Shown here in pieces: positions 1 to 46,393 of a DNA stretch of 46,393 bases (positions are counted from its first letter, which is position 1; each line of letters starts with the position of its first letter). A model generated the notes under the pieces. It saw only the letters and a program-made list of their open reading frames with translations, was not told the DNA's origin and searched no databases. The stretch comes from Rhodanobacteraceae bacterium (GTDB lineage Bacteria > Acidobacteriota > Terriglobia > Terriglobales > Acidobacteriaceae): assembly GCA_903970285.1 (NCBI GenBank), contig CAJCHN010000113.1:1-46393 (forward strand), written 5' to 3'. The position numbers were made by a program, and so were the translations under genes.

Positions 1-2
1 GC

Positions 3-1241
3 ACCTGGCTGGCCTATGTGCTGGCGACCGTGGCGGTGCTGCTCGTCGCGTTGTGCATCGCGCGTTACGCCCGCCAGTCGGCCTCACCCGGTTCGTTATA
101 TACCTACGCTTCAATGACTCTGCCGCCGTGGCTGGGCGCGACGGTTGCGTGGAGCTTGTTGCTGGCTTACGTGGCCACCGGATCGAGCGTGATTGGCGGC
201 TTCTATCACTATGCAAACTTGTTGTTGCGCGACGCCACGGGACACGGCTACTCTGCCGTTTTGCTGGCGCTGCTGGTCACTGGCGCGTCGATCTGGATTG
301 CCTATCGCGATGTGAAGATTTCCGCGAGACTCATGCTTTGGATCGAGGCGACATCGGTCACCGTTATTGTGATTGTGGTCCTGCTGGTGCTGGTGCGCCA
401 CGGTTGGCGCTGGGATTGGGACGAACTGCATCTGCGCGGGATGACGGGCAGCGGCCTTCGCCTCGGCCTGGTGCTGGCGCTGTTCAGCTTTGTCGGCTTC
501 GAGAGCGCCACCACGCTGGGTTCGGAAGCGCGTAATCCGTTGAAGACGATTCCCCGCGCCGTGATTCAAAGTGCGATTCTCGCCGGAGCTTTCTTCACCG
601 TTTGCGCTTACGCCGAAGTCCTGGGATTTCACACGGCCGGCCAGGACTTGGGTGCGAGCCAGGGCCCCATGCACGTTCTGGCGCAAGTGGCGGGCTGGCC
701 ACTGCTGGGATTGCTAATCGATGTCGGAGCGTTGGTTAGTTTGTTTGCCGGAACCTTGGCGTGCATTACCGCCGCGGCCCGCGTGCTGCTGTTGATGGCT
801 CACAACGGGCTGGCCCACAGCTCGTTCCGCGCCACCCACGCGCGCAACCAAACCCCGGGTCGCGCCGTCGTTATCACCGGCATCGCGGCCGTGCTTCCCG
901 TCGCGGTGCTGGCGGCTCGGGGCGCCAGCGGCCTGGACGTTTATGGCTGGCTGGGATCGCTCGCAACTTATGGCTTCATTGTCGCGTACGCATTGGTGTG
1001 TGTTGCGCTGCCGAAATATTTGCGCGACCAGGGCGTTTGCCGGCCCGGCGCACAGATCGTTCCTTTCCTGGCCGGACTCGCCATGTTGCTCGCGCTGGCG
1101 GGCAATCTCTATCCCGTGCCCGAGGGCCCTTACGGCAAGCTGCCTTACATTTATCTCGCCTACCTGACTGCGGGGCTGTTGTGGTTCGCATTTCGCGGAC
1201 GCGGCAAAGACGAGCCGTTGGCCGAGAGCGCGGAAGGCTAA
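3..1241 (+). CDS. APC-family amino acid permease, 5' end outside the window
   Basis: Probable inner-membrane amino acid/polyamine transporter of the APC superfamily. The reading frame is open from the first complete codon (position 3), so the start and roughly the first one or two membrane segments lie outside the window; the GTG at 18 is probably internal. About ten hydrophobic segments are visible. The family signature GFES followed by E-x-x-NP and IPRA is encoded around 500-560, in the region that forms the substrate-proximal helix in this family. The C-terminus is a short charged tail. The TAA stop overlaps the TAG stop of the opposing gene by 4 bases (1238-1241). Substrate cannot be read from sequence. 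The nearby RidA/acetamidase/HpxZ genes hint at nitrogen compounds, which is inference only. Confidence 0.88.
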   Translation, partial: TWLAYVLATVAVLLVALCIARYARQSASPGSLYTYASMTLPPWLGATVAWSLLLAYVATGSSVIGGFYHYANLLLRDATGHGYSAVLLALLVTGASIWIAYRDVKISARLMLWIEATSVTVIVIVVLLVLVRHGWRWDWDELHLRGMTGSGLRLGLVLALFSFVGFESATTLGSEARNPLKTIPRAVIQSAILAGAFFTVCAYAEVLGFHTAGQDLGASQGPMHVLAQVAGWPLLGLLIDVGALVSLFAGTLACITAAARVLLLMAHNGLAHSSFRATHARNQTPGRAVVITGIAAVLPVAVLAARGASGLDVYGWLGSLATYGFIVAYALVCVALPKYLRDQGVCRPGAQIVPFLAGLAMLLALAGNLYPVPEGPYGKLPYIYLAYLTAGLLWFAFRGRGKDEPLAESAEG

Positions 1242-1735
1242 GCCTGTCCCTCGGTTTCCGGTAGCGCGACCAGCAGTAGCACGATGCCGATGACGGTAAA
1301 CATGCGGAAGGCCGCATCCTGGCCGTTCCATGCTTTCGATTGCCACATCAGGAACCATTCTCCACCCACGCCGAGAAACGCCACGAGCCACATGAGCAGA
1401 GCCAGCGTAAGCGATACGATGGCGATGCGTTTGGCTTGATTGAAAGCCGGCGCCGTTCCCCGCAGAGTCCGCGCCAGATTCACTCCGCCCCACCACGCAA
1501 GAATCATGGTGACGCTTTCCCACGCGATAATCGAAACGTAAAACGCCGTGTGCAGCGCGGGTGAATTTAAGGCGCGCCACATGCCGCGATTGCCGGGAAA
1601 GGTGGAATCCATCATCAAGACGTGGCGCACGAATTGGTAGTTCGAGTCGTAATCGGTGGTGTTGTTAAGAACCACGAACGAGTAGAACGCCGCCACGGCA
1701 AACACCAGAAGCATTTTGGCCGCGCGCAGGGTCAT
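1238..1735 (-). CDS. DUF2165 small integral membrane protein
   Basis: 165-residue membrane protein matching the DUF2165 pattern: four hydrophobic segments, an early N-T-D-Y-x-S-N motif, a central M-x-x-D-T/S-T-F-P-G-N segment, and a late GGEWFLMWQS-x-x-WNGQ motif. No biochemical role is established for the family. I chose the ATG at 1735 over an upstream in-frame start because it overlaps the stop of the cytochrome gene as ATGA, a typical translational-coupling junction. The two genes therefore form an operon. The pairing suggests, but does not prove, a membrane partner or electron-transfer link for the cytochrome. Confidence 0.85.
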   Translation of the reverse strand: MTLRAAKMLLVFAVAAFYSFVVLNNTTDYDSNYQFVRHVLMMDSTFPGNRGMWRALNSPALHTAFYVSIIAWESVTMILAWWGGVNLARTLRGTAPAFNQAKRIAIVSLTLALLMWLVAFLGVGGEWFLMWQSKAWNGQDAAFRMFTVIGIVLLLVALPETEGQA

Positions 1736-2655
1736 GGCTTTCCTTTTCCCGCTTCCTGCTGCGAACATGAGAAGGTCTGGAAATACGCGGTGAGTGCGCC
1801 AATGATCTTATCGCTATAACTGGGATTGCCAGGCATCTGCGCGTGCGGATTCTTTGCCTGCGGATTGCGAACGTAAGCGGCAAAGTATTCCGGCGACGCG
1901 GCGGCCCACGCCGAAAGCACCAGCCACGGATGGCCCGCTTTGGTGCCGCCTTCAGCGCCACGGTTGTGGCAGCGAAAACAATTTTGACGCGCGAACCAAT
2001 AACCCTCTTGCACCATTTCGCCGCTCGCGTGAGGACCGCGTGGCGCGATCGAGCCAAAGACTGTCTTCTCATCGCGGAACTCAAGGCGCACCACGCCCCA
2101 CGGAATCTGCGCTTCATCCCCGTGCGGGGAAACTTTGAAGCTGGGAAGGAAGCTAGGATGCGAAACCATATACGGACCCATATCCTGGCCGTGGCCTTCC
2201 GCATCTTTCGGCCAGCCGGAAGGCGGCTGCCCGTTGACCTTCAGCACCAGCAGCGGACGATGCTCGGCGATGTAGGCGTGCGGATAATTGGCGCGATACC
2301 GATCGTCACAAATCGCGACTACCATATCCGAGTCCGGCGCGGCGGCAAGGCGTCGAATCAATTCTTCCAGCGGCACTCCGCTGACTTGCGTGGGGCCGGT
2401 GAAGTTAGCATCGTTTTTTACCGTGAAAGTCACTTGCGGCAAACGCAGGAGATCGTCGCGTGTGAGATAACGGGTTGCTCCGGCAGGAATACCCGCGAGT
2501 TCACCGCCCACTTCCAGGTCGAGTGGCGACGTGCGCCCGCTGCGCAGCGTGAGAGAGGCGGAAGCGCGGGCGTTTTCTTCGCCGGCATTTTGAGGAGGCA
2601 ATCCTGAAGCCAGGAAAAGTACGGCGGCCAATAAGCCTGTCCAGGGAATTTGCAT
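1732..2655 (-). CDS. Exported protein with oxidoreductase-like domain and C-terminal cytochrome c domain
   Basis: 307 residues with an N-terminal signal peptide (hydrophobic core at residues 6-18). Residues ~40-195 resemble the substrate-domain fold of sulfite-oxidase-like molybdopterin proteins (a TRDDLLRLPQVTF segment and a VSGVPL segment), but I see no convincing molybdenum-ligand cysteine, so that domain assignment is tentative. Residues ~215-295 form a cytochrome c domain with the haem-binding C-F-R-C-H motif at 226-230 and a plausible axial Met at 274 (QMPG). The protein should be periplasmic or membrane-facing. It is translationally coupled to the DUF2165 gene. The promoter is expected in the 2656-2813 gap, which also carries a tandem repeat. 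Confidence 0.75.
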   Translation of the reverse strand: MQIPWTGLLAAVLFLASGLPPQNAGEENARASASLTLRSGRTSPLDLEVGGELAGIPAGATRYLTRDDLLRLPQVTFTVKNDANFTGPTQVSGVPLEELIRRLAAAPDSDMVVAICDDRYRANYPHAYIAEHRPLLVLKVNGQPPSGWPKDAEGHGQDMGPYMVSHPSFLPSFKVSPHGDEAQIPWGVVRLEFRDEKTVFGSIAPRGPHASGEMVQEGYWFARQNCFRCHNRGAEGGTKAGHPWLVLSAWAAASPEYFAAYVRNPQAKNPHAQMPGNPSYSDKIIGALTAYFQTFSCSQQEAGKGKP

Positions 2656-2733
2656 GGGTCATATTAGCGTGCATGTCCGCCGGCGCAACAGAATTTCTCT
2701 CGGCGCGATTTGTACGGTGATGACGCGCCGGGA

Positions 2734-2772
2734 GAACGAGTATGTTGAACGAGCATGTTGAACAAGTATGTT
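2734..2772 (+). repeat. Three 13-bp tandem repeats upstream of ridA
   Basis: Three head-to-tail copies of a 13-bp unit, GAACGAGTATGTT, at 2734-2746, 2747-2759 and 2760-2772. Copies two and three each differ from the first by one base. They lie in the divergent gap between the cytochrome gene and ridA. The unit is more AT-rich than its surroundings and could be an iteron-like binding array for a regulator or a slippage product. Confidence 0.85.
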
Positions 2773-2813
2773 AGATTGGCTTCCGTGTCACCAGCGGAGG
2801 CGTTAGACGGGTC

Positions 2814-3272
2814 TTGGCCAAGGGAAGGGAAGCGCGACTGCAGGAACTGGGAATCGTTCTGCCGGCTCTGCCCGCGCCGGGCGGAAATTTCATTCCCGCT
2901 AAAACCGTAGGCAGCATGGTTTACCTCTCCGGCGTAATCTCCAACAACTCAGATGGCCTAATTACCGGCACCGTAGGCATTGATCGCACCCTCGACGAGG
3001 GTTACGCTGCGGCTCGGGCCTGCGCCCTTACGCAACTCGCGGTCCTGGCGCGCCATCTCGGCTCGCTCGATGCCGTGAAGGGCATTGTCTCCGTGAACGG
3101 CTACGTGAACGCGGTGGCGGGGTTTGCCGATTCGCCCAAGGTGATCAACGGCGCGTCGGATGTGCTGGTGGAAATCTTCGGCGATGCCGGCCGTCACGTG
3201 CGCGCCGCTATCGGCGTTTCGGCGCTGCCGCGCAATGCGCTGGTGGAACTGCAGATGACGGTGGAGATTTAG
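2814..3272 (+). CDS. RidA/YjgF-family protein (cytoplasmic paralogue)
   Basis: 152 residues, complete RidA (Rid/YER057c/UK114) fold. Family members hydrolyse reactive enamine/imine intermediates released by PLP or flavin enzymes. The catalytic-type arginine is present in the VRAAIGVSALPRN segment near the C-terminus, followed by the conserved VELQM strand, so an active deaminase is plausible. No signal peptide is seen. The start is a TTG at 2814: an in-frame stop at 2772 and the absence of ATG or GTG leave it as the first usable start, with GGAGG about 13 bases upstream. It lies 61 bases ahead of the acetamidase gene on the same strand and is probably co-transcribed with it. Confidence 0.88.
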   Translation: MAKGREARLQELGIVLPALPAPGGNFIPAKTVGSMVYLSGVISNNSDGLITGTVGIDRTLDEGYAAARACALTQLAVLARHLGSLDAVKGIVSVNGYVNAVAGFADSPKVINGASDVLVEIFGDAGRHVRAAIGVSALPRNALVELQMTVEI

Positions 3273-3330
3273 CGGTGAGATGTAACCGTGGAGATTTAAC
3301 GACGTAGGTTTAACGACGGAGTTCTAGCGC
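3260..3330 (+). repeat. Five imperfect ~14-bp repeats across the ridA stop codon
   Basis: Units at 3260-3273, 3274-3287, 3288-3303, 3304-3317 and 3318-3330 each have a GGTGGAGATTTAGC-like form (GG/GT start, central GAG or AGG, then TTTA or a variant and A/G-C). The first unit encodes the last RidA residues and its stop. The last supplies the GGAG closest to the acetamidase start at 3334. The units are diverged, so this is an old duplication or a constrained element. Confidence 0.65.
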
Positions 3331-3333
3331 GCC

Positions 3334-4272
3334 ATGGCCGAGTTCATGCTATCCGCCGAGCCCACGCACTCCCGCTGGAACCGCGCTCTGGAGCCCCGTC
3401 TTCGCGTCGCGCCCGGCGACACCGTGCAACTTGAATGTCTCGATTCCAGTGGAGCGCAAGTCCATCCCGCCATGACCGTCGCCGATTTCCTCAATATCGA
3501 TCGCGGGCGGATTCACGCGCTGACCGGGCCTATTTTTGTGGAAAGTTCAGAACCCGGGGACGTGTTGCAGATCGATGTGCTCGAAGTCGCGCACCAGGGT
3601 TGGGGATGGTCGAGCGTGATCACTGGACTTGGTTTTCTCAAAGAGCGTTTTGCCGAACCGTATCTTTTTCATTGGCGACTCGAGGGCGCGGAAACGCGAT
3701 CGCTGGCCCCAGCCGTGGTGCCGTTGCGGCCGTTCTGCGGCGTGATGGGTGTCGCGCGGGGCGAGGACGGAGTATTTCGCACCCGCCCGCCCGGCATTTT
3801 TGGCGGGAACATGGATGTGCGCGAGTTGTGTGCCGGCGCCACGCTGTATCTTCCCGTGCTGAATCGCGGTGCGCTTTTTTCCGCGGGCGATGCCCATGCC
3901 GCGCAAGGCGACGGCGAAGTTTGCATCAACGGCATTGAATGTCCCGCACACGTGACGCTGCGTTTCCAGCTCCACAAAAAGCGCCCGCTTCCCGGGCCTA
4001 TTGTCGAGTCCTCTACGTCGCCCCCGCGGGATGCGGGATCGGATGCCTGGATCGTCGTCGAGTCTTCTCCCGATGTGATCGCGGCCGCGCGTGCTGCAAC
4101 TTCGCGCATGATCGACCTGCTGGCTGATCGCTGGGGATTCGACGAAGTCCACGCCTATCTGCTGTGCAGCGTTGCCATGCATCTGCGGCTGAGCCAAGTG
4201 GTGAACGAGCCGATGTTTACGGTCAGCGCGGCAATTCCCAAACAGGTGCTGCCCGCAAGAAAGCTGTTCTGA
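3334..4272 (+). CDS. Acetamidase/formamidase family protein
   Basis: 312 residues, the usual length for the FmdA/AmdA family, which hydrolyses formamide, acetamide or related short amides to the acid plus ammonia. Family features seen: an N-terminal beta-rich region with H-A-x-T-G-P-I-F-V (residues ~55-65), a central GG-N-x-D segment at the FGGNMDVREL region, an AGATLYLPV segment and a GDAHAAQGDGEVC segment that carries the probable active-site Asp/His/Glu cluster. The protein is cytoplasmic, with no signal peptide. It sits between RidA and an HpxZ-like gene, consistent with a small nitrogen-scavenging operon. The actual substrate is unknown. Confidence 0.92.
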   Translation: MAEFMLSAEPTHSRWNRALEPRLRVAPGDTVQLECLDSSGAQVHPAMTVADFLNIDRGRIHALTGPIFVESSEPGDVLQIDVLEVAHQGWGWSSVITGLGFLKERFAEPYLFHWRLEGAETRSLAPAVVPLRPFCGVMGVARGEDGVFRTRPPGIFGGNMDVRELCAGATLYLPVLNRGALFSAGDAHAAQGDGEVCINGIECPAHVTLRFQLHKKRPLPGPIVESSTSPPRDAGSDAWIVVESSPDVIAAARAATSRMIDLLADRWGFDEVHAYLLCSVAMHLRLSQVVNEPMFTVSAAIPKQVLPARKLF

Positions 4273-4289
4273 ACCGGCGGGTCAAATCC

Positions 4290-4670
4290 ATGTACATCAA
4301 CGATCCTGAAATTGTCGCGGAGTTACGGGCGTTGTATCCGCAATACGAATCCGCTTTGATGGCCAACGACGCCGAGACTTTGACGCGAATGTTTTGGGCG
4401 TCTCCCCGTGCCGTGCGCTTCGGCGTAACGGAGAACCTGTACGGCATTGAGGAGATCGCCGCATTTCGCAAAGGACGCCCGCCTGCTGACCTTGCCCGCA
4501 CCATTCTCCGCCTCGACATCGTCACTTTCGGCCGCGATTACGGCAGCATTACGCTCGAATTCGAACGCACCACAAATGGGCGCACCGTCTCCGGCCGGCA
4601 GAGCCAAGTCTGGGTGCGCCTTCCCGAAGGCTGGCGGATTGTTGCCGCCCACGTATCGCTGCTCCGGTAA
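4290..4670 (+). CDS. hpxZ: HpxZ/AtzH-like protein (SnoaL-like fold)
   Basis: 126-residue protein of the AtzH-like/HpxZ family, an NTF2-like fold found beside amidohydrolases of oxalurate, allophanate or carboxybiuret catabolism. Seen: an N-terminal helix (NDPEIVAELRALYPQYE), the L-T-R-M-F-W segment, RFGVTENLYGIEEI, and a C-terminal GRQSQVWVRLPEGWRIVAAH strand pair that is diagnostic of the family. ATG at 4290 was chosen because the protein then begins exactly where the family does; a longer upstream reading overlaps the acetamidase. It starts 17 bases after the acetamidase stop, so one operon is likely. Its biochemical role in the family is not firmly established. Confidence 0.82.
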   Translation: MYINDPEIVAELRALYPQYESALMANDAETLTRMFWASPRAVRFGVTENLYGIEEIAAFRKGRPPADLARTILRLDIVTFGRDYGSITLEFERTTNGRTVSGRQSQVWVRLPEGWRIVAAHVSLLR

Positions 4671-4928
4671 AAGCTATTCCGCATTCGCTTCCGCAATAGA
4701 AATATCGAATCTGTGCCAAAGAAATTTTCACTGAAGGTAACGCTTTCGTTCTGCGCCAAACTCGCGTAAATTCGGTCAATCATTTTTTGCGTTGCGGGCG
4801 GGGCAGAGCCAACCATCTCTGCCGGGAACATCGTTGGCGCGCCACAAACCGTTGGCACAACCCAATGAGTCCCACCCGCCCCCCGCGGTTTTGTGCACGT
4901 GTACCTGCAGACTTACACGAGGCCACTC
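4671..4928 (+). promoter_or_regulatory. Leader region of the TonB-receptor/glycosidase cluster with palindromes
   Basis: A 258-bp gap with no credible gene. It contains a perfect 10-bp palindrome, TGGCGCGCCA, at 4835-4844 inside a TTGGCGCGCCACAA context, and a second TTGGCA-type half site at 4851-4857. The GTGCAC palindrome at about 4893-4898 lies just before the receptor gene. These are plausible operators for a sugar-responsive LacI-type regulator, but no such regulator is encoded in the window and I could not identify a clear -35/-10 pair. Confidence 0.35.
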
Positions 4929-7900
4929 ATGCCCAAAAGCAAAAGTAGGAACTTAGACACGAACTTAAAAAGAATTGCGCTGGCCGCTTTTCTCGTCGCT
5001 TTCTCCCTGTGGATGCCGCTCGTTCTTTCCCCTAACGCTCACGCTCAGCAAACCCTCGGCGGCATCACCGGAACGATTACGGATAAAACCGGCAGCGTTC
5101 TGCCCGAGACCGTTGTGACTATCGTGGGCGACCAGACGAAGCTGACGCGTACGCAAAAAGCCAACGCCAATGGCGCGTACGACTTTGTCAACCTGCCCAT
5201 CGGCACCTACACGCTCACCTTCACGCATGAAGGCTTTGAAACGCAAAAGATTCCCTCCATCACAGTGCAGGCGGACCGCACCGCCACGGTGAATGCATCG
5301 TTGGCCGTAGGCCAAGTCGGAACCATCCTCACGGTCGAAGCCGTGCCCTTGATGAACGCAGTCGACACTACCAACGGTTACATTCTGGAAGAACAGCAGA
5401 TTCAAAACATCCCGCTGCCCACAGGAAGTTTCACAGGGTTAGCCATTCTTTCGCCCGGAGTAAATGCGGAGTTGCCCAACGGTACAGGCGCAAACGCCGG
5501 CTTGGGCAATCAACCCATTTGGGCCAATGGCCAGCGCGATACCAGCAACACGTTTCTACTGAATGGAGTCGACGCCAGCAATCTGTTCAACGGCAAAAGC
5601 ACCAGCCAGGTAGCTTCCGCGCGCATCGTAAACAACACCGGTGTTTCGGGCGCCTCCAGTACCACCGCCGAAATCATTCAAAGCACAGCGTCCCCGTACC
5701 TCGCAATTGGTGAGGCTTTGCCCACGCCCGCTCCGGAAACCGTTCAAGAATTCCGCGTCAACACTTCCATGTACGACGCGCAACAAGGTTCGACCAGCGG
5801 CGCCCACATCGACATGAGCACCGCCTCCGGCACCAATGCTATTCACGGCAGCGCTTACGTTCACCGTGGAACCAGTTGGCTAGGTGCGGCCCCGTATTTT
5901 TATAATCAGGATGCCAACATTCCCGCCAACGAAAAGGTCCCCGACGTGCGCCGTTACACAGCCGGCGCAACCATCGGCGGGCCGCTGATCAAAGACAAGC
6001 TCTTCGCATTTTTCGATTACCAGGGGCTTCGCGAGGCGATTCCGAACGGAGGTGCGCAGATCAACACCGTTCCGACGCCTCAGATGCTGACCGGCGATTT
6101 CTCACAACTTCTGGGCACCGGCCTTACCAGTGTTCCCTACGACGGCTTCGGCGGGTATGACCCTACAGGCTGTAAGGCCTTCACCACCGTGCACGGTGTC
6201 TCCGTCACCAGTACCGCGCAACTGAACGCATCGATCGACAACGGCGCCATCTTCGATCCGACCACCTGCGCGCAGTTCGGCACGATCACGGCACCGAACA
6301 TCATTCCGACCAATCGGCTCAACCCGGTCGCGCTCAACTACCTGAAGGCGTTTCCGGCGCCAAACCGCACGCCGACCAGCAACGTTCTGGACAATTACCA
6401 GAACACGCAATTCATCGTGAACAAGTACAACGACTTCGACGTTCGAATGGACTATAACCTTGGCGGGAAAGATCGTATCTTCGCGCGTTACAGCTACGGC
6501 CAGGATAACGACACGAAGACCGTCTCCGTGGCGGGCGTTCCTTCAGGCTTTGCAGCCGGTTCGAACAACACGCACCCACGCGGCGTGGCGGCAGGGGAAA
6601 CCCACACCTTCACCCCGAATCTGCTGAACGAATTCCGCTTCGGATTTACCCGTCCGTTCTATGGGTACATCAATCCGTTTGACTACGAGCCCTTCTCGGC
6701 GAACCTGGGAATTCCGAACGCGAACCGCAATTCGTTCCTGGGCGGGGGGGCGCTGATTGGCGGCAATAACACCAATCTTTCTTACACGGGTGACGGCGGA
6801 GCGTACGAGGTGCCGCAGCGCTCCTATCAGATCGTGGATAACGTCAGCCTGAACCATGGCAAGCACGCATTCGTCTTCGGCGAAAGCGTGCTGTTCCGCA
6901 CGGTCAAGTTCGCGCAGGGCAACGACGCCAAGGGCTTCTTTCAGTTCCAGGGCTCGGGCAGCGACTATACCGGTTGGGATACGGCTGAAGTCTTGGCGGG
7001 TTTCGTCAACACGTACTCCATCTCTACATCGACCGGGTACTATGACACCCGCACCTACGAAATGGGTTACTTCGCGCAGGACGACTGGAAGATTACCCCT
7101 CGGCTGACCCTGAACCTTGGCATCCGGTACGACCTCTACAACTTCCCCCTGGAGACGAACAACAAGCAGTCGAACTTCAACATCGCGACGGGCGTGCTCG
7201 AAGTTGCCGGGCAAAACGGCAACTCGCGTTCGCTGGTCAATACGCCCAAAACCAACTTTGCGCCGCGCGTCGGCTTTGCGTGGGATGCTTACGGCGATGG
7301 CAAGACGGCGGTGCGCGGCGGCTACGGCATCTACTACTTCCTCGATCGCGGCGGTGTAGGCAACGAGCTGAACAACAACCCGGACTTCAACGGGATTGCG
7401 AGCTATAACGATTACTCCGGCTACCGCATCGCGCTCTCGGGCGAAGGCCCCACGCTGCTGCCTTCGAGCGGCCAGCTCCCCGGTCCTTACCCGGGTAACA
7501 ACAGCACGCTGGCGACAGGCGCTCTGCCGAGCCCGACAGTCAGCATCAATCCACTCGCACCCACCAACGCAAGCGTGATCGCCTACCCGGTCAACAGCCA
7601 CATCCCCACCATCCAGGAGTGGAACCTCTCGGTGCAGCAGGAGATTGCGCGGAACACCACCGCCACCATCTCCTACGTGGGCACCAAGGCGGATCACCTG
7701 CTGGTGAGCACCGGTTATAGCGGTGCGCAGCTTGGAACCGGGATCGAGTTCTACCAGTCCTCGGGTCTGGGGGTGACGCTCAACGAGTTTGAAGGCACCT
7801 CGCACTACAACGGCTTGCAGACGAGCCTCAACAAGCGGCTGGCGCAGGGCTTCCAGATTACGGCGGCTTATACCTGGTCGCATAATGTGGATGACGCGCC

Positions 7901-8582
7901 CGGGCCATTCACGGCCAATCAGGCGGGCGTGCCGGTCACGGCGCAGGGTCCGGACCTGCATCTCGACCGAGGCAACGCGGATGACGATCAGCGCCATGCA
8001 GCAACGTTCTCGGCCTTGCTCGAGGTGCCGTACGGACGCGGACGCCGGTTTGGGTCCAACATCAACAAGGCGTTGGATTACGTGGTCGGCGGCTATCAGT
8101 TCAGCCCGTTCGTGCAGATCGGTTCGGGCACGCCGTTCGACTTGACCGTCAACAACCCCAGCCGCAACCAGGGGCCGGATAACCGTCCCGACCTGGTCGG
8201 CAATCCTCGCATCGGCCTGGTCAAGGACTTCGCAACCTCCGCAAACGGCTTCAACTATCTCAACCAGGCTGCCTTCGCAAATCCGCCGGTCAATGCCAAC
8301 GGAATCTACTTCCGTCCCGGCACGGTGCATCGCAACGAGTTTTACGGGCCGGGCTACAACACCACGGGCCTGTCCATCTTCAAGGACATTCCCGTGACCG
8401 AGCGAATCAAGTCGCAGATTCGCGGCCAGGCCTACAACCTCTTCAACCATCCGCAATTCGCCAACCCGAGCAACGGCACGTCGGGCGGCGGCACCAACCT
8501 CGACACCTCTCAGATCGTCGTCAACAGCACACGCTTCCGCAGTGCGCGGGAGCTCGAACTGGCTTACCGTGTGACGTTCTAA
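4929..8582 (+). CDS. Oar-like TonB-dependent outer-membrane receptor
   Basis: 1217-residue outer-membrane receptor. Order: signal peptide (residues ~15-40, ending HAQQ), carboxypeptidase-regulatory-like beta domain (~42-130, TLGGITGTITDKTG through VGTILTVEA), plug domain (~140-330) and a long beta-barrel to the C-terminus, which ends in an aromatic residue (AYRVTF) as expected for outer-membrane insertion. Start: ATG 4929, preceded by GAGG at a normal distance, rather than the upstream GTG at 4893, which would put 12 extra residues before the signal peptide. Followed by exported GH13 and GH31 enzymes on the same strand, so the likely job is uptake of malto-oligosaccharides. No SusD-type lipoprotein follows. 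Confidence 0.92.
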   Translation: MPKSKSRNLDTNLKRIALAAFLVAFSLWMPLVLSPNAHAQQTLGGITGTITDKTGSVLPETVVTIVGDQTKLTRTQKANANGAYDFVNLPIGTYTLTFTHEGFETQKIPSITVQADRTATVNASLAVGQVGTILTVEAVPLMNAVDTTNGYILEEQQIQNIPLPTGSFTGLAILSPGVNAELPNGTGANAGLGNQPIWANGQRDTSNTFLLNGVDASNLFNGKSTSQVASARIVNNTGVSGASSTTAEIIQSTASPYLAIGEALPTPAPETVQEFRVNTSMYDAQQGSTSGAHIDMSTASGTNAIHGSAYVHRGTSWLGAAPYFYNQDANIPANEKVPDVRRYTAGATIGGPLIKDKLFAFFDYQGLREAIPNGGAQINTVPTPQMLTGDFSQLLGTGLTSVPYDGFGGYDPTGCKAFTTVHGVSVTSTAQLNASIDNGAIFDPTTCAQFGTITAPNIIPTNRLNPVALNYLKAFPAPNRTPTSNVLDNYQNTQFIVNKYNDFDVRMDYNLGGKDRIFARYSYGQDNDTKTVSVAGVPSGFAAGSNNTHPRGVAAGETHTFTPNLLNEFRFGFTRPFYGYINPFDYEPFSANLGIPNANRNSFLGGGALIGGNNTNLSYTGDGGAYEVPQRSYQIVDNVSLNHGKHAFVFGESVLFRTVKFAQGNDAKGFFQFQGSGSDYTGWDTAEVLAGFVNTYSISTSTGYYDTRTYEMGYFAQDDWKITPRLTLNLGIRYDLYNFPLETNNKQSNFNIATGVLEVAGQNGNSRSLVNTPKTNFAPRVGFAWDAYGDGKTAVRGGYGIYYFLDRGGVGNELNNNPDFNGIASYNDYSGYRIALSGEGPTLLPSSGQLPGPYPGNNSTLATGALPSPTVSINPLAPTNASVIAYPVNSHIPTIQEWNLSVQQEIARNTTATISYVGTKADHLLVSTGYSGAQLGTGIEFYQSSGLGVTLNEFEGTSHYNGLQTSLNKRLAQGFQITAAYTWSHNVDDAPGPFTANQAGVPVTAQGPDLHLDRGNADDDQRHAATFSALLEVPYGRGRRFGSNINKALDYVVGGYQFSPFVQIGSGTPFDLTVNNPSRNQGPDNRPDLVGNPRIGLVKDFATSANGFNYLNQAAFANPPVNANGIYFRPGTVHRNEFYGPGYNTTGLSIFKDIPVTERIKSQIRGQAYNLFNHPQFANPSNGTSGGGTNLDTSQIVVNSTRFRSARELELAYRVTF

Positions 8583-8600
8583 GCGAGGCCTTACACCGGG

Positions 8601-8629
8601 CCGCCGCATGGCTCCAGGTCATGCGGCGG
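8601..8629 (+). terminator. Perfect 10-bp hairpin between receptor and GH13 gene
   Basis: CCGCCGCATG at 8601-8610 pairs perfectly with CATGCGGCGG at 8620-8629 across a 9-base loop, 18 bases after the receptor stop. The stem is followed by TCTTGTCTCT, not a clean T tract, so it may be a partial terminator or an mRNA-stabilising stem that sets receptor expression apart from the enzymes downstream. Confidence 0.6.
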
Positions 8630-8671
8630 TCTTGTCTCTCCATGTGAAAGGAACCACAACAGGCATAAAAT

Positions 8672-10573
8672 ATGCTTCGCACAAACATTGCGTCTCTTTG
8701 CTCCAGGAGCCTGATGGCCCTGGCCCTGGTGTTTGCTCTCGCGGCTGGGCACGCGCAGACGGCGAAGCCCGTCATCACGAAGATTGATCCTCCCAACTGG
8801 TTTACCAGGCTGCCGGATTCGCTGCTGCTGGTGCATGGCGAGCATCTGGAAGGAACGGCCTTCACGCTTCGTAACACGACCGCCCACATCACCGAGGCGA
8901 ATGTCTCCGCCAATGGACACTGGGCTTTTCTGACGATCGTCACACGTGACGCGAAGCCCGCACAGGCGGAGTTGGTTGCGACGAATGTAAAGGGCAGCAC
9001 CTCCGTGCCCTACGCACTGCTCGCCCGGAGGCCGGTTGCCGAACAGCCCAGAGGCTTCAACTCAGCGGACGTGATGTACCTGATCATGCCGGACCGCTTT
9101 GCCGATGGCGACCCGTCGAACGATCATCTTCCGAACTTCCGCGCGCCCAACGACCGCAGCGCCGTCCGCGCTTACCATGGCGGTGACTTGAAGGGGATCG
9201 AGCAACACCTCGACTATTTGCAGCAACTGGGTGTGACGACGCTCTGGACGACACCGCTCTACGACAACACGGCAAATCAATCGGCCAGCACGTATCACGG
9301 CTACAGCGCCACGGACATGTATGCCGTGGACCCACACTTCGGCACCATGCAGGACTACCGCTCACTGGTGAACGCTGCTCATGCCCGCGGAATGAAGATT
9401 GTGCTCGACACGGTGCCGAATCACGTCGGTCCGGCGACACCATGGGCCAGCGATCCTCCCGCCCCCGGCTGGCTGCACGGTACGCCAGCCTCGCACATCA
9501 AAGTGGATGACGACTTCCAATCGGTCACCGATCCTTCGGCCTCTCCAGAGCGCCGCCGCGTGCTGCTCGACGGCTGGTTCGCCGACGTGCTGCCGGACCT
9601 GAACCAGGACAACCCGCTGGTCGCCCAGTACCTGACGCAAAACGCCATCTGGTGGATTGAAATGGCTGGTCTCGACGGGCTGCGAATCGATACCTTCCCG
9701 TACGTCCCGCGCAGCTTCTGGCACGATTACAACCAGCAGCTTCACTCGCTGTATCCGCAGCTGACCGATGTTGGCGAGGTCTTCAACAAGGATCCGGCGA
9801 TCACAAGCTTCTTTGCCGGCGGCGTGGTTCACACCGGCAGCGACGGTGCCTTCGACACCGGACTCGACACGCCCTTTGACTTCCCCATGTACTTTGCCCT
9901 GCGAGATGCGCTCACGCACCGGCAGCCCATGACCGCCGTCGCCGACGTCCTGAAGGCTGACTCGCTTTACCCGCACCCGGAGCGTCTCGTCACGTTCATC
10001 GGCAACCATGATACGACCCGCTTCCTGTATGAGCCTGGATCAGGTCCGGCTGCGCTGCACCTTGGATTCGGCCTGCTCGCCACGCTTCGCGGCATGCCGG
10101 AGATCTATTATGGCGACGAAATCGGGATGAACGGCGGCGGCGATCCAAACAACCGGAAGGATTTCCCGGGCGGATGGCCGAGCGACAAGCAGAATGCTTT
10201 CCTGCTATCCGAACGGACGCCCGAACAGCAGAAAATCTTCGAGTGGGCCAGCACTGTGCTCCAGCTTCGTCTGCATACGCCGGCCTTGCGCTCAGGATCA
10301 TCCGAGACTCTGGAGGCGGATCGGGACTCGCTCGCCTTTGTACGCGCGCTCGAGCGTGGCTCTTCTTGTGCCGACAAGATGCCGATTCTGGTCGTAGCCA
10401 ATGACGCTGACAGCCCGCGAGACGTCGTGGTTCCGGCTGACTCCCATGCATTTGCCGGCTGCACGACGTATAGTTCTCTCTTGTCCAACGGCGTTTCCAT
10501 TCGCAAAAGTTCTGCCGGCCTCGAAGTTCACCTGCCGGCGCAAGAGATAGGAATCTTCCGAGCGCAACCCTGA
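8672..10573 (+). CDS. Exported GH13 cyclomaltodextrinase/neopullulanase
   Basis: 633 residues: signal peptide (to ~AGHAQT, residue 30), N-terminal beta-sandwich of the cyclomaltodextrinase type (~33-115), GH13 TIM barrel (~125-530) and C-terminal beta domain. Catalytic residues are all in place: nucleophile D340 in GLRIDTFPY, acid/base E369 in VGEVFN, and transition-state D447 in IGNHDTTRF. Enzymes of this type open cyclodextrins or pullulan and linear maltodextrins in the periplasm, like SusA. The CDS begins 89 bases after the receptor gene and ends 47 bases before the GH31 gene, so the three probably act together on imported starch fragments. Confidence 0.93.
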   Translation: MLRTNIASLCSRSLMALALVFALAAGHAQTAKPVITKIDPPNWFTRLPDSLLLVHGEHLEGTAFTLRNTTAHITEANVSANGHWAFLTIVTRDAKPAQAELVATNVKGSTSVPYALLARRPVAEQPRGFNSADVMYLIMPDRFADGDPSNDHLPNFRAPNDRSAVRAYHGGDLKGIEQHLDYLQQLGVTTLWTTPLYDNTANQSASTYHGYSATDMYAVDPHFGTMQDYRSLVNAAHARGMKIVLDTVPNHVGPATPWASDPPAPGWLHGTPASHIKVDDDFQSVTDPSASPERRRVLLDGWFADVLPDLNQDNPLVAQYLTQNAIWWIEMAGLDGLRIDTFPYVPRSFWHDYNQQLHSLYPQLTDVGEVFNKDPAITSFFAGGVVHTGSDGAFDTGLDTPFDFPMYFALRDALTHRQPMTAVADVLKADSLYPHPERLVTFIGNHDTTRFLYEPGSGPAALHLGFGLLATLRGMPEIYYGDEIGMNGGGDPNNRKDFPGGWPSDKQNAFLLSERTPEQQKIFEWASTVLQLRLHTPALRSGSSETLEADRDSLAFVRALERGSSCADKMPILVVANDADSPRDVVVPADSHAFAGCTTYSSLLSNGVSIRKSSAGLEVHLPAQEIGIFRAQP

Positions 10574-10620
10574 CGACACGCGACCATTACTTCAACAGTT
10601 CGCCCACTGGAGCATTTCCG

Positions 10621-13080
10621 ATGCTACGCCCCGCTTCCTTTTCTCTCGCGCTGCTCTTGACGGCACTGCCGCTTTGGTCGCAGGCCATGCATACCAGCAG
10701 CAGCTACACGCTCTCGACCGCGTCCACCACTCTCCGCGTGGACGCGTTGCGTCCCGACCTTCTGCGGGTGCGCGTCTTTCCACTGGGCCATGAACCCGAG
10801 GACGCCTCGTGGGCGGTTCTTCCCGCGGCGCGAACCTCCCAGGCTCCGGTGACCGGTACGCCTGACGGATTCACCACCGCGGCGCTCCGGGTAAGCGTCT
10901 CGCCCGATCTCCGGCTCACCGTTTTGGACCTGCAGGGCAACGTGCTTCAACAGGATGCCGAGCCGGTTGTCTTTGAAGGAACGAGCGTCAGGGTCTCCAA
11001 GAAACGAGCGCCGGAAGATCACTTCTTCGGTCTCGGCGACAAGCCGGGCCCACTCGATCGCGACGGCAAGACCTTCGTCATGTGGAACACCGACAACTTC
11101 GGCTGGCAGGAATCCACCGACCCGATCTACAAGTCGATTCCCTTCTTCCTCGAGATGCACGCCGGACGCAGCATCGGCATCCTCTTCGATAACACCTTTC
11201 GCACCTACTTCGACTTCGGTCACAAGAGCACGGATCGCTACACCTTCTCGGCTCCGGATGGTCCCGTCGATTACTACATCCTGTACGGTCCGGAGCCGAA
11301 GCAGGTCGTGGAATCGTATGCCTGGCTCACCGGTCCCACACCGCTTCCGCCAGCCTGGGCGCTAGGCTTTCAGCAATCGCGCTACAGCTACTACCCGCAG
11401 TCGAAGGTGGAAGAGATCGCCGCCAGGCTGCGCGCCGACCACATACCGGCTGATGCCATCTACCTCGACATTGACTATCAACTCAAGAACCGGCCCTTCA
11501 CGGTCGACCCGGAGCGCTTTCCGGATTTCCGCGGAATGGTGCATACCCTGACCGCTGAGCACCTGCATACGGTCCTGATCACCGACCTGCACATTGCCGA
11601 CCTGCCCAATCAGGGCTATGCGCCGTACGACTCCGGAAAGGCCGGCGACCACTTCGTCAAGGAGAAGGGTCAAGACTATGTCGGGCCGGTATGGCCCGGG
11701 CCGTCTGTGTTTCCGGACTTCACCCGCAAGGTCACACGCGCATGGTGGGGGTCGCTGTATCAGCAGTTCGTCGCCGACGGCGTGTCCGGCTTCTGGAATG
11801 ACATGAACGAGCCGGCGGTCTTTCGTTATCCGACCAAGACCATGCCCGACGATGTGCAGCACCGCATTGAGGAACCCGGATTCGCCGCGCGAACCGCCAA
11901 ACATCTCGAAATCCATAACGTGTATGGCATGGAGAACTCCCGCGGCACATGGGACGGGCTGCTGACGCTTCAACCGAATGTCCGGCCGTTTGTGCTGACG
12001 CGCGCCAGCTACGCCGGCGGCCAGCGCTATGCCGCCACCTGGACCGGCGACAACTCCTCCACCTGGAACCACCTGCGCCAGACCACGCCTCAGCTTTTGA
12101 ATCTGGGCCTGAGCGGCTTCTCGCTGGCTGGAGCGGATGTGGGTGGCTTCGCCGGTTCACCCTCGCCTGAGCTGCTCACGCGCTGGCTGATGCTGGCTGC
12201 CTTTCAGCCCATCGATCGCGACCACGCCGCGAAAGGAACACGCGACCATGAACCGTGGGTCGACGGTCCGGAGCAGGAGGCGATCCGCCGCCGCTTCATC
12301 GAGGAGCGCTATCGGTTGATGCCGTACCTCTACACCACGGCCGAGGAGACCTCGCGCGACGGAATCCCGATCCTGCGTCCTCTCTTTCTGGAGTATCCCC
12401 ACGCCACGGCGGACTCCCATCCGCTCGATCTGGACGCAGCGGGAGAGTTCTTCTTCGGGCCGGACATTCTGGTCGCTGCCTCACCGTCTCCCGAAGAAGT
12501 CGCTCCCTACGAAGTACACTTCCCACCGGCTGTCTGGTACGACTACTGGACTGGCGAAAAGCACGATATGCGCATCGCCGGCGCAGCCCGCGACCTGGAG
12601 ATCCGCGATGCAGTCCTGAATGGACCGAAGCCGGTCTCCGTTCAACCCGGACCCGCCGATCTGCCCATCTACGTGCGCGGCGGAGCCATTGTTCCCATGG
12701 CGCCGCTGGTTCAATCAACCGACGAGACGCCCAGTGGACCACTGACTCTGCGCGTCTTTCCCGGCGAAGACTGCCGGGGCGACCTGTACCAGGACGACGG
12801 AAGATCCTACGATTTCCGCAAGGGCGAGTACCTGCGGCTGCACTTCACCTGCACCGTCGCCGGCGACGGTTCCATCACCGTCTCCATTCCCGCGCGCGAA
12901 GGAAAATTCCATCCTTGGTGGACCAGCTTCCGCATTGAAGTCGTGGGTCTGAAGAGCGCGTCCGTCCAGCCATCTTCTGGCCAGAAAACTCTTCCTGCCA
13001 CACCCACGCCGCTTGGCGTCGCCACCAGCGTACCGGATACGGGAAGGCCGCAAACCGTGGTCTTCCGCGGCGTCCCGTAA
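10621..13080 (+). CDS. Exported GH31 alpha-glucosidase
   Basis: 819 residues with a signal peptide (residues 1-20, ending LWSQA). An N-terminal galactose-mutarotase-like beta-sandwich precedes the catalytic barrel and two C-terminal beta domains. The GH31 nucleophile is D394 in WNDMNEP and the acid/base is D477 in TWTGDNSSTW, both in perfect family context. The expected reaction is release of alpha-glucose from non-reducing ends of maltodextrins made by the neighbouring GH13 enzyme; alpha-xylosidase or other GH31 activities cannot be ruled out. GGAG lies nine bases before the ATG. It ends 36 bases from the convergent nagA. Confidence 0.93.
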   Translation: MLRPASFSLALLLTALPLWSQAMHTSSSYTLSTASTTLRVDALRPDLLRVRVFPLGHEPEDASWAVLPAARTSQAPVTGTPDGFTTAALRVSVSPDLRLTVLDLQGNVLQQDAEPVVFEGTSVRVSKKRAPEDHFFGLGDKPGPLDRDGKTFVMWNTDNFGWQESTDPIYKSIPFFLEMHAGRSIGILFDNTFRTYFDFGHKSTDRYTFSAPDGPVDYYILYGPEPKQVVESYAWLTGPTPLPPAWALGFQQSRYSYYPQSKVEEIAARLRADHIPADAIYLDIDYQLKNRPFTVDPERFPDFRGMVHTLTAEHLHTVLITDLHIADLPNQGYAPYDSGKAGDHFVKEKGQDYVGPVWPGPSVFPDFTRKVTRAWWGSLYQQFVADGVSGFWNDMNEPAVFRYPTKTMPDDVQHRIEEPGFAARTAKHLEIHNVYGMENSRGTWDGLLTLQPNVRPFVLTRASYAGGQRYAATWTGDNSSTWNHLRQTTPQLLNLGLSGFSLAGADVGGFAGSPSPELLTRWLMLAAFQPIDRDHAAKGTRDHEPWVDGPEQEAIRRRFIEERYRLMPYLYTTAEETSRDGIPILRPLFLEYPHATADSHPLDLDAAGEFFFGPDILVAASPSPEEVAPYEVHFPPAVWYDYWTGEKHDMRIAGAARDLEIRDAVLNGPKPVSVQPGPADLPIYVRGGAIVPMAPLVQSTDETPSGPLTLRVFPGEDCRGDLYQDDGRSYDFRKGEYLRLHFTCTVAGDGSITVSIPAREGKFHPWWTSFRIEVVGLKSASVQPSSGQKTLPATPTPLGVATSVPDTGRPQTVVFRGVP

Positions 13081-13116
13081 ACAGGTACACACCTCTCGTC
13101 GTGAAGAGTTGCGTAA

Positions 13117-14262
13117 TCAGTCTGAATCCGCCTCGCCGATCATCCGTCCGCGGATCATCGTACCCTTCCGCTTTCCGGCCTCGTCATAGACATTGAAGTT
13201 GGCTTTGTTCCCTACGCTCAGGCCGGCGACGGGTTCCAAGCCCAGCATCCGCGCAGGATTTCGCGAAGCCAGTCTGACGGCGACACCCAGCGAACTACCG
13301 GTGAAGCGCCTCAGGTTTTGCACGGCGCGATCCATCGTCAGGACGCTGCCCGCCAGCGTATCTGTGCCCCGCAGCATGCACACGCCGTGCCGAACCTCGA
13401 CCGGCAGATCGCCCAACAGATAGTCGCCATCGCCTTCTCCGGTTGCGGCCATTCCGTCCGTGATCAGGATGCCGCGCTCTGCGCCTTTCATTCTGAGCCA
13501 AAGGCGAATCATCAGCGGATCGACATGGACACCGTCGCAGATCGCCTCCGCGTACAGTTCTTCATTGTCCAGAACCACCCCCGCGATTCCCGGCTCGCGG
13601 TGTCCCAGCGTGCGCATCGCGTTGAACGTGTGCGTCGCGCTCACGGCGCCCGCCTTGATCCCGGCCAATGCCTCGGCCGCGTTGGCGTCGCTGTGCCCAA
13701 GGCTCACCCGCACGCCGCTCTTCGTCGCATGCTCAATCAACTCCGAGGCCGAAGCAAGTTCGGGGGCTACTGTCATCAGCCGAATGTGGCCACGCGCGGC
13801 TTGCTGCATGCGGTCGAAGATGGATGTACTCGGCTGCAGCAGATACTCCGGCGGGTGAACTCCTCGCTTTGCATGCGAGACAAACGGACCTTCCAGATGA
13901 ATTCCGACCGGGATTGCCGCCGTTGCTTGCGGCGGCACCTCAATCGCATCCGCCAGGCGCTCGAGGGCGCGCAAGGTGGCGTCCAGAGGACCTGTGACGG
14001 TCGTCGGCAGATAATGCCCTACGCCGCGAGACGCCAGAAAGCCGCCCACCACACTCACACCTTCGGTGCCCGCCGTCATAAAGTCGTACGATCTCGCTCC
14101 ATGCACGTGAATATCAAAGAAGCAAGGCGTCAGGATGTCGGCAGACGCATTTGCCCGATCGGTGTCGATCGATGTGATGTGCCCGTCCTCAATGGAGACC
14201 ACCGGATACTCAACTTCTTGATCACCGTCGAGCAGACGCAGGCCGCACAATTTTGTTCTCAT
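13117..14262 (-). CDS. nagA: N-acetylglucosamine-6-phosphate deacetylase
   Basis: 381-residue cytoplasmic amidohydrolase that converts GlcNAc-6-phosphate to glucosamine-6-phosphate and acetate. Family motifs in order: D-I-H-V-H-G (metal site), HLEGPF with a following A-K-R-G, GHSDA, SATHTFNAM and LITDGMAATG. ATG 14262 was chosen because the protein then begins with the family beta strand (TKLCGLRLLDG); a longer reading would add 19 unmatched residues. No GlcNAc transporter or nagB lies nearby. A ROK-family kinase at 34428-35345 might act in the same pathway, but it is 20 kb away. It follows pspA by 114 bases on the same strand. Confidence 0.92.
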   Translation of the reverse strand: MRTKLCGLRLLDGDQEVEYPVVSIEDGHITSIDTDRANASADILTPCFFDIHVHGARSYDFMTAGTEGVSVVGGFLASRGVGHYLPTTVTGPLDATLRALERLADAIEVPPQATAAIPVGIHLEGPFVSHAKRGVHPPEYLLQPSTSIFDRMQQAARGHIRLMTVAPELASASELIEHATKSGVRVSLGHSDANAAEALAGIKAGAVSATHTFNAMRTLGHREPGIAGVVLDNEELYAEAICDGVHVDPLMIRLWLRMKGAERGILITDGMAATGEGDGDYLLGDLPVEVRHGVCMLRGTDTLAGSVLTMDRAVQNLRRFTGSSLGVAVRLASRNPARMLGLEPVAGLSVGNKANFNVYDEAGKRKGTMIRGRMIGEADSD

Positions 14263-14376
14263 CCCATCCCTTCCCGCGCGGCTGCACCTGAACTGCCCCG
14301 ACCGCAAGCGGTTCTTCAAAGAGCGCGCTCCCTACAGACATACAGCGACAGCGAACGGTCCTTTTCTCTCTACGCG

Positions 14377-15054
14377 TCAGTCTAACCTTGGCTGCCGTTC
14401 CTTGAGTTCCAGCAGCAGCGCCTCCACCTGGTCGTTCTGCTCCATCGCTGTAAAGCGGTCGTCGAGCGACTCGGTCGAGGCCACGGTCACCATGGTTCGA
14501 AGCGCGCGACTGCGGTGATCCGCATCGTTCACCTTGCCTGCAAGCTCCGCGAACTTCGTCCGTCCAGGACCGCTCTGCAGCATGGCCTGCGCTGTGCCGG
14601 CCCGTTCGATCGCACGGCTGCGCCGAAGCTGCGCCACCAGCATATCCACCTTGGCCTGAGTCTCCATCAGCTTCTGCTGCAGACGCGTGTATGCGGCGCG
14701 CAAAGTCTCCGTCTCCGCGGTCTGATCCGTAAGCTGTTGCGATAGGCCGTCCATCATGCGCTTGTGGGAGAGCGATCTTTCCAGCGCCGAGCGGGCCAGG
14801 TCGTCCTGCTGCCTGGCCACGGCGAGTTCCGCCTTGCGCACCCACTGCGCATACAGATCCTCCTGCTCCTCCTTCTTCTTGGTCAGCAGATGTTGATCGG
14901 CAATGGCGATCGCCACCTGCGTCTTCACCTGCATCAGCTGGTTTTCCATATCCAGTACCAGTTGGCGCGCGAGCTTCTCCGGCTCTTCCGCCTTCGAGAG
15001 GAGATCGTTGATATTTGCACGAAGCAGCGTTGCTACACGCTCGAGGAGTGCCAT
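14377..15054 (-). CDS. pspA: PspA/IM30 family phage-shock protein
   Basis: 225-residue ESCRT-III-like membrane-remodelling protein. Nearly all of it is long charged alpha helix, with the amphipathic N-terminal helix (LLERVATLLRANINDLL) that binds stressed membranes, then LVLDMENQLMQVKTQVA as in canonical PspA. It acts at the inner face of the cytoplasmic membrane when the envelope is damaged. AAAGGA precedes the ATG at normal distance. It is the last gene of the flotillin operon, 62 bases after the small membrane gene. No PspF, PspB or PspC homologue is present, so control probably comes from the XRE gene at the head of the cluster (inference). Confidence 0.93.
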   Translation of the reverse strand: MALLERVATLLRANINDLLSKAEEPEKLARQLVLDMENQLMQVKTQVAIAIADQHLLTKKKEEQEDLYAQWVRKAELAVARQQDDLARSALERSLSHKRMMDGLSQQLTDQTAETETLRAAYTRLQQKLMETQAKVDMLVAQLRRSRAIERAGTAQAMLQSGPGRTKFAELAGKVNDADHRSRALRTMVTVASTESLDDRFTAMEQNDQVEALLLELKERQPRLD

Positions 15055-15116
15055 CGGAGTTCCTTTCCGCCGTTGCGTTCATCCGGAGCATCGGTTGGAC
15101 GCGAGCCATGAACAAG

Positions 15117-15338
15117 TTAGAAACGGCGCCCAAGAATGCGGGCCGCTGCGAGAAATGCAAGCAGAGGGAGCAGGCCGCCGCCAAGGCGCGGACGCCTCCA
15201 GCCGCAGCCATAACCCATGCCGCGACCATAGGGATAGCCATAGAAGCGGCGACGCCACAGCCCGTAACGAAGCGGCGCCAGAATCAAGCGAACGACTGCG
15301 GAGGTAAGCACGATCGTGAGAATCAGGAAGAGGAGCAT
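15117..15338 (-). CDS. Small Gly/Arg/Tyr-rich membrane protein between flotillin and pspA
   Basis: 73 residues and no family that I recognise. It has an N-terminal hydrophobic segment (residues 1-22), a middle rich in Arg, Tyr and Gly (GYPYGRGMGYGCGW), a second short hydrophobic stretch (GLLPLLAFLAAARIL) and a basic end, so two membrane passes or one pass plus a membrane-hugging segment. GGAG eight bases before the ATG and its position inside the operon (69 bases after flotillin, 62 before pspA) support it as a real gene. A plausible role is a PspB/PspC-like or flotillin-associated adaptor, but this is a guess from position. Confidence 0.65.
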   Translation of the reverse strand: MLLFLILTIVLTSAVVRLILAPLRYGLWRRRFYGYPYGRGMGYGCGWRRPRLGGGLLPLLAFLAAARILGRRF

Positions 15339-15407
15339 GGAAGTGTCTCCGATTGCAGTGAGAGGGATGAAAAGGATTCGGCGGCCTTGCGACCGCCGAA
15401 CCCAGGA

Positions 15408-16868
15408 CTAGTTCTTCTCGTTCTTTGCGTCGCCTTCGACCACGCGCGGCTGCATGGCCTTCACGTTCGACATGAGATCCGACATCTTCATGCCGCTGAG
15501 TGCTTCAAACAGTGCAGGCACCTGCGCCGCGATCTTGGTCATGTCGCCGGTCAGTTTGTTGACTCCGGTTTGTTCGTCGCCGCCGGTCGAGACGATGGTG
15601 ATCTTGTCCACCTTGGAGAGCGGCTCCGCCATCGCCCGCACCACCTCCGCCATGTTGCTGATCAGCTTGTCGACGACCGCGGCCTGCGTCCACTCCTGGT
15701 ATGCTTCGGCTTTGACGTTCATCGCCTTTGCCTCAGCCTCACCCTTCGAGAAGATGATGTCCGCCTCGGCCGTACCCTGCAGGCGGGTGATGGCGGCCTG
15801 AGCTTCGCCCTGTGCCCGCGCAGCCGCAGCCCGTCCTTCGGCTTCAATCGTCAGCCGCGCCTTCTCCGCCGCGGCGATGTTCTGGATTCGCTTGGCCTCG
15901 ATTTCCGAGCCCTTCAGCACGGTCGAGATCAGTTCGGCTTCGTGCCGCAGAATCTCCGCCTCCTGCACCTTGACCTGCTGCTCTTTCTCAATCTGCTGCA
16001 CCTTTACCAGCTCGGCGATCACCTGTTGCTGCATCACGTTGGTCTGCAGTTCATAGGCTTTGTCGGCCTGTGCCTCCTGCCGCCGCGACTGCTCGGTATA
16101 CTGCGCTTTCTGGATCGCCAGGTCGCGCTGCGCCTCGGCCTGCTTGCCCAGCGACGCGGTCTCCGCGATCACACGATCCTGGTCCGAAGCCGCCTTGGCT
16201 ACGGCTGCTTCGCGCAGCGCATTCGCTCGCCGGATGGCTGTATCGCGCTCAGCCTCCGCCGACGCAATCTCCGCGTCGCGCTTGATCCTGGCCACATCCG
16301 GCCGGCCCATGTTGGTGATGTACTCGTTCTTGTCCCGCACCTCGCGGATGGTAAAGCTCACCACCTCCAGACCCATCTTCGACATGTCGTCCATGCAGGT
16401 GGAGCGCATCCGCTCCGCAACCATCTCCGGCTCTTTGACAATCTGCTCCACCGTCAACTGCCCGATGATGCCGCGCAGGTGGCCTTCCATCACCAGGCGG
16501 ATAAGACCTTCGCGCTGGTCCGGTGACTTACTCAGAAATTGTTCCGCCGCAGTCAGGATCGACTCATTATCCGAACGCACCTTGATCTGCGCCACGGCTT
16601 CTACCGTGACTGCAACACCCTGCTTGGTGTACAGGTCCTGCTGCGGCGCGACGTCGAAGCTCATCAGCTCAAGCGTCAGCTCGCGATAGGTCTCGACCAC
16701 TGGGAAAATGACGGCGCCCCCGCTCTTGATGACACGCGGCGCACGAAATCCATAAACGATGATGGCCTGGTTAGGACCCGCCTTGCGAAACATCCTGGCT
16801 AAAGCAATGAGCAGCGCAAGTGTAGCGACGACAACGAGACCGACGATGATACTCACGGGGGTCTGCAT
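15408..16868 (-). CDS. Flotillin/YqiK-like SPFH-domain protein
   Basis: 486 residues: N-terminal membrane segment (~5-25), SPFH/band-7 domain (~30-190, including QAIIVYGFRAPRVIKSGG), then a long Ala/Glu-rich coiled coil (~190-400, many A-E-A-E repeats) and a C-terminal flotillin tail. Such proteins form oligomeric membrane microdomains. The gene has AGAGGA before its ATG. It lies 171 bases after the NfeD-like gene, its classic partner (yuaF-yuaG in Bacillus, yqiJ-yqiK in E. coli), and 69 bases before a small membrane gene that leads to pspA. The context points to envelope-stress protection. Confidence 0.93.
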   Translation of the reverse strand: MQTPVSIIVGLVVVATLALLIALARMFRKAGPNQAIIVYGFRAPRVIKSGGAVIFPVVETYRELTLELMSFDVAPQQDLYTKQGVAVTVEAVAQIKVRSDNESILTAAEQFLSKSPDQREGLIRLVMEGHLRGIIGQLTVEQIVKEPEMVAERMRSTCMDDMSKMGLEVVSFTIREVRDKNEYITNMGRPDVARIKRDAEIASAEAERDTAIRRANALREAAVAKAASDQDRVIAETASLGKQAEAQRDLAIQKAQYTEQSRRQEAQADKAYELQTNVMQQQVIAELVKVQQIEKEQQVKVQEAEILRHEAELISTVLKGSEIEAKRIQNIAAAEKARLTIEAEGRAAAARAQGEAQAAITRLQGTAEADIIFSKGEAEAKAMNVKAEAYQEWTQAAVVDKLISNMAEVVRAMAEPLSKVDKITIVSTGGDEQTGVNKLTGDMTKIAAQVPALFEALSGMKMSDLMSNVKAMQPRVVEGDAKNEKN

Positions 16869-17039
16869 GGACTTTCCTCTTGGAAGTACGAGTTAGAAGT
16901 GAAGACCTGGCTGCACAAGAATCTTGCAGCCAAAGAAACTCTTGCATTGCCGGATGTGCCGGATGCGAACGGAGCGGCCACTGCGTACCTTATGACCGCT
17001 TCGCCCGGTCCTCCTGGCGGCCGGTACGCGATGTGCCGG

Positions 17040-17651
17040 CTATCGGTTCGCGCTTAGGTTCATCAATCCCTCCAGCGGAGCGACATACGCGATGCCCCTG
17101 CTATACCGCAGCACAACCACCTCCGTTCCCCGTGCGATGGCCGCGCCATCCTCGCTGCGCGCCGCTGCACTTCTGTGCGCATGCAACTGCGTGAAGAGGA
17201 TCTCGCCGGTTCCTCCTCCAGCGCGAATCTCGTCCGAGACCCGCGCAACCACGCCATCCATGCGCGTGTCTTCGGCCGAGAGCACGCGCTCCCGCGGCAG
17301 CAGAACTTTGAACAGCATCAGGTACAGCAGCCCGCCTCCGAGTAATCCCGAAGCAATGGCCAGCAGCAGCACCAGCGGCATCACCAACGGGCTGTAATGC
17401 AGCAGCAGGTACCCCGCGCCGCCGAACCAGCAGAGGAACGCCGGCAGCGTGAAGCCGTTGAACGCCGATATCTGTCCACCTGGCCGCCCCTGAGCGTGGG
17501 TGCCGGCGCCGGTATGCATATGCGCGCCGGAAGGCACATGAACATGGCCGAAACGGATCTGTCCAAGGTGCAGACGGCCCAGTCCGGAGAAAGCCGCAAG
17601 CAGACTCAGCACCAGTCCGAGAACAAAACAAACGAGAAAAAAAGTGTTCAT
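17040..17651 (-). CDS. NfeD/YqiJ-like membrane protein with OB-fold domain
   Basis: 203 residues. An N-terminal membrane segment (1-20) is followed by a His/Gly-rich loop (~28-58, with HLGQIRFGHVHVPSG), two more membrane helices (~68-115) and a soluble C-terminal OB-like domain (~125-200: MDGVVARVSDEIRAGG, GTEVVVLRYSRGIAYV). The OB domain is typical of NfeD-class partners of flotillins. The start codon overlaps the XRE stop as ATGA, so translation is coupled. The His-rich loop is unusual and might bind metal. Function is inferred from the partner rule; no direct activity is known for this subtype. Confidence 0.8.
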   Translation of the reverse strand: MNTFFLVCFVLGLVLSLLAAFSGLGRLHLGQIRFGHVHVPSGAHMHTGAGTHAQGRPGGQISAFNGFTLPAFLCWFGGAGYLLLHYSPLVMPLVLLLAIASGLLGGGLLYLMLFKVLLPRERVLSAEDTRMDGVVARVSDEIRAGGGTGEILFTQLHAHRSAAARSEDGAAIARGTEVVVLRYSRGIAYVAPLEGLMNLSANR

Positions 17652-18169
17652 TGGGAGGCCTTCTTCTTCCGAGTTGGCTTCAACTCTTCAGCGGCAGTCG
17701 GCGCAGGATGCAACACCGCCCACAGCCGGTCCAGCAGCGAGGGCGTCTTCAGCACCGCTTCCAGCAGCAGGAAACAACGACGGGAGTCAGCATGGTGGGC
17801 AATCGCCAGCAGCGCCCGGCAAAGTTCCGGATCCTGCCGGCCAAACCGCTCCGCACCGGCAACGATCCAGAGATCCAGCTTGTCGTCCATCACCTCCGAC
17901 GTGCGCAGCTCCGACTGGAAGTCTGACGGATCCTCAACCAGGTAGCCGGGATGGACCTTGAAGAACCTCGCCAGCAGTAGCCTTGTCGTATTGGTCAGAT
18001 GAGGGCGGGCGCCGGATTCGAGCTGCGAAAGATAGGACTGCGAGATGGTCTTGCCCTTACTCTCTTCCGCGATCGCCCGAACCACTTCCTGCTGGGTCAT
18101 CGCACGATCGAGCCCGCGCAGCGAACCTTCCACCTCGCGCAGGTAACGGATCTTGTCCGAGAGCTTCAT
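17648..18169 (-). CDS. XRE-family transcriptional regulator heading the flotillin/PspA operon
   Basis: 173 residues. The N-terminal ~75 residues form a helix-turn-helix of the Cro/XRE type, with recognition region GKTISQSYLSQLESGARP; the rest is helical with no sensor domain that I recognise and a basic Lys-rich tail. ATG 18169 was chosen because AGGAG lies 11 bases upstream and the family start (MKLSDKIRYLRE) fits; the alternative TTG at 18199 has no better site. Its stop overlaps the NfeD start by 4 bases. The promoter just upstream contains an inverted repeat, suggesting self-repression of the whole operon. Confidence 0.88.
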   Translation of the reverse strand: MKLSDKIRYLREVEGSLRGLDRAMTQQEVVRAIAEESKGKTISQSYLSQLESGARPHLTNTTRLLLARFFKVHPGYLVEDPSDFQSELRTSEVMDDKLDLWIVAGAERFGRQDPELCRALLAIAHHADSRRCFLLLEAVLKTPSLLDRLWAVLHPAPTAAEELKPTRKKKASQ

Positions 18170-18201
18170 GAGCCAGACCGCTCCTATCGCGATCTGCAAT
18201 C

Positions 18202-18230
18202 ATAGTATTGCAATATGCAATAGAACGCAA
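18202..18230 (-). promoter_or_regulatory. Predicted promoter of the XRE-NfeD-flotillin-PspA operon
   Basis: On the minus strand, TTGCGT (18225-18230) and TACTAT (18202-18207) are separated by exactly 17 bases, a fair sigma-70-type pair (3/6 and 4/6 matches). Transcription would begin a few bases downstream of 18202 and give a leader of roughly 25 bases to the XRE ATG at 18169. The stretch is conspicuously AT-rich for this GC-rich window. Confidence 0.6.
18206..18222. promoter_or_regulatory. Inverted-repeat operator in the promoter spacer
   Basis: TATTGC-AATAT-GCAATA is a perfect 6-bp inverted repeat with a 5-bp centre, lying in the spacer between the predicted -35 and -10. TGCAAT also recurs as direct repeats at 18195-18200, 18209-18214 and 18216-18221 (offsets 14 and 7). 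Bound protein here would block RNA polymerase, so this is a likely autoregulatory site for the adjacent XRE protein. Confidence 0.6.
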
Positions 18231-18282
18231 GAGAAAACGACGGCCTTCCTGCGGGTGCTTAGGGGTCGGCAACAGCACCGAG

Positions 18283-19803
18283 TCAAACAGGAGGAAGAAA
18301 GCCGAACAGCTTACTGACCGTTCCGAGCGGCAGCGGCTCCCGTTCCACAAAAATCTCAAGCATCGTCGTGGTGTACGGATACAGCAGCGATTCATTTCCC
18401 CTCTGGGCCAGGGCAGTGATATCCAGCTTGACCGGTTGCCCGGCGAGCGAGTCGATCGCCAGACGCTGCGCCTTGTCCGAAGGGCCGCCGTCCCCCGTGT
18501 ATGCCTCGTATTCCAGAAAAGTGGAACCGCTGGAGGCAATCAGTTCGATCCACATCTTCTGCGGCTTGCCCTGATCCGTGTTCATGGTCAGCATCGATTC
18601 GGAGAGCCGGATGTAGAAGCATCGGTAGCTCGCATCGCCGGTGTACGTATCGGCAATCAACGGCACCGCTGCAAAGTCCCGCGCATCCGATTCGCTCAGA
18701 TCGTCCCCGATGAACAACTGCACGTTGTAGTCCGTCACACCGTCGCCATGGTCGTCCACCATGTGAACCACCAGTTGCTGCCAGCCCGCCCCGCCAAAGC
18801 CGTCATATGCGCTCGCATCATCCATCTTTTTCAGCGACGGAGCACCGAAGGCGAGAGCCTCGGTCTCCCATGCCGTATAGGCGTCGGCGTCGGAGAGCAG
18901 CAGGAAGTTCTTGACCCGTTTCGCCACTTCCGGGTCCGGGTTGGAGAGAATCGTGCCATGGTTCAGTCCGTCCACGGCGATCATCGGAGCCGCCAGGCGC
19001 GTGTCCGCCCACGGCGAAATATCGCAACGGATCGGAGTTCCATAGGGATCGCGCAGCTTCGATTGCCGGCGCAGGTCGAGGGTAACCTTGCGCGTGTTCA
19101 ACGCACAGCCGGCCCACCGGACCGTTCCATCCGTGCCCGGATGATTCGACACTGCAGCCAGCCCGGTATAAGGAGTGTTTCCAATGAAGACCGCCACGTA
19201 GGGCGTACCCGAACCCTTGTCATAGAGCGGCGTCGCGCACACCATGTCGCCCAGGCTCAACTCCCACGTATAGCGGCTGCCAAGCTCAAGTCCGTCCAGC
19301 ACTTCATCGCCGGCGTTCAGGAAGTCCGGCCCCAGGTCTTTGCTGCCCTTCACCAGCGCTCCCAGCCAGCTTCGGCCTTGCTTTGCCTGGGGCGAGCCGA
19401 AGGTCGCCGGCGCAAAACCGACCAGGTGCTTCAAACGTCCGATCCGGCTGCGTGGATCGTTGCGAGGATAAGGATCGCTGACCAGCCACTGGCGCAGCAC
19501 CAGCATCCCCGTCGAATGGACGATCGCGTCGAACGTCCAGGTGTCATCCTTGCCGCCGCTGCTCCATTCCGTGTGCTGCAGCGCCCGATCGAAGGCCTCG
19601 CCCAGGTCCTTGATGGACACTTCGTTGTTGAGCGTCACGTAGTTGCCGACCGCCACCGGCACCGCGTCGACACCCGATTCGGCGAGGATGTTCCGCCACG
19701 CCTCGAACGCGGCGCCTGAAGCCGAGTAGCCATGAATAAGGATGAGCCGCCCGGCGCGTACCGGCGTCTTCGAAGTTGCTGATACTGCCTGAGTCGCACC
19801 CAC
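18283..19803 (-). CDS. Alpha/beta hydrolase (lipase/esterase-like) with C-terminal beta domain
   Basis: 506 residues. The N-terminal ~300 residues are an alpha/beta hydrolase: LILIHGYSASG near residue 20 (oxyanion loop) and the nucleophile S97 in an H-S-T-G elbow. The C-terminal ~200 residues look beta-rich (several alternating strands, e.g. YRCFYIRLSESML) and may be a binding or structural domain. There is no obvious signal peptide. The GTG start at 19803 is supported by AAAGGAG at 6-base spacing. It reads toward the XRE gene but is separated from it by that gene's own promoter. Substrate unknown; lipid or polyester is a guess. Confidence 0.72.
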   Translation of the reverse strand: MGATQAVSATSKTPVRAGRLILIHGYSASGAAFEAWRNILAESGVDAVPVAVGNYVTLNNEVSIKDLGEAFDRALQHTEWSSGGKDDTWTFDAIVHSTGMLVLRQWLVSDPYPRNDPRSRIGRLKHLVGFAPATFGSPQAKQGRSWLGALVKGSKDLGPDFLNAGDEVLDGLELGSRYTWELSLGDMVCATPLYDKGSGTPYVAVFIGNTPYTGLAAVSNHPGTDGTVRWAGCALNTRKVTLDLRRQSKLRDPYGTPIRCDISPWADTRLAAPMIAVDGLNHGTILSNPDPEVAKRVKNFLLLSDADAYTAWETEALAFGAPSLKKMDDASAYDGFGGAGWQQLVVHMVDDHGDGVTDYNVQLFIGDDLSESDARDFAAVPLIADTYTGDASYRCFYIRLSESMLTMNTDQGKPQKMWIELIASSGSTFLEYEAYTGDGGPSDKAQRLAIDSLAGQPVKLDITALAQRGNESLLYPYTTTMLEIFVEREPLPLGTVSKLFGFLPPV

Positions 19804-19881
19804 GGGTCGCTCCTTTGATCAGCGCGAGGTCCGCAGCCGCGCCCACCATGCAGTATCCGCATGAGGAACCCGCCTCGGGAA

Positions 19882-19911
19882 CTGCTCGCTCGCGCGCTCG
19901 CGCGCGAGCAG
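19882..19911. repeat. CG-alternating inverted repeat in a divergent gap
   Basis: CTGCTC (19882-19887) and GAGCAG (19906-19911) flank an almost pure alternating CG/TC core. It can fold into a hairpin and has Z-DNA-like composition. It sits in the 283-bp gap between the alpha/beta hydrolase and the MetX-like gene, about 80 bases upstream of the former's start. Confidence 0.5.
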
Positions 19912-20086
19912 AAGTCTAGCCCGTCCTCCCGATCGCTGCAATGAAAAACCCCGGCAGGCCGCCAGCAAGATCTCCCCCCATGATTTTGCACGTTCGTGCC
20001 CCGCCTCTCCCGCTTCGGATAGGCTGGAAAGCGAGTCCAGTCAGCAAAAGACTGTTCCCGCTCGACCGCGCCATCAGGAGCCAGCC

Positions 20087-21169
20087 TTGATCTTCCGTGC
20101 CCTCTCAGCTTTCCTTCTTCCGGCACTCGTACTGAGTGCCGCCCATGCCGCGGACCCGGTACGGCACGTGTTCGTCCTCAAGAACTTCAAGACGGAATCG
20201 GGCGTCATCCTGCCCGAGGCACGTGTCGTCTATGGCACCTACGGCACCCTCGACTCCGCCAAGGACAACGCGATTCTGCTGCCGTCGCACTACATGGCCA
20301 GGATGGACGGCTACGAGTGGCTCATCGGACCCGGCAACGCGCTGGACACGTCGAAGCTCTTCCTGGTCACGTCCGAGCTCTTCGGCAATGGCAGCTCGTC
20401 CTCTCCGAGCAACACGCCCGAGCCATTCCACGGACCACGCTTTCCAGTCATGACCATCCGCGACAACGTCAACGTCGTCCACCAACTGCTCACCCAGCAA
20501 CTGGGAATCCAGCACCTCCGCGCCGTCATCGGCTTCTCCATGGGGGCGCAACAGGCTTTCCAGTGGGCGGTCAGCTACCCCACGTTCATGGATCGCGTGG
20601 TCGCCACGTCAGGCACCGCGAAGACCTATGGCCACGGCGTGGTCCGCAACGAAGGCCAGATCGCCGCCATCGAAACCGACTGCACCTTCAACGGCGGGGA
20701 CTACAAGACCGAGCCGGTGAAAGGCATCGAAGCCTTCAACCTGATGTGGACCGGCTGGCTCTTCTCACAGGAGTGGTGGCGCCGGGAGCTCTGGCGCACC
20801 GACTCCAAGCCGGGAACGACCCTACAGCAATATATCCAGACCATGCGCACGAACTTCATTCCCGGCGCCGATGCGAATGACCTCATCCTGCAGATGCGCA
20901 CCTGGGAGTCGAACGATGTGGGCGCTACGCCTCGATTTCACGGCGATGTAGAGAAAGCGCTTGCCTCCATCAAGGCGCCCGTCCTGTATATGCCTTCGGC
21001 AACCGACCTCTACTTCCCCGTCGAAGACGCACGCTACGAGTCGCAGTTCATCCCGCATGTTTCGCTGGTTCCAATCCCCTCGCTATGGGGTCATCCTGCG
21101 GGTGCGGGGGCCAGCCCTGAAGATAAGAAGTTCCTCAACGACCACATCGCCAGCTTCCTGGCAAACTAG
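20087..21169 (+). CDS. Exported MetX-like alpha/beta hydrolase
   Basis: 360 residues of the homoserine O-acetyltransferase-like alpha/beta-hydrolase group, but with a clear signal peptide (1-22, ending SAAHAAD), so it is not a biosynthetic MetX. The nucleophile is S151 in GFSMGAQQ. A probable acid Asp is in PSATDLYFPVED (~306) and the His in LWGHPAG (~336). The TTG start at 20087 is supported by AGGAG eight bases upstream. Acyl-ester hydrolysis in the periplasm is the best guess; acyl transfer is unlikely there without acyl-CoA. It faces the Crp gene convergently, with strong hairpins between them. Confidence 0.8.
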   Translation: MIFRALSAFLLPALVLSAAHAADPVRHVFVLKNFKTESGVILPEARVVYGTYGTLDSAKDNAILLPSHYMARMDGYEWLIGPGNALDTSKLFLVTSELFGNGSSSSPSNTPEPFHGPRFPVMTIRDNVNVVHQLLTQQLGIQHLRAVIGFSMGAQQAFQWAVSYPTFMDRVVATSGTAKTYGHGVVRNEGQIAAIETDCTFNGGDYKTEPVKGIEAFNLMWTGWLFSQEWWRRELWRTDSKPGTTLQQYIQTMRTNFIPGADANDLILQMRTWESNDVGATPRFHGDVEKALASIKAPVLYMPSATDLYFPVEDARYESQFIPHVSLVPIPSLWGHPAGAGASPEDKKFLNDHIASFLAN

Positions 21170-21210
21170 AACGCTTCTCCCGTTGCTGGGGCCGGGACAA
21201 CTCCTGGGAG

Positions 21211-21239
21211 TGCCGTTTTCTTCCTGACGGAAGACGGCA
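21211..21239 (+). terminator. Hairpin downstream of the MetX-like gene
   Basis: TGCCG (21211-21215) pairs with CGGCA (21235-21239) and TCTTCC with GGAAGA around a TGAC loop, with a 3-base bulge. It lies about 40 bases after the stop and is a likely terminator for the plus-strand gene, although no T tract follows. Confidence 0.45.
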
Positions 21240-21260
21240 TCCAGATCCGCGGTTTCGGAT

Positions 21261-21301
21261 GACGCCGACTGGAGGCCTGCTCTGGCAGGCTTCCCGGCGT
21301 C
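21261..21301. terminator. Long bulged hairpin overlapping the Crp stop codon
   Basis: GACGCCG (21261-21267) pairs with CGGCGTC (21295-21301), and GGAGGCCTGC with GCAGGCTTCC (one G-T pair), around a TCTG loop. That is a 17-bp stem with one 3-base bulge. Its right arm includes part of the Crp-family stop codon, so it probably serves as a shared end signal for the two convergent genes. Confidence 0.55.
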
Positions 21302-22109
21302 ACGAAGCGTAGAGCGGCACTGGGCCGCGCTCTTTGGGTGCACGCACTTCCCCCGGTAAGCCCGAATACAGCTGATCCAACAGCGACGAGACCACCGGGT
21401 AGCAAACGCAGGCGGCCGCCTCGAGCCGGCCACGATCCACCACCCGCAGATGACCGCGCCGGGACTCGATCGCTCCCGCTGCCTCCAGCACTCCGGCGGC
21501 CTTGGTCACGGTCGTTCGCCGCGAGCCCAGCATATTTCCCAAAAATTCCTGCGTCAGATCGAGGTGGTCCGACTTGACCCGGTCCTGCACCATCAGCAGC
21601 CAGCGCGCCAGTCTCTCCTCGGCCAGATGAAGTCGATGGCAGGCCGCCAGCTGCCCAAGCGATGCAGTATGGCTCTGTACAAATTCCAGCACGCGCCAGC
21701 GGATGACGGCGGAGTCGCGGAAAACCGTCCGCAATGCCGAGAGCGAGATCGAAAGCGCGGTTCCCTCCAGCTGCATCAGGCACTCAGTCGAGATCACGCA
21801 CGGCCCCAGCAGGTGCAGGCCGCCAATCACTCCTTCGCGTCCCATCACGCCAACCTCGACCGTGCTCCCATCCGGCATCGAGGTCACCACGGAAGCGAGT
21901 CCCGAGGTAAGAAAATAGGCATGCTGCGGTGATTGCTCCGACGCATACAGCACCGTGCGCAACGGAAGGTCGACCGCACGGCATTGCTCCATCAACAAAC
22001 GCCGCTCCAACTCGGGAATGGAATCCAGGAAGAGGCTTCGGGACGCATGGCGCTTAGGGGACAAGAGATCGCTCCCGGCTCTCGACCACCAGGACAGCTC
22101 CGCCATCAT
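21300..22109 (-). CDS. Crp/Fnr-family transcriptional regulator
   Basis: 269 residues: N-terminal cyclic-nucleotide-binding-like beta-barrel (~25-145; PDGSTVEVGVMGREGVIGG) and C-terminal winged helix (~165-240) with the recognition helix around GSRRTTVTKAAGVLEAAG. The canonical cAMP-binding Arg/Glu pair is not evident, and I see no Fnr-type cysteine cluster, so the ligand is unknown. Two adjacent ATGs (22109 and 22106) are possible starts, with AGGAAG upstream. It is divergent from the dctA-type gene, which it may control from the 170-bp shared gap (inference). Confidence 0.88.
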   Translation of the reverse strand: MMAELSWWSRAGSDLLSPKRHASRSLFLDSIPELERRLLMEQCRAVDLPLRTVLYASEQSPQHAYFLTSGLASVVTSMPDGSTVEVGVMGREGVIGGLHLLGPCVISTECLMQLEGTALSISLSALRTVFRDSAVIRWRVLEFVQSHTASLGQLAACHRLHLAEERLARWLLMVQDRVKSDHLDLTQEFLGNMLGSRRTTVTKAAGVLEAAGAIESRRGHLRVVDRGRLEAAACVCYPVVSSLLDQLYSGLPGEVRAPKERGPVPLYAS

Positions 22110-22278
22110 CGTGGCGATCGCTTCCTGGCATGAAGGTAAGAGCCTTGCGCCAGACTATGCGTGCCGTTCTGGGAAGTCTGAGCTAAAACGCTCAGTGATA
22201 GCGTGAATCCCTCCCGCCCCCCGCGGCTGGAGTAATCTAAGCGTCGGCGCCACCATGATCAGTTCCTTTTGAGGCCTT

Positions 22279-23553
22279 TTGCAGACACCTCCCCAAACGC
22301 GCCCTTTCTACACCACGCTCTACTTTCGCGTGCTCGTCGGCATCTTCGCAGGCGTCCTCACCGGCCTCTTGTTCCCCCGCTTCGGTGAAGCCATGAAGCC
22401 CTTCGCCGATGGTTTCATTAAACTCATCCGCATGCTCATCGCGCCGGTGATCTTCTTCACCATCGTCCTCGGCATTGCCGGCGTGGGCGACCTCCGGCGC
22501 CTGGGCCGCGTCGGCATCAAGGCACTGCTCTACTTCGAAGTGGTGACCACCTTCGCGCTGGCCATCGGCATGTTGATCGCCGATGTTTTTCAGCCCGGAC
22601 GCGGCCTCAATATCGACCCCGCTACGCTGAATCCCGCCGGCATCAGCCAATACACCGCTGATTCCGCACACCTGGGCGTCGCCGGCTTCCTGCTCAACAT
22701 CCTGCCTGACAGCTTTGCCGGGGCCTTTACCCAAGGCGAAATCCTGCAGGTCCTGGTGCTTGCCATCCTGTGCGGCATCGCGGTGAACATGCTCGATACC
22801 CGCGATGAGAGTGATCGCCTCCTCTCCAGCCTGAGAACCCTCAACCGATGGTTCTTCAAGCTCGTCGCCCTGGTCATGGAGGCCGCGCCTGTCGGGGCCT
22901 TCGGCGCCATGGCCTTTACCGTCGGACACTCCGGGGCCGCCGTCCTGCTCAAGCTGCTCAACCTCATGCTTTGCGTCTACGCCACCAGCTTCGCCTTTGT
23001 CTTCGTGGTTCTTGGAGTCATCTGCTGGCGCAATGGCGTCAGCCTCTGGCGCCTGCTCGTCTACCTGCGCGGCGAACTCCTCATTGTCCTCGCCACCAGC
23101 TCTTCCGAAGCTGCACTCCCGCGCCTGCTCGAAAAAATGGAAGCGCTCGGCTGCTCCAAAGCCGTGACCGGCCTGGTCATCCCGGCGGGTTACTCGTTCA
23201 ATCTCGACGGAACGTCCATCTATCTGACGATTGCGGCCCTGTTCATCGCGCAGGCGACCAACGTCCACCTTTCCCTGCGCCAGCAGCTATTCATCCTGGC
23301 GATCCTCATGCTGAACTCGAAGGGCGCGGCCGCAGTCACCGGCGGCGGCTTCATTACTCTTGCAGCGACCTTGGCGGCCATCGGAACGATTCCTGTTGCC
23401 GGGATCACCCTCATCCTGGGGGTCGATCGCTTCATGTCGGAGATGCGCTCGCTCACCAACCTCATCGGCAACAGCGTGGCCACCATTGTGGTCGCGCGCT
23501 GGGAGAACCAGTTCGACCAGCAGCAGGCCGGTGGCGTGTTATCCGGCAAGTAG
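22279..23553 (+). CDS. dctA: Dicarboxylate/amino acid:cation symporter (DctA/GltP family)
   Basis: 424-residue inner-membrane carrier of the DAACS family, which imports C4-dicarboxylates or acidic amino acids with protons or sodium. Family signatures: the serine-rich re-entrant loop ATSSSEAALPRLLEKM, then AGYSFNLDGTSIYLT and LNSKGAAAVTGGGFI in the C-terminal core. The start is TTG 22279, with GAGG seven bases upstream; an earlier ATG reads straight into a stop. The length is normal for the family. It is divergent from the Crp-type regulator. Whether dicarboxylate or glutamate is preferred cannot be told. Confidence 0.93.
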   Translation: MQTPPQTRPFYTTLYFRVLVGIFAGVLTGLLFPRFGEAMKPFADGFIKLIRMLIAPVIFFTIVLGIAGVGDLRRLGRVGIKALLYFEVVTTFALAIGMLIADVFQPGRGLNIDPATLNPAGISQYTADSAHLGVAGFLLNILPDSFAGAFTQGEILQVLVLAILCGIAVNMLDTRDESDRLLSSLRTLNRWFFKLVALVMEAAPVGAFGAMAFTVGHSGAAVLLKLLNLMLCVYATSFAFVFVVLGVICWRNGVSLWRLLVYLRGELLIVLATSSSEAALPRLLEKMEALGCSKAVTGLVIPAGYSFNLDGTSIYLTIAALFIAQATNVHLSLRQQLFILAILMLNSKGAAAVTGGGFITLAATLAAIGTIPVAGITLILGVDRFMSEMRSLTNLIGNSVATIVVARWENQFDQQQAGGVLSGK

Positions 23554-23592
23554 CCGCGCTCGCCTAAGCGCCGTAACGCCTGTACGCTGTTC

Positions 23593-23619
23593 GAGACTTC
23601 CCGGAAGCGGGTGAGTCTC
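23593..23619 (+). terminator. Hairpin 40 bases after dctA
   Basis: GAGACT (23593-23598) pairs with AGTCTC (23614-23619), and CCCG with CGGG inside it, around a GAAG tetraloop. No T tract follows, so it is a candidate terminator only. Confidence 0.45.
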
Positions 23620-23795
23620 ACGTAGCCAGCCGTCAAGAGTGCCTCCGTAACGCAGTAACTCGATCATCAATCGGGGACTTGCGACTTGACGCTTCAGCAG
23701 TTGTGCAAACGTCCAGTGAGGAGTAGCACCGCCGCAATAACGGTGAGTGCCGGTACAGGCGTGACGAGGGCATCGCAAGCAATCCAGGAGGCGTC

Positions 23796-24037
23796 GTGGA
23801 GCAAACATTTCAACACTTCGTTGGGATCGACTGGGGAACACAAACTTATCGGGTTGCCGTGCTGGATAGTTCTAAGCGACCCAAAGAGCAGTACAACGCA
23901 GAACACAGCGGCTTCGGGCAGTAGTTCACCAGCATCCACGGGCGCTGCGCGGGTTAGCCGACCGACTGCTTGGCGTCCTTATCGCATTGCTGAAAACGCA
24001 GATATGCTTGAAACTCAGACGTGCAGCGGAGAGACCA
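23796..24037 (+). mobile_element. Internally deleted IS110-family transposase remnant
   Basis: A GTG at 23796 with AGGAG upstream opens a 42-codon frame containing VGIDWGTQTYRVAVLD, the start of the DEDD (RuvC-like) domain of IS110 transposases, then stops at 23922-23924. From 23924, in another frame, ALRGLADRLLGVLIALLK matches the extreme C-terminal helix typical of the same family. The ~300 codons between are missing, so the element is dead. The C-terminal frame runs without a stop into the next gene. The ~240 bases upstream (23554-23795) hold no gene apart from the dctA hairpin and may be the old left end, where IS110 elements encode their guide RNA. Confidence 0.7.
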
Positions 24038-24529
24038 ATGAAGATCTTGGCACTATCGTCCATGTCGATTTGCTTCGTCCTTCTGCCCTCCTTCGCAAAG
24101 GCGCAGAGCTCGCCTGCTTGCAATGCTGCGCAGGTAACGTACGAATCTGCACCGAAAGACATTGAAGATCGAATACGGGTGGTGAAGGAAACGCGGCCTT
24201 CCGGGCCACCAGCGACGGGAACACGGGTCAACTCGACTCAGGGCACTCGTTGGCTCGTGCAGGTCGATCCGAACTATAGGAAAGCAGGTCCGTGGACGAC
24301 AACGCTTTACGTCGGCAATTCCGATAGTCGCCAGCCCTACCTGCTCGCATCCTTTAGAGATCATGGCAACACGTTTTCTGCCAAATGGATCAATGAAGAC
24401 TTGTTGTTCGTTCAGGTCTGGTGGGGGCGGATCGCATCAAGCGACCTGATCCTCGACGTAACGACTGGCCGCTTCATCTACGACAGGCTGGCCAATTACG
24501 GCCAAACAGCCCAGCCATGCGCGCAGTGA
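24038..24529 (+). CDS. Secreted protein of unknown function
   Basis: 163 residues. The signal peptide covers residues 1-23 (cleavage after SFAKA). The mature part is mostly beta strands (GTRWLVQVDPNY, WTTTLYVGNSD) with two cysteines, one near the mature N-terminus and one near the C-terminus, that could form a disulphide. I recognise no family. ATG 24038 has GGAGA at a good distance and starts exactly at the signal peptide; the longer in-frame reading belongs to the IS110 remnant upstream. Its expression may depend on the remnant's promoter. Confidence 0.7.
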   Translation: MKILALSSMSICFVLLPSFAKAQSSPACNAAQVTYESAPKDIEDRIRVVKETRPSGPPATGTRVNSTQGTRWLVQVDPNYRKAGPWTTTLYVGNSDSRQPYLLASFRDHGNTFSAKWINEDLLFVQVWWGRIASSDLILDVTTGRFIYDRLANYGQTAQPCAQ

Positions 24530-24999
24530 ATGGATGCGCAGAATCAGCCCTCACAGGTTGGCATCCCGGAAGCAATCCGCCCAGCATCCTTAGTTGACCA
24601 GAACCCACCGATGCTTCGGTGAAGCAGTCGCTGCAGCTCTCATATCAAAAATATCGTCGCCGTGGTTCCGGCAATGTGGGAGACGCGAGCTTCATCCGCG
24701 TCTTCCAGGCGGCTGTGCGAAGAATGGGAGACGGTTTCATCGTTTTCCATGCTTTGCATCGCTGCGCCATTTCCATGACCAATTTGCTTGCGTAAAGCGT
24801 GGGGAGTCCCCGGAACCGCGCCGGCGCTGCTTTTCAAAGCCTCTTTGCTCTTTTCCCCAACATCCGCAGGCAAATTCACGGTACAGTGTCACCAAGCCCT
24901 CAGAAAATCCAGTCTTTTCGTGCCCCTGTCCTGCCGAAAGCATCAGGAACACCCCCGCATCCCGTGATTCGCGGGATGAACTCTCTCAAGGAGCTGTCC
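24530..24999. other. 470-bp gap without a recognisable gene
   Basis: Open frames here on both strands are short, lack ribosome-binding sites and match no family that I know. The gap ends with a hairpin: CATCCCG (24958-24964) pairs with CGGGATG (24972-24978), 21 bases before the aminotransferase start. It could shape the leader of that mRNA. No tRNA-like T-loop was seen. Confidence 0.55.
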
Positions 25000-26211
25000 A
25001 TGCCGACTTCCGCATCCTCCCGCCGTTCGTTCCTGCGCTTCGCCTCACTGGCCGCCGCGACGCCCATCTTCACCGAAGCCCACTTTGCCTTTGCCGCCCA
25101 ACAGACTTCCGCCGCGAAGCCTGCAACCCGCCGCAGCTTTACTCCTCCGCCGCCGGGAGCCGTCCTGATCAATGCCAACGAGAATCCGCTCGGCCCGTGT
25201 AAGGCAGCCTGCGACGTCATCGCGTCCATCGCTCCCTCCGGCGGCCGCTACGATTTGTTCGGCGAGACCGACAAGCTGACCAAAACCTTCGCCTCCCAGC
25301 ATGGACTGAAAGAGGAGTACATCGCCGTCTACGCCGGCTCGTCCGAGCCCCTGCATTACACGGTTCTCGCCTTCACCTCGCCCACCCGCGGCCTGGTTCT
25401 CGCCGATCCGTCCTACGAAGCACCCACCTACGCGGCCAGAACTTCCGGCGCCAAAGTCACCAAGGTGCCGCTGACTCCTACCTATGCCCACGACCTGAAG
25501 GCCATGGTCGCCGCCGACCCGGCCGCAGGCGTCATCTATATCTGCAATCCCAACAACCCGACCGGCACCCTCACCTCCAAGCAGGAGATCGCCTGGGCCT
25601 ACGACAACAAACCCAAGGGTTCCGTCCTGCTGGTTGACGAGGCATACATCCACCTCTCCGACTCTCCCGATGTGCTCGACATGGTCGCGGCCGACAAGGA
25701 CATCATCGTTCTGCGCACCTTCTCCAAGATCTACGGCATGGCCGGCATCCGCTGCGGCTTCGCCGTCGGCCGCCCGGATCTGCTCGCCAAGCTTCAGCCC
25801 TTCGGCCAGAACGCCATGCCCATCACCGGATCGGCTGCCGCCAACGTCTCGCTGCTCGATGTCGAACTGATCCCCACGCGCAAGAAGATCATCGGAGACA
25901 CCCGCGCAGACACCATCGCCTGGCTCAACACCAACAAGTACAAGGTGATCGGCAACTCGCAATCGAACTGCTTCATGATTGATACCGGGCGCAACGGCAA
26001 GCAGGTGATTGGCGCCATGGCCGCCAAGAACGTGATGATCGGCCGCACCTGGCCTATCTGGCCGAACGCTGTTCGCATCTCCGTCGGCACTCCCGCGGAG
26101 ATGGCCAAGTTCAAGACCGCCTTCAAGGAAGTGATGGATGCTCCCGCCACCGCATCCCTGACCGCAAAGCCGTTCACAGCAGATGGACGCGTGCTCCCAC
26201 AGTACGCGTAG
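25000..26211 (+). CDS. Tat-exported PLP aminotransferase (HisC-like, class I/II)
   Basis: 403 residues. A twin-arginine signal, SSRRSFLRFAS, near the N-terminus is followed by a hydrophobic stretch and FAAQ, so a folded, cofactor-loaded enzyme is exported. Fold type I landmarks are intact: NPNNPTGT, LLVDEAYI, the PLP lysine K243 in TFSKIYGMAG and a C-terminal RISVG arginine. It resembles histidinol-phosphate aminotransferase, but export rules out histidine biosynthesis. ATG 25000 was chosen for AAGGAG seven bases upstream; the earlier ATG at 24976 would bury the Tat motif deeper. It probably transaminates or racemises a free amino acid in the periplasm (inference). Confidence 0.88.
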   Translation: MPTSASSRRSFLRFASLAAATPIFTEAHFAFAAQQTSAAKPATRRSFTPPPPGAVLINANENPLGPCKAACDVIASIAPSGGRYDLFGETDKLTKTFASQHGLKEEYIAVYAGSSEPLHYTVLAFTSPTRGLVLADPSYEAPTYAARTSGAKVTKVPLTPTYAHDLKAMVAADPAAGVIYICNPNNPTGTLTSKQEIAWAYDNKPKGSVLLVDEAYIHLSDSPDVLDMVAADKDIIVLRTFSKIYGMAGIRCGFAVGRPDLLAKLQPFGQNAMPITGSAAANVSLLDVELIPTRKKIIGDTRADTIAWLNTNKYKVIGNSQSNCFMIDTGRNGKQVIGAMAAKNVMIGRTWPIWPNAVRISVGTPAEMAKFKTAFKEVMDAPATASLTAKPFTADGRVLPQYA

Positions 26212-26222
26212 CGCCGTTGTTC

Positions 26223-26241
26223 ACCTGCCGCTGCGGCAGGT
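26223..26241 (+). terminator. Perfect 9-bp inverted repeat with T-rich tail after the aminotransferase
   Basis: ACCTGCCGC and GCGGCAGGT are separated by a single T, followed by TCCTTTATT, 12 bases after the stop. This is the most terminator-like signal in the window, although the usable loop would melt the innermost pairs. It would separate the aminotransferase from the dipeptidase. Confidence 0.6.
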
Positions 26242-26330
26242 TCCTTTATTCCAGCCTCCGCCCTCGAATCCGGAGCGGTCCCAGTCTGTCGGGGCCGCTT
26301 CCCTCGCCTCTGTTCCAGAAAGGGAAGTTC

Positions 26331-27608
26331 GTGCCTCATCTGCCTTCCGCGCATCGAGCGCCTTGCCTGTGCGTCGCCGCCCTGGCTGCTATGTGCCTTT
26401 GCGTCCCTCTCCATGCGCAGACTCCCCACACCGTCGCGCAGGCCGATGTGGATCGCATCACGCGCGACGCCATCCTCATCGACACGCATGACGACGTGCC
26501 CTCGAACACCATCGACGGCTACGACATTGGAACCGCAAATCTGAAGGCTCAAACCGATCTCCCACGGATGCGTGGCTTTCTCGGTGCGGAGTTCTTCGCC
26601 GTCTTCGTCGACGCCAGCTATGTCGAGGGCAACCACTCCGCCAACCGCACCCTGCAGATGATTGACACGGTCACAACCGATATCATCGCCCGCTATCCCC
26701 ACGACTTCGTCTTCGCCACCACCGCCGAAGACATCATGCAAGCCCACAAAGACCACAAGATCGCCGCTCTCATGGGGATCGAAGGCGGTCACGCCATCGA
26801 GGACTCGCTGCGCCTGCTGCGCGTCTACTATGCCCTCGGCGTCCGCTACATGACGCTGACCCACTTCAACACCAACGACTGGGCGGACGCGCAGGGAGAC
26901 ATCACCGACGTCAAGGTCCATCACCATGGCGGCCTTACGCCATTCGGCAAGGATGTCGTCCGCGAGATGAATCGGCTCGGCATGATGGTCGATGTCTCGC
27001 ACACTGCCGACTCCACCTTCAACGATGTGATTGCAACTTCAACGGCGCCCGTCATCGCATCGCACTCGTCCTGTCGCGCGCTCGATGACAACACCCGCAA
27101 TATGACGGACGAGATGATCCGTGCGCTCGCAGCCAACGGTGGCACCATCCAGATCAACTTCGAGTGTGCCTACCTCTCGCAACGCTACAACGACCAGGCC
27201 AAGCCCCTGATGGCCAAACTGATGCCGCGCTACGCGGAGGCGCAGAAGCTCGCCGATCCCGCGGCCCGACAGGCTGCCATCACCGCCATCTTTGCTGAAT
27301 CCGCGTCGATTCCCCCGGCGACGCTCGAGGATGTCGTCGCCCAGATCGACCACGCGGTACAGGTTGGCGGCATCGACCATGTCGGCATCGGCACGGACTT
27401 CGACGGCTCCAGTTGTGTGCCCGTCGGGCTCGATTCCTACAACAAGTTCCCCGCGCTCACCCGGGCGCTGCTGGAAAAGGGATATGGCGCCAAGGACATC
27501 CAGAAGATCTACGGCGGCAACATCCTGCGCGTGATGCGCGCCGTGGAAAAACGTGCGGTCGAACTGAAGTCGATGCCACCCCTCAACTCCAGCGTCGACA
27601 AAAAGTAA
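26331..27608 (+). CDS. Exported membrane dipeptidase, peptidase family M19
   Basis: 425 residues from a GTG start (AGGGAAG upstream; the longer ORF has an implausible Arg/Pro-rich leader). The signal peptide ends around PLHAQ. The M19 (renal dipeptidase) zinc site is complete: H-x-D in LIDTHDD, Glu in GIEGGHAIED, and His residues in MVDVSHTAD and IASHSS, plus the late GIGTDFDG motif. These enzymes cleave dipeptides, often with a D-residue at the C-terminal side. It follows the aminotransferase on the same strand and converges on the RidA/amine oxidase pair, so it is likely to feed free amino acids to the exported enzymes nearby. Confidence 0.93.
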   Translation: MPHLPSAHRAPCLCVAALAAMCLCVPLHAQTPHTVAQADVDRITRDAILIDTHDDVPSNTIDGYDIGTANLKAQTDLPRMRGFLGAEFFAVFVDASYVEGNHSANRTLQMIDTVTTDIIARYPHDFVFATTAEDIMQAHKDHKIAALMGIEGGHAIEDSLRLLRVYYALGVRYMTLTHFNTNDWADAQGDITDVKVHHHGGLTPFGKDVVREMNRLGMMVDVSHTADSTFNDVIATSTAPVIASHSSCRALDDNTRNMTDEMIRALAANGGTIQINFECAYLSQRYNDQAKPLMAKLMPRYAEAQKLADPAARQAAITAIFAESASIPPATLEDVVAQIDHAVQVGGIDHVGIGTDFDGSSCVPVGLDSYNKFPALTRALLEKGYGAKDIQKIYGGNILRVMRAVEKRAVELKSMPPLNSSVDKK

Positions 27609-27657
27609 ATCCGCGGCACTCATCCCTGATCGCGTCAAGCGCCGCCCGCAACGCCGT

Positions 27658-28143
27658 TTACTTAGCCCGCACCGCAATCACCTCAACCTCGATCAACGCC
27701 CAGGGAGCCGCAAGTGCCGCCACCTGGAACGCGGAACGAGCTGGCTTGTTCGGCTGATCCTTGGTGCCGAAGTACTTCGTGTACTCCGACATCATCCCGG
27801 CGAAATCCAGCTTGCCCGTCGCCGGATCAGGCCCCAGGAACACGGTCATCTTCACCACGTCCTTCATGTCCAGCCCTTGCTCCTGTAGCAGCTTCTGGAT
27901 CTTCGCGAACACGCTGGCCGACTGCGCCTTGGTATCGCCGTAGACGGCAGGTGTGCCCTTCGCCTCGTCAGCCGGCGTGACCGGAGACGCAAGCTGTCCG
28001 CTCAAATAGTAGGTGTCGCCCGCCCACACACCGGTCGCGATCGCCGCCTTCTCGGTCTGGATGTGCTTCACCACCACCTGCCCGCGCGCGGCACCCGCAC
28101 CGCAAGCCGCAACCACGCCCGCAACCATCATCCAACGCTTCAT
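27658..28143 (-). CDS. Exported RidA-family enamine/imine deaminase
   Basis: 161 residues: a signal peptide (1-22, AARGQ) then a complete RidA domain. The key arginine is in PARSAFQVAALA and the conserved IEVEV strand follows, so catalysis is plausible. Most RidA proteins are cytoplasmic; here export places it with a flavin amine oxidase (63 bases upstream, same strand) whose product is an imine. The pair forms an operon. The protein is clearly a different subgroup from the cytoplasmic RidA at 2814-3272. Confidence 0.88.
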   Translation of the reverse strand: MKRWMMVAGVVAACGAGAARGQVVVKHIQTEKAAIATGVWAGDTYYLSGQLASPVTPADEAKGTPAVYGDTKAQSASVFAKIQKLLQEQGLDMKDVVKMTVFLGPDPATGKLDFAGMMSEYTKYFGTKDQPNKPARSAFQVAALAAPWALIEVEVIAVRAK

Positions 28144-28206
28144 CGAACTCTCTCCCCGTCGTTCTTCTCTTGCGGCCCCAGGAGCAAAGCTCCAGTCGTT
28201 GCGGCC

Positions 28207-29865
28207 CTAGCCGAGCACATTGCCCATGGCCTCGGTCAGCCGAGCCATCTTCACCTTCTCCGCGAGCTGGTTTACCGCATACAGCGCGCTCAGCGCCGCG
28301 CCCTCCTGCCAGGCCACCACATGGCTGCAGTGATCGCCGGCAAAGATGATTGGTCCATCCGGCTGAATCAACTGCTCGTACGCAGGATCGGTCTCTGTCC
28401 GGGCCGCCGCCGGATTGCGCGCCTGCCCGGTCTGCCGCGTCAACGCGACGCCCGGAGCCTTCTCGCGCGGCGCGAAGCTGCGCAGCCACGATCCCTCGTT
28501 GTAAGCCACCTTGCCCCATTCGACGATCATCGGCTTCTCAAGCTCTTTCCCACGCCCTGGATGCAGGCGCTCAATCGACTTCCGGCTCTCTGCAAACTTA
28601 CCCTGCTGATCCAGCTTGGCGAACCACTCATTGTCATTCTCGTCCGAGTATCCGCTCACCAGTACTCCACGCTCGGAAAACAGCCCCGCCGACGGAAACC
28701 AGATCGGACTGCAACCCACATTGACGAACTCCAGGCCGCCATAGATGTTGTCGTCCTGCTCCCAGAACCGGCGGCTCTCCCACGCCACCTTGTACGCGTT
28801 CGCATAGGTCGTCTGCTCGAAGATCTTCTTGTATGGCGCGCTGATGTCGCTCGGCGTGTTCTTCAGGATCGTCAGGGGCATGGCGCAGATGCAGTAGTCC
28901 GCATCCAGTGACTTCGTCACCCCGCTCTGCGTGTAACCGATCCGCACGCCCTTGCCGGTCTTCCTGATCTCCGCCACCGGAGACCCGTACTGCACGATGG
29001 TTCCCAGCGACTTGGCAAACGCATACGGGATCCGGTCCATTCCGCCCACCGGCTGAAACATCGTCGCCTGCATGTCGAACTGCTCGTCGAACAGCATGCC
29101 CTGCCAGAAGCTCTCGTCCAGCAGCGTATGCATGTCGATCGGGGTCGAGAGCACGCCCGTGTCATCTCCCGCGCCGGCGGTCTTCGCGTATCCGGCACGA
29201 TCGCTGCCCCCATATTTGCCCGCCTCATCGAGCGGACCGTACATGCGCAGAAAATCCATCATGCGCGTCTTGTCGTCTGCCGAAAGATCCGCGTCCAGCG
29301 CACCCTGCCGCAGGCTCTTCGAAAGCAGTTCACTCACATGGCCGCGCGTATCGTTCACCACCTGGCGCATTACCGCGGGCTTGCCTCCGTTGGCATTGTC
29401 GTTCTGCAGGTGAGCGGAGCGCGTCATGTTCACTTCCACCTGCAATTCCACCCCAAGCTTCCGGCAGTAACCCAGAATCGTCGGGTGAATCGAGGGCAGC
29501 CGCGCGGGTCCAAAGTTCTGGTAGTGTCCCGCATCCCACGTACATCGCTGTGTCGAACCATCCATGAACTTGACCGTGTCGCCCCCGCGCACGCTCCAGT
29601 TACGTCCACCGGGACGTTCGCGCGCCTCCAGCACCGTCACGTCATAACCCAGGATGCGCAGTTCGTATGCCGCAACGAGTCCAGCGATGCCCGCGCCCAG
29701 CACCACCACCTTCACGCCTTTTCCCGAGCCCGGCGCTGCGGCGACTTCGGCCGGAGCCTCAGCCCGCATCTCCATCAATCCAAGACCCTGCATGGCGAGA
29801 AAAGCGGCGCTGTATCCACCGGCCTGCCCTACTCGCGAAAGAAAACTCCGTCGACTCAAAGCCAT
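28207..29865 (-). CDS. Tat-exported flavin monoamine/L-amino acid oxidase
   Basis: 552 residues. The N-terminal twin-arginine signal is SRRSFLSRVG. An FAD-binding Rossmann motif, VLGAGIAGLVAAYELR, with GRNWSVRGGD follows (~50-95), and the late FAD motif GPIIFAGDHCSH lies near residue 510. The layout matches amino acid oxidases and tryptophan 2-monooxygenase-like proteins, which oxidise an amine to an imine and make hydrogen peroxide. ATG 29865 has GGAGG nine bases upstream; the ATG at 29874 lies right against that site. It is co-transcribed with the exported RidA. The substrate is probably an amino acid from the exported dipeptidase (inference). Confidence 0.9.
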   Translation of the reverse strand: MALSRRSFLSRVGQAGGYSAAFLAMQGLGLMEMRAEAPAEVAAAPGSGKGVKVVVLGAGIAGLVAAYELRILGYDVTVLEARERPGGRNWSVRGGDTVKFMDGSTQRCTWDAGHYQNFGPARLPSIHPTILGYCRKLGVELQVEVNMTRSAHLQNDNANGGKPAVMRQVVNDTRGHVSELLSKSLRQGALDADLSADDKTRMMDFLRMYGPLDEAGKYGGSDRAGYAKTAGAGDDTGVLSTPIDMHTLLDESFWQGMLFDEQFDMQATMFQPVGGMDRIPYAFAKSLGTIVQYGSPVAEIRKTGKGVRIGYTQSGVTKSLDADYCICAMPLTILKNTPSDISAPYKKIFEQTTYANAYKVAWESRRFWEQDDNIYGGLEFVNVGCSPIWFPSAGLFSERGVLVSGYSDENDNEWFAKLDQQGKFAESRKSIERLHPGRGKELEKPMIVEWGKVAYNEGSWLRSFAPREKAPGVALTRQTGQARNPAAARTETDPAYEQLIQPDGPIIFAGDHCSHVVAWQEGAALSALYAVNQLAEKVKMARLTEAMGNVLG

Positions 29866-30177
29866 CCTGTGCATCCTCCAGAGGAAAAGCGTGTGCTACA
29901 CCGCGGCCACGGCGAGCTGCTCAGCAGTAATGCTCGTTGGTCGGAAACGTCTCGTTGAGGTGATGAAAACCGTTCACTGCAGGAGGAACGATCGGGCCCG
30001 GTGCGGAGACAAAACTGGTTTTTCGAATGGTTCTTCCACTCTACCCCACGCAAGCCAATCCATTCATCTTTAATTCACACCGCCCGCACGAAGCGAAGCC
30101 GCCTCCCCCCACCCGGGGAACGGCGGCTTCTCGAAATGTGACCGCTTCTTCTCGAAAGTGTGTAACTGCCGGCAGTC
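29866..30177. other. 312-bp gap without a gene
   Basis: No credible coding frame. It should hold the promoter of the amine oxidase operon. It also contains the 30095-30130 hairpin and a near-direct repeat of TCTCGAAA followed by GTG-rich sequence at about 30130 and 30153. Confidence 0.5.
30095..30130. terminator. 9-bp perfect hairpin downstream of the methyltransferase
   Basis: GAAGCCGCC (30095-30103) pairs perfectly with GGCGGCTTC (30122-30130) across an 18-base C/G-rich loop. It lies 47 bases past the methyltransferase stop in the direction of transcription. No T tract follows on the minus strand, so it may be a stabilising stem or a factor-assisted terminator. Confidence 0.5.
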
Positions 30178-30849
30178 TTACTTCGCTTCAAAGATCAGAA
30201 AATAGTCCTGCCCGTCCGCCTTGGTGAAGTCATAGAGCCCCACCTTGCGATATCCGGCTTCGCTCATCTCCCGCTCCACCACGTCGCGGTTCAAGCCATG
30301 ATCGGTGCCGTTCCCATTGCGATCGATAATCCCCACCCGGGCTCCCTGCGCCAGCGAGCCTCGCAGCCCCTGCATGAATGGGATCGGCCGCGCAATCTCG
30401 TGATACACCTTCAGCAGCAGCACCGCATCCACTGCATGCGGCAGCAGCTTCGCGTCGTCCGGAGTTCCGAGCACCGTCTTCACGTTGCCCAGGTTCTCCT
30501 TCTTCGCCCGGTCCTCCATGTACTCGATCGCCTTGGGATTGATGTCCTCGGCAAACACCACGCCCTTCGGTCCCACACGGCGCGCCGCCCGCACCGTGAA
30601 CCAGCCTGACCCCGCCCCGATGTCCGCGAACGTCTTGCCTGGCGTGACATGCAGCAGATCCATCACCTTCTGCGGCTGCAGCTTCTGATCGCGGTCCGGA
30701 TACTCAAAGATCGAAAGATCTCCCGAGTAAGGCGTACTCGTCGGCCGCGGCTGCTGCGTCGACGGCGCCTGCGCCCAGGCCATCCCGGTTGCCAGCACCA
30801 GGCCGAACAGTACCCCGCAAATCCCCGACCGACTCCATGGACTCTTCAT
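30178..30849 (-). CDS. Class I SAM-dependent methyltransferase with signal peptide
   Basis: 223 residues. The N-terminus (MKSPWSRSGICGVLFGLVL to AWAQAP) looks like a cleavable signal peptide. The rest is a Rossmann methyltransferase with motif I around FADIGAGSGWFTVRAARRVG, an acidic residue at VVFAEDI, and a later DAVLLLKVYHEI segment. Because SAM is cytoplasmic, export is puzzling; the leader may instead be a membrane anchor. The ATG at 30849 is preferred over an upstream in-frame codon. Substrate unknown. It lies upstream of the amine oxidase operon on the same strand but 312 bases away, so it is probably a separate unit. Confidence 0.82.
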   Translation of the reverse strand: MKSPWSRSGICGVLFGLVLATGMAWAQAPSTQQPRPTSTPYSGDLSIFEYPDRDQKLQPQKVMDLLHVTPGKTFADIGAGSGWFTVRAARRVGPKGVVFAEDINPKAIEYMEDRAKKENLGNVKTVLGTPDDAKLLPHAVDAVLLLKVYHEIARPIPFMQGLRGSLAQGARVGIIDRNGNGTDHGLNRDVVEREMSEAGYRKVGLYDFTKADGQDYFLIFEAK

Positions 30850-30965
30850 CCCATAAGCATCCGCCAATCTCCGCCCTCGGCGCAACCGGCGCAACCGCCA
30901 GCCACCACCCCATCAAAGCGCCGTCGCCCGCAACTTTGGCCTTTCTCATCTGGCATCATCAACAC

Positions 30966-31700
30966 GTGATCCCACCGCGCGCCCGCCTCATCCCGGCATG
31001 TCTTGCCATCGCCGCTTCGGCAACCACTCTCGTCTTCCTCCTGCTGAGTCTGCTGCACACCCATCTCGGCGACCCCCGCATCCACCACCTTGACCTGTCG
31101 ATCCAGTCGCAGGTCCATCGCTGGACGAATCCGGCACTCACCCGCCTCATGCTCGCCCTCACCTTCATCGGATCCATCAAGGTTTTCATCCCCAGCCTCA
31201 TCCTGTCCTTGGCCCTCCTGCTCTTCACCGGAGAGCGCGAGTCGGGCCGCCGCCGCGTTCGCAAGCGGCATGTAACCCTCCTCTTCGTGATCGCCATCGG
31301 CGGCGCTCTCATCCTGAACGAGACGCTCAAGACTCACTTTCATCGCACCCGTCCACAGCTTCCCTGGTCGATTGGCGACGAGCACACATTCTCCTATCCG
31401 AGCGGCCATTCGCTCTTCTCGTTCGTGCTCTATGGCCTGATCGCTTACACCATTCTGGGACGGCAGACTCCGCTGATCTGGCGCGTCGTCGCCGCCGCTC
31501 TCGCAGCCCTCATGACGCTGGGCATCGGCCTCAGCCGCATCTACCTCGGCATGCACTTCCCCACGGATGTCCTCGCCGGCTACATCACCGCGGCAGTCTG
31601 GCTCTCCGCGGTCATCGCCATCGATCTGCTCTGGCGCAGCGCAAGCCGCAAAGCAGCTCACCCAACAGTGGCCAGCAGGAGTCCGGACCTCAGGGCCTGA
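30966..31700 (+). CDS. PAP2-family membrane phosphatase
   Basis: 244 residues with about six membrane segments. The PAP2 triad is complete: K-x6-RP as KTHFHRTRP, PSGH as YPSGHS, and SR-x5-H-x3-D as SRIYLGMHFPTD. Such enzymes dephosphorylate phosphatidate, undecaprenyl pyrophosphate or phosphatidylglycerol phosphate on the outer face of the inner membrane. The GTG at 30966 is my best start, since upstream ATGs would overlap the divergent methyltransferase start. Its stop abuts the stop of the opposing metallophosphoesterase with no gap. The lipid kinase two genes away suggests a lipid-phosphate theme. Confidence 0.88.
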   Translation: MIPPRARLIPACLAIAASATTLVFLLLSLLHTHLGDPRIHHLDLSIQSQVHRWTNPALTRLMLALTFIGSIKVFIPSLILSLALLLFTGERESGRRRVRKRHVTLLFVIAIGGALILNETLKTHFHRTRPQLPWSIGDEHTFSYPSGHSLFSFVLYGLIAYTILGRQTPLIWRVVAAALAALMTLGIGLSRIYLGMHFPTDVLAGYITAAVWLSAVIAIDLLWRSASRKAAHPTVASRSPDLRA

Positions 31701-32525
31701 TTAGCTCACGCTTTCCGCCGCCTGCCGCTCCCAGCCAATTGGCGTCTTGCGATAGGTCTCCATGTCACCGCGGCGGAACCGCTTGCCACCCCACACCATC
31801 CGCTGCACGAAAATCCCGCCTTCAGACACTCGAATCAGGTTCCACCCGTTCGCTTCCTTCCTGGTCCGTGTGGAGACCGCCGTTCCCGCATGCACCACCA
31901 CCGCGCTGTATCCCGCCAGAGGATAGCGGACGCTCGAAGACAGCGTAAGCCCCACGTGCAGATGCCCGGAGAGGAACAGATCCACCCCACACTCGGCGAA
32001 GCGCGCCATCGCCATCTTCGATCGCGTCAGCGTCGGATGCTTCAGGTCGTCGGCCGCCACATCGATCGGATGGTGCGTCACCACCACCTTCACCGCCGCG
32101 CCGGCAGCCGTGGCAAACTGCCCGCACGCCTTCTCCACCTGCACCCGATTCATCCGTCCATCCTTGGTCGACATCAGACGAACCGTGTTGATTCCCGCAA
32201 TCGCCACCTCCGCATCACTCCAGAAGGGCGTCAAATCCTGGCTGATGAATCTGCGATACCGTTTGAGCGGGCGTACCACTCGCTCGAACAAGTTGGTCGT
32301 CGAGACATCGTGATTCCCCGGCACCACCACTCGCGGCACCTTCGGCATCTCCGCCAGGAACGCCTTGGCCGCACGAAACTGCTTCTTCTTCGCACGCTGC
32401 GTCAGATCACCCGAAACCACGATCACGTCCGCCTTCGCCTCTTCCAGTGACCGCAGCAGGCCCTCCACAACCACCGGATCTTCGCGCCCGAAGTGCAGAT
32501 CGGAGATATGCGCCAGCGTCCTCAC
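31701..32525 (-). CDS. Calcineurin-type metallophosphoesterase
   Basis: 274 residues with the full dimetal set: ISDLHFG at the N-terminus, VSGDLTQRA, GNHDVS, VVTHHPID and SGHLHVGL. Members hydrolyse phosphomonoesters or phosphodiesters, including cyclic nucleotides and UDP-lipid precursors. There is no signal peptide. The GTG start overlaps the stop of the upstream lipid kinase as GTGA, so the two are translationally coupled. Substrate cannot be deduced, but coupling to a lipid kinase makes a lipid or isoprenoid phosphate plausible. Confidence 0.9.
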   Translation of the reverse strand: MRTLAHISDLHFGREDPVVVEGLLRSLEEAKADVIVVSGDLTQRAKKKQFRAAKAFLAEMPKVPRVVVPGNHDVSTTNLFERVVRPLKRYRRFISQDLTPFWSDAEVAIAGINTVRLMSTKDGRMNRVQVEKACGQFATAAGAAVKVVVTHHPIDVAADDLKHPTLTRSKMAMARFAECGVDLFLSGHLHVGLTLSSSVRYPLAGYSAVVVHAGTAVSTRTRKEANGWNLIRVSEGGIFVQRMVWGGKRFRRGDMETYRKTPIGWERQAAESVS

Positions 32526-33418
32526 TGGGCGTCACCCGCCGGTGCAATCACATGCAGCGCCCCCGCTCGCGTCTGGTATTCCAGCGGCGGAGCCAATCTC
32601 CGGACTTCACCATCCAACGCCACGCGCAGATGCTTCGCTCTGGCCCGCACGCAGAAGCGCTGCACCGTAAACTCTTCCAACTCCCCCACCTGCCTGGCAC
32701 GTCCCACCAGCGCCGCCGCCAACAGCCGCAGCATCCCCAGCCGCGTCGCTCCGGTCACGACCAGCACGGAGAGCCGCCCTCCATCCAGCCGTTCTCTTCG
32801 CCCGATCCGGCCGGCCTCGACCGCGTACGCATTGTTGCCCACAAACAACAGCGGGGTGCGGCAGTGCCGCGCCTTCCCGTCCACCTCCAATTCGACATCC
32901 AGGCAGCGGAACCGAACAAAAGCCTTCGCCGAAGCCATCGCCAGCGATCCCCATTTGTTCCAGCCCCTCTTCTTCATCCGTTCGCGGTCCAGCACCATCG
33001 CCGGATAAACCCCCAGGCTCGAGTTATTCACGAACACGACTCCGTTCACCTCCGCGGCATCCACCGTCCGCACCTCGCCGTTTGCCACGGCAGCGACAGC
33101 CTCATCCATCTCCATGGGAAGCCCGAGATCCTTCGCAAAATGGTTCAACGTTCCCAGCGGCAGCACACCCATCACGCGTCCCGTCTCCGCTGCCACCTGC
33201 GCGACTGCATTGACCGTTCCATCACCACCCGACGCGACCCACACCACCTCAGCGTCATCCCGTGCAGCAAGCTCCTCCAGGTTCAACCCCGGACGTAGCA
33301 CGGTCACCTCGCAGCGGCATCCATGCGCCGCGAAGGACGCGGAACTCTGCTCCCGCGTTATCCCGCCGGACCCGGAACCCTCGTTCAGGAAGACCCGCAC
33401 CCGCCGCGCCTGGTTCAT
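32522..33418 (-). CDS. Diacylglycerol-kinase-family lipid kinase
   Basis: 298 residues, the normal length for DgkB/YegS-type kinases. The nucleotide-binding GGDGT motif is at 64-68 (ASGGDGTVN), followed by PLGTLNHFAKDLG, the typical G-T-x-N segment. The C-terminal half forms the beta-rich lipid-binding domain (e.g. LEVDGKARHCRTPLL). It transfers phosphate to a lipid such as diacylglycerol, sphingoid base or undecaprenol. It is followed with a 4-base overlap by the metallophosphoesterase, so both are made from one mRNA. It is divergent from the FNT gene across 70 bases. Confidence 0.9.
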   Translation of the reverse strand: MNQARRVRVFLNEGSGSGGITREQSSASFAAHGCRCEVTVLRPGLNLEELAARDDAEVVWVASGGDGTVNAVAQVAAETGRVMGVLPLGTLNHFAKDLGLPMEMDEAVAAVANGEVRTVDAAEVNGVVFVNNSSLGVYPAMVLDRERMKKRGWNKWGSLAMASAKAFVRFRCLDVELEVDGKARHCRTPLLFVGNNAYAVEAGRIGRRERLDGGRLSVLVVTGATRLGMLRLLAAALVGRARQVGELEEFTVQRFCVRARAKHLRVALDGEVRRLAPPLEYQTRAGALHVIAPAGDAQ

Positions 33419-33488
33419 ATCCCCTCGTTCCTATCCCCTCAGATGCGCTTCTCGCCCGCGGCCCCGAAAAATCTGCATCTTAGGGAGA

Positions 33489-34385
33489 ATGCGCTTCCGA
33501 CTGCGTCGCCAGAAGGCCGAAAACGCCGATCCCGATCACCAGCCAGCTTCGGGCCAGCACCAGAAAAATCTCGCTCGTCCCTCCGCCGAAGAGATCTACA
33601 AGCAGGTGGCCACCAACGCCCGCGAAGAGCTTCGACGCTCCTCCGTCGCACTCGCCATCTCCGGCTTTGCCGGCGGCACCTTCATGGGCCTCTCCGCGCT
33701 CGGCACCGCCATCGCGCTCGCCATGCTCGGCCATTCGCCCGGGTCCGAGATGATCTCGCGCATGTTCTATCCGCTGGGATTCATCGTCGTCATCATCGGC
33801 CGCGCCCAGCTCTTCACCGAAAACACCCTCTACCCCGTCGCGCTCGTGCTCGCCGAAAAACGGGAGTTCTGGAATACCCTTCGCCTCTGGTCGGTCGTCC
33901 TGCCCTCGAACGTCGTCGGCGCCTTCGCCTTCGCCGGCCTCGTTTCACTCACCCCGGCGCTCAATCCCCACATCGTCACCCAACTTACTCAGCTCGGCCT
34001 GGACGCCATCGCCAATCCTTCGCCAACCGTCTTCTGGTCCGGAGTCATGGGTGGCTGGATCATCGCTCTGGCCGCGTGGCTCGTCTCCGGCTCCCACTCC
34101 ATCACCGGCTCCGTCATGATCATCTGGATGCTCACCTTCATCGTCGGACTCGGCAACTTCGCCCACTGCATCGCCACTTCCGGCGAGATCCTCGTCGCCA
34201 TCCTCACCCATCAGGCGGCGTGGAGCACCTATCCCAGGTGGTTCCTCTTCGCCGTCCTCGGCAATATCTGCGGCGGAGTCGGCATGGTCACTATCCTCGA
34301 ATACGGTCAGGCCATCTACGGCAAGACCGACACCAAAGAGGAGAAAGAAGAGAAAGAGGAGAAAAAAGAAAGACAGGCTGCATAG
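33489..34385 (+). CDS. Formate/nitrite transporter (FNT) family channel
   Basis: 298 residues and about six membrane helices after a ~45-residue basic N-terminus. FNT signatures: ISGFAGGTFMGLSALG (first conserved motif), GNFAHCIATSGEILVAI (the half-helix with the channel region) and AVLGNICGGVG. It looks closest to the YfdC-like branch, so formate or nitrite specificity should not be assumed. The C-terminus is a Lys/Glu tail (KEEKEEKEEKKE) encoded by an unbroken purine tract. The ATG at 33489 has GGGAG only two bases away, so the true start is uncertain. Confidence 0.88.
   Translation: MRFRLRRQKAENADPDHQPASGQHQKNLARPSAEEIYKQVATNAREELRRSSVALAISGFAGGTFMGLSALGTAIALAMLGHSPGSEMISRMFYPLGFIVVIIGRAQLFTENTLYPVALVLAEKREFWNTLRLWSVVLPSNVVGAFAFAGLVSLTPALNPHIVTQLTQLGLDAIANPSPTVFWSGVMGGWIIALAAWLVSGSHSITGSVMIIWMLTFIVGLGNFAHCIATSGEILVAILTHQAAWSTYPRWFLFAVLGNICGGVGMVTILEYGQAIYGKTDTKEEKEEKEEKKERQAA
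34335..34373 (+). repeat. 39-base polypurine tract at the 3' end of the FNT gene
   Basis: An unbroken run of A and G, built on repeating GAGAAAGA-like units, encodes the charged tail of the FNT protein. It lies between two convergent genes and has H-DNA/triplex potential. Confidence 0.8.
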
Positions 34386-34415
34386 CCGGGGGGCAGCGCT
34401 TTTCGATCGATTGCT

Positions 34416-34440
34416 GAGCGGCCGGTATCAGGCCGTGCTC
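34416..34440. terminator. Hairpin across the ROK-kinase stop codon
   Basis: GAGCGGCC (34416-34423) pairs with GGCC-G-T-GCTC (34431-34440) with one bulged T around a 7-base loop. It lies between the convergent FNT and ROK genes and includes the ROK stop codon in its loop region. Candidate only; there is no T tract. Confidence 0.3.
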
Positions 34441-35345
34441 GTCTTCGGCGCCTGCGGCCAAAGCCAGGCCGCACCCCGCACCCCGCTCGAATCCCCAAAC
34501 TTCGCCTGCACCAGCGGCGTATTCACCTCGCGCCCGAACACATAGCTGGGCAACAGCTTCGCGACGTTCGGATAGATCCGCGACGCCTTCGACAGGCCTC
34601 CGCCAAACACAAACACGTCCGGATCGATCACGTTGACCAGGTGCGCCAGTCCCCGCGCCAGACGATCCTCCAGCCGTTCCACCGCCGCGCGAGCCTGCGC
34701 ATCGCCAGCCTCGCACGACGCCATAATCTCCGGCCCCGACAGCGTTCGCCCGGTCACCCGCTGGAAATCAAGCCCCAGCGCCGTTCCCGACACCCACATC
34801 TCCATGCACCCGCGCCTGCCGCAATAGCACTCCGGCCCCGGCAGCTCGTCGCCCGAGGCCCACGGCAGCGGATTGTGTCCCCACTCCCCGCCCACTCCAT
34901 TCAAACCGGCGTGAACCCGTCCCCCGAAGGCCAGCCCACCACCGCATCCGGTTCCCAGGATCACCCCGAACACCACGCCCACACCCGCAGCCGCGCCATC
35001 GGTCGCCTCCGAGACTGCCAGGCAGTTCGCATCGTTTGCAATCCGCACCTCGCGCCCCAGCTCCGCCTCCAGATCCTCCTTCAGCGGACGGCCATTCAGC
35101 CAGGTTGAGTTGGCGTTCTTCACCAGCCCGGTCGCGCCGGAGATCGTGCCCGGAATGCCCGCGCCCACCGTCCCGGTTGCGCCGGTCTCGCGCTCGATGC
35201 GCCGCACCAGCCCCGCCATCGCCGCAATGGTCCCAACGTACTCGCCCCGTGGCGTCGCCACGCGATGCCGAACCAGCTCCTGCCCCGCATCGTCAATTGC
35301 AAGTGCCTCAACCTTCGTCCCGCCCAGGTCAATCCCGATCCGCAT
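34428..35345 (-). CDS. ROK-family sugar kinase
   Basis: 305 residues. The ATP-phosphate loop is GIDLGGTK at the start. Later come ANDANCLA (catalytic Asp region) and the ROK zinc motif C-Y-C-G-R-R-G-C after HNPLP, as in fructokinase, glucokinase or N-acetylglucosamine/mannosamine kinases. There is no DNA-binding domain, so it is an enzyme and not a repressor. The ATG at 35345 has GGAG nine bases upstream and begins at the family start. It is 19 bases after the S9 peptidase and the last gene of a three-gene operon. A role with nagA is possible but unproven. Confidence 0.9.
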
Positions 35346-35364
35346 ACCGCAAATCTCCATCCAT

Positions 35365-37851
35365 CTACTGCCCGTTCTTGGCTTCTGTCCCAACCGGCCG
35401 CTCCGGCTTCACATACGTATCGAGCCACCGCTCCATCTCCCACAGCATGTGCGACAGACTCTCGTGCGCCTCATACCCATGCGCTTCGAGCGGCAGCCAA
35501 ACCAGCCGAACCGTAGCCCCTTGCCCCTTCAACGCCACGTAGAACCGTTCGCTCTGGATAGGAAACGTCCCCTGATTATCGTCCGCTTCGCCATGGATCA
35601 ACAGGATCGGCGTCTTGATCTTGTCCGCATAGCTGAACGGAGACATCTTGTAGTACACCTCCGGCGCCTGCCAGTACGTCCGCTCCTCGGCCTGGAATCC
35701 ATACGGCGTCAGCGTCCGGTTATACGCTCCGCTCCGCGCAATCCCCGCCCGGAACAAATCGCTGTGAGCCAGCAGGTTCGCCGTCATGAACGCGCCATAG
35801 CTGTGCCCCATCACCGCGACCCGCTTCGCGTCGACCACGCCCAGCGAAGCCCCGGTGTCGATCGCCGCCTTCGCCCCCGCCACCAGTTGCTCCACATAGG
35901 TATCGTTCGGCTGCGCGTCCCCCTCGCCGACGATCGGGATCGACGCATTCTCCAGCACCGCGTACCCCGCCTGCGCAAAGAACACCGGCGAACCCCAGCC
36001 GATCCGCGGATACCGGAACGGCGACCCGCTCACCTGCCCCGCCGTCGCACGCGTCTTGAACTCCGCCGGATACGCCTCCATCAGAGTTGGCAGCGGCCCC
36101 TGCGACTTGTCGTACCCTGCCGGAAGCCACAGCGTCGCCGTCAGATCCACCCCGTCCGCGCGTTTGTACTTCAGCAGCCGGTGCGTCGGCAGCTTGATGC
36201 CCGCGTACGGCGACGGAAAGTGCGTCACCTGTTGCATCGCCGCCGAACCCGGCCGAGCCGCTCCCATCGCGGCCACAAAGAAATTCGGCGGCACCGTCTC
36301 GCTCTCCTGCCGCACCAGCACCTGGCCTTCCGACAACAGCCACACCGGCTCCGCGTACACCCTTTCTCCAGATGCCGCCGCCGATCGCCATACGATCCTT
36401 TCCGCACCGCCCGCGACCGGCATGATCGCCACAAACGGCTGATCGCCCTCCGGCGTCGCGCCCGGCGACGAGAAGTAGATCCCTTCCCCATCGGACGTCA
36501 GCCGCAGCACCGCTTGGCCCTGCGCATTCGTGCGGGTCACCGCCCGGCCCGGGCTGTGGTACCGGTCCTGAGACGACCCTTGATACAGCGCCTTCGCCTT
36601 TCCGCCCGGCACCGACGGATCGAACGTCACCATCTCCAGGTGCCGATCCGACCAGCGTTGCTCCGTCACCAGGGCCAGGTGATCGTTGCCCCACTGCACG
36701 CCGCGGTACCGCACCGGCAGCTCCAGCAGCGTCTCGCCCTTACCATCGAACGGCTCCTTCAACTGCTTCAGCCGGTCGCGCACGTCCACCTTCACCTTCG
36801 GATCGCCGCCATCGCCTGCTTCCACCCAGACCACCGTCGCCGGCGCGTCGCTTCGCCACTCATACTCCCGCGGTCCCATGGGGACCGCATCGAACGCGAT
36901 CGGCAGGTTGTCCACCAGCGGCCGGTCCGACAATACCGTCTCGCTCCCCGCTGGCAGCGTGACCACCGACACCTTCAGCGGAAAGTTCTCCGCCGGCAGC
37001 GCGTAGCTGAACGGCCGGTGCAGCGTCTCAACCAGCGCGAACCGTCCATCCGGCGAGGGCTCGGCCGACTGGATCAATCCCTTCACCGGCAGCGTTTGAA
37101 GAGGACCGATCGTTCCATGCAGCGGCACCACCGCCAACTGCGACGTCGCATAAAACTCGAAGGTAGCCTCGTCCGACGGCGTCTTCAGCAGATCCTCGTA
37201 GGTCCGCGCCGGAGTAACCTTGCCCAGGTTCTCTTCCACGTTCGGCCCCGCCGGAACCACCTCCGGCTTGGGCGGCTCGCCCCGCCCCGGCGGCACAATG
37301 CGGCACAACAGCCCGGCGGAGTCGGGCATCCACTCATACGGCGTGCCCAGCACTCCATTCAGCCGCACCGTACCCAGCCGCCGTGCCGCGCCGGCCGCGA
37401 CATCGATCACCCACAGCTGCAGTCCAGCTCCGCTCTCAGCGCCCGCATCCGCCTTCTGCACAAACGCCACGTGCTTCGAATCCGGCGACCACGCGATGTG
37501 GCTCGCCTTCAGCGGCACCGGCAAACCCGCGATCGCCCGCGCGCTCCCGCCCGGCAGCCCCTGCAGCGTGATCCCCACGACGGAGACCTCCCGGCTCGGA
37601 CCGTTGGTCGCCGGATTGAACCGCAGCCCCGCCAGGCGGTAGCGCGGCTGCGCCACCTCCGCAATCGTGGGAAACGTCTGCGGCTGCTCGATCAGCATCA
37701 TGGTATGGTCCGGGGCGACCGTCACCACCGGCGTCGGCGGTGCGTCCAGCAACTCCTCGATCGCCGCCGAAGGCTTCTGATAGGTCAGCGCCACCTGCCC
37801 CAAAGCTCCACTCATACTCAAAACCAAGACTCCCAGAACTGCGGTCTTCAT
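35365..37851 (-). CDS. Exported S9 serine peptidase, glutamyl-endopeptidase-like
   Basis: 828 residues: signal peptide (1-18, SGALGQ), an N-terminal beta-propeller (~30-560) and a C-terminal alpha/beta hydrolase domain. The triad is S684 in GHSYGAFM, Asp in [10 protein letters not shown] (~757) and H791 in [11 protein letters not shown]. The C-terminal block closely follows the chloroplast glutamyl-peptidase type of prolyl-oligopeptidase, including [12 protein letters not shown]. It should cut peptides in the periplasm. It starts 13 bases after the amidohydrolase stop and ends 19 bases before the ROK kinase, so all three are probably co-transcribed. Confidence 0.93.
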
Positions 37852-37864
37852 CGCTCGCCCCGTC

Positions 37865-39228
37865 TCAAAAGAAAGCTGATTCGAAGACCGATACTACCGC
37901 ACCGCCCAGCGAAACCGGCTGCGACCCCACCCCCGTAGCTGCCTGAACCGCAGCCAAAGGTGAAACCTCCAACCGCTGCCCCAGCTTCCACCGGTCGACG
38001 ATCTGATGCACGGCGGCCCAATTCTCCAGAGGATTCTCCTTCAGCACCAGGAAGCTTGCCTCGTACCCTTCCTTCAACTCCCCGAGCTTTCGCTTCGGGA
38101 ACACCGTCTCCGGCGTCTGCACCGACCACATCCGCAGCATCTCGAGATTAGTCCAGATTTGCAGGCCCTGAAGATAATCCGCCTCTGCCACTGAGTCCTG
38201 CGAATAGCGATCAGACCCCACCAACACTACGACCCCCGCCGCCTTCAGGCGCTTCAGGTTGTCCGTTTGAAGCGCCCGCCGAGCCGCCAGGTCCGCCGCT
38301 GACGGAGAGTACTCTGAAGCCAGCTCCGCGGTCGCCTGCAGCTTGACCCCGCGTTTCGCCGCCAGCGCGATGTCCTGGTCACTCAGTCTGTACTTCGCCG
38401 CATCCTCGGTCGCCGACATGCCATACCCCGGCAGATGGCCCATCTCATCCACGCCACCGGTCACCGCCACATGAAAGTCATGTGCCGTATCGATATGGGC
38501 CGCCACCTTCAAGCCCGCCGCATGTGCCTTCGCCACAATCAAAGGCACCAGCTCCGGGTCCAGCCCGCCCCCCAGCCGAGGCTCATCATTGGTGTAGGCC
38601 TTGAAGTTCTCGGTTTCACCTAAGTAAATCTTGATCAGGTCTGGCTTCGCCGCCAGAATCTTCGTCCACTTCGCCTCCAGCGTCGCCGCCGAATCGATCT
38701 GCCAGTACGCCTCCCCCTCCATCTTTTCGCCCTCGATCACGAGCTTTCGCTGCATGTCCGTTCGGGGATAATAGAAGATCGACTCGTACACGTCTTTCGG
38801 ATGGCCGTTGATCCCGGTCAGACCGCCATGCGCATACGTCACATCCACCGTCGCCGGGGTGTTCACCATCCCGGCTTTCACTACCTCCGCCGCCCCGCTC
38901 GTCACATCAGTCATCCCCTGCGCGTAGTAAATTCCATCCTTGAGGTACTGCGCCGACACCTTCCGCGTCATCTGCAAACTGTCGAAGTTGTGTTCATGCG
39001 CGTCGCCATACGGCGGAACCACATACCCGCCATGCAGATCCACCTCCGCATAGCTCCTGCGCTCCTTCGGATGCCTGGTCAGAGTTGTTCCTTCCACATA
39101 GAAGTCCCCTGCACAAAATGCGTCCCGTCGAACCAGTACCCATTCGTAAAGTGGGTCACCACCTCTTCGTGCGGCGGGGCAAGCCAGAAAGCGAGCCCAC
39201 ACCAAGCCGCAAAGGCCAGATATCTCAT
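37865..39228 (-). pseudogene. Exported amidohydrolase with a one-base frameshift
   Basis: Amidohydrolase-superfamily protein: metal motif HEH in GDAHEHNFD, later KVAAHIDTAHD, and a typical C-terminal ELKEGYEASFLVL. The apparent long ORF has an implausible N-terminus. In the +1 frame, ATG 39228 (GGGAG upstream) encodes a signal-like leader and the family start FTNGYWFDG, which joins the main frame if one G is added to the GGGG run at 39106-39109. The intact protein would be ~454 residues. Either a real one-base loss or a homopolymer sequencing error is possible; the rest of the frame is undamaged, which favours error or very recent loss. Confidence 0.82.
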
Positions 39229-39410
39229 GAAATCTCCCGGGAAAGAACAAGCTCATTGCACCCGCATCCTCGATAAAACACAACCCTCATCGACCCGGCG
39301 TTCCACGCCATCAACTCACCCGGCTCCGCGAAGCCGACACTCCACGACCTCGCACAGAGAAGGCGTTTCCACGCCTCGGCTCTCGTGTTGGCTTGTAAAC
39401 TTAAGCCAGA

Positions 39411-43085
<3,675 letters not shown>

Positions 43086-43173
43086 CACTTGCCTTTACCG
43101 CGCAGCGGTCCAAAACCCCACGAAGTGGCGCCCGCCCGGCGTAAGGGCGCTTTCGTGATCCGCTGAGGATCGC

Positions 43174-43679
43174 TTATTCGTGCAGCGTCTGCAGAAATTG
43201 AGCCGCTGTCTCTTCGTTGAGTTCCTGTATCGCCTCTGCCATCAGAGCAAACCCTTTGCTAACGGCTATCGCAGAGAGCGCGCTGCGAAGAAAGTCTCTG
43301 TCCCAAGTGCGCGATGACGCGGCACAAACCAACTCCGGGAGCCTTCCGAGAGACTCGAAGTAAGCCGACCTAAGCTGGTCGGGGACTTCGATCTTCTGCC
43401 GTTGCCTGCAAATCTCTACCCACGCCGGAAACTGAAAATAGACGTTCGATGCCCAGTACGGCGCTGCGGCAAGAGCGCTGATCACGTGGGGAACCGCAGC
43501 GAAGGAGGCCGAGTACACGTCGCCTTGATGAGCCAGAGCACTCCAAATCGAAAACCATGGCTCGGCTGGCCGGAGGAGTCTGGCAAGTCAGCTAATTGCC
43601 GCAGGAGCGGAGGAATGTCTGATGCGCTGCCGTAAGCGTGCCGTAACTCTGACCATTCAGAGCTATCCAAACTGGGCAT
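43174..43679 (-). pseudogene. Hypothetical protein broken by a frameshift
   Basis: Two adjacent frames make one protein: MPSLDSSEWSELRHAYG onward to ...DSSGQP, then PWFSIWSALAHQGDVYSASF in the next frame to the stop. The join needs one extra base at 43561-43565 (CCGAG; CCGGAG would give a smooth Q-P-E-P-W-F). The intact product would be ~168 residues, with no signal peptide or membrane segment and a helical, Ala-rich C-terminal half. I do not recognise the family. It may be an annotation casualty of the same kind of base loss as at 39106. Confidence 0.65.
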
Positions 43680-43716
43680 TGGAATCCTTCAGATTGCGTG
43701 TGAGTGCCCTGCTTCC

Positions 43717-44067
43717 TTACTGCTTGGGCAGCCTCGCCTCAAGCGACGCCATCCGCTCCCGCAGCCCGGACTCGAAGGTCACTTGTTGCGTAAGGTTCCT
43801 GATCAGGCCCTCTAGCGTGGCAAAACGAGCATCCATGGCGGCAAACCGACCGTCCAAAGCGGCAAAGCGGCCATCCATTCTCGCTTCCAACCCGCCAAAA
43901 CGCCCATCCATCTTGGCTTCGAGCGTTTGAATCTCCGCCCGCAAAACCTCTTTCGTATCGTCTAGCCGGCGTTCGAGGTTCTCCAGCTTCACGCCGTGCG
44001 TCTTCAGCTCAGGCGCAAGGAAGTCCTGAACGGTCGCACGCACGCTCTCCAACACGTTGTCGCTCAT
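43717..44067 (-). CDS. Small coiled-coil protein with 7-residue repeats
   Basis: 116 residues from ATG 44067; the longer in-frame reading has an unlikely basic leader. Residues ~25-100 form a continuous coiled coil whose core repeats every seven residues: RFGGLEA, RMDG, RFAALDG, RFAAMDA, RFATLEG. It ends with LRERMASLEARLPKQ. The repeat suggests a trimeric or dimeric stalk. No catalytic domain, signal peptide or known family. It sits alone, divergent from the second GH13 gene. Confidence 0.7.
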   Translation of the reverse strand: MSDNVLESVRATVQDFLAPELKTHGVKLENLERRLDDTKEVLRAEIQTLEAKMDGRFGGLEARMDGRFAALDGRFAAMDARFATLEGLIRNLTQQVTFESGLRERMASLEARLPKQ

Positions 44068-44279
44068 GGACTCTCGCTCCCCACAGCCTACCACGCTGTC
44101 GAGACGGCTTCGTGAGGCGATTCTGCCAGGAAAGACACCCCGTCCCGAGTTGGAACGGTGGCGCTTGAAGCCCGAGGCTTCCATCCGTCGATTTCACCGT
44201 CAGACCTTGCACGTCAGATTCCCATCAGAAATCCGCTCCGTCTCGCCATCCGTGAACCGCGCCAGATACACTTCGGCTC

Positions 44280-46058
44280 ATGCGCTTGAAAGCCTCGCTC
44301 GCCGCGTTCCTTCTCTGCCTCGCGTCTCTCGCCGCCACCGCACAAGACAAGCGGCCAGACCAGCTCGTCAACGGCTACGAACCCAAATGGTGGAAGGAAG
44401 CCGTCGTCTACCAGATCTACCCGCGCAGCTTCCAGGATTCCAACGGCGACGGCATCGGCGACCTGCCCGGCATCACCCAGCACCTCGACTACCTCCAGAG
44501 CCTCGGCGTCAACGTCATCTGGCTCAGCCCGCACTTCGATTCGCCCAACGCCGACAACGGCTACGACATCCGCGATTACCGCAAGGTCATGACCGAGTTC
44601 GGAACCATGGCCGACTTCGACACCCTCCTTGCCGGCATCAAGCAGCGCCACATGCGCCTCATCATCGACCTCGTCGTCAACCACACCTCCGACGAGCACC
44701 AGTGGTTCGTCATGAGTCGATCGTCGAAAACGAACCCCTACCGCGACTTCTACATCTGGCGTCCCGGTAAAGTCGCACCCGACGGAACCAGGCTCCCACC
44801 CAACAACTACCCGTCCTACTTCTCCGGCTCAGCCTGGCAGTACGACGCCCCCACCAAGGAGTATTACCTCCACTACTTCGCCGTGAAGCAGCCAGACCTC
44901 AACTGGGCCAACCCCAGGGTCCGCGAGGAGGTCTTTTCGCTCATGCGATTCTGGCTCGACAAGGGCGTCTCCGGCTTCCGCATGGACGTGATTCCACTGA
45001 TCTCAAAGCCCACCGGCCTGCCCGATCTTACCCCCGAACAGTTGAAGAATCCCTCCGCCACCTTCGCCAACGGCCCTCAACTCACCGAGTACCTGCAGCA
45101 GATGAACCGCGAAGTCCTCTCCCACTACGACGACATGACCGTCGGCGAAGCGATCGGCACCACCGTCGCACAAACGCCCTCCCTGGTCGATGACCGCCGC
45201 CACGAGCTCAACATGATCTTCAACTTCGACGCCGTCCGCATCGGCCGCGCCGGAGGCGAAGGCCCCCGCGGCGCCTGGACTCTGCCCCAGCTCAAAGCCA
45301 TCTACGACGCACACGCCACCCTGCTCGGCAAGCACGACTGGGATACCGTCTTCCTCTCCAACCACGACAACCCCCGCCTCGTCTCCGCCTTCGGCGACGA
45401 CTCCGCCGCCTTCCGCGCGCCCTCCGCCAAGCTCCTCGAAACCATGATCCTCACCCTGCGCGGCACACCCTTCCTCTACCAGGGCGACGAACTCGGCATG
45501 ACCAACTATCCCTTTAAATCACTCGCGGACTACAACGACATCGCGGTCAAGAACGCCTACAAAGCCCGCGTCGAAACCGGCCAGATCACCCCGGATGTCT
45601 TCTTCGCCGCAACCGCCCGCATCTCCCGCGACAACGCCCGCACCCCCATGCAGTGGGATAACTCCCCCGAAGCCGGATTCACCTCAGGCACCCATCCCTG
45701 GCTCGCCGTCAACCCCAACTACCCGCAGATCAACGCCGCCGCCGAAGCGCGGGACCCCGACTCCGTCCTCACTTACACCCGCCGCCTCATCGCCCTGCGC
45801 GCCCACACCCCGGCCTTCGTCTATGGCGACTACCAGGACCTCGACCCCTGGCATCCCCACGTCTTCGCCTACACCCGCACCCTGGGGCCGGACACCTGCC
45901 TGGTCATCGAGAACTTCTCCTCTGAAACCATCCCCTACACCCTCCCCAACAACCTCAAAGCCGCCCACGAACTCCTCTCCAACTACCCCGCCGCACCCGA
46001 GGAAAACACCCCCACCCTCCACCTGCAACCCTGGGAATCCCGCATCTACAAGCAGTGA
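44280..46058 (+). CDS. Exported GH13 alpha-glucosidase (oligo-1,6-glucosidase type)
   Basis: 592 residues with a signal peptide (1-21, AATAQ). The GH13 barrel starts at WWKEAVVYQIYPRSFQDSNG and includes DLVVNHTSDEH. The catalytic set is D236 (GFRMDVIP), E290 (VGEAIG) and D363 (SNHDNPRL). Motif spacing and the N-terminal sequence match alpha-glucosidase/trehalulose-hydrolase/oligo-1,6-glucosidase enzymes, so the substrate is likely a short alpha-glucoside in the periplasm. It complements the GH13/GH31 pair of the receptor cluster 31 kb away. The region before the ATG lacks a strong ribosome site. Confidence 0.93.
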   Translation: MRLKASLAAFLLCLASLAATAQDKRPDQLVNGYEPKWWKEAVVYQIYPRSFQDSNGDGIGDLPGITQHLDYLQSLGVNVIWLSPHFDSPNADNGYDIRDYRKVMTEFGTMADFDTLLAGIKQRHMRLIIDLVVNHTSDEHQWFVMSRSSKTNPYRDFYIWRPGKVAPDGTRLPPNNYPSYFSGSAWQYDAPTKEYYLHYFAVKQPDLNWANPRVREEVFSLMRFWLDKGVSGFRMDVIPLISKPTGLPDLTPEQLKNPSATFANGPQLTEYLQQMNREVLSHYDDMTVGEAIGTTVAQTPSLVDDRRHELNMIFNFDAVRIGRAGGEGPRGAWTLPQLKAIYDAHATLLGKHDWDTVFLSNHDNPRLVSAFGDDSAAFRAPSAKLLETMILTLRGTPFLYQGDELGMTNYPFKSLADYNDIAVKNAYKARVETGQITPDVFFAATARISRDNARTPMQWDNSPEAGFTSGTHPWLAVNPNYPQINAAAEARDPDSVLTYTRRLIALRAHTPAFVYGDYQDLDPWHPHVFAYTRTLGPDTCLVIENFSSETIPYTLPNNLKAAHELLSNYPAAPEENTPTLHLQPWESRIYKQ

Positions 46059-46122
46059 AGAGAGCCGGCTTCTCGCAATCGCACGCGCCGCCGAACATCC
46101 ATCATTCGCAGGACGCCAGCCC

Positions 46123-46305
46123 TCACCGCCGCCGCATCAACCAGATCACCACCAGCACCATCACCCCCAGTCCCAGCCCGCCCGGCCAGATAAACCCGCC
46201 TCCGCTGCTCGACCAGCCCACCACCACGCATCCGGAAAGCCCGCCCGCGAACCCGATCAATCCCGCTGCCCGCAAACAGTTCAGCAACTTGCGCCTCAGC
46301 ACCAT
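46123..46305 (-). CDS. Small putative lipoprotein
   Basis: 60 residues: a basic start (MVLRRKLLNCLRAAG), a hydrophobic stretch ending in the lipobox-like LSGC, then a Gly/Ser-rich loop and a second hydrophobic segment ending in RRR. This may be a lipoprotein or a two-pass membrane protein. It is convergent with the GH13 gene. No family recognised, and small size limits certainty. Confidence 0.5.
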   Translation of the reverse strand: MVLRRKLLNCLRAAGLIGFAGGLSGCVVVGWSSSGGGFIWPGGLGLGVMVLVVIWLMRRR

Positions 46306-46344
46306 CGCTCACCCCCTGCCGCCTCAGATGCGCTTCTGCGGCCG

Positions 46345-46393
46345 CCAGCTATAAGCTTCGCCTGGCCAGATATACGCTTCGCCTGCGCCAGCT
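46345..46393. repeat. 21-22-bp tandem repeat running off the window edge
   Basis: Units begin with CCAG at 46345, 46366 and 46388 and share the core GCTTCGCCTG. The first is 21 bases, the second 22, and the third is cut by the edge. A degenerate copy (CAGATGCGCTTCTGCGG) precedes at about 46326. The array's full size is unknown. Confidence 0.65.

What the first reader, a model, noticed from the sequence alone, without database searches (positions are those of the whole stretch)
25000..29865. Exported amino-acid catabolic module: Tat aminotransferase, dipeptidase, RidA and flavin amine oxidase
Seen: four adjacent genes encode exported proteins. They are a Tat-signal PLP aminotransferase with an intact lysine (K243), an M19 dipeptidase with complete zinc ligands, a signal-peptide RidA with its key arginine, and a Tat-signal flavin amine oxidase in an operon with that RidA. 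Known: M19 enzymes free amino acids, amine oxidases make imines, and RidA clears imines. Inference: the cell dismantles dipeptides outside the cytoplasm and has a dedicated periplasmic imine hydrolase, a role I do not know to be described for RidA.
Basis: partly seen in the sequence, partly recalled or inferred. Interest (0 to 1): 0.72.

Follow-up and report, generated by a model that had tools for sequence, protein, structure and literature searches.

The report
Exported amino-acid oxidase and imine-hydrolase module
Next to each other, this bacterium carries genes for four enzymes that appear to work outside its cytoplasm: one that should cut dipeptides, one that should oxidise amino acids, one that should clear the reactive imine this makes, and one that should move amino groups; a similar oxidase and imine-clearing pair is already known outside the cytoplasm of an alga, and the four-gene version looks new.

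Summary
AT (25000-26211 +, Tat) and an M19 dipeptidase (26331-27608 +, Sec) converge on RidA (27658-28143 -, Sec) and a Rhodococcus-type L-amino-acid oxidase, LAO (start 29865 or 29874, Tat). It is not chance: of 220 family genomes 54 have this RidA, and in 51 of 54 it lies within 1.5 kb of LAO on the same strand. AT lies within 4 kb of LAO or M19 in 19 of 114 rows, all 19 among the 27 of at least 60% identity; M19 is next to LAO or AT in 12 of 17. All four together: 1 of 220, plus Granulicella sp. dw_53. RidA is nearest to subfamily Rid3, of which two members hydrolyse LAAO-made imines in print. Among the 80 closest named relatives, 62 of 79 readable ones have a signal-type extension and 69 of 80 loci an LAO nearby; the 17 without form one Pseudomonas-type clade. 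New, as far as searched: this exported Rid lineage, and its link with a PtaA-like transaminase and an M19 dipeptidase. Location, activity and joint function are inferred.

The parts
25000..26211 (+). Tat-type exported PLP aminotransferase (NF006580 subfamily, near PtaA); Lys243 intact
   Evidence: NF006580 541 bits over cut-off 444; NF051461 PtaA 418 bits, under cut-off 500; PF00155; SRRSFL motif; within 4 kb of LAO or M19 in 19 of 114 family rows, 19 of the 27 of at least 60% identity
26331..27608 (+). Sec-type exported M19 (renal-type) dipeptidase; GTG start preferred over TTG 26217
   Evidence: PF01244 349 bits; best solved relative 3id7, ligands aligned; next to LAO or AT in 12 of 17 family rows
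27658..28143 (-). signal-peptide Rid-family (Rid3-like) putative imine hydrolase with Arg136; Cys14 gives a possible lipobox (VAAC)
   Evidence: PF01042 73 bits over 27.3; best solved relatives 9bka PSPTO3006 and 9bkc PFL1385, 114 and 94 bits against 49 or less for the rest; signal in orthologues
28207..29874 (-). Tat-type exported Rhodococcus-type L-amino-acid oxidase, upstream of RidA; probable start ATG 29865
   Evidence: 2jae R. opacus LAAO 308 bits, next best 86; PF01593; SRRSFL motif; RidA adjacent on the same strand in 51 family genomes
28144..28206 (-). 63-bp LAO-RidA gap holding GGGGAGAG before the RidA ATG; operon-like spacing
   Evidence: sequence read directly

Best explanation
An extracytoplasmic (periplasmic) amino-acid deamination module. 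LAO, folded with FAD and sent through Tat, oxidises free L-amino acids to 2-imino acids; the Sec-exported Rid3-type protein encoded just downstream hydrolyses the imine to the 2-oxo acid and ammonium. In this organism a second, converging gene pair adds an M19 dipeptidase that would free amino acids from dipeptides and a Tat-exported PLP transaminase that would exchange amino groups between amino and 2-oxo acids in the same compartment. With no cytochrome c gene found beside it, the LAO is predicted to react with O2 (H2O2 formed). Shown here: the genes, motifs, export-type N-termini, catalytic residues and conserved linkage. Inferred: the actual location, the activities, the substrates, co-transcription and the joint function of the four.
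For: LAO-RidA: 51 of 54 genomes with this RidA among 220 of the family, same strand in 51 of 51; LAO within 6 kb in 69 of 80 named genome loci. Export: RidA of the 14 family genomes in the phylum sample that have it (window included) all carry a Sec-type N-terminus and their partner LAOs an RR motif; 62 of 79 readable named relatives have the N-terminal extension. Linkage of the other two: 14 AT rows lie by LAO and 6 by M19, 19 of the 27 AT rows of at least 60% identity by one or other; M19 by LAO in 7 of 17 and by AT in 6 of 17; LAO, RidA and AT all co-directional in G327, G364, G373, G381. Chemistry: Rid3 proteins PFL_1385 and PSPTO_3006 lower semicarbazone formation with snake-venom LAAO on Leu, Gln, Phe, Met and His (PMC5619798, passages). 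Catalytic residues intact. Most Tat-type amine oxidases without adjacent cytochrome c that were tested reacted fast with O2 (PMC12224317, passages).
Against: All four genes lie together in only 1 of 220 family genomes, plus Granulicella sp. dw_53 (L138). 95 of 114 AT rows have no LAO or M19 within 4 kb, among them all 87 rows under 60% identity; M19 is alone in 5 of 17. Of 89 LAO hits 38 have no RidA within 1.5 kb, so an exported LAO does not need an adjacent RidA. Outside the family, of five phylum genomes with a RidA hit one (G240) has LAO next to it, on the opposite strand, one (G246) has it about 4 kb away, and three do not; the G214 hit has no signal. Synteny within one family is not independent evidence, and the 60% line was drawn after seeing the data. 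Seven of 80 named loci with full 6-kb flanks lack an LAO. No localisation or activity data.
Confidence: 0.65

Rival explanations
1. Only LAO and RidA form a functional unit; AT and M19 are unrelated exported enzymes that happen to sit nearby.
For: All four together in 1 of 220 family genomes; 95 of 114 AT rows and 5 of 17 M19 rows have no partner within 4 kb. More distant M19 homologues are common: 68 of 247 phylum genomes at E up to 1e-80.
Against: AT or M19 recur beside LAO/RidA in different arrangements: AT converging on RidA-LAO, LAO-RidA-AT co-directional, LAO-M19 and LAO-AT without adjacent RidA, AT-M19 alone. By my rough arithmetic (about 0.3% per genome) fewer than one AT-LAO adjacency is expected by chance in 114 rows; 14 are seen, though in related genomes.
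Confidence: 0.2
2. A periplasmic tailoring module for a peptide natural product, as in pyoverdine maturation: the transaminase acts like PtaA on a peptide-bound residue and the M19 protein like PvdM (PvdM as an M19 protein is recalled).
For: AT scores 418 bits to the PtaA model; PtaA is a Tat-exported transaminase also found in species that make no pyoverdine (PMC6206403, passages).
Against: AT is under the PtaA cut-off of 500; one NRPS condensation-domain match in the whole genome; M19 aligns with active dipeptidases with all ligands kept; LAO is nearest to a free-amino-acid oxidase; no biosynthesis gene was recognised among the recurrent neighbour clusters, though I annotated only two of them besides the four.
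Confidence: 0.1
3. The LAO is an antimicrobial or signalling enzyme that makes H2O2, or makes indole-3-pyruvate and auxin from tryptophan, rather than a nutrient scavenger.
For: In Gluconacetobacter the lao cluster is implicated in IAA formation from tryptophan (PMC5053998, passages); Chlamydomonas LAO1 likewise (PMC10805672, passages).
Against: The M19 and transaminase neighbours point to general amino-acid handling; about half of the exported-type named loci with an LAO (27 of 52) have a cytochrome c-like ORF close by, which would suit electron harvest rather than peroxide (PMC12224317).
Confidence: 0.12
4. Turnover of peptidoglycan-derived peptides: the M19 enzyme cleaves L,D-dipeptides from the cell wall and the rest disposes of the amino acids.
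For: M19 enzymes related to 3id7 accept L,D-dipeptides (recalled).
Against: No cell-wall gene was recognised among the recurrent neighbours, most of which I did not annotate; specificity cannot be read from sequence.
Confidence: 0.12

Closest known systems
Chlamydomonas reinhardtii periplasmic LAAO with RidA (LAO1 and LAO2/RIDA; M-alpha and M-beta subunits)
   Same: An extracytoplasmic L-amino-acid oxidase paired with a RidA protein, thought to scavenge ammonium from amino acids (PMC5053998 and PMC10805672, passages).
   Different: Eukaryote; the passages read mention no exported transaminase or dipeptidase; sequences were not compared here.
Gluconacetobacter diazotrophicus lao-cccA-ridA operon
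   Same: LAAO and ridA in one cluster; the LAAO is predicted to be Tat-exported; the authors note conservation in Caulobacter and Xanthomonas (PMC5053998, passages).
   Different: A cytochrome c gene is part of it; none was found in the window. The passages read mention no AT or M19 and no signal on that RidA.
Rid3 subfamily proteins PFL_1385 and PSPTO_3006
   Same: Nearest solved relatives; hydrolyse LAAO-made imines and iminoarginine in vitro (PMC5619798, passages).
   Different: The main text of that paper has no word beginning with 'signal' or 'periplasm'. PSPTO_3006-like proteins lack the extension; the PFL_1385 chain matches a signal-bearing homologue of the same length, residues 8-164 on 8-164.
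Rhodococcus opacus L-amino acid oxidase (2jae)
   Same: Best solved relative of LAO by a wide margin, 308 bits over nearly the whole chain.
   Different: The window protein has a Tat-type N-terminus; localisation of the Rhodococcus enzyme was not checked.
PtaA, periplasmic transaminase of Pseudomonas
   Same: Tat-exported transaminase whose model is the second-best match of AT.
   Different: Score below the PtaA cut-off; genomic partners are LAO, RidA and M19, not pyoverdine genes.

Membership tests
Rid family (Rid3-like) | Pfam PF01042 domain over the curated cut-off | tested here: met
   73.2 bits against 27.3
Rid family (Rid3-like) | Catalytic arginine equivalent to RidA Arg105 | tested here: met
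   Arg136; R in 100 of 100 aligned rows, Glu152 in 99 of 100 with one X
Rid family (Rid3-like) | Closer to Rid3 than to the RidA, Rid1 or Rid2 subfamilies | tested here: inconclusive
   Two Rid3 structures score 114 and 94 bits, all other solved matches 49 or less; no tree with reference members of every subfamily was built
Archetypal Rid detoxifying hydrolase (TIGR00004) | NCBIfam model cut-off | tested here: not met
   61.9 bits against 106.25
Rid family (Rid3-like) | Imine/enamine hydrolase activity | not testable with these tools
   needs protein
R. opacus-type L-amino-acid oxidase | Flavin amine oxidase domain and FAD-binding GxGxxG | tested here: met
   PF01593 132.6 bits against 19.8; VVVLGAGIAGLVAA read in the sequence
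R. opacus-type L-amino-acid oxidase | Substrate-binding Arg and Tyr and pocket Trp (recalled as Arg84, Tyr371, Trp426) | tested here: met
   Arg of PARLPS, Tyr of SGYS and Trp of GSW align with Arg, Tyr and Trp of the 2jae chain; that these are the named residues, and their roles, is recalled
R. opacus-type L-amino-acid oxidase | Oxidation of L-amino acids with O2 | not testable with these tools
   needs protein
PtaA | NF051461 equivalog cut-off | tested here: not met
   418 bits against 500
NF006580 aminotransferase subfamily | Curated cut-off and PLP lysine | tested here: met
   541 bits against 444; Lys243
M19 renal-type dipeptidase | PF01244 and the binuclear zinc ligands | tested here: met
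   349 bits against 26; ligands aligned with 3id7 and 1itq (which residues are ligands is recalled)
M19 renal-type dipeptidase | Dipeptidase activity | not testable with these tools
   needs protein
lao-cccA-ridA operon of Gluconacetobacter type | cytochrome c gene in the operon | tested here: not met
   no signal-bearing CxxCH ORF found in the window by a motif scan
lao-cccA-ridA operon of Gluconacetobacter type | LAAO and ridA adjacent on one strand, LAAO Tat-type | tested here: met

The most novel reading that the evidence does not exclude
A self-contained transdeamination cycle outside the cytoplasm. LAO plus the exported Rid3-type protein make 2-oxo acids on the spot, and these are the amino acceptors that turn the Tat-exported, PLP-loaded transaminase back over. 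Amino acids that LAO oxidises poorly would pass their amino group to LAO-derived oxo acids and be deaminated indirectly. This would answer how a periplasmic transaminase regenerates its PLP form, which PMC6206403 leaves as 'somehow regenerated' (passage). Alongside it, the Rid lineage followed here would be ancestrally exported in Acidobacteriota and Pseudomonadota and brought back into the cytoplasm once, in a Pseudomonas lineage, perhaps together with its oxidase.
Probability: 0.25. Interest if true: 0.72.

Novelty: new variant of a known kind. Interest (0 to 1): 0.5.

Why it matters
Rid proteins are mostly discussed as cytoplasmic guards of PLP enzymes (general knowledge). Here a Rid lineage close to two proteins with published imine-hydrolase activity appears, in most of its nearest relatives, to be made for export and tied to an exported amino-acid oxidase. 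That gives a concrete setting for imine damage control outside the cytoplasm. The recurring neighbour, a Tat-exported transaminase, would turn the open question of how periplasmic transaminases are recharged into a bench experiment.

Tried and rejected
Chance neighbourhood: rejected for LAO-RidA (51 of 54) and unlikely for the closer AT orthologues (19 of 27 of at least 60% identity; 19 of all 114) and M19 (12 of 17).

Wrong start codon as the source of the RidA signal: rejected. The orthologues of the 14 family genomes in the phylum sample keep a Sec-type N-terminus while its letters vary, and the residues before the conserved I35 number 14 in the signal-less clade (23 and 24 in two of its rows, where my start choice lies upstream) against 26 to 45 in all other aligned rows. 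Three of those (L152, L163, L167) have only a weakly hydrophobic extension with the start chosen. Two rows were not in that alignment: L020, which scored under my threshold and has no signal, and L184, whose start is off the contig.

Pyoverdine-like maturation: kept as a rival, lowered by a single condensation-domain match in the genome and by the PtaA cut-off.

Joint loss of export in Pseudomonas: only half supported. The RidA side is clear: 17 rows, one change on the tree, branch support 99/94. For the partner LAO, 17 of 17 read RREAL, where 47 of 49 LAOs beside an extended RidA have F, L, M or C two places after RR. But hydrophobicity and charge count overlap between the groups, so I do not claim that the Pseudomonas LAO is cytoplasmic.

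Outer-membrane receptors (PF25183) near the module: suggestive only, because the background density was not measured. Signal-bearing RidA paralogues in L042 and L043 have no LAO beside them and no partner that I recognised. Structure prediction was not run; sequence matches were already clear.

One search counts all 114.
Full report
What is there. The window is one contig of a 4.13-Mb genome in 151 contigs; the nearest named RidA relatives are in Acidobacteriaceae such as Edaphobacter and Granulicella. Between 25000 and 29874 lie two converging gene pairs: AT (25000-26211) then M19 (26331-27608) on the plus strand, and LAO (28207-29865 or 29874) then RidA (27658-28143) on the minus strand. AT and LAO begin with SRRSFL Tat motifs; M19 and RidA have Sec-type signals. 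The split is coherent: the enzymes with organic cofactors (PLP, FAD) use Tat, which moves folded proteins, the other two use Sec. TatC is encoded in the genome. RidA also has a possible lipobox (VAAC, Cys14), so it may be membrane-anchored in this species.

Families. AT: NF006580 541 bits (cut-off 444), PtaA model 418 bits (cut-off 500, not met), best solved relative 3ly1. M19: PF01244, best solved relative 3id7, ligands conserved. RidA: PF01042; best solved relatives are the two Rid3 proteins 9bka and 9bkc, while the archetypal Rid model is under its cut-off. LAO: R. opacus LAAO at 308 bits, next 86. The genome has one more Rid hit (42% identity over residues 36-157, its N-terminus not examined) and no second full LAO at E up to 0.001, only a short 54% match over the FAD-binding stretch.

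Conservation in the family. In 220 genomes of the family (evaluated), 54 have the RidA at E up to 1e-15 (64 hits). In 51 genomes it lies within 1.5 kb of an LAO, same strand in all 51. The three genomes without are G434, G407 and G383 (G407 is in 410 contigs, so a contig break is possible there); the other ten unlinked hits are further Rid hits in G163, G209, G225, G340, G363, G368, G372, G380 (two) and G407. There are 89 LAO hits in 67 genomes, 51 with RidA. AT: 114 rows in 102 genomes at E up to 1e-100; within 4 kb of LAO 14, of M19 6, of either 19. All 19 are among the 27 rows of at least 60% identity; none of the 87 lower rows is linked (one, G403, has an LAO within 10 kb). M19: 17 rows at E up to 1e-115; by LAO 7, by AT 6, by either 12. 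AT and M19 are co-directional with AT first in 6 of 6. AT is co-directional behind LAO-RidA in four genomes (G327, G364, G373, G381) and converges on the LAO side in ten. Five LAO loci lack an adjacent RidA but keep AT (G115, G302) or M19 (G033, G179, G417). All four together: only the window genome here, and Granulicella sp. dw_53 among the named loci (L138). In the earlier phylum sample of 247 genomes 19 have a RidA hit at E up to 1e-12: 14 in this family, all with LAO beside it, and five outside it, where one has LAO adjacent on the opposite strand (G240), one about 4 kb away (G246), and three not (G221, G034, G214).

Recurrent neighbours. An all-against-all comparison of genes in 60 stretches (part of the window and 59 loci) gave LAO (46 stretches), RidA (36), AT (19) and M19 (8) among its seven most widespread clusters. 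These stretches had been chosen because they hold one of the four, and some species may be there twice (named and unnamed), so this is a description, not a test. The other widespread clusters are mostly shared synteny of part of the loci and were not annotated, except two outer-membrane barrel receptors.

Wider distribution. The query was built from signal-bearing proteins, so the set leans towards them. LAO within 6 kb: 69 of 80. Of the 11 without, 4 are on cut contigs and 7 have full flanks. The RidA start is readable in 79: 62 have the N-terminal extension and 17 do not. The 17 (16 titled Pseudomonas, one 'gamma proteobacterium L18') form one clade nested among extended relatives, one change on the tree, support 99/94 (short alignment, many forks unresolved, rooted at the midpoint). 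Among the 52 extended loci with an LAO, 27 have a signal-bearing CxxCH ORF close by, 25 of them Pseudomonadota; 1 of 17 signal-less loci does (motif search, false positives possible). So the pair occurs with and without a cytochrome c. By the rule of PMC12224317 (Tat plus adjacent cytochrome c predicts a dehydrogenase; passages) the window type is predicted to be an oxidase; the main text of that paper has no word beginning with Rid.

How it works. Best reading: LAO oxidises amino acids in the periplasm, RidA hydrolyses the imine, M19 supplies amino acids from dipeptides, AT exchanges amino groups. The imine step is supported by published assays of two Rid3 proteins (PMC5619798: semicarbazone rate for Leu from 46 to 2, Phe 21 to 3, His 22 to 8-9; passages) and of Salmonella RidA and Rid2 (PMC4433059, passages). 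That RidA and Rid3 genes cluster with FAD amine oxidases was already noted by PMC4433059. The dipeptide and transaminase steps are inference from linkage.

What is known and what is new. Known: extracytoplasmic LAAO with RidA in Chlamydomonas (PMC10805672, passages; older work cited in PMC5053998, passages), the lao-cccA-ridA operon, Rid/oxidase gene clustering, Tat-exported transaminase PtaA with an open question about PLP turnover (PMC6206403, passages). Searches that could have shown a description of an exported or periplasmic Rid protein in bacteria (open-access library only, listings seen) showed none that I recognised beyond these. New here, as far as those searches go: most of the nearest relatives of this Rid protein carry export-type N-termini and sit with a Tat-type LAO; one Pseudomonas-type clade lacks the RidA signal; in Acidobacteriaceae the pair is repeatedly joined by a Tat transaminase or an M19 dipeptidase, and in two genomes by both.

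Noticed in passing
window 4893-8582 (+): A large outer-membrane barrel receptor (PF25183 with a carboxypeptidase-like plug, 671 bits). Receptors of this kind lie directly upstream of LAO in L036, L147, L153, L154 and L166 and near the module in ten more loci; they could bring in peptides, but background density was not measured.
   Followed up: partly
L042, L043 (G225, G209): Further signal-bearing RidA paralogues with no LAO beside them: one next to a DinB-like gene, one beside small apparently exported proteins.
   Followed up: partly
L038:6938-10513: A signal-bearing RidA downstream of a Tat-type protein with a dimethylformamidase-like C-terminal domain (PF20254), the genome's LAO being on another contig: a possible second kind of partner.
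   Followed up: no
L222, L228 (G083:C1:513560, G225:C1:140732): A second LAO type, about 49% identical, with a Tat-type motif, without RidA, AT or M19 in the stretch and without a cytochrome c-like ORF nearby.
   Followed up: partly
L137: A record titled Caulobacter sp. S45 holds a RidA 71% identical to the acidobacterial one and placed among them on the tree; transfer or contamination.
   Followed up: no
window 30178-30894 (-): A methyltransferase-type protein (PF13847) with a Sec-type N-terminus (GLVLATGMAWAQ), so possibly an exported SAM-dependent fold; that would be unusual.
   Followed up: no
window 22279-23553 (+): A DctA-type dicarboxylate symporter upstream of the module; no recurrent neighbour cluster contains it.
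   Followed up: partly
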